Assembly (NCBI GenBank): GCA_947034885.2
Contig: OX344749.2
Location: forward strand, 24,381,501 to 24,445,500
DNA length: 64,000 nucleotides
Source of the DNA: Thuidium tamariscinum
Taxonomy: Eukaryota; Streptophyta; Bryopsida; Hypnales; Thuidiaceae
Direction: 5' to 3'
In this document: positions 1 through 64,000 of the stretch, in pieces
Position numbering within the stretch: the stretch's first letter is position 1
Layout: each line of letters opens with the position of its first letter
The notes under the pieces: generated by a model
The model's database searches: none
What the model saw: only the letters and a program-made list of their open reading frames with translations
Told to the model about the DNA's origin: nothing
Made by a program: the position numbers and the translations under genes

Positions 1-218
1 ACATGAACAACTACAGAATCGAAAAGTTGCGTGACCGAGATGTATGTGATGTCATCAACGTTTAAAGTGAGGTCGATCACAGGGGGTAGATCAATCGCCA
101 CAACATCGGCAATACCAGCCTCCATTGCTAGCAACAAATCACCAAGCCCTTGGTTGTTGCAGCTAGAGCAAAAGGTCTTGACTCTAAAATTATCAGGCAA
201 TTTCAAACAAGACGCCAT
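1..218 (-). CDS. hAT-type transposon, first exon, partial (runs off left edge)
   Basis: Reading the minus strand from the ATG at 218, the frame stays open for 72 codons to the window edge. The protein begins MASCLKLPDNFRVKTF, which aligns with MAPRLKLPDNFHVKTF encoded at 41330-41115 inside the complete hAT element. Similarity continues through the next 20 or so residues (SSCNNQGLGDLL against SSRNSRGVGALM). DNA similarity also extends into the upstream non-coding part. I therefore read it as the N-terminal exon of a second copy of the same element, on the same strand. No domain is recognisable in these residues. The other copy stops after 71 codons, while this one does not, so it may be the less damaged version. 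The rest of the gene lies outside the window. Confidence 0.5.
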   Translation of the reverse strand, partial: MASCLKLPDNFRVKTFCSSCNNQGLGDLLLAMEAGIADVVAIDLPPVIDLTLNVDDITYISVTQLFDSVVVH

Positions 219-1060
219 CGGATCAGAACGTAGACTCCAATTCACCAACACGCGCACCCTACAGCAAAAGAACAAGTCTTGTAGCAATATCGTAACATGC
301 AGAAGAAAATTGACAGATCAAGGAAAACGACAACAAATTGAAGATGAAATGCAAGGAGCAATAAAAAGCATGCACCGTCAGTTTGTGAGTCGTGACTTTG
401 AGGGATTGGAAGCAGGTTTTTTAAAGAAGAAGCCACGCCAACGTTCACCGATCAATGAAACAACAATCCCCAAAATTTGATCAGCAATGTAATCAAAGCG
501 TCGATTTTTTAGAATGTAGTGAAAACAAGAGATTGCCAAACCAGTGTCTCCAAATCTTCACAACATCATAAATTGGCGCTTGCAATTGCAAACGACGGCA
601 CTCCCGTGCTCCAGTGATTCCACATTCAAAGCACCAAAGATCCATTTTTTGAACAAAACATCATTCATGAGTTAATGATGACTTCCCCCTCATCTCACAG
701 ATCTTACAGTTTCAAGCTCAAGGCAACAATCTCGAAACCAAGCAACACCACAAATTACATGAGAGGCAACTCCAACAAAAAAATTAGAAATAGTAACAGT
801 GGCATTGTAGCACTACAGCTGCATGCAGTTGCTAAAATTACATTTGCAGAGGAGATGAAGCTACAATGCAGGTCCCAAGCTGCAGCTCACAGCCCTAATT
901 TCACCTGCGAAATGGGCAGTCACGATGCAACCGAAATTGCTCCAAATCGATAGCTGTGGTTTACTTCCGGCGAACAGGTGTGACATGACGTGGCAGATGA
1001 CTGCGACAATGAAGTCGGATGAAAAGCTACATTTGCGAGCTTCTATTAACAACAGTTGCA
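1..1060 (-). mobile_element. 5' portion of a second hAT element (copy A)
   Basis: Several blocks match the 5' third of the hAT element at 37469-42315 in the same order. These are the first-exon region (1-218 against 41115-41330), a block around 575-640 with AATTGGCG and GCAATTGCAAACG (against about 41670-41720), and a block around 985-1040 with GATGACTGCGA and TCGGATGAAAAG (against about 42140-42190). I could not find the CAGCGTT terminal repeat on this copy, so its right boundary is approximate and may have decayed. The remainder of the element should lie to the left of the window. Confidence 0.5.
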
Positions 1061-1202
1061 AAATGGCTAGAATCCAAGGCATTGTTAAGTCATCACAGAA
1101 GTCTTTTGAGTTTGTACATGGGATATTTATGTGAGCATATGGAAGACTTGATTGATGACATACAGTATAAAGCACCCGTCTTGCCTTTTCATGTTAAGGT
1201 AG

Positions 1203-1930
1203 GGGTCGTTGCAAGAAACACTTACCGGTTTTGTCTCAAAATGGCTCAAAATCAATGAGTCCTGTGAGTCCTGTGACCCTTTGAAATAAATTTTTTTTAA
1301 ATTGAAAAAAATATGGATAATTTGAAGAGCAATGAGAATATTATGTCTCTTGAAATTCAGACCTAAGAAAAAATTTCTCTAAATGTTATAGACAATGGAA
1401 AATACAATGAAAATAGCTCTTTTTTCACTAATTTGGTAAAAATAGTAAAAAAATTCAAAAAAAGAAAATGAAAAATCCTTTTTTTATTCAAGTAAAGGTC
1501 TTTCTTTTCCAACAAATTTCATATTTGGAAAAAATAAATTCTATTCTCTACACGTGCGCAAAGTCAGCCACTTTGACGACATGTGGAAGTTGGACAGTTT
1601 AATATTTTCAAAAATACTTTTTAGGGATTGTGTAACTATACTATATATCTAAGCATGACAATTTTCAGCTCAAAATTTGCATTTTTGGGTCAAAAATAGG
1701 ACTAAAAACCCCCAAAATGGCCAAGGTAGACAGCCAATCGGGGGCAGTTTAAAAATAGTAAACTAATTTTTTAAAAATTGAAAAAATTACACAACATATA
1801 AAACTTTTGTGCTCACCTTCATTACAAATTTCAAGTTGATAGGTCAAACTATGCAAAAGTTATAAGCAAAAAACTACCTGTTGGAGGTCAAGGGGACAAA
1901 AAATAGGACAAGTGTTTCTTGCAATCACCC
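1203..1930 (+). mobile_element. MITE family I, copy 1 (728 bp, 4-bp TSD GTAG)
   Basis: The left end reads GGGTCGTTGCAAGAAACACT and the reverse complement of the right end reads GGGTGATTGCAAGAAACACT, giving terminal inverted repeats of about 21 bp. The 4-bp sequence GTAG flanks both ends (1199-1202 and 1931-1934). Internal sequence matches the copy at 29560-30260 in inverted orientation, for example the CACATGTGGAAGTTGGACA-like block. There is no open frame worth noting, so it is non-autonomous. Confidence 0.8.
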
Positions 1931-1934
1931 GTAG

Positions 1935-4290
1935 GTTCTTTATTTACTTCAATTTTCCAACTTTAGGAGATGTTGCAAAATTATGTTGCTTTTGGTGTCA
2001 TGGTTGTAGTGATAGGTATTGACTTCTTTGGTTTTACAGGGTAAACTTGTAGCAATTGCTTGACGACGGATTTTGTTGTGTGATGAGCTCCTTGCTACTC
2101 TGGCAGACAATTCTTGGGAGATTCTCGATATTTTACTCAGATTTTACTGATTCTAACTTTCATGCGGCAACACAAAGGTGCCCACACTTGTAGGATGTCG
2201 ACATAAGGTGGGTAGAAAACTTCACCCTTGTGCAATTTGATAGTAGACCAAGGCTTTCACTTCTTAACCCCTAAAGTACCAAGGGGCCTCATGTTTTTTG
2301 TAGTACTTTTAAGTAGATTATATAGGGACTTCTTTTTGTCCATTTTTCTTTTTGACTTGCACATACAATATTTTTCACTGATTCTAGTGACAAAAAGCAT
2401 GAATGCATCCGGATTATTATTTTACAATTTGATCTATTCAAATGTTATGAATCATGACTTCGTGGTCCTTGGGGTTTAAGATCTTGTATTGGTTTCTAGA
2501 TGCCAAATATATCAAATTTTATGTTCGTTAGTTTAAGTAATTTTAGTCATTTATTGGGTGCACGATGCTACGTTTGTATACAATCGATGCAACAAGCTGA
2601 CTTCCGTTGTTGTGTGGAGCATTGCCTTAAGGACCTTGCAATGCAGGCACACACCTTTTTGTTATCAATTTTCACTTGTTGGACAAGCTTCTTTGTGGAT
2701 GGTATTTGTGTTGCGAGATCTTTACTAAGATGGGTTATTGATTCCTTTGAACATTGTAATTTAGTTGAAATGTTTTTCTCATAGTATTCCGAAAATCTAC
2801 AAGAATTGTGAATTGCATGTGTCTTTTTGCAAAGCTTCCTAATTCCTGTTGTTAATCATGGAGTGGCACACCATTGAAAAGTAATCAGTCACATTTGAGT
2901 TATTTATAAAGTCCCCCCTACTTTGGGCATGACTTTTTTTGAAGTTGAAAAGGCAACTATAGTTGAAATGTCAAATTTTTTGGCAAGATACTTATGTCAC
3001 GTGACTTCAAAAGTGGGACCAAACTTTTTTAGGCATCATTTTGATCGAAAAATAAGTTTCATACCCACTTTTATTTTGACTTTTTTTAACTCAACCGGCT
3101 TTTTCACAAAACTCATCGGTTTAAACCCCGGTTTAGTGTACTTTACAAATAACTCAATTGTACCAAAATTTAATCATAATGTGGAAGTCTAGAAGAAGAC
3201 TATTGGGAGGTGCTAGAGACTAAGCCTTTCATCCAAGGCACACAAGCATTGAGATGGCTAGTTTGGGTATATTCACGCCTTCTGCACCAATTGCTTTTAT
3301 GTTTAGGGCAAATGGTTCCTTGGTGCTCCTTTATTCTATGTTGTTATTGTAGCCATTGCGCGTGCTCTGGTCAAGGAGTGGTCTAAAAGTATAAGACCTA
3401 GAATTTTTAGACATTGATCTTGCATTTTTTGCTCATGTCTGAAGCCCAAAATTGATCTCATTTCAAGACAACGTCTGGCAAACGAGTGCCCCCGAATTGT
3501 CATCAACCCTCTTTTTTCTTGGAAATACAGTGCAGCTCAGCAGGAAATTTTGTTGGACGAGTTTCTTCTTGACGACATTGACCTAGAATCATGGTCAATG
3601 CATTACCGAAAGCCCCATCTATCACCAGTTCACTACCACTAATGAAGTGCAGAATGAATCCTTGGGTGCAAAAAAATTCCCGTTGGCATTTGTTGGTAGA
3701 GATGAATGTTTGGCTCCCAGGAGAGCCAAAAATGCGATCGAGGCAAAACCAACAACGTGCTGAGAAAGCTTGGTTGAGCTCACACCTGAAGGCCAAGGCT
3801 CATGTTTGTGTAGGCATGGCTCAGAAGCCACTCCAAAACCTTTGCATTGTGAATGATTGTACTCTCCTTGTTCTTGTATGTAAACTCTTGGGCATTTCAT
3901 CTCAATCTAGATACCTTACTTGACACTCCTTGGCCACTTTTCTATCCCAACCTTCTCATGTTGGCGATGTTTTGTTAATCTATTTGTGAACTTGTATGAT
4001 TTGTCAAGTATACTTGTGAAGTTCTACGTATGATTCTGTGGATATTGTGCAATAATCGCCTTTGAAGGTTGTGCATTGGTTGAAGAATATAGTTTAAACT
4101 TACAATATACATCGGGGGGAGCAGATACAGTATTATGAATTTGGATTTGCAAGCAGACGCTGGTGTTGTAAGGATAGAGCTTTTGTGCCATAGCTGCGTG
4201 TAATATTCGCAATTTGAGGAAGATTGAAACTCATTTTTTTATGTGTATTTTTTTGAATTACTATAGTCTCAATATTGTAAACATTTATAA
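1935..4290. other. Intergenic, no gene recognised; GC-richer block at 3480-3930
   Basis: I see no protein family and no repeat end that I can pair here. The stretch 3480-3930 is less AT-rich than its surroundings and has overlapping open frames of about 60-110 codons in several frames on both strands. None shows a motif I recognise, and the best of them are broken by stops. It could be a decayed coding fragment of a retroelement or host gene, but the sequence alone does not decide this. Confidence 0.3.
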
Positions 4291-7200
4291 TTAACTCATA
4301 AATGCCCGAGGCACCAAAATGTGGTGTGTGAGCAATTCTAACTCCATCCTTGAGAATAAAAATCTACCACACGGGTTCTTTGTTTAATCAAGTACTTTTC
4401 TTCGAATTGGTTGTTTCAAAGAGTGCCTTCCAAGGAATGAACTCTTTTAATCACGTCTTCCTATTCTAAAAGAATTACTAATTTCACTAAAATATTTTTT
4501 GGTAAACTTTTTAATCTAATTCTAATCTAAATCGTTAAATATTCTATTCTAATCTACCCTACTTGCTAATGTAAAACTTAACTAACTACTAACTCCAAGC
4601 ATTTGGTAAAAGGAAACTTAGCAATAAGACAGTGAGAATGAAAATCAAATGGGTTCGATTTACCTCCTCGGCGTAGATCTCCATCGTCCCGTCATTGAAC
4701 ATCATCATGTGTGTAATCACTTGCGATCTCACCATTAAAATCATTGTGACTCTCCATCTAATCCATGATAATTTCCTATGTTGTTGGTAAAATAAAAATC
4801 TTCCCTAGTTGAGAAGAAAACACTAATGGTTATATAGATCTAAATTGTTTGCATATTTCTTTTAATTCCTAATTATCCGGTAATTAGAAAATACCACAAT
4901 ATAATTTAGTCTATGTAAATGGTTAAATCCTTAGCAAATAGATCTATTCTAATGTAAGAGATCAATTGGAAATTCTAGCTAATTTGTTAATTTTGGTTAT
5001 TGTTTTTTCTTTTTAAAATTACAATTCTAATTTCAAATGGAAATTAATTAGTAAAGAATCTAAAAATCTAACCAAATCCTTTTGAATCTAATTAATTTTT
5101 AAATTTCCCTTAATTCTTAAAGAAATTGGTTTTCAATTTGTTTTTTTCCTTTTGGCTTATTAGGCCTAATAAAACAAAACCAACAAAATCCAAACCTTCT
5201 AAGAATCTAATTAATGACTAACTACCAAAGAATGTAGAACATACCTCAAGAATAAAAGCCAATGCAATAGTGAGATTCTAAAACAATTAGTTTTTAAAGG
5301 CCAAAGGTCAAAGATAAGGAATATAGAACCAATTCCAATAGTGAGATTCTTAAAGAAACTAATTTTTCAAGTTTAATTCCCTCACGTGATTGTCTTCCCA
5401 TAACCATATTCCCTTCTAATCCCACTCTTTCTTCACATTCTTGCTTTTGATGGTTGCAAAGTTGGAGTGAGAGTTGGCTATAGAAGTTGTCAGTTGAGTT
5501 TCAATGATGAAGGATTTTTTATGCCACAAGAATTAGATTTTTGATTAAAAAATTGAGAGGTGGATTGGGACTATCCTTTCTCCCCTTTTAGAATTTAATC
5601 AAAATTTTGATTAGTGTTGTATCAATTTAATACGTTTGTTATGAATGAGTTGTTTATTTGAATTGAGGTTGAGTTTGCTTTTGAATTCGCTCCCTAGCTC
5701 ACTCTTCCGGGGACCCGCCACGTGTCCCAGTTCCACTGGCCGGCACCCCAACCCCACATGCCTTCCCTGAGGCCCTATCTACCTGACTGAGACCACTGGC
5801 TGGTCTTTAAGGCCTCAAGCTAGGTTCAAATATTAATTCTACACTAAACTAAAAAGAGGTTATAAGTTTCTATAACTAATTTAAATGAATCCTTAATCTA
5901 AATGTTGGTATCTTCCAAAAGTGTGTCAAGCTTGATATCTTTGATATTTGAGCATGGAGCAAATGAAGAAAGAGGGTTGAAAGGCTTGAACACAAAGGAG
6001 TGGTGGATGGAGTGTTTCATTTAAAGGTAGTGATGCTCGTCAATTCCTTATTAATCTAAGTACTTTGAAAATGGTTGGCCATTTTTCCCACTCTTACTTT
6101 TAACTTAGATTCGTTCAACATATTTCCCAAGTTTGAAGTAGTTTTGTGGTATTTGAAAAGGGTTCAAAGTTCCGCCGTTTAGGAATCAATTATTGGTATT
6201 TTAAGGATTTTAATCACAAAAGGAGGTACATATGATAGTATTTAAATTGAACTTTCACTTCAAATTCTCAAAATTTCTTAGTATTCCAAGATTTTGCATC
6301 CAAAGGAGGTACACATGACTGTCTTTAAACCGAACTTTGGCACTCAATGCTTGAAATTTCCACGAAATAGTTGCCAATAAGTAAGTGAGGCTTAGCCTTT
6401 AACATGAAGGTAGAAAATAAAAATCAATTGAAGGGGCCTTAAGCTTTCAAAGTTCACAACAAAATACAAAACAAAACTTGGCCAAGATCTTTGGCCCAAG
6501 CGGTGCTTCGACCACATCGGTAGTACGGAATAAGAGTAGATGAACAAAGTGTTGGTGCACGAAAGAAAAGGGTACTGACAACCTCGATAAGGGCCCTTAT
6601 ATACCTATGGTTGGGCCTTCCTCGGTAAGTTGCTAATAAAAATACTTTGTTACTTTTTCCCTCAAACTACCCTAATGTAATTTCAAAATAATACTTGTTT
6701 AATGGTGGAAAACTCTAGAACCTTCTCCATTTAGCTAACAAAACCTTGGCCAAATCAAATCCCAAATCTTAATCCAAGATATTTTGAAACTAATCCTAAT
6801 CTACTTAGATATTTTACAAATTATCCAAAAGTTATTTTGAAAATTATCTTTCTTTAACTCAAAGATGTCTTTTTATGCAAGAAAGAGATCTTTACCTGAT
6901 CCAATCTTTGATTTTCCAAGAGATATTTCCAAAATCACTTTTAATTAACCACAATTAACAATTAAATAGTCAAACTAAGAGCTGACCCTCTCTATCTTTT
7001 AGGGAACAATCCAAAACAGAAATCTATCTACGCCATTGTCTTCAGAAGACCCCAATTAGCGTAAAGGACCCCTTACTCCTCACTCCTAGGTCGTTTGTGA
7101 GCGCAAATTGGAATTACGGTAACTCCGATTAAAAGTTAAAAATTTAACTTTTAGAATTTGCACTTTTTGATGAATCTGTCCGGCTAGGGTCGTTAGGAAT

Positions 7201-8782
7201 GCCTATGAGAGAAAGTAATGTCTCTTTATTTGCGTTAATTGGATATCATTCGCTCCTGGTACGCTGGTCAACGCGCTACCAAGTTATAAATTCTCGTGAA
7301 ATTCGAAGTCGATGCCGGTTCTGGTAGTTGGAAATGTCGGAATGTCTTCAAACTTGACTAGGAACTTATTGAGCACACAAAAACCTAATCTAATTTTTAG
7401 TGAGATCTTATCGCAACATGTGTAATTTCTAGGAATTTACAAATATGTTTATGTGCGGTTGACTTCCCATGGAGTCAACATGGAATTTTGGAAAAATCCG
7501 AAATAAATTGGGTAATACCTCAGACACTTTTAGATTCTAAGTGTAAGTTCCACACTCCCTTGCACTTATCTATTTTTAGTAATTTGGAATTACTTTGTCC
7601 AATTGAACAATTTAATTCCCGATACCCAAGAATCTTGGATAATTGCTTGATTCTTGTTCGCTCCTGACATGCTCCTACCCTTAGAATACTTCTCTATAGT
7701 CTTCAACTATCAATTCCACCATCTTCAATGTCTTGATATTTCAACTTTCAAAGTTAGTTGTAAAGGTTTTATCTTTTAATCCAATTCACACTAGAATTGG
7801 ATTTAGACTTTGGCAAACTCTTTAAACTTATAATAGACTTTGTTGGCTTAGTTAGTATGCCATGTGCATCCTTAAAAGGTTGATTTTGCACAAACATACA
7901 CTAGGACTAACTAAATTTCATATTTTCACATCTCTCGGAATTATTAAATATTCTCTCAAACTTACTTCTAAGACTTAGAATGATGAAAATTCTTAGAAAT
8001 AGGAATTTTCCACCTTTTAAGATGTTTCTTCACCATTTTGGTAGAGAGTGCTACCAAAACTCTCCTAACACTCTTTTTATGTATTTTTCTTCTATATTTT
8101 AACTAAATTCCGCAAAACATTCGTGAAAAATAGACTCAGAGTTCCAAGTGCCAACTTGAGGGCTCACATGGTGTCAAAGAAACTTTGAAGTTCAATAAAA
8201 CCTTATCAAATTGCAAATTCTAGTAGTTTACATTTTTGAAAGATTTATTTTTGAAGTATAGTTTTAGCATCAATAATCCAATTTTGAAAATGAATGATTA
8301 TGATTGTTCTTTTCAAGATTTAGTATAAAGGTTCTATTGCAATCCTGACACTTTGTTGTATTAAGGACTCTTGGAGATGAGCCTCAAATACACTAGATCT
8401 TGGAGAAAAAATCACTCTAGAAATTCATTTAAAAAATTTGTAGAGTTGATTTTGAGAAGCCATAAATTGATTAGGGTTATGCTTATTAGGCTCTGCAACC
8501 TCATATTTTTTTGGTGACCAATTTTTTAGATTTGACATGCAAATAGAGAGCTCAAAGATTTTCATAGTTTTGACCCCCTCATGATCAAACATTGTAATCT
8601 TTCAATCCTTAAATGATATTATTGTGTTTTCTTTTCCTTTGTGATCTCTAACATGTCTAGTTTGAATTTGTAAGGTTATAATTCAAAAGAAATTGATTCA
8701 ACTTATCAAATTGTTAGCTTTTTGTTCAATTTAGAGTAAATTCTAAGAGGCTCAAAACAAGCCTTAGGCATTTTGGGGTTAA
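4291..8782. mobile_element. Long TTAA-flanked inverted-repeat element, non-coding (about 4.5 kb)
   Basis: The left end is TTAA followed by CTCATAAATGCCCGAGGCAC. The right end, reverse complemented, is TTAA followed by CCCCAAAATGCCTAAGGC. The left 45 bp and the right roughly 620 bp (8165-8782) are similar to the two ends of the 547-bp element at 48785-49331, which supports treating this as one unit. No open frame above 60 codons was found inside, so it is not autonomous as it stands. The interior holds a GC-rich patch at about 5690-5810, a TATATA-containing patch near 6590-6605, and an imperfect tandem repeat at 6195-6350. The unexplained 3.8-kb centre may include other inserted sequence. Confidence 0.55.
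6195..6350. repeat. Imperfect tandem duplication, two units of about 80 bp
   Basis: Two consecutive units share AGGAGGTACA(T/C)ATGA, then a TTTAAA and GAACTTT block and a closing AAATTTC. They lie inside the long TTAA-flanked element and have no coding potential. Confidence 0.5.
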
Positions 8783-8861
8783 ATTAAATTGTTGGAAAGA
8801 GGTGAAAATTTAAAGGATTAGATGAAGAATTTTATAATCTATTCAAAGAACCTATGAGAAT

Positions 8862-8999
8862 ACAACAAATCCTCAAGTTTTGGCAATTGTGTCACTTTCC
8901 TATTTTAATCCTACATGTTCAACAATATATACAACAATTCCTAAAGTTTTGACATTTGTGTCACTTTCTTATTTTAATCCTACATGTTTAGCAATCCAT
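8862..8999. repeat. Tandem duplication, 2 x 69 bp
   Basis: Two adjacent 69-bp units begin ACAACAA(A/T)TCCT and share TGTGTCACTTTC and TATTTTAATCCTACATGTT. They differ at a handful of positions. The repeat lies just outside the right end of the 4.5-kb element. Confidence 0.75.
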
Positions 9000-10484
9000 A
9001 GCAAACCAATTATTTGATGTAATTTCAAACATTTCTTTTTGTTTGAAATGAAAGGCCTCAATATCATCGAAGAGATTTAAATGGTAAATAAAACATCAAA
9101 ATCAATACTTTCTATGGGGGTCATCAAAAAATAAATTTTGAATTAAACAAATCAATCTTTGGACTAGATGACGTGAAGCACATTGTTCTCTTGAAATATA
9201 AAATGGTTACATTTGAAAGTCTATATTGTACAAATTTTTTAAAATTATTTGTCAATTTTGTAAGTTCTAGATAAATGAAAGAATATGTCAAAGGGGGTTG
9301 ATTTCTTTCATCATAGAATAAGAATGTTTAGTTGGATAGGGATATAATAAAATCATGAAGCTCTCAAACAAAGTATTCTTCGTGAAAAATAACTATTTAC
9401 TAAACTATTGTCAACCTAACCTTTTCAATATGACATCATTATATTTTCATTTATTTTGAAAGATAATAAGAATAATAATAATAATAAACTATATATTTTT
9501 CAAGCCATAGAACAATTATTTGAAGGTTGGTCCCAAACTATAAACCAACATACTCCTAGCAAGATTTTTAAATTAAAAATATTTTTTTATATTTATTTAT
9601 TTATTATTATTATTATTTTAAAAATGATTATATTGATATGATGTAATGAAACTCTTGTATTCATTTTTATAAAAGAGTGTATCCTAATGTATAATTATGA
9701 CTTTTATTTATTTATTTTTCAAAAATAAATCCTTCCTATGCATTAGTTCTAATTACTACTAATAATATAAAAACACTAATATAATTAATTTACAATTTAT
9801 TTCAAATAACTATTCTTAGAATTTATTTAACATATAGAATTTATAGAGAATAAATAATAATTTATAGAAATCTTAAAATCTTAAAATAACCTACTAATAC
9901 ATCAATTTGAAATGGAACAAGTAACTAAATGAACACAAATATATCCTAAGCATGCAAAAATATAATTTTATTTTTATCTATCAATCTTTTCTAGATTTTT
10001 GTATAAGTTCCTTACTATTTTCAATAGTATAGGTTTTGAAAAATTTTCTTTACAAATATTTTATAATTTAAATGGCACTAGTAGAACTAATTTCAAAAAG
10101 TGCATTTTTTAATTCAAAAAATAACCTCTTCAAAATGATTTTTAGATAAGAAAAGTAAAATTAAAATCATTAAAAATCATTAAAATTTAAACTTTCATAT
10201 TTTAAATTTAGAGACAAAATTTTATTTTAATTAATTACAATATTCAATCTATAATCAATTTTAGAAGGATTTTCTCATTTTTTTTTGTCTTGAAGTTAAA
10301 TTGAAAAATAATGATTTGTATATTAATTAATCTAGAGTATAAATATAATCCTTAGATTTTATTTAGCAATAACTATTGTTTGAAAATAATCATTTTTTTT
10401 CTAAGTTGTATTTTATAACATTTATTTAGAATTTTTGAAAGTCCAAATTGAATCTTGTTTTTTTAAGAGTTAATTGCACTTATA
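9000..10484. other. AT-rich intergenic DNA with a short AAT microsatellite
   Basis: There is no gene or paired repeat end. An (AAT)n-type simple repeat lies at about 9463-9487. The single open frame of about 60 codons here is low-complexity and not credible. Confidence 0.4.
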
Positions 10485-10488
10485 TTAA

Positions 10489-11422
10489 CCCCTAAAGCCC
10501 TAAATTGTGTTTTTTTGGCAACCTAGCAATTTCAGGCAGCTCATTACAAATGGAGTTTGTTTGTTTTTTGAAATTTTCACAAAACATTTCCCCATGGAGT
10601 AGCTTTAAGTCCCAACAATTTTCATAACTTTTGACTACATGGTTAAAGAGTTATGGCATGATTATATGTCATTTTCTTTACTGTATGAGCAACTTGAGCA
10701 ACTAAAAAAACTTCTTTAAAAATTACTTTCTAAAGAAATATAAATATAAAGTTTGTTTATTAGATTTATATCTACATGGAAAGATTTGAATCATTCCATT
10801 TTATTAATGAGATGAAAGTTATGAGTTTTAGTTTGGGGTAGTTTATAGGTACTTATAGAATCTCTATTCTCCAAAAAAAGTTTGAAATCCTTTATTTTAT
10901 TTAATTTTTAATATTTTGAAAAAAATAAAACATAGGTTGAAGATTGTGTATCACAATAAAACAACCGTTGGAATTGGCATTTTTCATTTCCATAAATAAA
11001 TTGTTCCCAATTTAGTATTTTGAATCGTTTTCTACTTTTTTTTAGAGTACTCACTATTTTTTCTTATATGTTGTATAATTCCAAATGATTTCAAATTTAT
11101 TTAAGCATGAAGCCAACTTGCATTTAAGGATGAATCCAAAAAGTAACCACCATTTTGAACATTTTTTCATACATATGTGACCTTGTGAAGTGCAACTGCC
11201 CTAATTTTTGTAAAGGTAAGAAAAGGATTTTTGTCAATTCAAATGTTAATATCTTGTAATTTACACAGTGAAAAGTTTTGCAATTTTTTCCACATTCTTT
11301 GAAACCACCCTACTATAAGGTCCTACAATTACATCTACAAAAACTAAATTTTAATTCTAAAATTTTGCCCTTGGATTAGAAATCGTGTCTTTAGTGAAAA
11401 CATAGTCAAAAACCTTTAGAGG
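10489..11422 (+). mobile_element. MITE family II, complete copy (934 bp, TTAA TSD)
   Basis: The element begins CCCCTAAAG and ends CTTTAGAGG, with TTAA on both sides (10485-10488 and 11423-11426). Family landmarks run in order: TTTTTTGGCAAC near the left end, CCCAACAATTTTCATAACTT, a TTCAAAATACTAA-type block, and AACATAGTCAAAAACC near the right end. It has no coding capacity. This copy sets the full length of the family used elsewhere in this annotation. Confidence 0.8.
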
Positions 11423-11426
11423 TTAA

Positions 11427-12732
11427 GCCTCTTATATTTGTATAATCGTACACAATTATTTATAATTAAGCAATTACAATTAGTTGAAACATACTTAAAC
11501 AAGCTACTTTGCACCCAAAAATGGCACAATGCACAATGCATCCAAAAATTAATTAAATTCAAGATTTTTTTAATAAAGATAATAAATTCCCCTTGCCCCC
11601 TGTTTAAAAAAAATTAATTACTTACAATTAATTCCCTCTCCTCCCTCCCCTCCCTCATCCTACTTGTAATTTTGAGAACCCAATCAATTTGACAATCAAC
11701 ATAGGAGAATTCAAAATCCTTTATCTTGTATCCCTTATCCATATTTACTATTTAGTATTTACACCATATCAAATATCTATATCCATATCTCGTACCATGT
11801 TTGTATTTTATATTCATATAGTATCTATATCCATATATTGAATTCATTTTTAGATGGCTTAAATATTAAATCTCACGAAGATCAATGGCTTGTGATTTTT
11901 TGAGAAATTGATGGCATTTTGGAGGGGAAGAATTTTAAAAACAAACAAACAAACAAACAAACAAACAAACAAACAATAGTTTTTGAGAGGTGTGTGTTTG
12001 AACTAATAGCAAACTAGGAGGTGACTACCACTTTTGGATGCATTGGCATTGTATCTTCTATATTTTTTGGATTTTTTTGTATGGATTTTTTTAAATTATA
12101 AAAATTAATTGTTGACATATTTGTAGTTAATATGTTACATTATTCAATAATAATTTGATTTTTCTAGAAAGGATTTCATTATACATTTTTTTTGGGGGCA
12201 CCTAATAATACAAAAGCTCATGTAAAACACTATCTTCATCTTATCTTATCTTTCATGTTATTTCAACTCTTTACATATATAATATTACATTAAACTTTAT
12301 ACATATCATTGTATGTAGAAGGCTACCTTATATGTCTACTTAATTATTTCTCTCTTTGTAGTACAATGGATTACATAATTAAGGTCTAATATTAATTTTT
12401 ATATTATGCATCATTGACATAATTCTTTCAATTCCTATGGGATTATTCAATTGTAGGTTGATTATTCCCTAATAGTCAAAAAAAAGAGGAAGAACAATTT
12501 GTCTATTATCACTAGAACATTTAGCAAACAAGTTTCTTATGCTAATGCATTATTCGATATATATTAGATCAAAGAAAATAATTAGAAGCTTTAATGACTC
12601 CCAAAGGCACCTCTTGGCTCTATCACATCATTGAATTATAATTGTTGTGCATAATAAACCATAATGATAGTATAAGTTGCTATTATGTGCTATACCTATA
12701 TCATGTCAATTTGTTGGGTATTTTGTTTAAAA
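11427..12732. other. AT-rich intergenic DNA with an (ACAA)n microsatellite
   Basis: The main recognisable item is a pure tetranucleotide repeat of AAAC/ACAA units at about 11940-11976. No gene or paired transposon end was seen. Confidence 0.5.
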
Positions 12733-12734
12733 GT

Positions 12735-13510
12735 ATTGTTTTTTGGGTACAAGCATACTTGGGGTACCCCATAAATGGCATTACACAATCAAATTCATTA
12801 AGATTCATTTCATTAATATAGATTAAAATACAATTCTTGTTGTAGAAACATAATTTTAATACAAATTTGCTTACTTCAAGTAGAATATAAAATGAAACCA
12901 TAAATTTTTTTACCATTAATAGATTAATGTTGTTAAATTGATTCTTGTAACTCGTCTCAAGACTCTATCATAATGGCCCTTTTTCATTCAGGAATCAAAA
13001 AAGAATTTCAAAACTTATTAGAAAGTATATTCAAATCACTTTATTGGTTTATGATGTTTTGATAACCAATTGTAGTAATTTTTAACTTGATATGGGATGT
13101 TTAATTATTTTTTATTATTTTCCAAATCATCTTTAATATTACAAGGAAGGGCTACATCTAAAAGAAATTCAAAACTGAAGATTTTTCTTAATATCATATT
13201 TAAAATATGAAAAGTGAATTGTAAAGTAGTAAATAGGCCAAAAACCATGGTAAATTCTTATATATACGTTCGTATTGTCTATTGATATGAAATTAGCTGC
13301 TAAATCTTAATAAATATAAAAATTAAAAATTAAAAATTTAATAAGTTTTGATTCTTGAAAATAATTTGACTATATGTGTTATAACAAGAACTAATGTTTT
13401 AAAAAAAACTAATCTCATTTTTATTTAAAAACTACACTTATTGCAATTATTTCATTTTTGATTCCTTGGTTCTTGAGTGGGGTACCCAAGCATGTTGATA
13501 CCCTTTTGCA
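12735..13510. mobile_element. Inverted-repeat element, ends with CTTGGG(G)TACCCC (about 780 bp)
   Basis: The left end contains TTGGGTACAAGCATACTTGG followed by GGTACCCCA. The right end, reverse complemented, contains AGGGTATCAACATGCTTGGG followed by TACCCCA. These form imperfect terminal inverted repeats of about 33 bp around an AT-rich interior. No clear target duplication and no coding sequence were found, so this may be a MITE or a decayed element. Confidence 0.45.
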
Positions 13511-13514
13511 CCAA

Positions 13515-15997
13515 TGATTTGGAACACAATAGACTTACCTTCTTTGGAGCAATTTAGGCAACTTTCTACCTAATAATTAACTATAGTGCAAATAACAATT
13601 ATACATCTCCAAAAATAATATAATGAAATAAGTCAATTTTTAAATATCATTAAAATACATTAAACATTTGTCCAAGTTTTCTTATAATTTTTGGATGGTT
13701 CTTATTTTTTGAGAAACGTCAATTTTTTAAGAAGTATCAAATTTTTCACTAATACTTGTCAACATAATTTGAGATGTCACTAATATTTGTCCCAACTGTA
13801 GAATAAAAGTTAGATACTAATTTATTGGTTTACAACACATATGACTTTTATTTTATTGAATAAGACAAATTTTTAATTCATATTTATAATTTTGGGGCAA
13901 ACTAGGCCAACAATTTCTAAAAAATTTAGGTGCTATTTTTATTATTTATTTTGTATTTGTGCTACTACAAAGCTACAATATTCAATTTTGGAACTTTGCC
14001 CTACAAATAAGTCTTGAATTTCTTCAATATCTTCAAGATAATGTTTATGTATAAATTAGCTATTTATATGTATACTTAACGTTCAATCCAATTTTTTCAA
14101 TTAGATTATGCTTAATTTTTGTCATGGAAGAGGCAATCACATATCCAATCTTTCAATGCTATTGAACTACTTGCAATTACTACAAAAATTGTTTGAACCA
14201 ATTGTAGAGTTCTTCACTACTAAAGACAAAAGATCTAAGGTTTCACAAATCACTTGTACAAATTCACCATGGGTTGAAATGGTATTGTAATAATTTGGTA
14301 TTAATTTCATTCAACACAATTTGTGTTTGCCTTAACCAAGATATAGTACAAAATCATTTGAGCGGATGTAGATTTGAGTTGCTAATTGATCTCATGAATC
14401 CAAGATTGACAATTTTGGTTCAAGTTTAGAACCCTGTCATTGTACTTTGCATGCCATAATGTGTAGAGTTTGTTCTTGACCTCAAGTGACCTTCTATTTC
14501 TTTGCATTTGTTGTTCCTAACCCTAGACAAGCTTGTTGGAGCACTTATTACTACTTACAACAATTCCAACTTCACCTACATCATTTTCTTCTATAGGAAA
14601 TTCTAAGACATTAGTTTATGCATTTGAACAATTTGTATAGTTTTGTTTGGCAATGCTTGTGTCCTTAGAAATTAACTCAAACTGTAGTAGATGTTTCTTA
14701 AGCCCCAATAAATAATGTACTTACACCTTGCTAGTCTACCACAAAATCTAAGACAAAAAAATGTGACATGTATGCAATTATCAAAATTGCTTGCAAAACA
14801 TAAAACAACCTAAAGTCCAAACTTTACTAGCTAGGTAATTTCTAGTACTTTTGCATGACCAAGTTTTACTAAAGTGTATATTTAGGCCATGTCAACTAAT
14901 ATTCTTGCTTTTAGTGCTTTTTATAATGTGTTTGGTCTTTGGTAGTTTACTAAATTGATAACTAGTTAGTTCAATAAAAGTCCAACACTTGAATAATAAC
15001 TTCAATCACCATTAGGTGCATCCTTCCAAAACTAGATTAATTTGTACACACCATCAAATATACCATAACCTTTTTAATAGACTCTCAAACTCTCGAATAT
15101 TATACTATTATCTAACAGCATATATAGAATCCAAAACACTTTTAATGAAATATAAGCAAGAATTACCTTGAATAAGAACTATGGAAATTATTGTACCTCA
15201 TTTTTAATCATGCAATATTGTTAGACACTAGGTATTCTATGAATGATAAAGGATCCTCCTCAATAAGGCAAAAGTACACATGATCATTCTTGAAATTTTA
15301 GAAAAATTGTGTATAGTAGTTTGACTTCCAATGAGTGCTCTTGGGGTCTATTAAATAAATGATTCATGTAGTGCTAAGAAGAATGATTTCTACATAGACT
15401 AGCCAAATATTAGGGAGTTAATTTGAGAGAACATTTATTTCTATATAAGAACTTATTTGGGCTCTCTTCATATTTAAATTGGATCTTTCTACAATTCATA
15501 CAATTGGTAAGTAACTACAACTTTACATGATTTATTGATAAGAAAATATTATAGCCAAAACCTTAGACTTGAATGCAATATATAACATTATTAATCAACT
15601 TAAAACATTCTTCTCCGGAGATTGGAATAATCCCTCTTTAGATTTGTAGGAATAAACATAGTTTAATGTGTATAGCTAAGAAGTATCAAATAATCATGGG
15701 ATGGATAGAGACTTAAAGAGGGTCATTGACATGGTTGGCAAGCTGTAGAGAGTCATCGACCAATTAGGAAATCCTACATTTGGGGGGAGGAAAAAAAACA
15801 TGTTTGGTATTTTTTGGGTTTTATAAGCTATTTTCTTTTAAGCACATTGAAACATTTTTTTTCAAGTAGCAAGTCCAATTATTTTCTTGACATTTATTCC
15901 TAATATAAATTTGTATAGATTATTTGATTGATTTCTTGCTAATGCTTTCAAATAACAACTAAGTATTTTCCAATTCTATTAGTTTTCAAATCACAAT
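13515..15997. other. AT-rich intergenic DNA, nothing recognised
   Basis: I found no open frame with family features, no RNA gene and no paired inverted repeat in this stretch. Confidence 0.4.
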
Positions 15998-16000
15998 TTT

Positions 16001-16246
16001 CACTATAAAAAACCTATTTTTTTCCCATATCTAAGTTGACAAATTTTTTAGGACATCAAATGACACAATGCCTAGCTTTATGTTAATAATGACATCCAAA
16101 GTAACATTGTCATGTCACTTTGTCATGTCACATCGTCGTGCTACATCGTCATGTTACATTGGATGTCATTATTGACATAAACTCATAGGTTGTTTCATTA
16201 AATGTCCTCAAAAATCCATCAATTTAGACAAGGATTTTTCATAGTG
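16001..16246. mobile_element. CACTA-like foldback MITE (246 bp, TSD TTT)
   Basis: It begins CACTATAAAAAACC and ends GGATTTTTCATAGTG. A 3-bp TTT lies on both sides (15998-16000 and 16247-16249), as expected for CACTA elements. The two arms pair over most of their length, including GACATCCAA against TTGGATGTC. The loop region carries short imperfect repeats of GTCATGTCAC and CATCGTCGTG type. Confidence 0.65.
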
Positions 16247-16825
16247 TTTGAACTAGCCCCCAACTTTTCTCAAACATAGACCCCCTAGAATTGGTTAATA
16301 ATGTTATGATAGTCATATTTGCATGTCCACTTTACTATAGCCATAAAGTAGCATATTTATATCTTATCCATACTCTAAGAACTATCCACTCTATTGAACC
16401 TTGAGTTGTTTCCACATGAATGAAAACACTATAGTGATGCATTAGTGCCAATTTAGAATCATAGTTGCATAATTTATAGGTGGTTGGAAATTGAATTTGA
16501 TTCAAAACAAAACAACATGTCAATGTAGGTAATGTCAGTTATAAGGGACACTTTGTACCGTCCTAGGCAATCACATGCACTAAGGTGTTCCACTTTAATG
16601 TTTAGGCATGATTTCATTTTTGGACCCCATTTACAACATTGATAGACAACAATTTGACATTTAATGGTAGTACCTTCGGCCTTCTATAGCACCCTATTAT
16701 TGTAAGTTTTAGAAAATCAAATCCAAATTATTTTAAATTTAAAAATTATAAATCACATTGCAATGGACATATCTCCTTCTCTTTGAAATGTAGAAATTTG
16801 TTAGAAAATGTGTTAACCAACATAG

Positions 16826-17525
16826 GGGTGATTGCAAAAAATACTTACAATATTTATCTTGCATGCATATGGTTGATATAATTTTTGGCAATATTTTTGT
16901 GGCTCCAAATGATTCAAAATTCATAAGAAATATACTCATGATTATTATATGCCTTGCCAATTTTTTTGGAATTTAAGAGAAACATTTTATTGTCCAAATT
17001 TTTTTGTCACACTTATCAATTTTGAACAAAGTAGTATCCAATGAAATGAGTTTGAAGAAAAAATTTAGAGAAGATGCTCATATAATACACTTTTAACTAT
17101 TTTTTAAAGAATTTTTTCAAAACAAATGATGATATAATGTCTAGAGTTCTATTAAGGGAGCTTCTTTCTAATTGCATTTTGAAGCATATGAAAAATCATT
17201 TTGGTGTTCTTTTTAATAAATAACCATCTCCATTGACTTCCTTCAAATTAACAATTTTTTTTTTTTTTTTAAAATTTCCTACTTCTTCCTAATTAAAACA
17301 TCAAAATATATGTTTAATTGAGATTTGGCATCCAAATTTTTAGTTCTCCAACTTAAAGAATTTTTCTACAATTTTCCTTTGGTAGTTACCTTCATTGTAT
17401 AGGTGTATACATTGGCTATATATATTTTTTAATTTAATTGTTTTTCTAATTTCAAAGTATTTAAGAAAAAGAACATGAACACTACAAAACACAACAAATA
17501 GCACAAGTGTTTTTTGCAATCACCC
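16826..17525 (-). mobile_element. MITE family I, copy 2 (700 bp, 4-bp TSD ATAG)
   Basis: The ends are GGGTGATTGCAAAAAATACT and, reverse complemented, GGGTGATTGCAAAAAACACT. ATAG flanks both sides (16822-16825 and 17526-17529). Its length matches the other two family I copies. It has no coding sequence. Confidence 0.75.
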
Positions 17526-18072
17526 ATAGAAGAGATTCTAAATTAAGATATCTTCACAATTGGTATTAGAGGTGATGTTTGCAATATGAATCTAGTTTAG
17601 AAGTAGGTCTAAACTTGTAGCTAAAACCTTTATTGCTTCTCCTTAGTAGAAGACCAATAGGCCTCAACATTGCGAATGTCCAAGATTGTGCCTTGGAAAT
17701 TGCCCCATGGCACACACACTAAGTAAAAAGTGATGACCAACTACTTCAAAAAGTAATTAGGGCACAATCAAAAGGAGAGTCGTTGCCATAATTCACCAAG
17801 CTATTTAACGGTCATTTTTCTTCCACATGATGAAAAGCTTCCTTTCAAAAGTATCAAAATTCTTCTTCAAAATACTAAAACAGTAGTTATGAGTGAACTT
17901 TTAATCACTTGACAATTCTCCCCATGGGACTACAATTCTTTAAAAAAAATGGGCTCTTGAAGAAGGGACACCAAACCTCAAGTACTCCATGTATGGCCCC
18001 CCTATTCATTGAGCCACACTTTAGATGCTCTTAGTGACAACATTCTTTTACACCAAGTACAAACATACTCTA

Positions 18073-18868
18073 AGAGCATCTTTAGTGCTACCATTCCTAC
18101 CAAATTAGTCCTCTACATATACACCCGCCTATACAACTAACTCTAGAGCAGTAAATAATTAGAATTTGAAAATTGCCTCATTGGAACATTAGAGGGGATT
18201 TGAGGCCTCCAAAGGGTTGTTTTGGGGTTGTTCCCTGAAACTATCCTTGTAACTGTTGGCCGTTGTCAGGCCAACATTTACCCAAATAAATAAATAAATT
18301 TTGGATCTTGATATATGAAAAAAAAAAAAAAAATTATTTTTTCAAAAAAAATAATATTTAATGACGTGGTACTCTCTCAACCACGTCAAATCCTTGTTCC
18401 CGCGGCAAATTATGTGTTCCCACAATCCGGGAACCCGCAGTCTTCTAACGGCCTCAAAAATCTCCTAATGGCACATCCAAAAAAATTGGAGTAGGTATAT
18501 GAAAATTCAAAATTAGACACTGGAAAAATACTTCTAATGCAAGGTAAGAATTGGATTTTATAGAGGTCTTAGCAAATCGCCACTACTAAAGCAAAATTTG
18601 GCCATTGACCTTCTAATGTAGCCAAATGTAGAGAGTCAATGGCCAAATTTTGCTTTGGTAACTATGATTTGCTAAGACCTCAATAAAATCTCATTTTTAC
18701 CTTACATTTGAAGTACTTGTCCAATGTCTAATTTTGAATTTTCTTACACCTTTTCCAAAAAATTTGAATGCACTTTCAATAAAACAACATACAAATTCTA
18801 ATTATTTACCATTCAAAAGTTAGTTATATAGGTAGAAGGTCAATATAGCTAATAGTACTAAAGATGCT
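18073..18868. mobile_element. Long foldback element, ends AGAGCATCTTTAGT, interrupted by a MITE
   Basis: The left end AGAGCATCTTTAGTGCTA pairs with the right end AGTACTAAAGATGCTCT. Without the MITE inserted at 18187-18470, the remaining roughly 510 bp is a nearly complete palindrome. Outer arms pair through AATAATTAGAATTTG (about 18155-18170) with CAAATTCTAATTATT (about 18791-18805). Inner arms pair from about 18503 to 18757, including GAGGTCTTAGCAAATC with GATTTGCTAAGACCTC and GCAAAATTTGGCCATTGAC with its complement. A transcript would form a long hairpin suited to small-RNA production, but that is inference. Confidence 0.7.
18187..18470 (-). mobile_element. CATTAGAGG MITE, copy 1 (284 bp), nested
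   Basis: The element begins CATTAGAGGGGATTTGAGGC and ends GCCTCAAAAATCTCCTAATG. It is orientated opposite to the copies at 48338 and 51857, as judged by the internal CCACGTCA and GGTTCCCG-type blocks. It sits in the left arm of the foldback at 18073-18868, so it inserted later. No target duplication is obvious. Confidence 0.65.
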
Positions 18869-18871
18869 CTA

Positions 18872-21395
18872 ACTTGAGCCAATATTCTTTAAATGGACAA
18901 TTCAACACCTCCTATCTTAGTGTTGTATTATACTCAACAGTGATGGCTCTTTAGATGTTTAGGAAAAAGGTCTTTTAACATTCCATTTAGCATTTTTATA
19001 GGATTTCATTTTCATTAATTTTCCTGCAATACCCAACATGTTCAAACAAATTTGCAAGTACCTACTCTTCAGTCATTGCTTTTATTTATATTAGAATAAC
19101 AATGGTTTGTTTGATTTAAAAAATAATAATTGTGTATTATTCTTTAGTTTAAACAAATGAAATTCATTTTCAATTTCTTTTGTTCACAACACACTAATCC
19201 CCACTTTCCTTGATTATTTATTGGTTCCAATTTCCTTTGAAATAAACAAACAAAAAGACTCTCAATGACTTTAGAATTTTCCATTTAGTGATGCTTTGAG
19301 TTGAAAATCATTTCATGATCAATTGAGTAGGCTAAGCAATAATGAACTAGAAAAAATTGGCTATCCAAAAGTATGCCATAGATAGTAAATATGAGGATTA
19401 TGAAATAGATGTTCATTGGTATAGATGTAGAAGACTAAAATACTTAAATTAGAGCACGCATTTAAAAACCTAATAATTGAACTTTGACCTCTAATAACTT
19501 TTGAATAGAACATTTGAACATCATTTTTGAACTATTTAGGAAACTAAGTTGCAAATTTTTTATAAATGGCTTAAAGATTTCTTGCATAAAATCATAGCTC
19601 TCAATAAAATTTGTTTGAAATAGCTAACATCTTAAGATGATAGTTCACTCTCTCTATATATAAAGTACCAAACCACCAAGTGATTTTATCTTCATCTAAA
19701 TATTAACATTTTTTTCTTGAAGAAATATTGTAGTTAGATTGGATTGTATTATATATAAAAACCTTATTTTTCTATTGTAAATATATAACTATGGAAAGGC
19801 AAATGGCATGAGGTTGACCTCAAAATGAAATCTAATGGTTTGAAGTGTTACATTCATTAGAGAAATTTTGAACCTTCAAAGAAGTCCTTAGAAATTGACA
19901 TGCAAAGCTATTTATTGAAGGCTAGAGATGATAGCCTTAGTACACAATATGTGTCACTACCTTGTGTGAATATTCATCAAGTACTTAAGTGAATTTGTTA
20001 AATAAAGAATTCACTTATTGCACCAAGGACTTGAATGACAAAAAGTACCTATTGTTCTATTGTTCAATAAGAGGTATTTCATAGTACAAACATCATGAGC
20101 ATGAAGTACCAATGATCTTATATTAAAAAAAAAGTCTCACTCATTGTACCAAAAACACATGAGCCATTAGTACTTAATTGCACCAAATTTGTCCTTCTCC
20201 AAATAAAATAATCCCTCAATGTACTTAAAATTTGAATGACAAGAAGTACCAAATGTCCCATTATCCAATAAAAAAAACATGTACCTTTATAAACATCATG
20301 ATATCAAAATAGATGGAAATAGGGGAAAAAATTGTCCTTTCTTTGACAACTATGCATTTAAATCCAATTAAGGATCCCGATTGAGGCCATTTTAGAAGCC
20401 TCTTTGAGGGTTCAAAATTTCTCTAATGTCCAATTGGCTTAAAAAATTTCATTTGATGTACATTTAGAAAACTAAAATGTACAAAATGAACAACAAAAAG
20501 TCAATATAATACTAAATTATTTATAGTCTATAGCAAGTTTGTAACATTTGCATATTGTACAATTCATTCCATCAAATACAATACAAAATACTATCATTGG
20601 CTTAATGCTTCATCAATCATTGATAAACTATCCATGAATCTTGAATTTTTTTCACACCTACAATGATTTCTTAGATCATCTACAATACTTGCTTATAAAT
20701 TCTAATCCTCTTTGTTTAATATTCAATGAAAAGGTCTACACCATTCAATACATTTCTAAAGATCCTAACTATCTATAAACAAGTTTTTCATTTGCAACTA
20801 TCTTTTCAACTAAGCATTCATGATGATTTGTTTGACAACTATATACAATAGTACTTTTTATGTTGACAACTAAAACCTATCTTTTCATACTTAACAAGAT
20901 GTCTTTTTCACCACAAATATAATAATTATTGTTACTTCACTCTATAAATTTGTACTCTTAGTTTTATATCTTCATTAAAGTAATTAATTATTCTAATTAA
21001 ATCCCCCATTTATTTTTCAACAATTACCAAATAAAAATACAATTGAATTAATTAATTTCATCTAAGTGATTCATGTAATATGAAATATTCCTACATAAGG
21101 GAAAAGCACTAGTAACTAATTATGCCCCCAAACCAATATGTAGGGGGCATTATTTCCAACCTTAGGGTAGAAATCAAGCTCCAAATGTTTCTTTTATTTT
21201 TTTGTAGTTGGGACTAATAAAGTTATGACACATGTCTACAAAAAGTGGGAAAGTAGTTCTAGACTAATCAAAATTAGGAGACTCCGCACATTGGTTTTTG
21301 GTACAATGCACTCTTGGCTTTAAAAAATCACAATAATTTCAGTTTTGGCTATAAAATTCTGAAAAATTGTGTATCACCACATTTCCTATCTCTCT
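18872..21395. other. AT-rich intergenic DNA with an approximate 2-unit tandem repeat near 19985-20300
   Basis: Two diverged units of roughly 200 bp share TTGAATGACAA(A/G)AAGTACC, TCCAATAA/TTCAATAA and AAACATCATGA. No gene is recognised. Confidence 0.4.
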
Positions 21396-21672
21396 AAGGT
21401 GGGTACACCCAAAATTGCACTTCACCTAAAAGCACCATCTATAGTTGCTATACATTTCTGAATTCCATTATGTACCTATTTGGCTGGAGTGCTTTTAGAA
21501 ACAGACTTTGAACCGTAATAACTTTTGCATATTGTATCCAAATGCTGCATTTTCTGGTGCATTGGAACAAGCTTTCACTTGCCAAGAAGACTATATAAAA
21601 ATTTGATCAACCCAATAATAATTACTAGGTACACTGGTACCAAAAAGTGGCGCTTTTAGGTGTACCCACCTT
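21396..21672. mobile_element. MITE family V, copy 1 (277 bp)
   Basis: The terminal inverted repeats are AAGGTGGGTACACC at the left and its near-perfect complement GGTGTACCCACCTT at the right. The interior shares AACTTTTGCATATTGTATCC, GGTGCATTGGAAC and an AAAAAGTGGC block with 46388-46807 and 53627-53903. I could not define a target duplication. Confidence 0.65.
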
Positions 21673-22059
21673 ACATGGGAAAAATTCCCACTAGCTCTTA
21701 TTCCTCACCATCTGCTCCAATTTGATTAGTTATTGGTGCATCTCCTTCATGTAAAAATGAACGTATATCATAGGACTCTATGAGTCCATCTACACTCAAT
21801 CTGAGGTCTTACTTGCATGAATGGGGTTGCAATTCTAGGTACACTCTGCACACTCAGGTGCAAGGAGCATACATTGCCCTATGTATTGGAGTTGTGCAGC
21901 CTTGCCAATTCCCATAGCCAATCACAACTCCTACAGAGCAAGCTTACCCACAATAAACTTCAACAACCCTTGTTGCATGAAACCCTTCCTTATAGAACAA
22001 TGGACTGGACTGTTTCTCGAAACTGCACTACGTTAGATTTTTTCGTGTAGATTTCTCAG

Positions 22060-22696
22060 TGTTCTTGACACACGCAGGACAAGCAGAAAAGCAAACGCGG
22101 ACACGTACAATGCATGATGGGCACCCTGCCACGACGTAATTCGGACACCACCACCGTAAAACTAAGGTGCTTATATCCATGAAGCCACTTTACCCGACAC
22201 ACATGATCTAGCTAGCTCACTGCTACTTCAGGTAGAATCGAATAATAATCTTGACTCATAAATCACAAATCCACAACCAAACCCAAGACAAAATGCAAAA
22301 CTAAATACAAAGCAAAAGCAAGGCCAAATACATCTGGACAGTAATCCACATATTTCCAAGTGGCAGTATGCTTTACACCTTGAAGCACTTGCAGTGCCTG
22401 TCCATATTCTGTCACTACATGTATGTCTTGAACTTAACAGCAAGTTTCAATTTGCAAGTCTCAATTACAGAAGTTGACTCAAACTCAAGCTCGATCTTCT
22501 ATACAATCTCCATGCACACTAGCAGGGACTAGCTCACTCTAAAACAACTCATGATTGCGTCCAAATAACTGGTCTCTGAAGTAGAACCTGATCGATCACA
22601 CAACAATGCAACGTTCACAAATTAATTTCACGCACGACGATGATTCATTAGTTGGACGTTACGCTGGCATGGATTCAGTCTCTTCGATTGCAGAAG
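22060..22696 (-). other. Probable 3' untranslated and downstream region of the ERF gene
   Basis: This stretch follows the ERF stop codon on the minus strand. It is less AT-rich than typical intergenic DNA here and lacks repeat ends. I cannot point to a decisive polyadenylation signal, so the transcript end is not placed. Confidence 0.3.
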
Positions 22697-24248
22697 CTAA
22701 TACCAAAGCCGATCACTTCCTAGCATTGCACTTGGCATCTCCATAGAGACCGGGAACAGCGGATCATGCACTCCAGGGTACAATTCTCCCCCCCAATCCT
22801 CCATGCTGTTCCCAGCAAACAAGCCGGAAGCCGGAGCAGCTGGCGGAAACCGCCAGTCTGGACTCAAAAAGCATTCATCACACCCGTCGTCGAAGGTTTG
22901 CCATGCGTCTGCAATTGGAAGATCACACATGATCGAATCGTTCGCCACCAGCATTCCAGCAAGGTCAGCAGTGTACGTGGACTGGCAAGGAGACGGAAGC
23001 TCACACAACGTGCTCCAGCTTGGATCGGTTTCATATTCGACTGCAGGCCCTGGCCCTGGCAGCGATGAGGCGGTGTCCGTGGAGGGAGACAGTGGAGAGG
23101 TGGCCGAGTCTTCTGAGAATTGAAGAACTGAAGAAGAGAACAAGCATTGGTCGGAGTTCGGAACGGTAATGTTGGGACTGGAGTTGGAGTTGGAGTTTGC
23201 CGTGAAGGTTTTGGTTGGGTGTCCGTTGGGAAAGCAGATGTACTTGGAGACCACTTGGGCAAGCGTCCCCGACCCATCGTCCTTGTTGAATAGCTTCGAT
23301 AGAGTAGGAAGCCTGATTTGCTCATCACTGAGGTGCATCGAGCCATCACCAGTCTCGGTTATGTTAGAATCAGTCGACACCGAGACCTCGCAATTGATCA
23401 CCTGCCAACGGAGCTCCACACTTGCGTTTGAGTATATCGTGCACAGTTTGAAGATCGATCGATCGGCACAGGCAAGGGGTCGGAATATCACACACATAGA
23501 AATGAGAATCGAACAAGCAACGCAACGAATTGAAGAGAAGAGAAGATCGAACGACCTTGGGAGGTGGTGCTTCTGCAACAGTACCACATGCAGCTGCTAC
23601 CTTGCACTGTACCCCAGCTCTTGAATACCTCTGAGCATCCGGCTTCGTGAGCTTCACAGCATCGTAAGAATTCGCGTCATGACGCAGCGGCAAGGGGTCA
23701 CTGACAGCGCTCGCCAACCTCTCCACACTCTCACACATATGTCGAAACGGCTCCCGCATCACAGCGTCCAACAGAGAGCCCGCCTCCAGTGTTGGGGACT
23801 TGGAATTCGCAGGGCTAGGATTGGAAGCCGCGAACGTCGTCACCACCGCCGTGTCCCAGCAGCTCAACAGCTGCTGCTTGTCTCCACCATCCCCATCGCC
23901 GTGCTCTTGAGCTTTCTTCTTCGTGAAGAAGCCTCCCCCTTGCTGCAATTGCGACATCGCCAGAGTGGACGACAGCAAACACGTCGTCTGCTGTGCCGGG
24001 TAGATGAAGTTGGTTTTGGCTTTCAGGCCTCGCATGGAGCGGGCCGCCAAGTCGTACGCCACGGCCGCTTGCTCCGCCGTGTCGAACGTCCCCAACCACC
24101 TTCGCTCGCGAGTGTGTGGATCCCGAATCTCCGCTGCAAACCGACCCCACGGACGCTGCCGCACGCCACGGTACTTGCCCTCCTGCACCGCTTTCTTCGT
24201 CTTCGTCCGCCTCGGATGCAGCAGAATGGTCTTCCCGTCCGCCACCAT
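22697..24248 (-). CDS. AP2/ERF transcription factor, group VIIIb-like (ESR/LEP/PUCHI-type); two exons
   Basis: This is a nuclear DNA-binding regulator of the plant ERF family. The start is the ATG at 24248, in good context (gcgATGG) with an in-frame TAG five codons upstream; a longer frame would need a TTG start. A basic RRTKTKK lies at residues 13-19. The AP2 domain spans about residues 25-83, with [10 protein letters not shown] (26-35), AAEIRD (38-43), WLG (51-53) and TNF (79-81). A38 and D43 occupy the ERF-type rather than DREB-type specificity positions. [13 protein letters not shown] and [17 protein letters not shown] are hallmarks I associate with group VIIIb meristem/organ-initiation factors. 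The long tail is Ser/Asn/Pro-rich, then acidic (FDDGCDE), ending SDRLWY, and is a plausible activation region. Exon 1 is 24248-23556 and exon 2 is 23401-22697, phase 0, giving 465 residues. An alternative donor at 23601/23600 gives 450 residues. The subgroup is fairly sure; the orthologue is not. Confidence 0.85.
23402..23555 (-). other. Inferred ERF intron (154 nt; 199 nt with the upstream donor)
   Basis: An intron is needed because the AP2 frame stops at 23370 while a second long open frame continues to 22697. The acceptor TTGGCAG/GTGATC at 23402 is clear. Two donors give phase 0: CCCAAG/GTCGTT (intron from 23555) and TGCAAG/GTAGCA (intron from 23600). The second has the more usual A at +3. 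Retention would yield a protein of about 292 residues that keeps the AP2 domain and loses the C-terminal region. Confidence 0.7.
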
Positions 24249-24950
24249 CGCTACCAACAGCTAAGCTAAGGACTAGCTCCCGACCATGAACTCGCTCCGG
24301 GGAGCTCGCGAAGGAGACGATCGATCAGCGGTTCGGTGAAAGACAAAAAGAGAGGGGACCTAGTTCAGCTTATGTCCAAAAGGTTTCAATAGACCTGGTG
24401 TGGCAGAATCTGAGCTAGCTGAACTGGGAAGATGCGAAAGGTGCACTGCTGCAGGTCGCTGTGCTTGAATTGCGGGAGTGCGTGACTGCAGGGCGCCATG
24501 CCAGGCAAATGATCGACGAGCTAAGAATAGCTTGCTGCAAGAGAGCCTGAGCTGAGGGAGTGTGGGACAGTTTACGAAAGGGGTGAGAGACGGAGGAATT
24601 GAATGGGGGTCCGAGCCGCAATTGTAAGAGGAAAGGGAGACGGGATGGGTTGGAGAGGGAAACACAGCAACTGCAAAGTGCGGGCTTGTACTGTACGAAA
24701 ATACCGTTCGTGGAATGGCGCTGGTAAGCTGGTTGGTATGTTCTGTGCTGCGACGAATGCCGCGCCCGGCGCTGGCAAGGGTTCAGTTATGCTGGGAGGC
24801 GGCGTGGCGCCACTCTGTCGTGGAAGGCCTGACTGCATCCGATTCGCTTGGGATCATTATGTTTGGAAGTCTGGCAGGGACCGACACTGGGCATTTAGTT
24901 AGTTGGGGAGATGTAAATGGACCAGTGGCAGAGCATCCCCTGCAGAGCCC
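24249..24950 (-). promoter_or_regulatory. 5' leader and proximal promoter region of the ERF gene
   Basis: This region is clearly richer in G and C than the surrounding DNA and lacks repeats. Open frames in it on both strands look like shadows of composition. No convincing TATA box was seen in the minus-strand direction, so I do not place a transcription start. MITE sequence begins immediately upstream. Confidence 0.4.
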
Positions 24951-24956
24951 GAGACA

Positions 24957-25200
24957 ACACCAGGGCTTTTTTTTTCATTTTCGGAGAATAGCCACTGTTA
25001 TAGGGATGCTCCAAATTGCAACATTCATCCATTTTTTGGATGTGGAATGTGGTTTTCATCGAAAAGTAGGCGAATTCATCTAGTATTTTTCTTTATTCCA
25101 AATTTGTCTGGAAATTTCATCCAAGTTTTTCAGAATTTTTTAGGGTGTTTTTTAGCCAGATTATTTTTTCTGGTGCAAACTAGCACCAAAAAGCCCAAAA
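24957..25200. mobile_element. CCAGGGCTTTTT MITE, copy 1, upstream of the ERF gene
   Basis: It starts with CACCAGGGCTTTTTTTTTCA and ends near CTAGCACCAAAAAGCCC. The interior is strongly similar to 25416-25672, sharing GGTGCTCCAAATTGCAACATTCATC-type sequence, ATTTCATCCAAGTTTTT and TTTTTTAGCCAG. It lies about 0.7 kb upstream of the ERF start codon. Confidence 0.6.
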
Positions 25201-25415
25201 AAAACCCTTGGACAACACTCCCCTTGAAATCACAAAGGCTTAAGAGCATCTGCAGTCCCTCCATTCTATGAGGCCCACATAGTGTTGGGTTTTTTTAATA
25301 AGTTAATCCAATGCAAAGCTTGTAATCCAATCAACAAGTAGACTTTCCTACACAATAAAAAAAATAACAAGATTTTACATTGTAGAAGGTTTTTCATGTA
25401 AACAAGGGAAGGTTG

Positions 25416-25672
25416 TAAGGCTTTTTTTTCATATTTGAAGAAGTGCCATAGTGACGAAATAAAATGTTATAGTGGTGCTCCAAATTGCAACATTCATCTA
25501 CTTATTAGATGTATAGTATGTTTTCATCCACAATCAAGAAATTTCATCTAATATTTTTTTAATTTCAAAGTTTTTTGGCAATTTCATCCAAGTTTTTGGG
25601 CATTTTTTGTAGTATTTTTTAGCCAGGTTATTTTTTCTAGTGCAATCTAGTACTAGAAAAAAGAAGCCCTGG
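25416..25672. mobile_element. CCAGGGCTTTTT MITE, copy 2, same orientation as copy 1
   Basis: It runs from AAGGCTTTTTTTTCATATTT to AAAAAAGAAGCCCTGG. Along its length it parallels copy 1 in the same orientation, so the two copies form a direct pair upstream of the ERF gene. A third, more diverged copy is at about 57366-57658. Confidence 0.6.
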
Positions 25673-26024
25673 AAGATTGCATTAATTGACACATATTTCA
25701 ATACAAGAAAAGGTATAATAGTAATGATTACTTTTATAGTTAGTCAACTTGTAGGCAATTCGCAAAATATGAAGGGCTTACGCGGTCTTGGTATACAAAA
25801 TATGAAAGGCCTTCCATGACCTTGGTATGCAACCATCCATGATTGGCAAAAATAAATTTGCAATTTGTGGAGTGAAAAATAAAAGGTTTAAAATTTTGGG
25901 GTTAATATATACATTCTTTCTATGAAAAAGAGACATTTTGACTTTTCATAAAAAGTTGTCTTTTTTATAGAAATTCCATTCAAAAATTCATAGGTCTAAA
26001 ATTTAGAGAAATTACAAATAAAGT

Positions 26025-26665
26025 TAGATTCCCTTGTGTACAACAACATGTCCAAATTTCACTTCATAATTTTAATTTATCAATTTATAAGAGCGATTTA
26101 TATGATGGCAAAGAACTTTTGTAAATTACTCTATACTAGTGGTACTTTTTTGAATTCATTCTTCAAGGCAAGTTGGTTACATGCATGAAAAAATTTAGAT
26201 CATTTGGAATTGCACAACATATAGGAAAAAACTAGTATGCAAAAAAAAGTAGAAAATGATTCAAAATACTAAATTGTTGAGAATTTAGTTGTAGAATTGA
26301 AAAACGCTAATTCCAATGATTGCAATGTTGTAGTAAACAATCTACACTATGTTTGTTTGTTTTCAGAAATATTGAAAATTAAATTAATTGAGAGCTTAAA
26401 ATTTTGTATTAGAATAAAAAATCTATAGCTATCTACAATCTAAAAGTCCTCATAACTATCATCTCATTTATCAAAATAGCCAATGATTCAAAGCTTTCCA
26501 TGTATATATAAATTTTGAAAACCTATTAAAAATTTTTTTAATGAAAAGTGATTTTTTTATATCTACCTAAACTACTAGAGTTGAAGGGAAAAAAACAAGA
26601 AACTTCTTAACCATCTAATCAAAAGTTATGAAAATTGTTGGGCCTTAAAGACATTCTTTATTTAC
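26025..26665 (-). mobile_element. MITE family II, truncated copy
   Basis: Family II landmarks appear in reverse orientation: TGGAATTGCACAACATATAGG, GATTCAAAATACTAAATTGT and AAAAGTTATGAAAATTGTTG. Neither end with CCCCTAAAG could be placed. A short forward fragment of the same family's left end lies at about 26828-26905 (CTATAGGACTAAGTTGTGTT). Confidence 0.55.
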
Positions 26666-27038
26666 AAATTATAGCATAAATACCTATAATATATGCATAT
26701 GTAACATGTGTATCATATGATCATAGAAGGGTTCTATAAAATCAACACCTATGACATAGATGTATAATCTTCTAGGTTCTTGTGCTTATGATCCTAGGCT
26801 CTTATAAAAGCAAATTTCCATTGCTAATCCCTATAGGACTAAGTTGTGTTTTTTTGGCAACGTAGCAATTTAGGGCAATTCATTATGACTAGAGTAACCA
26901 ACAATTATAAGTACCTTTAATAATTGTAAGATTCTATTTACACTTACTTAAGGCTTGTATTTTGGACATTTTCATACTAACAAACTAACATCACTTGCTA
27001 ACAATGAACAAACCAACAATTCTCCTTCAACATTCACG

Positions 27039-27290
27039 TTTTGGGTGATGAGCCCTAATTTTTTATGACGGATTTTAGGTGATGTCAATGTTGACAACCC
27101 CAAATTTTTATGTCAACAAAAATGTCCAGTGTAACATCAATGTTAACATAAAAACATTGAACTATCAACATTGATGTTACATTGGACACTTTTGTCGACA
27201 TAAATTTTTGGGGTTGTCAACATTGACATCACTTAAAATTTGTCATAAAAAATTAGGGCTTGTCGCCAAAATCACAAGTTTCTTATAGTG
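27039..27290. mobile_element. Foldback element with arms of about 108 nt, CACTA-like right end
   Basis: Arms 27039-27146 and 27164-27271 pair closely. Examples are GATGTCAATGTTGACAACCC against its complement and GTGTAACATCAATGTT against AACATTGATGTTACAT. The right end continues as ACTTTCTTATAGTG-type sequence, whose complement starts CACTATAAGAAACTTGTG, typical of CACTA termini. The matching left terminus is not preserved. Confidence 0.6.
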
Positions 27291-29555
27291 ATTGGAATCA
27301 ATCTATCCTAGGGATTGACTTGTGGTGATTGTTTGAGAATTTTTGGGATTTTATTTGCTATTTTTCTTCAATTTCCATATTTTATGGGAGTGGATTATCA
27401 AGTATTACTCTAATTATTTTTTCAATTTTTTCTTAATTATTTTTTTGATGTGCTTGTCAAATCAACCATTTATTTTTTCATTTTTTCACTACCTTTTTTG
27501 TATTTCCTATTCAATTTCTCCAAAAGCTATTTGAATAGCTATAGTAGGAATTTTCTTTGCCAACCATATGAATTGCTTCTGGGAGCACTTTGTGATATAT
27601 AACAAGTAGAATAATAAATAAAGCTCCTTGTAATACATAATAAGTAGAATTTTATTTAGGATCCTTCTTTTTGTGTTGTAGAAAATTCACAATAGCCTCA
27701 ATGAGGTAAGCATGTTAGAAGAAGCCTTAGTAATTCCCTTGGACAAATATAAGATTCTTCAACAAAATACAATGAAGGATTATTTGAAAACCACTCATCT
27801 CTTTTGACATGCAATTCTTGAACAAGTTTGGGCAATAAGAATTCCCTTATATGATTCCACAATTTGCAAGTGCTAGACACTTGTTTTCATAGTATCATCT
27901 TGGCTTCAATGAATGGTGAAATTCTTTTTATATGCTACAAAAGAATTTTCATGACTTTGTCAACTAGATAAAAAGTTTTTTCAACCAATCCTAAAATCTT
28001 ATTGTAAAGGCCTAATTGAAAGAGATGTTCTCAATGCTTTCTTGCGTCTTTGATCTAAACATGTGTATATGTGCACAAAGATTTTTTTAAATGGGATACT
28101 TGGAAAATCTAATCCTTTCTTCTGGTGTTAATGTGCAAAATGAAGAAATCCTTCTATTAGTATTATTTTGACTATAAATATTCATTTGGATTATATAGTT
28201 TTCTATATTGAAAAAGATTTGGTAGGTCATCTTCCTTGGCTTAGATGGAATCAATTAAATCTTTTTTCAATCAAATTAAAAACTCCTATGACATCATCTC
28301 TTACTTCTTAATTGGTTGGTCTTTTGCAATGTAATTATTGACAATGACATGTATACTTGATATAGCAAATTCTAATAAATCTAAAATACTTGAGTGCATC
28401 CATAATTGCCAGTTATGGCAAGTAACAATAGTTTAAATAAAATATACTTTATTTGATTTTATTAGCAAGTGAAAGAGGATTCCATGTGACTTTAGTATAC
28501 AATATTTGTACAGCTTATGCATAGTATTGAAGCTTCAAAGTGATACCTTTAGGTGTACCAAAAATTGAACCAAGGCTCTTCCATGCCTCTTATAATGATT
28601 GTTTACATCTTATATAATCAAAATTTAATCTCAATGTAGCTTTTAGATCTAAATATAGAAGTTGTTCACTTTTAGCAAAGATGATTATGAATGCATGTGA
28701 AATCATAGTATATTACAATGTATCATTCAACATTGTAACCAATAGAGTTGTCTGAAGTAGTACTTAGCCTACAAGATTTTAAGAGGAGAAGCAAAATTTG
28801 ATTTATTTTCAAAAAAAGTGTTTCTAACTTAGAGATAAATATAAAAGCATATTCCCTACTTTGTCAAAGATTAGTTTTGTTTATTGTAAACTCCCCTAAC
28901 TAATTTAGGTCTCTATTGCCATCATCTATTATATAGGAAATTTTCTTGCAATTTTCACATGATAAAAAATTTAGTGCAAAAGTCTAAATTTTTTTACCTC
29001 AAGTGCTATTTTTAGGATGTATGGATACAAAAACATGACTTTAATATACAATATTCAATGAGTATTATCAAAACTATCACAAATTGGGCTATAGGTAATT
29101 CAAAGGCTCAATAATTAATAGTGACTACAAGCGAGCAAAGAAGTGTGTAGAAAAGGAAAAATCAATACAATCAATTTTGTAATTTTGACAAACATGAGGC
29201 TATAGAAGAATCAAATTTGAAGGTAGAGTACTTGGAACAATTCATAGGTAGCCTTGAAAATGAGTGGTCACATTTACAAACTTCGCCTTCCAAAATGTTA
29301 GAAATAAATAAAATGGACCTTCAATTGTATTAATAAAATTCAAAAAAATATGCAAGCTTGTAAACCAAAAAGCAACATATAGGTTGTAAGAGACTTACAT
29401 CTTCATGTTATGTGAGCTTTCAAGCCTTTGTACTCAACTATGATAGCACAAATGTAATCAAAAGTCACCATATCTCACTCACTGCCAATTTCTCATATGT
29501 ACTTATACTATATGGGGGCTTACTTTAGGGTGCAATTTAATATACAACACAAATT
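27291..29555. other. AT-rich intergenic DNA, nothing recognised
   Basis: No paired repeat ends, RNA genes or credible open frames were seen. Confidence 0.4.
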
Positions 29556-29559
29556 AGGC

Positions 29560-30260
29560 GGGTGATTGCAAGAAACACTTGTCCTATTTTTTGTCCCCTT
29601 GGCCTTGGACAAGTGTTTTTTTATTCATAAATTTTGCGTTGTTTGTCTACTTCATGCAAAACTTGAAATGAAAGTACACATAAAAGTTCTAGATATAATT
29701 TAATTCTTTGAAATTAAATTTTTTTTTACTATTTTTAAACACCCTTTGATTGGATGTCTACCTTAGCCATTTTAGGGGGGGGGGGGTGTTTAGTCCTATT
29801 TTTGAACCAAAAATAAAAATTTAAAGCTCAATATTGTCATGCAAGTAAATTTACTAAAGCTACACAAGACCATGAAAAAAAATTCTAAAAATAGTAATTG
29901 TTGTCCAACTTCCACATGTACTCAAAGTGGACTACCTTTGTGCACATGTATAGAACACAATTCATTTTTTTCAAAGATGAAAATGGTTGAAGAAAAGCAT
30001 CTTAAGGTTAGAAAAAATATAATATAATATTTTATTTTTTTGAATTCTTTTACTATTTAAAAAAAATCAAACATCAAAGTGCCTATTTTCATTGTATTTT
30101 CCCATTGTACTATTTTGAATTTTAAGAGACACAATATTCTCATTGCTCTTCAAATTATACATGTTTTATTTTATTTAAAAATTATTATTACAAAAGTCAC
30201 AAGACTCATTGAAATAGGCCATTTTGAGCCAAAAACGGTAAGTGTTTCTTACAACAACTG
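29560..30260 (-). mobile_element. MITE family I, copy 3 (701 bp, 4-bp TSD AGGC)
   Basis: The left end is GGGTGATTGCAAGAAACACT and the right end, reverse complemented, is CAGTTGTTGTAAGAAACACT. AGGC flanks both sides (29556-29559 and 30261-30264). The interior is an inverted counterpart of 1203-1930. It includes a run of 12 G at about 29775-29786. Confidence 0.75.
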
Positions 30261-30264
30261 AGGC

Positions 30265-31265
30265 CAACTTGCCCAATGACTAGGTAACCTTGTATGTCAA
30301 TGAGGTAAGATCCTTAAGCATTTATAATGAGCATGTATTTTTTTTTCATTTCATATGTACTTCCCTCATACAGATTCATTGATTATGTGTTGTGCAAATA
30401 TGCAAGTCACAAGCTTTACATTTTTTTTACACCAAGATGTTGCAGGCCTTAATTTGGAGTTGTTGACAGTCCAAGATCCATGTATCTTGTTGGAGATTTA
30501 CTTTGCCATTGCATTTGGAAATTGAACCTTGGACACAATATAGTGCAGTCTTCATTTTTTGAAACTTATTGTTAATGGTGTAAATTATGTGTTTGTTAAC
30601 ACATACACCACAGTTTTGTACAATGTCTTAAGCCTTCAAGATCTAAACTTTTATGATAATGTGTGCATTATTTTGTTCATGGTACTATTTTTTGCTTCAA
30701 AGTTGTAATTGTTTCATTGCAATTGGTGTGATTATGTGTTGTTACCATCCCTCCTAATCCTTTCAATTGTTTGTATGACATATTCTACTATGTTGTGTTT
30801 ATAATGAATATAGGGTATAAACAATTGGTACCCAGAAAAAATTCAACTAAGAGATAGGCTACATAGAACAGTAAGTGAACTTAAAAAATTTAGGTTAAGT
30901 AAGCCCCTCATAAATTCATAAAAATCACCTATATACCCCCCAAATAATAGGGTCTTGTTTGCATGTGATCAATGAACTTCTTGTATAGTGCACCCCCTGG
31001 GTTCAAATGCCTTAATTATTAGACCAACAGGTGCATTCTTTGTTTCTACAATGAACAATGAAGTCATGCATTGGATAATTTAGGTTCACAACGTCCTTGA
31101 AGAGTTAATATATATACTCATGATAATAATGTTGTTTTTAGAAAAAATAGTGTAAACTAAAGGCCAAAGGCAAAAAAATTCAATGAACTCAACTTGCTTA
31201 TGATGTTTTCAACGTTATATTTTCCATATATTACTTTTGTCTTTTACACTATCTTCAAATCAAAA
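30265..31265. other. AT-rich intergenic DNA, nothing recognised
   Basis: No gene or paired repeat end was seen. A GGGTTCAAATGCC near 31002 resembles a tRNA B box but has no surrounding cloverleaf. Confidence 0.4.
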
Positions 31266-31269
31266 TTAA

Positions 31270-32196
31270 CCCCTAAATGTCCTAACTACATTTTTGGCAA
31301 TATAATGATTTTGGGTAGCTTACTACAAACAAAGTTTTTATTCTTATTTTGATAAATTTTCATAGGACATTTTCCTAAGGAATAATTTTAAAGTCCAACA
31401 ATTTTCATAGTTTTTGACTACATAGTTAAAAAGTTATTGCAAGATATGTGTCTTTCATTGATTGACGTGTAGTATGGGCAACAAAACAAAACAATTTAAA
31501 ATTTATTTTTAAGAAAAACAAAAACTTGAAATTGGTTTTCTAAATTTATATGTAAGTAGAAAGATTTTAGTTATTCTATTTTGTTAATGGGTCAAAAGCT
31601 ATGAGGAATTTAGTTTGTATATAGTTATAGAATTTCTATACTACAAAAAGTTTGAAATCCTTTATTTAATTCAATTTTCAATATTCTGAAAAAAATTCTG
31701 AAAAAAAATAGGTATAGATTGTTATTACAACATTTTTATCATTGGGATTGGCATTTTTCAATTCTACAAATAAATTGTTTATAATTTAGTATTTAAAATC
31801 ATTTTCTACTTCTTTCTACATATTATTTTTTCCTATATGTTGTACAATTCCAAATTACTTGAAAATTTCAAGTACTAAGCCAACTTGCTTTGAAGCATAA
31901 ATCTAAAGAGTAACCACCAATTTTAATTTTTTTTCCATACAAATGTGACTTTGTGAAGTACAGCTGCCGAATTTTTTGCAATGCCAAAAAAATGGCTTTT
32001 GTCAATTCAAACACTAATGTCTTGCAATCTACATGGTGGAAAATTTTGAAATTTTTTCTATATATTTTCAAGCCAAAATACTATAATATCCCATGGTTGC
32101 ATGTGTCAAAAACAGATTCTAAGCTTTGATGCTTGTATTAGAAATGGCAATTTTGAAGCACTTTTGGTGAGAACATAGTCAAAACAATTTGAAGGG
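31270..32196 (+). mobile_element. MITE family II copy (927 bp, right end decayed)
   Basis: The left end is TTAA/CCCCTAAATGTCC and the right end is TTTGAAGGG followed by TAAC. The family II landmarks appear in forward order. The length is within 10 bp of the copy at 10489-11422. Confidence 0.7.
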
Positions 32197-32527
32197 TAAC
32201 CTAGATAAATAACGTGGTATTTCAAAAAAAATTGAGTAGAAAATAATAAATTACTTATAAATCCTTTAATTTAACCATTGTCTTTGCAAGGATAAAATGG
32301 ATTTAGGACAAGCTCCTACAATCTTAATTTTTGTTATGATTTCTTGAAACTTTTTTGGAAGATAGGAAAATACGACAACTTTTCATGAATATAAATTTTA
32401 TTTGAATTAGTGCCTAAGAACAAAAGTTATATGACCATAATTCCAAAACGGTGTCCATTACACAATTCAAACAAATTGCAAAAACTCCAAATTTTTCTTG
32501 AAATCTTGTTTTTCATAAACTTGTTTT

Positions 32528-32665
32528 TGTCTACATACGCATTTAAGAGAAGGGGGTGTTTTAAGTGAATTTTGAGTATAGTCTTAGGCATCAATTTATA
32601 AGTAATGACCTTTGAGGCAATTTTCATCAAAAATTTACTAGAAATACATGTATTTAATTCACAAA
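32528..32665 (+). repeat. Dispersed repeat, related to flanks of the family II copy at 33660
   Basis: The block with GGGGTGTTTTAAGTGA, GTATAGTCT and AATGACCTTTGAGG matches 33595-33655 in direct orientation and about 34600-34745 in inverted orientation. The owner element is not identified. Confidence 0.45.
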
Positions 32666-33594
32666 TAATTAAATTTTTTGCAATGTTCATAAAAAAAGAA
32701 ATTAAAAAATGTCTTACAAGCTATGGAAGAAGTGAGTAAATTATTTTTTCTTTGTTTTAAAGACAAAATATTAGCAATATATTACTTAATTGTACTACAC
32801 ATCACAATTATCCAAACTCTTATAGTCAAATCATATGTGGTTGCAAAAGAAGTGTTATATTGGCAAGCCCCCCTCATATTCTTTATTTTTCTATTAATAA
32901 TATTGACACTTCTATCAAAGTCAAATTATGAAAATTATTGCCTTCTTGTCTTTTCCTTTTATTTCATAATAATGTTTGGCCTTACCTCATAAACATTTCA
33001 ATATCTCTTTGACATCACTCAATAACTAAAATGTCTATGAATTATGATTTGTAATCAAGGACTAAAACATTAAAAAAAAAAAAAAATTCATGTCCAATTT
33101 GCATTGCCTTTTTAGTGATATGATTTCATGTCCAAATGAGCAATCATATCTTTTATTTAGTTGGTATAATTAAAAAAATTACTATTGAAAACAAATTGAA
33201 TTTCACAATACAATATTTAATCTTAATTTTATTTATATATACATAAAAATATAATATGCAAATCTAAATCATTGACTTTGATTTAAAATTATGACATTAT
33301 AACATGAATAATTAATTGTAGCATCATAAAAGCAATCAAATATAAATATTAAATAAGTTTTACAATAAAAATTTAAATATTATCAACAAAAAGCACCAAC
33401 TCTAGGATGTCTTAAAATTTTCATAATAGGAAATTATTTTGACATTATTATTTTTGAAATTCCAAAGAATATGTAATGGAGAATACAACAAAGAGATTTC
33501 TAATAGCTTCTTTATCCAAGGCAAGCTTGATTTATGTATATTTATATTATTCTTATTATTTTGAAAGTAGTGTATACCATTGATAGTCTACATG

Positions 33595-34745
33595 TTCTAC
33601 AAGAAGAAGGGGTGTTTTAAATGAGTCTTTAAGTATAGTCTCAAACATGAGATTATTAACCCCTAAAGGTCAGAGACTATGTCTTCACCAAAAACACACC
33701 AAAATTGCCATTTCTACTTCAAGCACCAAATTTTTGAAAAGAAATATTTTTAGACACATGTAATTTTAAGATCTTATAGTACACTTTTGTGAAAAGATGT
33801 GGAAAAATTTCAGAACTTCTCACCGTATAGTTTGCAAGATATTAGCATTTGAATTGACAAAAACCCTTTTATTGTCCCTACAAAAAAAGCGGGCAGCTGC
33901 ACTTTACAAGGTCACATTTCTATGAAAAAATGTCCAAAATGGTGGCGCTTCTTTGGATTCATCCTTCACAGCAAGTTGGCTATATGCTCAAAAAAATTCG
34001 CATCATTTGGAATTGTACAACATATAGGAAAAAATTAATAATTAGAAAGAAGTAGAGAGTGATTCAAAATACTAAATTGTTAAAATTTTATTCATAGAAT
34101 AAAAAAATGTCAATCCCAATGGTTGTAATATTGTGACAAACAATCAACATCCAAAGTTTTAATTTTTTTTCAAAAATATTTAAAATTGAGGAAAATAAAG
34201 GCTTTCAAGGTTTATTTTAGAGTAGAGAATTCATAACTGCCCGCAAACTAAATCTCTTTATAACTTTCATTTCATAAATCAAAATGGAGTGATTTAGAGC
34301 TTTTTGCATATATGTACATCTAGAAAACCAATTTCAAATTTTTAATTTTGAAAAAAGGTTTTTATAAGAAATTTTTGGGCTGCCCGCTGACCAATGAAAA
34401 CTACATACCATGCAATAACTTTTTGACCATGTACTCAAAAGTTATGAAAATTGTTAGGCCTTAAAGCTACTCCTTAGGCACATGTTGTGTGAAAATTTCA
34501 ATGAAAGAAAAAAAAACTCCATCTGTAGTGAGCTACCCAAAATCGCTATGTTGCCAAAAAATGCAGTTTGATCCTTTAGGAGTTAATAGTAATCTTAAAG
34601 AATGCTTTTAGTAAAATTTTACTTGAAACATATGTATTTCTAATAAGTTTTGACTAAAAATATCCTTAAAGGTCATTGTTTGTAATCTTGTGTTTAGAAC
34701 TAACTTAAAGACTCACTTGAAACATCCATCTTTCTTGTAGAGATC
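33595..34745. mobile_element. Inverted-repeat element carrying a family II MITE inside
   Basis: Sequence at 33595-33655 (CTACAAGAAGAAGGGGTGTT) is repeated in inverted orientation at the right side (complement of CTACAAGAAAGATGGATGTT near 34742). A third copy lies at 32528-32665. The family II copy at 33660-34582 lies between these arms, so it inserted into an older foldback or MITE. The exact ends of the older unit are uncertain. Confidence 0.45.
33660..34582 (-). mobile_element. MITE family II, complete copy (923 bp, TTAA TSD)
   Basis: The ends are CCCCTAAAGGTCAG and GATCCTTTAGGAG, flanked by TTAA at 33656-33659 and 34583-34586. It is in reverse orientation relative to 10489-11422, with the same ordered landmarks. 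Confidence 0.8.
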
Positions 34746-34770
34746 ATGTAATCTTTTCATGCTACATTAA

Positions 34771-36630
34771 CCCCTAAAGGACTAATGTGTCTTTTTTGGC
34801 AACATAGCAATTTTGGGCAGGTACATGTGGCTAGAGATTTCTATATTTTAGAACCAAACTTTAACCCCTAAAGGACTGAGGCATTTTCTAGCTTGAAAAC
34901 CACTCAAAACTGCCATGTTTGCTACTTCTTCCCCCAAAAACAAAAAAAACAATTTTATTAGAATCTAACCATAGGATCTTGTAAATTACTTGTCTGAGAT
35001 CATATTGTAAAAATTTCATGAAGTTTGACCGTACCGATTGGAAGATATTAGCATTCAAAGTTGGAAAAAAAAGTTTTTTTGAACTCTGACTTGCAATTTC
35101 AGATGACTTTGATTGCCATTTGTTGAATTTTTTTGCACTATGGACCATGAAGTTAAAATTTATTAAGTTGAACATTTGAGTTGGTAATTAGGGAAAAAAA
35201 ATTCAAAAAACTACTACTTGATTTTCATTCATTAAAAAATTGTTAAGTAGAAGTAGGTCCAAGATTGAACAAAATACTAAGTTGTTAATAACTTTAAGAT
35301 GGAATTGAAAAACCATGATCCCAACGGTGAGTTTGTTCTTGCAAACATCCTAAACCCTATCAAAAAAGAAAATTTGAAAAATTTGAAAAATTGCATTCAA
35401 AAATGAATTCTGTAAGTTATTTTTTGAAGAAGGTGTTTAGATTGCCCGAAATTCAAGATTGTCCGTAACTTTCTCATTATTAGTCCAAATAAAATGAAAC
35501 AAAGCTTCAGATGTAGAACAAAACAAAATCTTCAAGAATAAAAATAAAAATAAAAAAATAATTTTTTTTGTGGTTTTCTTTTTTGCCCGCCGAACTGCTT
35601 TTTGGGCATAGAATGGCATAACTTTTCCTTCCAAGCACCAATTGAAATAAAAATTATATTTTTGGAAAGCTAATCTGATTTCCTATCTTCAAAAAATAAT
35701 TCAAAAAATAATATAAAAAATTCAAGTCACACAAGCCTGCCCGAAATTCCAAGTGTCCCCCGAGGGGACTTCAGTCCTTTAGGGGTTAATAGAAGGTGAA
35801 GACAAGGAGTATCTTCAAAGCCCAACAATTTTCGTGACTTTTGACTACATGGTTGAAAAGTTATCGCATAAAATGTTGTTTGTTTCTCAACTCGGGCAGT
35901 TCGGGCAGTTCGGGCAGATCAGAAAAAATCACTTTTCTTGGAAATAAAAATTTGAAATTGGTTTTATAGATTTATATATACATGGAAAGCTTTGAATCAT
36001 TCCATTTGGATTAATGAGTCAAAAGTTATGAAGAATTTTAGTTTGCAGGTAGTTATGGATTATCCTCTCTAAAATAAACTTTGAAGTCCTTTATTTTACT
36101 CAATATTCAATATTTTTGAAAAAAATTTAAAACATTGGGTGTAGGTTGTTTATTACAACATTTGAACCATTGGAATTGGCATTTTTCAATTCAATAAATA
36201 AATTGTTACCATTTTTGTATTTTGAATCATTCTCTACTTCTTTCTACTTACTATTTTTTTTGTACATGTCGTACAATTCCAAATGATATGAAAATTTTCA
36301 AGCATGTAGCCAACTTGAATTAGAGAATGAATTCAAAGAGTTGCAACCATTTTGTACATTTTTTAATACAAATGTGGCCTTCTGAAGTGTAGCTTCTCGG
36401 ATTTTTGCAGTGGAAAAAAAATGACTTTTGTAACTTCAAACACTAATATCTTGCAATCTACATAGTGAAAATTTCTGAAATTTTTTCTACATCTTTCCAA
36501 AATAGTGAACAAAAAGATTCTACGGTTACATATGTCAAAAAATGTTTTTTAATCCGAAATTTGGTAGTTGTCCTAAAAATGACAGTTTTGGAGCAGTTTG
36601 GGTGGAAACATAGTTGTGGTCCGTTAGGGG
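34771..36630 (+). mobile_element. MITE family II copy split by a nested relative (TTAA TSD)
   Basis: The left part is 34771-34860 and the right part 35790-36630. The outer ends are CCCCTAAAGGACTA and CCGTTAGGGG, with TTAA at 34767-34770 and 36631-36634. Removing the inserted 921 bp plus one TTAA leaves 935 bp, matching the 934 bp of the uninterrupted copy at 10489-11422. The family landmarks also resume at the correct place (CCCAACAATTTTCGTGACTT). Confidence 0.85.
34865..35785 (-). mobile_element. Nested family II-related MITE (921 bp, TTAA TSD)
   Basis: The ends are CCCCTAAAGGACTGAGG and CTTCAGTCCTTTAGGGG. TTAA is duplicated at 34861-34864 and 35786-35789. The layout is similar to reversed family II (an ATAGGATCTTGTA block, then GAAGATATTAGCATTCAAA), but the sequence is more diverged, so I call it a subfamily. 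Its long uninterrupted ends and clean duplication indicate insertion after the host copy. Confidence 0.8.
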
Positions 36631-36634
36631 TTAA

Positions 36635-37460
36635 AATTCTTTGTTAATCCTTTACAGAGATACAATAAGGTATAGGACCTCTATGTGATGAATGCACCAT
36701 TTGTGCAAGATAGGAGGACCTATTTTCATAGATGAGGGAAATATAATATGGACTAATAATACATTGACACCTAATGAAGTTGCTGAGACTAGTTTTAATT
36801 TTATGTTTATTAAAAATAGATTCACCTATTAATCAAGACTAGGTTTGATTTTTATCTACACTTTTTTATTTTTTTCTAATTTAAAATGATGAAAAATTAG
36901 CAAAAAAGAGTGCAATGTTAATTATTTCTATTTTTTGACTAGAAAAAATTATCCCCCCTACCATTGCTCAATCAAATATATGTTCAAGGACAAAATATTA
37001 TTGAAAATAGGTCATATACTTTATTCATTTCAATCAAAATAAGTTCTTCATCAAACATGGCTAATAAAATATCATCCTAAATCAATAAAGTCAATAGTCC
37101 TCCTTAATTAAATAGGCAAATTATTTTGTAAGAAATTGCTAGATACTCAAAAAATCAACAAGCATACACATTTATAAAATTAATATCATATAATCAAGGT
37201 ATTTGTCAATCAACTATCAATAAATAGAAACATCTAATATCACTTGGACAGAACCTTCTTTAATATATTTTATCTAAATGTTGATGAATAAATTATCTTT
37301 TTGTGAGATCTTAAAATGCAAACTATTGATTAGTAACCTTGTAGACTTCATTAAGATCCCCATTCAATGCAAAATAAAAGTACCATAACTTCTAAACAAG
37401 TACAATTCTATAAGTAATCATGAATTGACTCATACCAAGGTATTAAAAAATATTTATAAG
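36635..37460. other. AT-rich intergenic DNA, nothing recognised
   Basis: No gene or repeat end was identified between the family II copy and the hAT element. Confidence 0.4.
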
Positions 37461-37468
37461 GTAATGAC
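37461..37468. repeat. 8-bp target site duplication, left
   Basis: GTAATGAC immediately precedes CAGCGTTCTCAAAATAGG. The identical octamer follows the right terminus at 42316-42323. An 8-bp duplication is diagnostic for hAT insertion. Confidence 0.9.
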
Positions 37469-37924
37469 CAGCGTTCTCAAAATAGGTTTGGGGTAATTTG
37501 CCAGGTGGCTATGACCGTGAACATGGGGAGGGCTATTACCGCAATTTTGTAAATCCATGGTAGGAACAGCTTGCTCATTTTCCAAAAATAATGTAGAGTT
37601 CTGGATTTTTTTTTCACTTGGTAAAACCAGAGTTGCGATAAGGCATGATTTTTACTGTGACCTTCATTGCTATGATTGAACATTTCCAGTGGCTCCAATA
37701 GCTCAACACACAAAAAAGAATGTGAACATTTGCTATGGAACTTTCAAATTGGCACAAGAATGCTCATTTCATTTAAATGTGAAGGAATGCAATCAAAAAC
37801 ATCAAGATTCAAGAGTATAAATTCACACATTACAAATGAAAGCTTCAAGCCAAACATTCCAAACTAAAGACCTAAATTGAAATTGCAAAGTAAAAACTGA
37901 ATTGTAAACAACAAATTAGAAACA

Positions 37925-37986
37925 CACTAACTAGGGATTTGAACCCTACTTGCAATAAGCAAGACTGCCCATTTGCAGTGTTAGTG
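37925..37986 (-). ncRNA. Perfect 62-nt cloverleaf with a tRNA-type T-loop (tRNA-like structure)
   Basis: Read on the minus strand, an outer 7-bp stem (CACTAAC/GTTAGTG) encloses three 5-bp stems with no unpaired junction bases. These are ACTGC/GCAGT with loop AAATGG, CTTGC/GCAAG with loop TTATT, and TAGGG/CCCTA with loop TTCAAAT. The last loop fits the T-loop consensus TTCRANY, and GGTTCAAATCC fits a pol III B box. Linker bases, variable loop and a 7-nt anticodon loop are missing, so it is not a standard tRNA. It lies about 425 nt beyond the transposase stop on the same strand. Whether it is transcribed is unknown. Confidence 0.55.
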
Positions 37987-38069
37987 GGACCTGTATAGAA
38001 GACAAACAAACAACAAGTTAGAATAAAAAATAAAACAAGTTGCCAAAAGGCAACAACTCCCTGTTTTTC

Positions 38070-38200
38070 CTCCCAGGCTTCGGTGATGGATCCCGATTCC
38101 TCCAGACTCCCAAGCTTCGTTGACCTTCCAGACTCCCAGGCTTCGATGACTGCACAAACTCCCGTCCCAACTTCCAACTCCCAAGCTCAAGCTCCACTAA
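38070..38200. repeat. Subterminal short repeats, CTCCCAGGCTTCG type
   Basis: At least three near-identical units, CTCCCAGGCTTCGGTGA, CTCCCAAGCTTCGTTGA and CTCCCAGGCTTCGATGA, are spaced about 26-36 bp apart. Further CTCCCAAGCTC and CTCCCACAC relatives follow toward 38255. Subterminal repeats in hAT elements often serve as transposase-binding sites; that role here is inference. Confidence 0.6.
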
Positions 38201-38410
38201 TGCAGCTCTGACTCATGCTGTCCTACACTTCAGGGACGCTCTCCAACTCCCACACTCCAGCTTGAAAAAGCATGTAATAAAACATCTTGACACGGATGTT
38301 CAGTTGTTCACCACTAAGGAAACTGTTGCCATTTGAGATTAAAAAAACAAGCAAAATCTCATGAAAACTAAGGGCTATGGATAGAGGAGGATACTCAAAG
38401 TCATGGCGCT

Positions 38411-41330
38411 TCACATATCACCATGTTGACCACCTTTAACCGCATTTCTCCAAGAATCTATAGCCTCCTTGTAGGAAAAAGTCTGTAATGTATAGAACTT
38501 CTGTCCAAACATACGGACAACAAGCGGCAAGTGCTTGCCCAAGCGATTACGGTGACAAGACTTGAGGAATTTCAAGGTGCTGAAACACCTTTCATCTTCC
38601 ATCAACCCCAAGACCATACAGCAGCCAATCTCAGCCACCTTGAAGTATTCGGAGATCAAGCTCCCCAAGTGCCGTGACTGAGAAAGATTTCTCCACAATT
38701 TGATCATTGGATTTACATCAAAGGGCGGTGCAAGTGCAGCATCAGCATTAGACTTCATAATAACCTTGAACAAACTCTGTTGGTTGTCAAGCTTGGCAGC
38801 AGATAGCATTTCAAGGGCAGTATAAGGCTTGCCCTCATCCACATTTGGACTCCATGCATTCATGAGTTTTGCATGGCAATAGAACTTCTTTAGCACTGAT
38901 AAGTGCTGGGGAAAACTTGCATCTGCCCCCTCTTGTTTCTAGTATTGAGGGTAAATGATGCCAAAAGCATCAAGTAGTTCTTGTTGAGGAAATCATTTAT
39001 CAAGCTCATCACAAAGAGACTGAGCAATCTCTGCATTTTGAACAAATCAACAGAGAATGAGAAAGTTGCAAGATTGCAATAGAACATGAAGAATAGGACC
39101 AAAAAAAAAAAAAAAAAAAATTGGGAGATGAGTTCTCCACAGCATGGCACTTGCGGTTTCAGACGGCAGATCACAATCAGCTAGTTGAAGAACAGCTGAA
39201 GAACAAACATCAAAAAAAATTTGAAATCCAAGTTCTCACTACTAATTGACTTCAATGATACAAAAGAAGATACACAAAGCCAAATGATATGCAAATGAAA
39301 CAAATGAGCCAAGTAAAACTGATCATGGGACAAGTTACACAAAAAAATTGCAAATGACACTAATGAGCCAAGTCTAACTAATCATGAGACAAGTGAGACA
39401 AAAAAATATGCAATGAAACAAGGCAAAGCAATTGCTTACCAGCAAACTACTACTGTACCGTGTCTTGGCAGCGGTTGAACTCTTCGGGAGTCACAAAAAC
39501 TTCAGCTCCCGTAAACTTGTCTTTGCAACGGGCAAAAACAGTCGTGATCTTCAAATTGAAGATGAGGTGGTAAACTCCACTACCACCATCCAGGTCTCTC
39601 CATTCTAGAGGAACATTGACACTTTTCAATTGCACAATGTCGTTGTATTGAGCAAACTCCACTGTACTGTATAAAGTGGATGGATCAATGAACATTCTTG
39701 CCAATTCATTTCGACAAATCTTGATGGCTTGCATGAAGTCACACACAAAGATGTCCCGTGCTTGGCTCAACTTTATCAAACAGTGAACCGCATTCAGCAT
39801 CGGGATGAACAAGGCCAGAGACAGCAGGATATCAACGTCTACAAGGAAATCAAAGTTCCCTACAGCAGCCGCGGTGGATTTCTGCCCATTGGAGGCATCG
39901 ACCCCCATCTTCACCAACAACGTGGTATATTCACTCATCACTTGCTGGGCTGGACTTCTCATAGAAATCTAGCGAGTTTCAACATTCCTCACCATTTTCT
40001 GGGCCTTAGTTTCTATGAGATCTGCTAGTTTCTGAAGCTCAGAGTAACGCTTGTGATTGCGGAAAAAGTAGGTATAGACGAACTGAAACAGTTCCTCCAA
40101 TCGATTTATCATGGGGTAATTGGATAGAGTCTCCACCACCAAGTTAATGCAGTGACTAGCACAGCTAGCACCAACTAAAAAAGGGCCCCACTTTTGCCGA
40201 ATTTGGGCAGTGACCCCGTTTTTGTGTCCCTGGAAGGTAGACACACCGTCGGCCCCGAAACAGACTAGCTTCGACGCTATGGACTCACGGCTCAACCCTC
40301 CCTCCCCCAACAAAGAGTACATAATTGTACTTGTCAAGTGATCTGCACTACCATCGGCAACACAAGACAAATGAAGAAGATGAGGAACCCTCTCCCAATC
40401 ATCCATCACATAAACGTGCACCCCCAGCCAGGAAGTGTTATCTACAGTGGTAACTTCGTCTGCACTGATCGAGACTACATGAGCAAATTGCACAACAGCC
40501 TTGAGAGCCGACAAAACACTAGCATGCACATATTCACTCATTTCCCACCCACTGTTCTCACACCAAAGTTTGGTTGGTAAATTTTTCACCTTGAGGTGCT
40601 TCAAGAGATATTGCTCCCGCTTATAATCACACATCGGATGTTCATGACTCAAAACTTGGAAAAGGGTAGAAAATTGCACTCCCTTGCGTTTTAGCTCGCC
40701 CTGCAAGCCACCGACCAGTTGATCCGCAATAGTCCCACGCGATCGACCAGCCCAAGCCTTACAGAATTGGAAGTGCTTGCAGTCCAATTTGATGAAGGTT
40801 TCACCCTTCTTAAGGTGTGGGAAAAGCACCCCATCCTCCATGCACGTTCTCTTACCTTCATGCTTTTTCAAATTGTCTCCTTTAGGAACGATGACCTTCC
40901 GCCTCCCGCTCATTGTGCTGCAGCTTTGGCACACGACTCCCTTCAGATCACCATTTGAATCAAATTTGCCTTCAGCCTAGGTGAACCTCGCCGCCCACAC
41001 AGCCTGCCACCTCCGAGTAATTGTACTCGGCATTATTTTCTTTCGCTTTGGCGCACACAAAGCAACATCGACCGCAGCGCCTCGTTTTTTTTCCCTCCGC
41101 GCCTCATTGTGATTTTATTTCCAGGGAGGAGATATCACGGTGCATTCAGATGGGCTCTGGAATTGCACCGGGACAGACAACGAATCAGGAAGGCGGGTCT
41201 CCGAAACATGAGTCACGTCATTGTCAACAATCTCCATTTCGGCCATGAGAGCACCAACACCTCGGCTGTTGCGACTCGAAAAGAAGGTCTTCACGTGGAA
41301 GTTGTCCGGTAGTTTTAAGCGAGGCGCCAT
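38411..41330 (-). pseudogene. hAT transposase, multi-exon, five in-frame stops
   Basis: Exons by eye: 41330-41115 (71 codons, weakly joined), 40976-39440, 39195-39151 and 39030-38411. The last three introns fit in phase, with donor GCTG/GTAAGC at 39440 and acceptor TTCTTCAG at 39195. In order the protein shows a CxxC...HxxxxxC zinc finger (CQSC...HEGKRTC), the first catalytic aspartate in SISADE, the second in CFGADG, the hAT CxxH in CASHC, a broken TRW motif, and the dimerisation region EDERCFSTLKFLKS...RNRL. It resembles the KIAA1586/DUF4371-like hAT branch. The stops are TAG at 39969, 39450 and 39447, TGA at 38993 and TAG at 38939 (lowest coordinates). The reading frame is otherwise preserved, with no frameshift needed, so decay is by point mutation. 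Confidence 0.85.
39101..39120. repeat. Homopolymer of 20 A (T on the transposase strand)
   Basis: This run lies in the inferred intron 39150-39031 of the transposase, where it forms part of a pyrimidine-rich tract before the acceptor at 39031. It is prone to length change and to sequencing error. Confidence 0.8.
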
Positions 41331-42315
41331 TGCAGCAAGTCCTGCAGCCAAAGATCCAAACTCCAAACCCCCCCCCCCCCTACACACCACCACAAAACCC
41401 AGAAGGCTAGAACTTTGCAGCAAGTAAAAGTTTAAGGCAAAGCAGCAAAAGCACAAAGCCAAACAATTGATTGAAGCAATGACAAGCTGAGAAACTGAGA
41501 ATACGATGCAAATCACCATGGAACAACCGATTTTTAAACACGAAGAATGTCGACAATCGTCTCCATCGCCTTCGTCCACATAATTCCATGAAGCCTCCAT
41601 TTTTACAATGCGGTCATTGCTGTGAATGCAAGGACGCAAGAATCCCATTCCTCAAACTTCAAAGCACATACAATTGGCGGCTTTGGTGCTCGCAATTGCA
41701 AACGCCGGCGCACCTAGTCGCCAACTTCTGTAGTTCAAACCAGGAATCCATGCCACAGTTTTGGAATCTGGAGTTTGGCCAAGACAGACTCTCAATTCCT
41801 TTCATTTCACAATGATGGCAAATTATGAAGCTCAGAAGCAGAAACTACAGAAGGCAGTGGGTGCACCAATGTCTACGTTCCAGAAACAACACAGCCACAA
41901 AGGAGATCAGCAAAGGCAACCGATTGTAGGGGAAACCTAAAAAAATTGGCTACAGAATGCGCGCGCTCAGAAAACTCCTGCGAAAAAATGCAACGGAAGG
42001 AGATGAAATGGCTACAGTGATCAGGGTTCTGCAAAACCCTGGCTTCAACCTTTGAGCTAAATGGACGGCTAGGATGTCGCCGCTGTGGCAAGAGATCCAA
42101 CGGCCCAGGAGTGGCCGTGCTCCCACGTCACACCCGTCGTAGTGGATGACTGCGAACTGAATTTCGGATGAAAAGGAGTATCTGCGACGGTTTGTGAATG
42201 ACATTCATGAAATCGCTCAAATGTACAGATTTTGCAAATTTTCTCGCATGTACAGGTAGTGCAAGAAATTTTTTGGTAGAATTCAAGCGAATTTTAGCCA
42301 ATTATGCAAACGCTG

Positions 42316-42323
42316 GTAATGAC
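42316..42323. repeat. 8-bp target site duplication, right
   Basis: GTAATGAC follows the right hAT terminus AACGCTG directly and is identical to the left copy. Confidence 0.9.
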
Positions 42324-43750
42324 ACTTCATTCCCTTAAAGACCAACCATTCAAATTTTAACAACCAATAATGAACAAACAACAAACAAATATGTCCAAAA
42401 TATGCAAAATTATATATTTTTCTATTCATTTGTTTTCTTGAAGATTTTGTTTGTTACTTCTTCAACTTTGTATGGTATAGATCCTATAGAGTTTGAATTG
42501 CAAATATTCTAAAATTCAAATAGTTCCAATATGTATATTCTCAAAAACTAACTTTTTTAGCTCAATAAATGATAGAATCCTAATAAAGACTTGAAGAAAA
42601 TAAAAATATTTAAAACTCACTACAATTATAATTTATTAATTTTGAACTACAATTGATTTTAGAAATAAATCATGATTTTGCCTTAAAATTTATTAGAAAT
42701 ATTGATATCTATACTAGTTGATGTAATTGCATGGATATAATTATCATGTAAATCATATTTTACAACTATTCTTAGGAATTCATCATTTGTAACATTCAAC
42801 AACCTTCATGTCCATTTCCTTTCTTCCAACACAATAGTGTGGAATATTTCACATCATTTCATCCCTCCATTGATAGCTAAAGGACTATGTGGCATTAAAC
42901 AAAAAAATGGTGAGAGGTTTTGCAAAAGTTGTTTAGAAAAAAAGTAGAATTAGAAGTCAAAAGAATAATCACAATAGTAAGTAAAAGAAGCATAAATTAA
43001 AGGCAACTGTCAAAAGTAGTCAATTATGCAAGATTATCTTTGTAGGTGAAAGTGAAGACAACCTCTTTGAAGGCTACATAATGGTATGTAAAATACTTAG
43101 GGAATTCACTTAGTATATCTAAAACAAATTGTGTGTGTCCAAGTGATTCTTTGGCCCCCTATACACATTTTTATAAATTATGATTTCAACCTATAATTTT
43201 GAACTCTACTTAATTATAGTTATAGGTTTTCATTGCCAAAATTTCCAACTTAAATAACATATAAAATGGTTTCTAGAATAGGTTGAAATGAACTAAAATG
43301 GTATGTTTTTCAATTCAAATATTTATAAAGAATGCATTTAGATGACCATGACATCAATATTCAAGAAAACAAAACTTTCAATAGAAAGTTATATTAACAA
43401 CTCTTTATTCATTTTTTAAGCAAATGTTTCTTATATAAAATAAGAATGTGAAAACTATTTTTAGTTCTATAATGTATTTTTTTACTTCAATTACTTCAAA
43501 AATTTGAAACTAATTATAATTAATACATGAAAATAGCAATAATTTAAAATATAAATTTTCAAAGAAGAAAATTTTGTTCATATTTTATTTTATTTACTTA
43601 AATTTTGGATAATAAAATAGGAATTCCAAAATCTTAGTAGAAATAGTCCATAATGGACACTCTAAATGATCTTCCCAAGGTATTATATTATTCTAAATTA
43701 CGTTTTATAATACATCTTTACAATTGCACATTACATACCAAGACTACTAC
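42324..43750. other. AT-rich intergenic DNA, nothing recognised
   Basis: There are no credible open frames and no paired repeat ends. Confidence 0.4.
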
Positions 43751-43757
43751 TTGATTC

Positions 43758-44533
43758 TTAACTATGTTTTCACCAAAAACACTCCAAAATTGTTATTTCT
43801 AAAATAAATAACAAATTTATGGAAAAAAATTTAGATGCATGTAACTATAAGTAGAATTATGCGGTACACCAATTTGAAAAATACATTGAAATTTTTTCAA
43901 AAAGATCTCTTATGTATATTGCAAAATATTAGCATTTGGATAGACATAAATCTTTCTTTTGGCCTTACAAATAAATCAGCAACTACTTCTTTTAAGGTCT
44001 TATTTGTATGAAAAATGTCCAAAATTGTGTAATTTTTTGGCTTTATTCTTCAAGACAAGTTGACTACATGATTTAAATTTTCGAGATCATTTGGTATTGT
44101 ACTGTACAACATATAAAAAAATAGCTTATAAAAATCCTTACCTAATGGTTGTAATGTTGAAATAAACAATTTACATCCAATTTTTTTTTCAAAAATATTG
44201 AAAACTGAGTTAAATGAAGGACTTCAAAATTTATTTTATAATTGGAAATCCATAACTACCTGCAAACTAAAACTCCTCATTACTTTCATCCTATAGATTA
44301 AAATGGAATGATTTAAAGTTTTTTTTAAGTGTTTGTATAGTATATAAACTATATATTGTACCCAAAAAATATTCAATATGTAGTGAAAAGTTATGAAAAA
44401 TATAGGACCCTAAAGAAAAATTTCATCTATATATTGTGTGAAAATTTTAAAGAAAACAAAAACCAAAACAAATAGCTGCACAAATTTTCTATATTACCAA
44501 AAAATATAGCTTGGTCCTTTAGGAAATAAGGGG
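43758..44533 (-). mobile_element. MITE family II, decayed copy
   Basis: It begins with AACTATGTTTTCACCAAAAACAC (family right-end side, reversed) and ends near GGTCCTTTAGGAAATAAGGGGTTAA. Landmarks such as AACATATAAAAAA and GTGAAAAGTTATGAAAA are present but diverged. The left CCCCTAAAG end is lost. Confidence 0.55.
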
Positions 44534-45544
44534 TTAAACTACCATTTACTTAAAATAATGCCTAATTCTTTTTAGCCTAAAACATAAACTACATTTGCAT
44601 GTAAAATTGTCAATCTCTCACTTAAAACTTGAAATACATATATATAAACAAAATTCCTATTCAAAGGTGTTGTTATAGTCTATGATCCACTAAAGGAGCC
44701 CGCAACATGTTACAATTGAAAGTCTATAACATATTCTCGATGTTGCAAGAAATTCTAATTCTATTTGCAACATCTTTCAATCAATACAATTTATCAATGT
44801 AGTTGAACAAAACTTTCACAAAGTGACTACATGCATGACATTGAAATGCTTGTATTGATGATTTAAAGTGCCATTACCTTAATCCTATATTTAAAGACAT
44901 TCCATACATTCCTTTGGTTAAACCTTCAATAGTTTTTCTATATTGAAAAACACCTTTCAAAAAAAAGTTTCATTTTTCACAAATAGTGTTATATATCCAA
45001 ATTTTTAATTCATCTTTTTATAATTAGAAACATTGAAATTAAGTTCATATGATTTAAAAAATAGTTCCTTTATTAAAATGAAGTAACAATTACAAAAATG
45101 ATTAATTTAGTGTGAAAATTGTAACAAAAATGAAAATGATATTAATAAATACCATGGTACAATTAGTGTACTCAGTCTAAGAGAAATTAGATAGAAAAGT
45201 TCAAAAAGGTGTATATAAGCTTTAAATATGCTATCTTCAAAGTACTACAAGAGTATAATTTTAATAATTTTAGAAAAAAAATTAAAATGGAATAGAAAGT
45301 AGATTATTAGAGCTATACTTTTTTAAACAAGCTTAAAGACATTCAAAATCAATAACTATATGAAATATATCATCGACTTTTACCATGTCCATAGGCTTTC
45401 TTTTTTTCAAAGGTTAATAGATTTCAAAATATTTAAGAGCAATATATATGTATCAAGTTATCATGTCACTATTTGGAAAGCATGCAAATAAATATTTTAC
45501 AATTTTTGCAATGAGAGGACTTCAAATAGTATAAAATAACAGTT

Positions 45545-46387
45545 AAAGTTTTTTAACTATGTTTTCACCAAAAACACTTTGAAATTGCCATTACTAGTAC
45601 AAGTACCAACTTTTTTTTTAAAACATTCTAGGACACATGTAATCATAGGATCTCATAGTAATTTAGTTCAAGAAGATATGAAAAAAAATTCCAAAATTTT
45701 TACCATGTAGATTGCAAGATATTAGCATTTGAATTCACAAATATCTTTTTTTTAACTTGCAAAAAATTGGGCAAGTGCACTTTATATGATCACACTTGTA
45801 TGAATAAATGTCTAAAATGGTAGAAATTCTTTTGGATTTGCTCTTCAAAGAAAATTTATTACTTGCTTGAAAATTTTCAAATCAGTTGGAATTATACAAC
45901 ATATAGGGAAAAAATAGTAACTAGAAAGAAATAGAGAATGATTTGAAATACTAAAGTATTGATAATTTATTTATGGAATTGAAAAATTCCAATTCCATTG
46001 GTTTTAATGTTGTTAGAAACAATCTACATCTTCTACTTATGTTTTTTCCAAACATATTAAAAATTGAATAAAATAAAGGACTTCAAAGTTTATCTTAAAG
46101 TAAAGACTCTTTAGTTATGCTCAAACTAACCACAAACTAAATTCCTCATAGCTTTCATTTTTTTAGTTGCCTAGATTGTCTACCTAGCAATGAAAGCCAC
46201 TTATCACACAATAACTTTTTAACCATGAAGTCAAAAGTTATGGAAATGATTGGGCCTTAAAGTTCTTCTTTGGCCACATGTACATTGTGTGGAAATTTCA
46301 AAGGAAAAAAAGAAAAAACTCCATCTATAGTGAGTTGCTTGAAATTGCTATGTTGCCAAAAAAAACTGAATTTAGGTCTTTAGTAAA
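45545..46387 (-). mobile_element. MITE family II, decayed copy
   Basis: It runs from TTAACTATGTTTTCACCAAAAACAC to ATTTAGGTCTTTAGT in reverse orientation. Internal blocks AATTATACAACATATAGG and GTTGCCAAAAAAAACTG match the family. It abuts a family V MITE at its right side. Confidence 0.6.
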
Positions 46388-46807
46388 TGAGGTAGATACA
46401 CCCAAAATTGCACCCTACCTTAAACTACAATCATTATTCTATGTAGTACACATCTTATGGACAAAATGTACAAGGACCAAAGAATCTATATTAGAACATC
46501 TACCAAAAATTACTTTGACCTTTTGTAATTTTTGCAAACAACATTTGAATGTTGCATACTTTGGTGCATTGGAAACTTCAACAAGAAAAATATGAAATTT
46601 TGACTAGATTAAATTTTTTGACCAGATTAGTAATTTAAAAAAATTTGGACCTTCCTAACTTTCGCATATGGCGTCTAGATTTTGCATTCTTTGGTGTGTT
46701 GAAACCTCTTTTAAGTTGCCAACCAAAAAATTATGAAAATTTAATCAGTCTAATAGTAATGACTAGGCATAATAGGAAAAAGTGGCAGTTATGGGATATA
46801 CCCTCCT
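46388..46807. mobile_element. MITE family V, copy 2, with an internal duplication (about 420 bp)
   Basis: The left end is GAGGTAGATACACCCAAAATTG and the right end AAAAAGTGGCAGTTATGGGATATACCC. The family block (GCATACTTTGGTGCATTGGAAAC, then GACTAGATTA) occurs twice, the second time as GCATTCTTTGGTGTGTTGAAAC. This accounts for the extra length over the 277-bp copy. Confidence 0.55.
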
Positions 46808-47584
46808 TTTTTTTGTTTTCTTTTTTATTGGAACACATGTTCCTTTTTCTTCTTTTCTTTTTTATTAAAACTCATGGGATATATCCACCCTTTGAAGCCC
46901 ATTATGCCATCCTCTAGTGAGTTGTTTCTTAGTTCCAAACAAGATGGTTTTATGAGGGAATGTGCCTTGTTTCCAAGTTTGCTAATTCCATGGTATAATT
47001 TTAGCCAAGGACTATTTTTTTTCTTTAATTTTTCTTTTCTTTTCTTTCCCCGCCCTTCATTTGAGGAGGAGTTGAGGACAAATTTGAGATTCTCTTCCTG
47101 CACTGAGTAGGCTAATGTTAAGCTTAACTTTTTTTTTCTATTTTTCTATTTTCCTTTGTTTTTGATAACTTACAAATGATTAAGCTAAACTTTGGAGTTT
47201 GGTATCATGAAGCAGTCAGTGATTAGTCATAAGTGAGCCTCTTAAGTTATGTTGTTGTTTTTGTTGACGGATGGCAGTCAAGGATCATCAATTCGTAACA
47301 CATGCTTGAGCATGAGAGATCCAGAGTGTGGGTACAACAGGGAGGTGGAGCACAGACAAGGACTGGTTCTTTGGATTTGGAAAATCTACTCACTCTTGCA
47401 GGAGTAATTACAGATGATTTGGGGCCTCGCTTTACTAATTAGTACTTCCAAGTGTGTCTTGGGCTTACTTATGTTTTGCTAGTATATATTAGCATCTCAG
47501 TCCAGTGTGTTGATTCCAGTTACAGAACAGCCTTTGTACTCTAAGAATGTATTCTCAGAGCATGTCTTTGAGCGTCTATGTATA

Positions 47585-47694
47585 AGGGGCATTTCACATT
47601 ATGGCCGTCCAAGTCGAGAGCCCATGCTTTTCTCAAATCTGATTGCTAGAATCGATGGCCTCTCAACTTGGACGGCCATAGTGTGAAACATCCC
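47585..47694. repeat. Short foldback hairpin of about 110 nt (pre-miRNA-sized)
   Basis: A 40-nt left arm, GGGGCATTTCACATTATGGC and onward through CGTCCAAGTCGAGAG, pairs with the right arm CTCTCAACTTGGACGGCCAT followed by AGTGTGAAACATCCC. There are only a few mismatches and a loop of about 28 nt. It may be a tiny foldback MITE or a MITE-derived small-RNA precursor. Confidence 0.55.
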
Positions 47695-47699
47695 TAAGA

Positions 47700-48265
47700 G
47701 CATCTCCAATGCTAAGAACATGGTCACGCCTCACACAGCCAAATGGTCCAGCCTGAGACCACTTGTTGAGCCATAAAGGAAGCTTAGGCCTCGCCAAAAA
47801 AATTTGCCCCACCCCAACACGGCTAATGGCAGGATGTTAAATAATACCATTGAAAGTGGGCCAAGCCGGGTAAATCTCATTTTACTAGGGGTTGATAAGG
47901 GTTTGGGGTTTATATTTGTGTTGGGGTTTTTGGTATGTTCACGCCTCCCCCCCCCCCCCCCCCCCCCCAAGCTAATTTGAGGTCTCTGATTCTGAATCTG
48001 AATTTGAAAAAAAAATAAAGAATGCGAAAAATTAAAAAATTCAGCAGGGTTTCAATGGTATCATTTAACACGCTCCTGGCCAATGAGGTGGGGAAGCAAA
48101 CTATTTCGGAATTTAAGGTGCCACCAAGTAAAGTCCGATGAGAGAAATCCTTTTTCTAATTCCAAGTGCCTTGGAACTTGAAAAAAATGCCAAAAGAAAA
48201 AGGCATGCTTAGTTGACTCTACATTTGGTGATGGCTCTCCATTTGGCTAAGCCATCATCAAATTT
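47700..48265. mobile_element. Probable foldback element around a C22 tract
   Basis: TGTTAAATAATACCATTGAAA (about 47836-47856) is mirrored by TTTCAATGGTATCATTTAACA (about 48050-48070). AGCCAAATGG near 47740 is mirrored by CCATTTGGCT near 48240. A run of 22 C lies at 47947-47968 between the arms. The ends are approximate and no target duplication was found. Confidence 0.4.
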
Positions 48266-48337
48266 GGCCAGGCCCTGCCTTTTTTTTTGGCTTCACCGTG
48301 TGTGCCATGGGGCAATTAAAATAGTTGGGCCCAAACA

Positions 48338-48616
48338 CATTAGAGGAAATTTGAGGGCAACGGGAGACTGTGAGTTCCCGAAGCTGTGAACGTAGGAATT
48401 TGCCGTAGGAATGCAGAACTGTCCTCTACTAATGTGGTCGAGAGTGTGCCACGTCACCGATTTTTTTTTGCAAATTTTTTTTTGGACTTCTTTTCGCATT
48501 TCAGGATGAACTTTTTTTTTTCTTTTATGAAATTTTTTTTTATTAATTACTGATCGGGAACAATTCGGGGAACAGGGCTTTCGCAGTCTCCTGTTGCCCC
48601 CGAATCTCCTCTAATG
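48338..48616 (+). mobile_element. CATTAGAGG MITE, copy 2 (279 bp)
   Basis: It begins CATTAGAGGAAATTTGAGGG and ends with CCCCGAATCTCCTCTAATG. Inner parts of the repeat also pair (GGGAGACTG against CAGTCTCC). It shares the internal GTGGTCGAGAGTGTGCCACG block with copies at 18187 and 51857. Confidence 0.65.
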
Positions 48617-48784
48617 CTCACTGAGTTTGCTTCATGCATTGTCGTAGCCTTATTCTAAGATGGGAGCAAGAACATTATCGAGATTTGGAAGTAGAGGAGG
48701 GAGACCTCAATATTATTTGGTGACTTTTTAAAAAAAATTGACTTAATGCAAAGTCAATAATTTGAACGTCAAATGGACCTTTAA

Positions 48785-49331
48785 TCCTTAAATGCCTAAG
48801 CCACCAAAACTTGGTGTTTTACAAAACTTTGAAGTTAAATAAAAACTTAATAAAGTTGCTAATTTTACTAGTTTCTATTTTTTTGAAACTTCTTTTCAAA
48901 GTCTAATTTTTTGCATCAAAATTCCAATTTTGAAAATGATTGGTTATGAGTTTTCTATTCAATTTAGGCTTTTCATAGTGTTGAGGGCTCTTGGAAATGA
49001 GCCTCCAATACACTAGATCGAGGGGGGGGGATTAGAACTTCATTTAAAAAAATTGTAGAATAGATTTTGAAAAGTCACAAATTGATTGGGATTATGCATG
49101 ATATGCCCTTCAACCTCTTATTTTGGGGGGACCAACTTTTTAGATTTGGCATGTGAAAAGAGGATGGAATGACTTGAACTCACTTTCACAATTTCAACAC
49201 CCTTGTGATCAAATGTATAATTTTTCAATCCATAAGTGATACTATATAATAAAATATATCAAAATGTTGTTTGTTTATTCAATTTAGAGCAAATCCCTAG
49301 AATCTTAGAAAAGGGCTTAGACATTTAGGGG
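48785..49331. mobile_element. Short TTAA-flanked element, apparent deletion derivative of the 4291-8782 element (547 bp)
   Basis: TTAA is at 48781-48784 and 49332-49335. The left 40 bp (TAAATGCCTAAGCCACCAAA) matches the left end at 4291. The remaining roughly 500 bp follows 8165-8782 nearly throughout, for example GAGCCTCCAATACACTAGAT against GAGCCTCAAATACACTAGAT. It has no coding sequence. Confidence 0.65.
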
Positions 49332-49335
49332 TTAA

Positions 49336-51690
49336 ACATTATAAAAATAAAAATAAAAGATTCTATACATATTTTAAAGCTTTCATACTAAAAAAAGGGA
49401 GTTCTAATTTATTCATACATGTTATGAAGCTTAGAAGATATGATAATTATAAATTTTTCTATTGTGAGCTTATTTGTAAACCCTTCATACTTTGTCAAAG
49501 AATTGTGCAAGAGATGAAAAATGTTGAGCCTAGGAATAAAGAAAATTCAATGCTAGTTGTGTTGGGGTAGGTTTTCTTTAGTGACCCCATCATTATGCCA
49601 TTGGTGTGTTGGTTCCCCACTGGATTGGAGTTATTCAAAACACCATTTTATGGTCTACTTGAATGTGTGATCATAGTATTGTAGTGAGTGTGTAGTGATT
49701 TCTCATTAAGAATCCACACTAATGCAATTGTTATGGATCCTAGCATTGCCATAGCCTCAATATACAACCACTTGAGATAGATAAATTTACAAAATGTAAA
49801 GGACTGGCTAGCTAGCCCATTGTAGGAATAATCATTTTTGTCAACACTTTTCAAGGTTTGGTAATTAATTCAACTTTCTTTTGTTTCTATGAAAAGTCTT
49901 TTCTAATGTAGATTCTTTTCTCTCTTTCATTTTATAATGCGGAAAAGTTCACTTGACATTTCTAATGTTGGCTTTACATTAGATCAATTTGTTATCAAAA
50001 GAATCCAACACTATGCTAGCCTTGTGGAATGCCCCTAGGTGAGTTCAAGAAAGATTGGTCCTATTTCACGTCACGATTAAAGTAACAATGTTGTTATTGG
50101 CAATAACTTTTGATGCATGAATCCTATAATTTTGAAACTTTTACCGGATATGCCTAACTTGATGTTAATCAGATCCCTTATTTTTTGCAATTTTTAAAAA
50201 TTAATTTTATAATTAATTTTTAATTTCTCTAATTTGTCACAATTAGGAGTTTTAGGGTTTTTACTACGTTAGGAGTACCCAAATTTAATGATTTAGAGCT
50301 CAAAATTTCATGGTCTATTTGCATAATAGGGAATCATGTATCTACCAAAGGAAATTTGAAAATATATTATTTTATGCCCTCCACATGAGTACAAACAACA
50401 CTTCCATTGCACACAATTTTTTAACATTGAATATGGTTTTTAGATAATCTTTTTGGTGAAATCTAATCATCATCAACTAATCCCTAATGGCCAATTTTTA
50501 GTTTCTCAAGAAGTTTCTTTTCCTATTTTTTACAAATAAAAATGTAAAAGTGCTTATTTTCATGAGATTTTGCACTTTTCTAGTTCACCTACTTAGAAAA
50601 TTTTCCTACACTTTTCCTTCATAGGATATCTTCTTCTTCAAGAAATATACATTAATCATATTTTTCCTATTAATTTTTTTTTTCCTATTTTTAAAGTACT
50701 CCCAAAAAATCAGGAGTACTATGGCCAAAGTGTACAAAAAACTTTCAGTCTTTTTTGAACTCACCCCCATCTATTTACTAACTTATAGAGATTGTTTGCT
50801 AAGAAAGCGTTGTAGATGCTTCAAAGGTGTACTCATAGAAGGTTCTTTGTAAAACAATCAGAGTACCCTATCTAGGAACAATATCACGAAAACTCTTTAC
50901 AACAACTTTAGCAATATCATAGCAAAAGAACATGGGAGTCAATTTTGAGCCATTTATTTAGTTTGAGAGATGAAATAAGAGACCAAAAGATTAATTCAAA
51001 GAAAAGTGCCACATACAATTTTTCTTGATTTAAAAACTAACAAGTAAGTCAAAGAGGGCAATGACAGCTTGTAACATAGTCCTATAAGCTACAATTTTAG
51101 ATACTTTAACTATTGACATTTTGAATGTCACATAGGTGAATTCCTTTAAGTATATGATTTTTATTTCAAGTTTTATTTGATGTTTTGAACATGTCAAAAA
51201 AATTTGAAAATTGAAATTTAAAGTACTTTTGTTAGCTATTATACATTGGGTGGCAATTTAATTCTAATGTCACATCACTTAATCCTCCAACAACTTGGCA
51301 TTCATAATCCATGATGTTCAATGTTCCCCTAGAATGAAATTTTACTTTTCATTCATTTTATGCAACAAATGTTATTGTTAATTTCATGCAACCCTAAATA
51401 AATCTTACAATAGATTCATTGTGTTTCATTTGCACATGTACTCACATTTTGGGTAATGTGTCATATAGGTTAATCGTTTTCCAAAAACCATTCACAAAAT
51501 AGCTCCTGACCATTACTTTACAACCATGTTGCACTATATATGAAGTTGTTAAATATATTGTATTAGGATTACTCCAAAGACCTATGTTTGACATATTGGA
51601 GGGCAGACAATTTCATATAATTCTATCTAAGGTGCTTTCAAAATGCAAGAGATAAAATAAAAAATCATTGTTAATTTGTAAAGGATCAAA
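49336..51690. other. AT-rich intergenic DNA, nothing recognised
   Basis: There is a possible weak inverted pair of AGGAGTACCC (about 50270) and GTACTCCC (about 50695), too short to call. No gene was seen. Confidence 0.35.
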
Positions 51691-51699
51691 CAATAGTTT

Positions 51700-52846
51700 T
51701 GGCAACATAAAATTCTTGGGTAGCACATTAAGAACAAAATTTTCATTTTCTTTCCTTTGAAATTTTCAAAAAACATGTAGTCAAGGAATAAATTTAAGGT
51801 GCAACAATTTTTGTAACTTTTGATATAGTTAAGAAGTTATGGCATCATATGTAACGCATTAGAAGAAATCTGAGGGCATTAGAAGACTGCGGGTTCCCGA
51901 ACTGCGAGAACACAGTTTTTGCCGCAAAAACTGAAATCCGATGTGGTCGAGAGAGTACCACGTAATAAAATAAAATAAAAATTTGAATTTTTTTGGGCTT
52001 TTCTTTATATTTCAGGACCCAAAAAAAAATTGGTAAATGCCGCCCTGACAATGGCCAATAGTTAGGGAACAGTTTCGGGGAACAACCCCAAAACGGCCCT
52101 TTGGAGGCCTCAGATTTCTTCTAATGTCTTTCTCAACTTGGGCAATTCTAAAAAATCATTTTGATTTGAAACAAAAATTTGAAATTAGTATTCTAGATTT
52201 ATACACAAGTAAAAAGCTTTGAATCATTCCATTTTAATTAATGAGATGAAAGTTAAAAGGAGTTTTAGTTTGTAGTCATTTAACAAATCTCTATTCTAAA
52301 ACAGTTTTGAAGTTTTCTACTTAATTCAATATTCAATACTTTTAATTAATTAATTAAAGAATGAAGATTGTATACAACAACATTATAATTATTGGGATTG
52401 ACATTTTTAATTCCATAACTAAATTCTTAACAATTTAGTGTTTCAAATCATTATCTATTTTTTCTTTCTATTTAATATGTTTTTCAAGTATAAGTATGAA
52501 TTAAAAATAATAAAAAGTTTTTTCCTATTTATTTCTTCAACACATTATAGAGAATTGTCAGTCATAAGATCTATACATTTTTTGCATAAAATGTTTAAAA
52601 GATAAAATCTAACCATTAAGAAAGAATTGAAAAAACTTCTTTTTAAAATCCAAGCATCATGTTCTTACAATTGGTAAGTTTTTATTATTATGAAGTTTTA
52701 TAAAAGTTTAGTCTACCACATTAACAAATAGATCCTATGGTTGAATTTGTTAAAAAATTAATATGACTTAAGATATAAGCCTTGGTTTAGAGACTAGTAT
52801 TTTGAAGCAATTTTGGGGTTCTAAACATGAAAGGACTTTAGGGATT
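51700..52846 (+). mobile_element. MITE family II, decayed copy split by a CATTAGAG MITE
   Basis: Family II landmarks in forward order are TTTTGGCAACATAAAATTC, GCAACAATTTTTGTAACTTTTGA, then after the insertion TTTCTCAACTTGGGCA and AAGCTTTGAATCATTCCATTT. The right end is near AAGGACTTTAGGGATTA. The left terminus is decayed. Confidence 0.6.
51857..52126 (+). mobile_element. CATTAGAG MITE, copy 3 (270 bp), nested in family II
   Basis: CATTAGAAGAAATCTGAGG at the left is the exact complement of CCTCAGATTTCTTCTAATG at the right. It interrupts the family II sequence between GGCATCATATGTAACG and TCTTTCTCAACTTGGGC. The perfect inverted repeats suggest it is the youngest of the three copies. Confidence 0.8.
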
Positions 52847-52849
52847 ATC

Positions 52850-53620
52850 TAAGATTGTTGTTCCATATCAAAGCTTTCAATTGGAGTTTCACTATTATTC
52901 AGCTTCGGTCTAGCTTTCAATGTGATGCTTGTTTTTTTTGTCACATTTAGAGCTTCACCACACATTCACTCTAAATAAGATTGGAGGAATGGAATAGTTT
53001 GAGCCCTGTAGCTCCTAGTAGCTCCTAAGTTTCCTCCTTCTACCATCTGTTTGCTCCCTCAAGGACATGCCAAACCAAATAAAAGTCATACATCATTGAA
53101 TTGACAAAATCAAGAGCCAACCAATGTATGAATTGATTAAAAAATTGCAAGAAATGAGGGCTTGTAGCCTACAAACCAACAAGATCAAGCCAAAAATCAA
53201 ACCATGGTAGTGATGTTTTAGTATTTAGAGAGGGATTTTTTGAGTGACTAATCTCTTTTTGTTCCTACTTGGATTGCTAGAAGGAGATTTTATTCATTGG
53301 TTGGCCATACTTTGGACTAGCCTAACTACCTTCCTAAGGAATAGGTGGTGATGCTCTAAGATTGAGTGATCATCACATTGTTTTCCAATGAGACTAGTCA
53401 TTTGTGCAACTTAATTAAAGCTTGGACCCACAGAAAAGAACAAATTATTTTTGTACTTGAAAAATTAGTGACTAGCTTATGTAATGCTAAATAGAGAAGA
53501 AGAACTTTGGTCACAAATGACTAGCATGAATGAAGAATCTGCTCAAGATAGTTCAACCAAATGGAATGGAATCAGACCTTCCATATAATGATAGAAACCC
53601 ATTCTTTTTGTAAGCTATAT
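52850..53620. other. Intergenic DNA, nothing recognised
   Basis: No credible open frame or paired repeat end was seen. Confidence 0.35.
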
Positions 53621-53626
53621 GACGGC

Positions 53627-53903
53627 CTTTCCTAAAATTGTCAATGATCTAAAACCAACCAACTTTAGACTTTATACATTTAAAAAATCAATTATGTATC
53701 TAAATGGAAGAAATGCTTTTAGAACCAAATTTTGAACCTTTATAACTTTTGCATATTATATTCCAACATTGTATTCTTTGGTATGTTGGAACCTCTTGTT
53801 TCTTGCCAACAAGAAAATTTGATAATCTAACTAGCCTAATAATAGTAACTTAATAACTAGGCATAATACCAATTTGTGGTGGGTTTGGGAGTATCCACCT
53901 TAA
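53627..53903. mobile_element. MITE family V, copy 3 (decayed left end)
   Basis: The shared interior includes GCTTTTAGAACCAAATTTTGAACC, AACTTTTGCATATTATATTCC and ACTAGGCATAATACC. The right end is GGGAGTATCCACCTTA. The left boundary is set by alignment with 21396-21672 and is approximate. Confidence 0.5.
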
Positions 53904-54937
53904 ATTTGACAAAATTTGATGAGACTTTATTATGAACTTGGCTACGGAGTAAGCATTGTAGATGGCATTACTAAGCTAGAACCCCCCCATTGTTGACTAG
54001 GGACCTCTAGATGGCCTAGTTGGATGAACTCTTAATTTTTCTTTTGTAAATGTATGAGTGTTTATTTGGGTTTTTGATAGGCTTTTTGGTGTACTTGTGT
54101 TTTAATTTGGTGCTTTTGAGTGTTCTTTGACCAATTTGGGATGCAATTTTTGGAGCTAGTTTTGGAAGAAATCAATTCCAATTTTGAAAAGGTCAATTTG
54201 GTCTACCAAATAGTCTTTTAAGGTGAAGCCAAGTTGGAAGTAGTTGATCAAGGAATGGATGTCCTAATTGTAGTGATGGTCAATTAAGTCTAAGTAGGTG
54301 GATAGTTTTAAGTGGTGTTCAAGTTGGGAAATAGTGATTTTGGCTTTGCATTTCCAATTGGGTGGTTGGAGGTAGTTAGATCATCTCTTCCAATTTGGTA
54401 ACCGCCAAATCTTTGGTCCCTATTAGGTTCGTCTCTCTGAGTTTTTGTTTACCCATTGTTGAAAGTGCCAATGGATTCCCACCAATGGATTCCCAACCCA
54501 ATGTTGGTTGCATTTTATTTTTGATGATGATGATTGCATAGTTGAGTGAATAGTCTAGATGTGAGTAAAAAAATTAATTAATAATTGAGATTTCAAGTGG
54601 TTGATAGAAGTTTGAATTGAAGTGAGAGTTTGAGATGCTAGTTGGTGAAATGGAGATTTTATGAGTACAATGTGGAAGTTGTGATGATGGAAATGGAATA
54701 GAATTACTAAATACTATTTGGTAGTAAATACTATCCAAGTTGGAGAATGCCTTAAGTTAAAAGAACTTGAGTGATGGAAAATTGTGTGGAGATTGAATTA
54801 TAATATATCTTAGATATATTTGTATAACAGTGATTTGATCACCAATTTGAATTAATGTAATATATTCAAAGCCAAATTGGTGTCTCGTGATTATATGATG
54901 GGAAAGAAAATTTAAAGTGAAAGTATATAAGTTCAAG

Positions 54938-55957
54938 TGTACAGTGGGGTACCAATCAAAATGTCGTTTTTGAATTCGTAGTGAGAAGAATTTCAGTACT
55001 GCCAACTTTGAAAGCTCAATTTTTTTTTGTGAAGTCATCTCTATGTTGGTAATATGTTCTCTAAATTTCAAGTTCAAATGAATTACCAAAAAAAAGATAT
55101 ACAAAATCTCCCAACATGTATAGTTGTGAGAAAATTTTCACTATTGCCAACTTTGACACCCTCCCAAGGGCTGAAAATTAGTCTATTTAACATGAATTTT
55201 TTTGAATAAGATTGAATTCATGTTGATAATATATGTTGAAAATTTCAAGTTCAAAACACTTACCCAAACAAAGATATTCAAAATCTCTCAACATGTGTAG
55301 TTGTGAGGTTGAGTTTTTACATTCATGTCAAACTTTGCTCCACAAAATAACACTATACTAAGGGCTCAAAAACTCCTCCTCACAACTACACATGTTGGGA
55401 GATTTTGTATATCTTTTTTTTGGTAATTCATTTGAATTTGAAATTTGTAGCACATATTATCAACATAGAGATGACTTCACAAAAAAACGTTCATGGTAAG
55501 AAACCAAATTTTCAGCCCTTGGGAGGGTGTCAAAGTTGGCAATTGTGAAAATTTTCTCAAAACTACACCTGTTGGGAGATTTCAAATATCTTCTTTAAGA
55601 AAAATTATTTTACCTTGAAATTTTTTATACTTATTAAAAACATAAGGATTGTTTACCGACAAAAATTTCATGGAAAAAGAAAAAAAACTGAATCCTTAGG
55701 AAGGTGTCAAAGTTGAAAGTAGTGAAATGTTTCTCACCACTACCCATGTTGGTAGATTTTGAATAACTTTTTTTTAGTGAATCTTTTGGCCTTGAAATTT
55801 GTCATACATATAATTAACTTAAAGATGATGCTGTGGTAAAAATTTTGCGATAAAATACCAATTTTTGAGCTCTTGGGAGGCTTTCAAAGTTGGTAGTACG
55901 GAAATTCTTCTCACTGCGAATTCAAAAACGACATTTTGATTGGTACCCCACTATACA
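54938..55957. mobile_element. Palindromic element built from inverted arrays of a unit of about 178 bp
   Basis: The outer repeats of about 75 bp are TGTACAGTGGGGTACCAATC and its counterpart GATTGGTACCCCACTATACA, continuing through CAAAATGTCGTTTTTGAATT. Inside, a recurring block (ACTACACATGTTGGGAGATT, ...AACATAGAGATGACTTC, ...CTTGGGAGGGTGTCAAAGTT) occurs in reverse on the left (anchors at about 55001, 55147, 55328) and forward on the right (anchors 55531, 55709, 55885). The forward spacing is 176-178 bp. The centre of symmetry is near 55350. There is no coding sequence. Confidence 0.7.
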
Positions 55958-56759
55958 ATGTCATTGTAGTATAAGTGATTGTTAATTTTTGAAATTGGGT
56001 CATGGTTTTCTATTTTGGAACTATATTATCTATTTAAGATATTAGTCCATTTAGCATAGATTTCCTACCTTACCGTCTCTTTTGGAACGAACTTATTATA
56101 CTAATAGGGTAGTTTCCGAATAGGTCATTATCCTTCTTCAATAGGACCTATGTCCAACCTTTAGGGTGTAGCTATTTCCAACCAAGATTGAAACATATTT
56201 TCAACTAAAGCTTGTAATGTGTTTTTTCCTCTTTTTCAAGATTGGGCTCAATAAGATTATGGTACATGTTCCAAAGTAGTGAGTAAGAAAGTAGGGAGTT
56301 GTGAGTAGAAAAGTACTTGGTCTATGATCAAAATTGGAAGAGCCTAGACATTGGCTTTTGGTCCAGCTAACTTTTTTACTCCCAAAAATCACAATAATTT
56401 ATATTTTGGGGATGAAATTTTGAAAAACTAGTGGCAAGCATATTTCCTATCTTTTTACATGAATTTTTTTACTTGCCTGATACTGCCCATGATTAGCCTA
56501 AAAATTGCTTAAGTGATTGACTATGGGTGTTTCCACATTATGTACCTCACACAATTCTCTCAAAGTAGAAACTTGGGAGGTCTCAAAGGGACCTTCATTA
56601 GTTGTAGTAAGGTAGGAGGCTTAAATGCCAACAAGGCAATAGAGCAAACATGACTCAAAGGTACATTTTGCTTTCTTTAATGTACCAACTTTGGACATTT
56701 TCTTGCTTTTTTTTTAAAGGGGTGAGAAAGGTAACCAGAGATGGTCACTTTTGATGACC

Positions 56760-57300
56760 ACTACTTTTCAACTTCAACAAATTTGTAGCTAATTCATCAA
56801 AGGACCAGAAAATATGAAACGGCTTGGGTTACATGCCAATGCCACTTTTCTTCCTACAAAAATTTACCAACAAATTGTTTCAAGGAGCTTCGATTCCTCA
56901 AAAAGGTCATCATCTCTTACATGGTCGCTTCAAGAGCCTCCTATGGTGAGCTTTAGTTATTTTGGTGGTAGCCAAATGATTGAGATGTGTCCGCCTGTGT
57001 TGTGCATAACTTGCCAAGTAACTAACATGGCCATCATTCCCATTCATATCTGACTGTCAAATTAACTTACTTTTTTTGGGTACAGTTCTGGAGCTCTTTA
57101 ACAGTGTTGAGCTAACACCGTTATTAGTACCTAGGCTGTCCTTGGCTCCTTGCAAGCCCTCCGCTCATTCATCATCAGTATGGGAAGGTACTTCCTCCGC
57201 AGAATTGCAGGAAGTCGGGATCCAGGAATCCCAGCATCAATGGGATCCAAGCTCATTCTTTTATGGAATGTTCGTCATTCTGAACCTAAATATATCACAG
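56760..57300 (+). other. GC-richer stretch with unassigned open frames
   Basis: Open frames at 56814-57053 (79 codons) and 57076-57396 (106 codons) lie in sequence less AT-rich than its surroundings, especially 57070-57270. The predicted peptides have mixed composition but no motif I recognise. They could be a captured exon, a retroelement fragment or chance. I do not call a gene. Confidence 0.25.
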
Positions 57301-57365
57301 GGACACAATAACTACCCAGATGTCATTCAATGTTACAAAAGAATCTGCTCAGGCTCAGAGGCCAG

Positions 57366-57658
57366 GGTGAACCAGCCCTTTTTTTTTACTTTTTGAGAAA
57401 GGGCGAAGATGGCGATCACTTCAAATTTGGTGAAGCATTGTATTTCTACATTCGTCCATCTCTTTGACTTATGAACACTTTTTCGTCATATTCATACACT
57501 TTTTCATCCACATTTGGCAACTTCATCCATATTTTAAAGAGAACTGGAAAATTTCTGGCGAAAAAAGATTATTTTTATCTGGCGAAAAAAAGTCATTTTT
57601 CTGAAATAGTGCAATCTGGCCACACGGTGCCGAAAAAAAAGGGTTGGGGTGAATTGGT
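57366..57658. mobile_element. CCAG(G)GCTTTTT MITE, copy 3 (diverged)
   Basis: GTGAACCAGCCCTTTTTTTTTAC at the left pairs with AAAAAAAAGGGTTGGGGTGAATTGG at the right. The TAGTGCAATCTGG block near the right end resembles TAGTGCAATCTAG in the copy at 25416-25672. Confidence 0.45.
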
Positions 57659-57699
57659 CCCCTTACTTGGCCCCTCAGGAAAATGCTAAAAGTTTTGAC

Positions 57700-58218
57700 T
57701 CCCTCTCTCTCAAAATAAGACAAGTGGGCCCTCATCTCCCAGGAGTTTCAAAACACTTGGTGTAAGAATGAGGTCTTTTGTTGTAGTACCTTACATAAGC
57801 CCAAGTGGCACCTATCTCTCAGCCTTTCCCCTAGGCTAAACATCCCATGCGAGCTGGATTGATTGTTTTCTCTTTTTTGGTTTTTCAACGGTTACCGCCC
57901 TTTTTCAAAAAAATAAATAAATAAGACAAGTGTCTCCTTTGTATTTTACAAAAGAAATGCTAGTCTTGTACTGAAACAGAGGGAGTATTTTCCATGCATG
58001 ATACAATTTGCAAATTTTGAGGACCCAAATTACATAGAAGGAGTCTACAAGGTGAATTAGAGCATCTCTACAACCCTCTAATACTCTAACCCCTTCAATT
58101 GAAACTGTCTGCTTTACAAGGGACGGCCATTTGTATCTCCAACAATACAATTCATTAAAATATACTTCCAACCAATCACAAATTACACAACTTACTACTG
58201 CAAAAAGTAAGCTATCAT
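57700..58218. other. Intergenic DNA, nothing recognised
   Basis: A GAGCATCTCTACAACC motif near 58061 resembles MITE termini seen elsewhere here (AGAGCATCT...) but I could not pair it. Confidence 0.3.
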
Positions 58219-58222
58219 TTAT

Positions 58223-59291
58223 CCCCTAAAAGGTTTTTGACTATGTTTTGACCAAAAATGTTCCAAAGCTACAATTTTTAATACAAGAGCAAAATTTTAG
58301 AAATGTAAACATGTTTTGGCACATGTAACCATAGGATCTTGTAGTAAGGTGGTTTAAAAAGATGTGGAAAAAATTTCAAAAATGTCCACCATCATGTAGA
58401 TTGCAAGATATTTGCATTTTAATTGATAAAATCCTAGTATGTGGACTCTTTTAATTCCAATCACACAAATTTTTTTTTTTTACTCATTCCTTCCTACTTT
58501 CTCACACACTGCTTTGGAACATGTACCATGAACTTTTAGTCCTAACTTTGAAAAGGAAAAAAAAATTCTAGCCTTAGTTTACAAGGTCACATTTGTATGA
58601 AAAATTGTTCAAAAGGGAAATTACTATTTGGATTTACTCTTCAACGCAAGTTAGCTATATGCTCAAAAAATTTCAAAAAATTTGGAATTGTACAACATAT
58701 ACAAAAAAGAATAGTAAATAGAAAGAAGTAAAAAATGATTCAAAATACCAAATTGTAAACAATTAATTACTGAAAATGAAAAATGCCAATCCCAATGGTT
58801 GTAATATTGTAATAAAAAATCTTCACTTAGTATTTTAATTATTTTTCAACAATATTAAAAATTGAATTAGATAAAGGATTTCAAACTTTTTGTATAGTAG
58901 AGATTCTATAACTACCCGCAAACTACCTACAAACTACCCAAAACTAAAACTCTACATAACTTTCATCTCATTAATCAAAATGGAATGATTCAAAGCTTTG
59001 CACATAGATATAAAATTAATAAACCGATTTCAAATTTTTATTTCTTAAGAAAATTATTTTTAAAGAAGTTCTTTTAACTATCTAAGTTGCAAGATGACTA
59101 AAGAAAACAACATATCATGCCATAACTTTTTAACCATGTAATCAAAAGTTATGAAAATTGTTGGTCTTTAAAGCTATTCTTAGAAAAAAAATGCATTGTG
59201 AAAATTTCAAAGAAAAACAAACAAACTCCATTCATGATGAATTGTCCGAGATCACTATGTTGCCAAAAAGCATAGTTTAGGGCTTTAGGGG
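58223..59291 (-). mobile_element. MITE family II, complete copy with internal insertion (1069 bp, TTAT TSD)
   Basis: It begins CCCCTAAAAGG and ends CTTTAGGGG. The 4-bp TTAT is duplicated (58219-58222 and 59292-59295), showing that the target is not strictly TTAA. The extra length of about 135 bp over the family norm lies at about 58440-58565. Confidence 0.75.
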
Positions 59292-59295
59292 TTAT

Positions 59296-62200
59296 TACAT
59301 TGACTTGCTGATTCTAGAAGAAAAATGTAGCTTGTAGAAGAATTAGTGATTCCTTCAAATATGGCTAATTTGGTAGGCCAAAGTAAAGATAGAGGTTGAC
59401 ATATGCTAAAATTGATTGCTTATCATCCCAAAACTAGAGGGTTTGAAATATTTTGAAGGCTATTGGAGATGCTCTTAATCAAGCACAAAATAAGGTAATT
59501 TTTTTTCCACCTACACCCTTGGAATGACTTGGAGGGGCCAAGCACAAAGGCTACTTCACCCTGACTTCTTGGACACAATCAAAGAGCCATAAACCAACAA
59601 TAGGAATGCAAATGTTCACGACTCCCTTTACATTGAAATTTTATTCCATTTTCTTCACAACAAAAAGGTTCATGATTGGGTACTAAGGTAGAACAATACA
59701 TTAAGGACAAAAGACCCATTTCAAATGCCTAGAGAATGCCTTCTAAATCCATTACAATCTTTTTCAATAAATGAGATTAGTGTTAGATTGGATTGAGTTA
59801 GTAGTTTGTACAATCAATGTCTTTGGTGACAATAATGGAGTCATCAAGGTAGAGAAGCCTATCACCACTAAGATTCACAGTTTGAATATCTTGATGTAAA
59901 TTCCAACACAGGCATGTATTTTTCAATGTTATTTGCTTGTTTTACAAATCAAACCAAAAGAGAATTGTAATTTTGTGAATTTTTGAAGTGATCTACCTTA
60001 AAATTGTGTTTGCTTGAAATGGGTAAGATGAGAATTATCAATACACTTTTTCTTGGCTCAAGGATAGATTTTTTACGGCCATGATGGACAACGCACTTCA
60101 TAAATTCTTAAAAAGTTTATACTTTTAAAAAATAAAATAAAGTTTCAACTATTCTCACTACTTATCACACTTGTCTATATGTGGAAAAAAATTTGAAAAA
60201 TTTCAACAATGCCATGAGGGCAAACTCCTGGTTTTGCTTATGATATGTTGTTCTATCTTATCCAACAAATTTATTTACTTTAGATTTCTACAAAATTTAA
60301 AATATTGCTAGAGAGGCAATGAATGATACAGTATTTCAATTGTAAGTAGATAAAAGGTGGTCAATGAATAAACTCTTGGAAATAATACAACGAAAAATTT
60401 GTCAAAATTTAACAATTCTAGAAATAGGATTTTTTGCTAGCTACGTAAGGACTAGAGGGATTTCTTGGTACAAAATTTAAAAACAACATGTATCATTGCT
60501 AACTAAGAAGAAAAATAGAAACTAGGATCAATAGTATTTATAATTCATGCAAGTTTATTGAGTGACTACTACTACACCTTCACTTTAATCCTAAATCCTA
60601 AAGATTGTTTAGTATTTGCAATGCTATATTTTATCACTTTGGTCATGGTATTGATTAACATAATGAGCACTAACACAATTAAAAGTTGTAGAAAAAATGA
60701 ACTCTTTGGTCTAACTTCCTACATATTGTTGTAAAAGTTGCATTGAATTTATTGTAGTCATAATAAGTTTAAGAAAATATGAACAAATTCATATTTTGAA
60801 AGGAACTTATGAATCCTTCAAGGATTTATAGGTTGGAATTTGATTACAAATTCACAATGCTTTAAAGATCTTTCAAATTACTTTTTTCTATCATTGAGTA
60901 ATGATTGCCTACCTTGATGATATAAAAATAAAAGTTTAACTTTAATAATACAAACAACTAGGTTAGTGGACAATTCTTGCTCATAGTTTTTGAAAGTGAC
61001 CTTGACTATTAGTATTTATGGACTTCAATGTCAAATCCAAATAAAGGTGTTGGTAACAATGTACTCAAAATAAATGTCAACCATTCTATTAATGTTGATT
61101 ATATTATATATTAATAAAGCACTTGATTGAAATGCAAATACCTATGCCTACTTTGATGGCAATTTTGATGGACATATAATAAAGTCTTGTGAAAGTGACA
61201 ATTTGCTTACAGGCACCTTCGATGTACTAGGTGCATTTATATGTTGCTTGTTTTTATAATGCAATGGAAACCTCTCTCTTCTTCCATCAAAAAAAAGAAG
61301 AAAGAAGAAGGTCAAGACAACTTATTTGCAACAATTATTGTAGGTTTAGAAATACTACAGCTACAAAAGTGCAATGGGTTGTACTATATTTGTTGATGCA
61401 AATTTTCAAGGGATAAAAGTAGTTTTCCTTCATGGATGGTATCTACAATAATCATATTTTTTCTTGTTGTATATTGAATGCCAAATTTTAGTTAGTACGT
61501 TATAAATAATTATTAATGTATTGATGATTAAGTTTTCATTTCTCTAGTAATCTTGTCTACTGATGATCCTACTTGGTATTTAAGTTTATGAAGTGATATT
61601 TTGGTAATATTATTGAAAATAGGTCATCATCTTTTGTCCATAATTGGGTTTTGCTAATGATTCATATTTGACATCTTTGGCTTCAAATACCATAATAAAT
61701 TGTTTATTTATTAATTATTTATTTCTAATTTGACTTTAAAGATTTTATTTTGTAATTGAATTAACTAGATTTACATATTTTTTTAGATTTCCTTTTTATC
61801 CCTAAATTAACAATTCTTTTTTTGCAAAGAAAAACAATTGAAAAACAATTTCAAATACTTTGCAAAATCAAGTACATTGAAATAATATTAATGAGTAAAT
61901 GTAATTTGAATCTGAAATTTTCACTAAAATATGAAATTTAGTTGTTTTATTTAACCTTGAATTTTTTAGTCAAAAAATTGTGTTATTGCTTTGGAAGTGA
62001 ACATAGTATAACATTGCATGCAACAAAGAAAACTTCTATCACCCTCCAAATGATATTTTTGGATTTTGGAATAATGTCTATATTCTTAATGATTTATTTT
62101 TAAAAGAAATTCTTTATTCTAAACTAGAGTGCATTATATTGATATCCTTCAAGTTCAGGGGTCTATTACAAAAACTCATTATATAGGTTACCTTGTGTAT

Positions 62201-63325
62201 CTACTTTGAATCAAATGATCATTTTCTTTTGAAATAAAACATTTAAAGCATAGATTATACAAAAGCAACAAAAAACTTATGTATAAATGTACAACTCCTA
62301 GGATTTAAAAGGACTTTTAAAATACAAATGACTCTATACAAAAGACAAATGTTCTTTCTAAATTTGAGATCTTGTTCAAACCAAAGGAATACAAAAGACT
62401 CCATTTTTTTCCATGAAATATAAATACTTGAAAATACCTTCCTCAAGGTATGTCAAATAATTTGTAAACCTAAATCCATTTTTAGAAGAATCTTCTCCCA
62501 TTTGGTCATAGAAATTATCATGACAAACTCCAATATCTCGGGAAGGTTTAATTTGAAGTGGAAAATTTATTTGATAGTGAAAGTTTGCAACTAATCTAAT
62601 AGAAAATATTTTACTTTGTTTATCATCCAACTTTCAAAGTTAGATGAAATCATCAAAAACTTTAACCTTCTATATTTTTTACTCTATATCTCAAATATTT
62701 GAATTGATTGAAAAAATGAGTCTACCAGGTTGTAATTAGTTTAGAGTAGAAGGGTGCATTCCACCAATAATAAATTACGATTTATTTATAGGAAGTCAAA
62801 AGAAAAATACAATGTAAACCATTGAGTTGGAATTAATCCTAGGATGTTAGATTAGTCACTATGAAAAATCATCCTTTGAGGTATCATGTGAATCATTTAC
62901 TTAAGATCCCCCCAAAGCATTCATTGGAGGTCAAATTACTATACTAGCCCTTGTCTTTGTACAAAATTCTAAAGATGAACATCTACACTCTCATTTTACA
63001 TAGAAGGATTCTTTATCAATCATCCATGAGACACCTCTAGGCTCTTCTATCATTACTAGGCTACAAGAGACCACATCTCTATTAGACTTAATCTTTTGAA
63101 CTCAGTTCTAGTTTACAGCTAACTTTAAATGATGGTCCTCCACTTCATCAAGAGGTAAGCTCTCAATTCATAGTTCATATTTTGAATTACAATCCCTTAT
63201 CCTACATGTTGCATGCTTGTGAGGTCTCATTGGTGAAAACAAAACAAGGGACAAAACTCAAAAGTGCTCTATTTTAAACCCAAAAGGAATTTGATCTAAG
63301 TTATTTTTTTCTTTCCATTCCATGG
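59296..63325. other. AT-rich intergenic DNA, nothing recognised
   Basis: This is four kilobases without a credible gene, RNA gene or paired repeat end. The open frames of 60-85 codons here are compositional. Confidence 0.35.
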
Positions 63326-63447
63326 GGAAGAAACCCCAACTTCCTCACTTCACAATTAACTCTATTATAGGTTACATTCTCCCATTGGAAGAAACCCCAA
63401 TTTCCTCACTTCACAATCAACTCTATTATATCTTACATTTCCCCATT
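63326..63447. repeat. Tandem duplication, 2 x 61 bp
   Basis: Units starting at 63326 and 63387 share GGAAGAAACCCCAA, TTCCTCACTTCACAAT and AACTCTATTATA. They differ at a few positions, so the duplication is not brand new. Confidence 0.8.
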
Positions 63448-63699
63448 TGCCCATTTGAAGTGAATGAATCCCACTATTGCCATCACCCAAGGTAGTTGGC
63501 CACTTGCGTTCTTATACATGTTTTAACATGCTGCCACTAGGCTATTTCTAGACTATTGTGAACATGAACCAGGTAAGAAATAAATCAACGTATCATTGGA
63601 GATAGAAGAGAGGTGAATAGAACCTCCACCAAGTGGACAAATAATTTATAATGAGCCCATGAGATTTTGGACCAATCAGCTGTAAATATCACAAATAGG

Positions 63700-64000
63700 C
63701 TCCGGAGGGTTTCAGGATTCCCTATTTCAGTATTTAAACCAGTCAGTCGTTGCAGAAGACATAAGGACTGATGAACTGCTGGTGGTAACATTGCAAAAAC
63801 TATCGGTGGCCTACCGGTATTCAATATATTTAGACAAGGTGGGATGTGGCCGATTTAAATAGCCGGTATAGATGCTGCCTTGTGGCCGCCTGGTAAATAT
63901 AAACGTCCAAAACAAAATGCTACGAACAGTCCAAAACAGTTGCTATTCAGATTCATCAGTCATCAACATCCTCTGGTTCGCGATCCTTCAACTTAGGTTC
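63700..64000 (+). promoter_or_regulatory. Possible promoter and 5' leader of a gene beyond the right edge
   Basis: The final 300 bp are less AT-rich. They contain TATA-like motifs (TTTAAATAGCC near 63855 and GGTAAATATAAACG near 63891) followed by a C/A/T-rich stretch (CAGTCATCAACATCC) that resembles a plant leader. No start codon or coding frame can be confirmed before the window ends. Confidence 0.2.

Follow-up and report, generated by a model that had tools for sequence, protein, structure and literature searches.

Structures that imitate tRNAs have been described from two long non-coding RNAs of vertebrates and from the RNAs of plant viruses, where they occupy the 3' end. Canonical tRNAs are built with linkers at positions 8-9 and 26, a variable loop, and an anticodon loop of 7 nt. 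As set out in the pertinent part of PMC11693755, mascRNA and menRNA lack the eight tRNA linkers, and their L shape is held by the GG of the D loop together with the T loop. A portion of PMC7881203 reports that wild-type PRORP2 cuts a viral tRNA-like structure in vitro and that PRORPs are both nuclear and organellar. The tRNA-like structure (TLS) described here comprises 62 nt and lies in a window of 64,000 nt from Thuidium tamariscinum (contig OX344749.2, positions 24,381,501 to 24,445,500).

A tRNA-like fold in a hAT-type element

Folding of positions 37925-37986 gave a cloverleaf from both strands, with a closing stem of 7 bp and three stems of 5 bp, no mismatches, and no junction bases. The minimum free energies were -22.9 for the plus strand and -24.0 for the minus strand (z scores of -4.6 and -4.5), and none of 200 dinucleotide shuffles was equally stable. 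On the minus strand, which is that of the transposase, the cloverleaf reads GGTTCAAATCC and displays the 7-nt loop TTCAAAT. In this orientation the 5' end of the TLS is at 37986 and the 3' end at 37925; the feature was defined by folds, covariation, and constraint. The 5' strand of the acceptor stem (CACTAAC, 37980-37986) is followed by a D arm with GG at the end of its loop (ACTGC-AAATGG-GCAGT, 37964-37979), an anticodon-like arm (CTTGC-TTATT-GCAAG, 37949-37963), a T arm (TAGGG-TTCAAAT-CCCTA, 37932-37948) that holds the B-box-like GGTTCAAATCC, and the 3' strand of the acceptor stem (GTTAGTG, 37925-37931). In addition to the fold, the acceptor stem was delimited by covariation, the T arm by its copies, and the other two arms by the copies retrieved with the second search pattern described below.

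The element that carries the TLS measures 4,847 bp (37469-42315, minus strand), has terminal inverted repeats (TIRs) of the form CAGCGTT...AACGCTG, and is bordered by an 8-bp target-site duplication (TSD), GTAATGAC, identified by a TSD scan at 37461-37468 (left) and 42316-42323 (right) on the plus strand. The last open stretch of its transposase encodes 175 amino acids (38411-38938, minus strand) and ends in a stop codon at 38411-38413. Upstream open stretches on the same strand, within 39450-41651, were delineated by open reading frames and by tblastx to diverged copies (39450-39968 and 39969-40976, with 41115-41651 less certain). The TLS is situated on the transposase strand in the 3' UTR, 424 nt past the stop codon, or 427 nt when the stop codon is counted. 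Exact 8-bp TSDs at CAGCGTT/AACGCTG-type ends were detected in 10 of 27 scanned sources including the window, namely in 10 of the 21 with long flanks and in none of the six 6-kb pieces, and each duplication was different. Three sources had pairs at other sites only, which were taken as chance. The profile for hAT C-terminal dimerization (PF05699) matched the last exon of the related locus L104 with an E value of 0.069 and 13.4 bits against a cut-off of 21.4; it did not match the 736-amino acid stretch of L104, and five pieces of the window gave no match at an E value of 0.01. Because Pfam support is weak, the assignment to hAT rests mainly on the TIRs and the 8-bp TSD. Elsewhere in the window, a gene piece on the minus strand (23370-24260) contains an AP2 domain (E value of 3.3e-13); among solved structures it comes closest to ERF transcription factors of plants, with Arabidopsis-type ones matching best (5wx9, E value of 2.6e-21).

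The initial annotation had described a gap-free, mismatch-free cloverleaf of 62 bases, a TTCAAAT loop of 7 nt on the transposase strand, and a location in the 3' part of a hAT transposon. All three statements held, the first upon folding of both strands, the second on reading the minus strand, and the third through the TIRs, the 8-bp TSD, and the placement of the TLS 3' of the transposase. That the structure is not a normal tRNA was likewise confirmed, as ARAGORN predicted no tRNA gene in the window and no Rfam family was matched at gathering score. The structure departs from a canonical tRNA: junction linkers are absent from the window copy and from the consensus fold of 33 copies, and the anticodon-like loop of the window copy has 5 nt. 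Among 18 loci submitted to ARAGORN, two that cover one and the same place received a 97-nt tRNA-Val call over the TLS.

Fourteen loci chosen for variety were scanned against Rfam, and ten of them yielded no match over the TLS at an E value of 10. End-to-end alignments with the mascRNA-menRNA model were obtained for L056 (23.6 bits, E value of 0.18) and L058 (21.2 bits, E value of 0.8); the gathering score of 42.5 bits was reached by none of the 14 loci. L037 aligned end to end with the Tymovirus TLS model (19.8 bits, E value of 0.76), and L071 aligned end to end with the tRNA-Sec model, both below threshold. RF00005 (tRNA) did not appear in the Rfam scan listings, where the tRNA-Sec match of L071, which belongs to the same clan, could hide it. 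The window copy matched the mascRNA model in the T arm only (13.5 bits, E value of 3.7).

Copies of the structure and selection on its fold

Searching the whole genome at the DNA level yielded 120 candidates and 40 matches with a score, the window's own match included. Twenty of the loci were taken as 10-kb pieces and 19 as 401-bp pieces, six of which were taken again as 6-kb pieces. All 20 ten-kb loci aligned to the window element on both sides of the TLS, all six 6-kb loci shared the transposase part in blastn at lower identity, and L104 shared it by tblastx. The transposase end was located in 16 elements; in each of them it shares the strand of the TLS and precedes it. A first pattern, representing the TLS core, matched the genome 78 times and added 50 new loci; a second pattern, which left open the D and anticodon stems as well as positions 57 and 59 of the T loop, matched 86 times. 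Read backwards, the two patterns gave 0 and 5 matches, respectively, which puts a chance origin far off. Of the 86 matches, 83 were kept and three with fewer than 15 pairs were dropped; one kept copy, at C8:16239879 with 15 pairs, looks like chance. Both patterns united gave 115 TLS places in the genome, one of them probably due to chance.

A covariance model built from 33 copies was applied to 305 kb, made up of the window and 27 long loci, and found one match of at least 75 bits in each of the 28. This result is not independent, since the presence of a TLS was the reason for choosing all of these loci, and every copy but that of L104 was either part of the model or identical to a model copy. 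L010 additionally contained a degraded second copy (45.5 bits) near another hAT C-terminal piece. As far as the sequences seen at length indicate, the TLS copies lie in elements of this lineage (28 of 28, all picked for the TLS), a statement that concerns the copies and does not extend to every element of the lineage. Thirteen identical TLS copies with near-identical flanks make up a young subfamily (L058, L059, L061, L062, L063, L065, L069, L084, L085, L088, L089, L095, and L103). L104, a 4.7-kb piece covering the L084 locus, contains transposase frames that are open over 736 and 234 amino acids and retains the fold with the acceptor CACTGGC/GCCAGTG, as in the 13 identical copies. The young subfamily and the open frames of L104 suggest recent activity.

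In 60 distinct copies, 97.4% of the pair cells were paired. Changes on both sides had occurred in 9 of the 22 pairs and in 58 cells; neither these values nor the paired share was attained in any of 500 shuffles. The covariation score of 0.164, compared with 0.086, was likewise reached by none of 500 shuffles, and the number of pair types (22) was reached by 12. The shuffles ignore the relatedness of the copies, which is retained in controls with the partner slid by 1-3 columns; in these, 32.5-55.4% of the cells were paired for the 60 copies, and 30.5-55.4% when both copy sets are taken together. The set of 33 distinct copies also showed 97.4% paired cells, and its 17 cells with two-sided change as well as its covariation score beat all 500 shuffles; its four pairs with two-sided change were reached by 69 shuffles and its 14 pair types by 51. 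The smaller set excluded the second, 69-nt copy of L010, and the larger set, like the G.U/A.C count below, excluded that copy and L034, which has a 1-nt deletion in the T stem.

Most compensated pairs reside in the acceptor stem, in which six of the seven pairs were changed on both sides among the 60 copies. Its two strands differ in step between copies, as in CACTAAC/GTTAGTG, CACTGGC/GCCAGTG, CATCAAT/ATTGATG, CACCAAC/GTTGGTG, and CACAAAC/GTTTGTG. The first pair of the T stem was A-U in 31 and U-A in 26 of the 60 copies. Twenty-eight of these copies had been obtained with the first pattern, which left the acceptor stem free and fixed the letters of the 3' strand of the D stem, of the anticodon stem, and of much of the T arm; the invariance of these parts in the copies concerned is a consequence of that choice. 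Of the 83 copies from the second pattern, 60 had a D stem with all five pairs formed, and 67 had an anticodon stem with all five. Nine TLS sequences were each present at more than one place; their cells were all Watson-Crick pairs, apart from acceptor pair 7, with two cases of U.G, and T pair 1, with two cases of T.T. A number of single-copy changes run from CAG to CAA before the TLS or from CTGC to CTAC in the D stem, as might be expected if methylated CHG sites decay in copies that are silenced.

The loop letters were kept as well. TTCAANT was present in the T loop of all 33 distinct copies found by similarity. In the copies from the second pattern, in which positions 57 and 59 were open and GG was not asked for, T-loop position 57 was A in 81 of 83, position 59 was C in 45, T in 18, A in 18, and G in 2, and the D loop ended in GG in 76 of 83. 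The anticodon-like loop measured 4-7 nt in 80 of 83 copies, and the D loop was also variable in length. A protein-coding exon across the TLS, as might be read from an open frame at 37872-38186, was rejected because one copy may differ from another by a single base in the length of the D or anticodon-like loop, which would shift the frame.

Constraint was quantified in 8 of the 28 elements, those with the hATC end in register, two of which have one in-frame stop; L020 and L023 were left out, as their last stretch is broken in register. Mean pairwise identity was 87.0% for the TLS and 70.5% for a 213-nt hATC stretch, and identity of the TLS exceeded that of hATC in 28 of 28 element pairs. At the first, second, and third codon positions hATC identity amounted to 81.1, 87.4, and 42.9%, so that the TLS is kept about as strictly as second codon positions of this part of the transposase. 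The 45 nt upstream of the TLS were 57.8% identical, and the flanks beyond were 28.5 and 27.9% identical. Across nine elements, 251-445 nt separate the last sense codon from the TLS.

The initial annotation had named copies without the pairing and without compensatory changes as a sign of coincidence; the opposite was found, the pairing being kept and compensatory changes being present. Judged by the sequences compared, the cloverleaf is real and bears marks of selection as an RNA structure. The pattern of identity indicates that purifying selection acts on the pairing and on the loop letters, and selection on a tRNA-like fold in the 3' UTR of the transposase strand is very likely.

Surroundings of the TLS and its probable role

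On the minus strand, the TLS is preceded by a stretch (37991-38021) in which CTAAC (38017-38021) is followed by a T-rich tract and CAG (37991-37993), with GTCC between CAG and the TLS. CTAAY occurred 15-60 nt upstream of the TLS in 69 of 71 distinct contexts (shuffled mean of 3.7). In 56 of the 71, YAG was found within the last 8 nt, at a distance of 2-4 nt from the TLS (shuffled mean of 10.1), the other 15 being without YAG, and the tract directly upstream consisted of 51% T and 12% A. With its resemblance to a branch point followed by a pyrimidine tract and a U2-type 3' splice site, the stretch is regarded as a putative splice acceptor. Triple helices of the MALAT1 type are formed upstream by U-rich motifs and an A-rich tract. 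The sequence directly upstream of the TLS, T-rich and A-poor as it is, offers no A-rich tract for such a helix. Pairing of the upstream CTAAC with the 3' strand of the acceptor stem was rejected, because CTAAC stays when the acceptor becomes CACTGGC.

Two further motifs are conserved in the 3' UTR on the minus strand. M1, GTATCCTC (RTATCC; 38387-38394), occurred in 11 of 11 elements given, RTATCC(T) lying 14-42 nt past the last sense codon, and was absent from the degraded L028. RTATCC(T) equals the 5' splice site of U12-type introns, but no clear 3' partner of that type was seen. M2, CCTTAGTTTTCATGAG (38358-38373), had its core in 11 of 11 elements given and is near-invariant within an otherwise poorly alignable 3' UTR. 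The span from M1 to M2 is about 36-79 nt in the 11 elements, which is probably too short for a complete U12-type intron. A hairpin at M2 was unsupported (RNAalifold on 11 elements, -0.9 kcal/mol). Short imperfect repeats of the type CTCCCAGGCTTCGATGA occupy 38070-38152, between the stop codon and the TLS. Downstream of the TLS, about 115 bp (37810-37924) differ between two groups of close copies. The TLS and the element end run on in both groups, so sequence was replaced as far as the border of the TLS.

At a probability of roughly 0.57, we favor the reading that the TLS directs RNase P/Z processing of hAT transcripts in the manner of mascRNA. The 3' UTR of the transposase transcript would hold the TLS as two helices, one made of acceptor and T arm and the other of D and anticodon arm, and a tRNA elbow would join them through contact of the D-loop GG with the T loop, as the kept letters suggest. 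The nuclear RNase P of the host, presumably the protein-only PRORP of land plants, would recognize elbow and acceptor and cut at 37986/37987 on the transposase strand; RNase Z would cut near 37925. A small tRNA-like RNA would thereby be freed, and the transposase transcript would be left with a non-polyadenylated 3' end, as is the case for MALAT1 and mascRNA. With the end of the splice-acceptor-like sequence 2-4 nt away on the upstream side, cleavage may be in competition with splicing or polyadenylation and may thereby determine how much transposase mRNA is made, or in which form.

In the main assays contained in the part of PMC5039416 considered here, G18, C56, R57, and A58 matter for cleavage by PRORP, any base serves at position 59, the anticodon arm is dispensable, and an A at position -1 helps. 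A table in the same part shows that changes of G19 hardly matter, nor do C56U and A57C in another substrate with PRORP3. Position -1 of the TLS was A in 41 of 76 distinct contexts. Kept and free letters of the TLS thus appear largely to match the needs of plant RNase P, to the degree that these excerpts state them. It may be the fold rather than RNase P that is served by the second G and by parts of the T loop, since changes of G19, and with one substrate C56U and A57C, hardly matter in those data. The initial annotation had offered three roles, namely a processing signal for RNase P/Z, a captured and trimmed tRNA, and a DNA cruciform. The first is the best supported owing to the linker-free mascRNA architecture, the end-to-end Rfam alignments (2 of 14), and letters that largely fit the PRORP requirements; a captured tRNA is possible as an origin, and the cruciform is disfavored.

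The TLS might instead work in the intact mRNA in the manner of viral tRNA-like ends, binding an elongation factor, export or transport factors, or a synthetase and so helping translation, stability, or movement. Selection at the RNA level on a tRNA-like fold would suit such a role, as would the weak Tymovirus match of L037. The splice-acceptor-like stretch adjoins the TLS in most copies and could, after splicing, bring it close behind the stop codon, and some transcripts could pass the TLS to a poly(A) site, given that 29 of 90 copies have AATAAA in the 60 nt that follow it. Ordinary charging is unlikely, however, because CCA does not directly follow the acceptor in the copies listed and the anticodon-like loop is variable; moreover, the elbow fold would be expected to meet nuclear RNase P. 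We consider a function in intact mRNA unlikely on balance.

Less probable still is an element acting at the DNA level, whose B box would recruit TFIIIC and give rise to a small pol III transcript or an anti-silencing chromatin boundary. Type 2 promoters of pol III comprise an A box, a B box, and a T-run terminator. The consensus-like B box GGTTCAANTCC was kept in 30 of the 33 distinct copies found by similarity, but its function cannot explain the compensatory changes in six of seven acceptor pairs. By eye, the A box is poor and only partial against the consensus, and no more than 32 of 90 copies have TTTT in the 20 nt that follow.

A DNA cruciform with a part in transposition, such as a structure near the 3' end bound by the transposase or a host factor, would account for perfect pairing on both DNA strands and would lead one to expect compensatory change equally. 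G.U and A.C pairs among the variants numbered 31 and 23 (p of 0.34; 18 and 6 in the acceptor stem), which did not significantly mark one strand as RNA and favors neither. A cruciform has no need, however, for kept D-loop letters or for the kept T-loop letters typical of tRNAs, of which only position 59 is free; the varying distance of the TLS from the last sense codon and flanks at background identity between subfamilies also speak against it, and we hold it to be quite improbable. A once-captured, trimmed tRNA gene carried as neutral cargo is hardly credible, for although the letters of the T arm and loop are tRNA-typical, such cargo would diverge like the flanks (28%) and not stay at 87% with compensatory changes, so that tRNA capture is possible only as the origin of the TLS.

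Returning to the processing element, an extended proposal, which we put forward tentatively and at somewhat less than even odds, is that a plant hAT lineage independently evolved a mascRNA-like module. Within it, a selected tRNA mimic would be coupled to a splice acceptor in the 3' UTR, and host RNase P/Z would make a poly(A)-free end of the transposase mRNA and a small tRNA-like RNA derived from the transposon. The module might act as a switch between splicing and cutting and in this way control the output of transposase. If the TLS is an RNase P signal, it would be a novel means by which a DNA transposon forms or restricts its mRNA. The 60 distinct natural variants in hand lend themselves to structure-function tests.

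Comparison with described systems

With the hAT superfamily (Ac, Hermes, Tol2, and others) the element has in common an 8-bp TSD, CAGCG-type TIRs, and a weak match to the hAT dimerization profile, and what it adds is a tRNA-like structure under selection in the 3' UTR. A published example of a tRNA-like structure joined with hAT elements was not found among the papers listed in searches of open-licence PMC literature. The TLS of plant viruses (Tymovirus type, RF00233) likewise are tRNA mimics on the 3' side of an RNA, and L037 resembles them weakly; unlike them, the structure described here is a full cloverleaf, belongs to a DNA transposon rather than an RNA virus, and has no visible CCA end. 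The TLS of Arabidopsis mitochondrial nad6 and orf291, which are cut by PRORP1 according to the part of PMC5039416 drawn upon, exemplify tRNA-like RNase P signals in non-tRNA transcripts; they are organellar, and the likeness noted here is one of fold and use.

The closest counterparts are mascRNA and menRNA (RF01684), which derive from the vertebrate MALAT1 and MEN beta RNAs. Common to both sides are the 7-bp acceptor stem, the linker-free four-way junction, GG in a short D loop, a compact anticodon-like arm, and a T arm of 5+7+5 with UUCAA. Both are placed downstream in a longer RNA, which for the TLS is deduced from its position relative to the transposase. In contrast to mascRNA and menRNA, the TLS resides in a plant DNA transposon, has a D stem of 5 bp (3 bp in the Rfam model), stays below the Rfam threshold, and is assigned a processing route on grounds of sequence; the likeness does not imply common descent. 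If the TLS is an RNase P signal, plant RNase P would have in it a nuclear target other than tRNA, and mascRNA would have a convergent twin.
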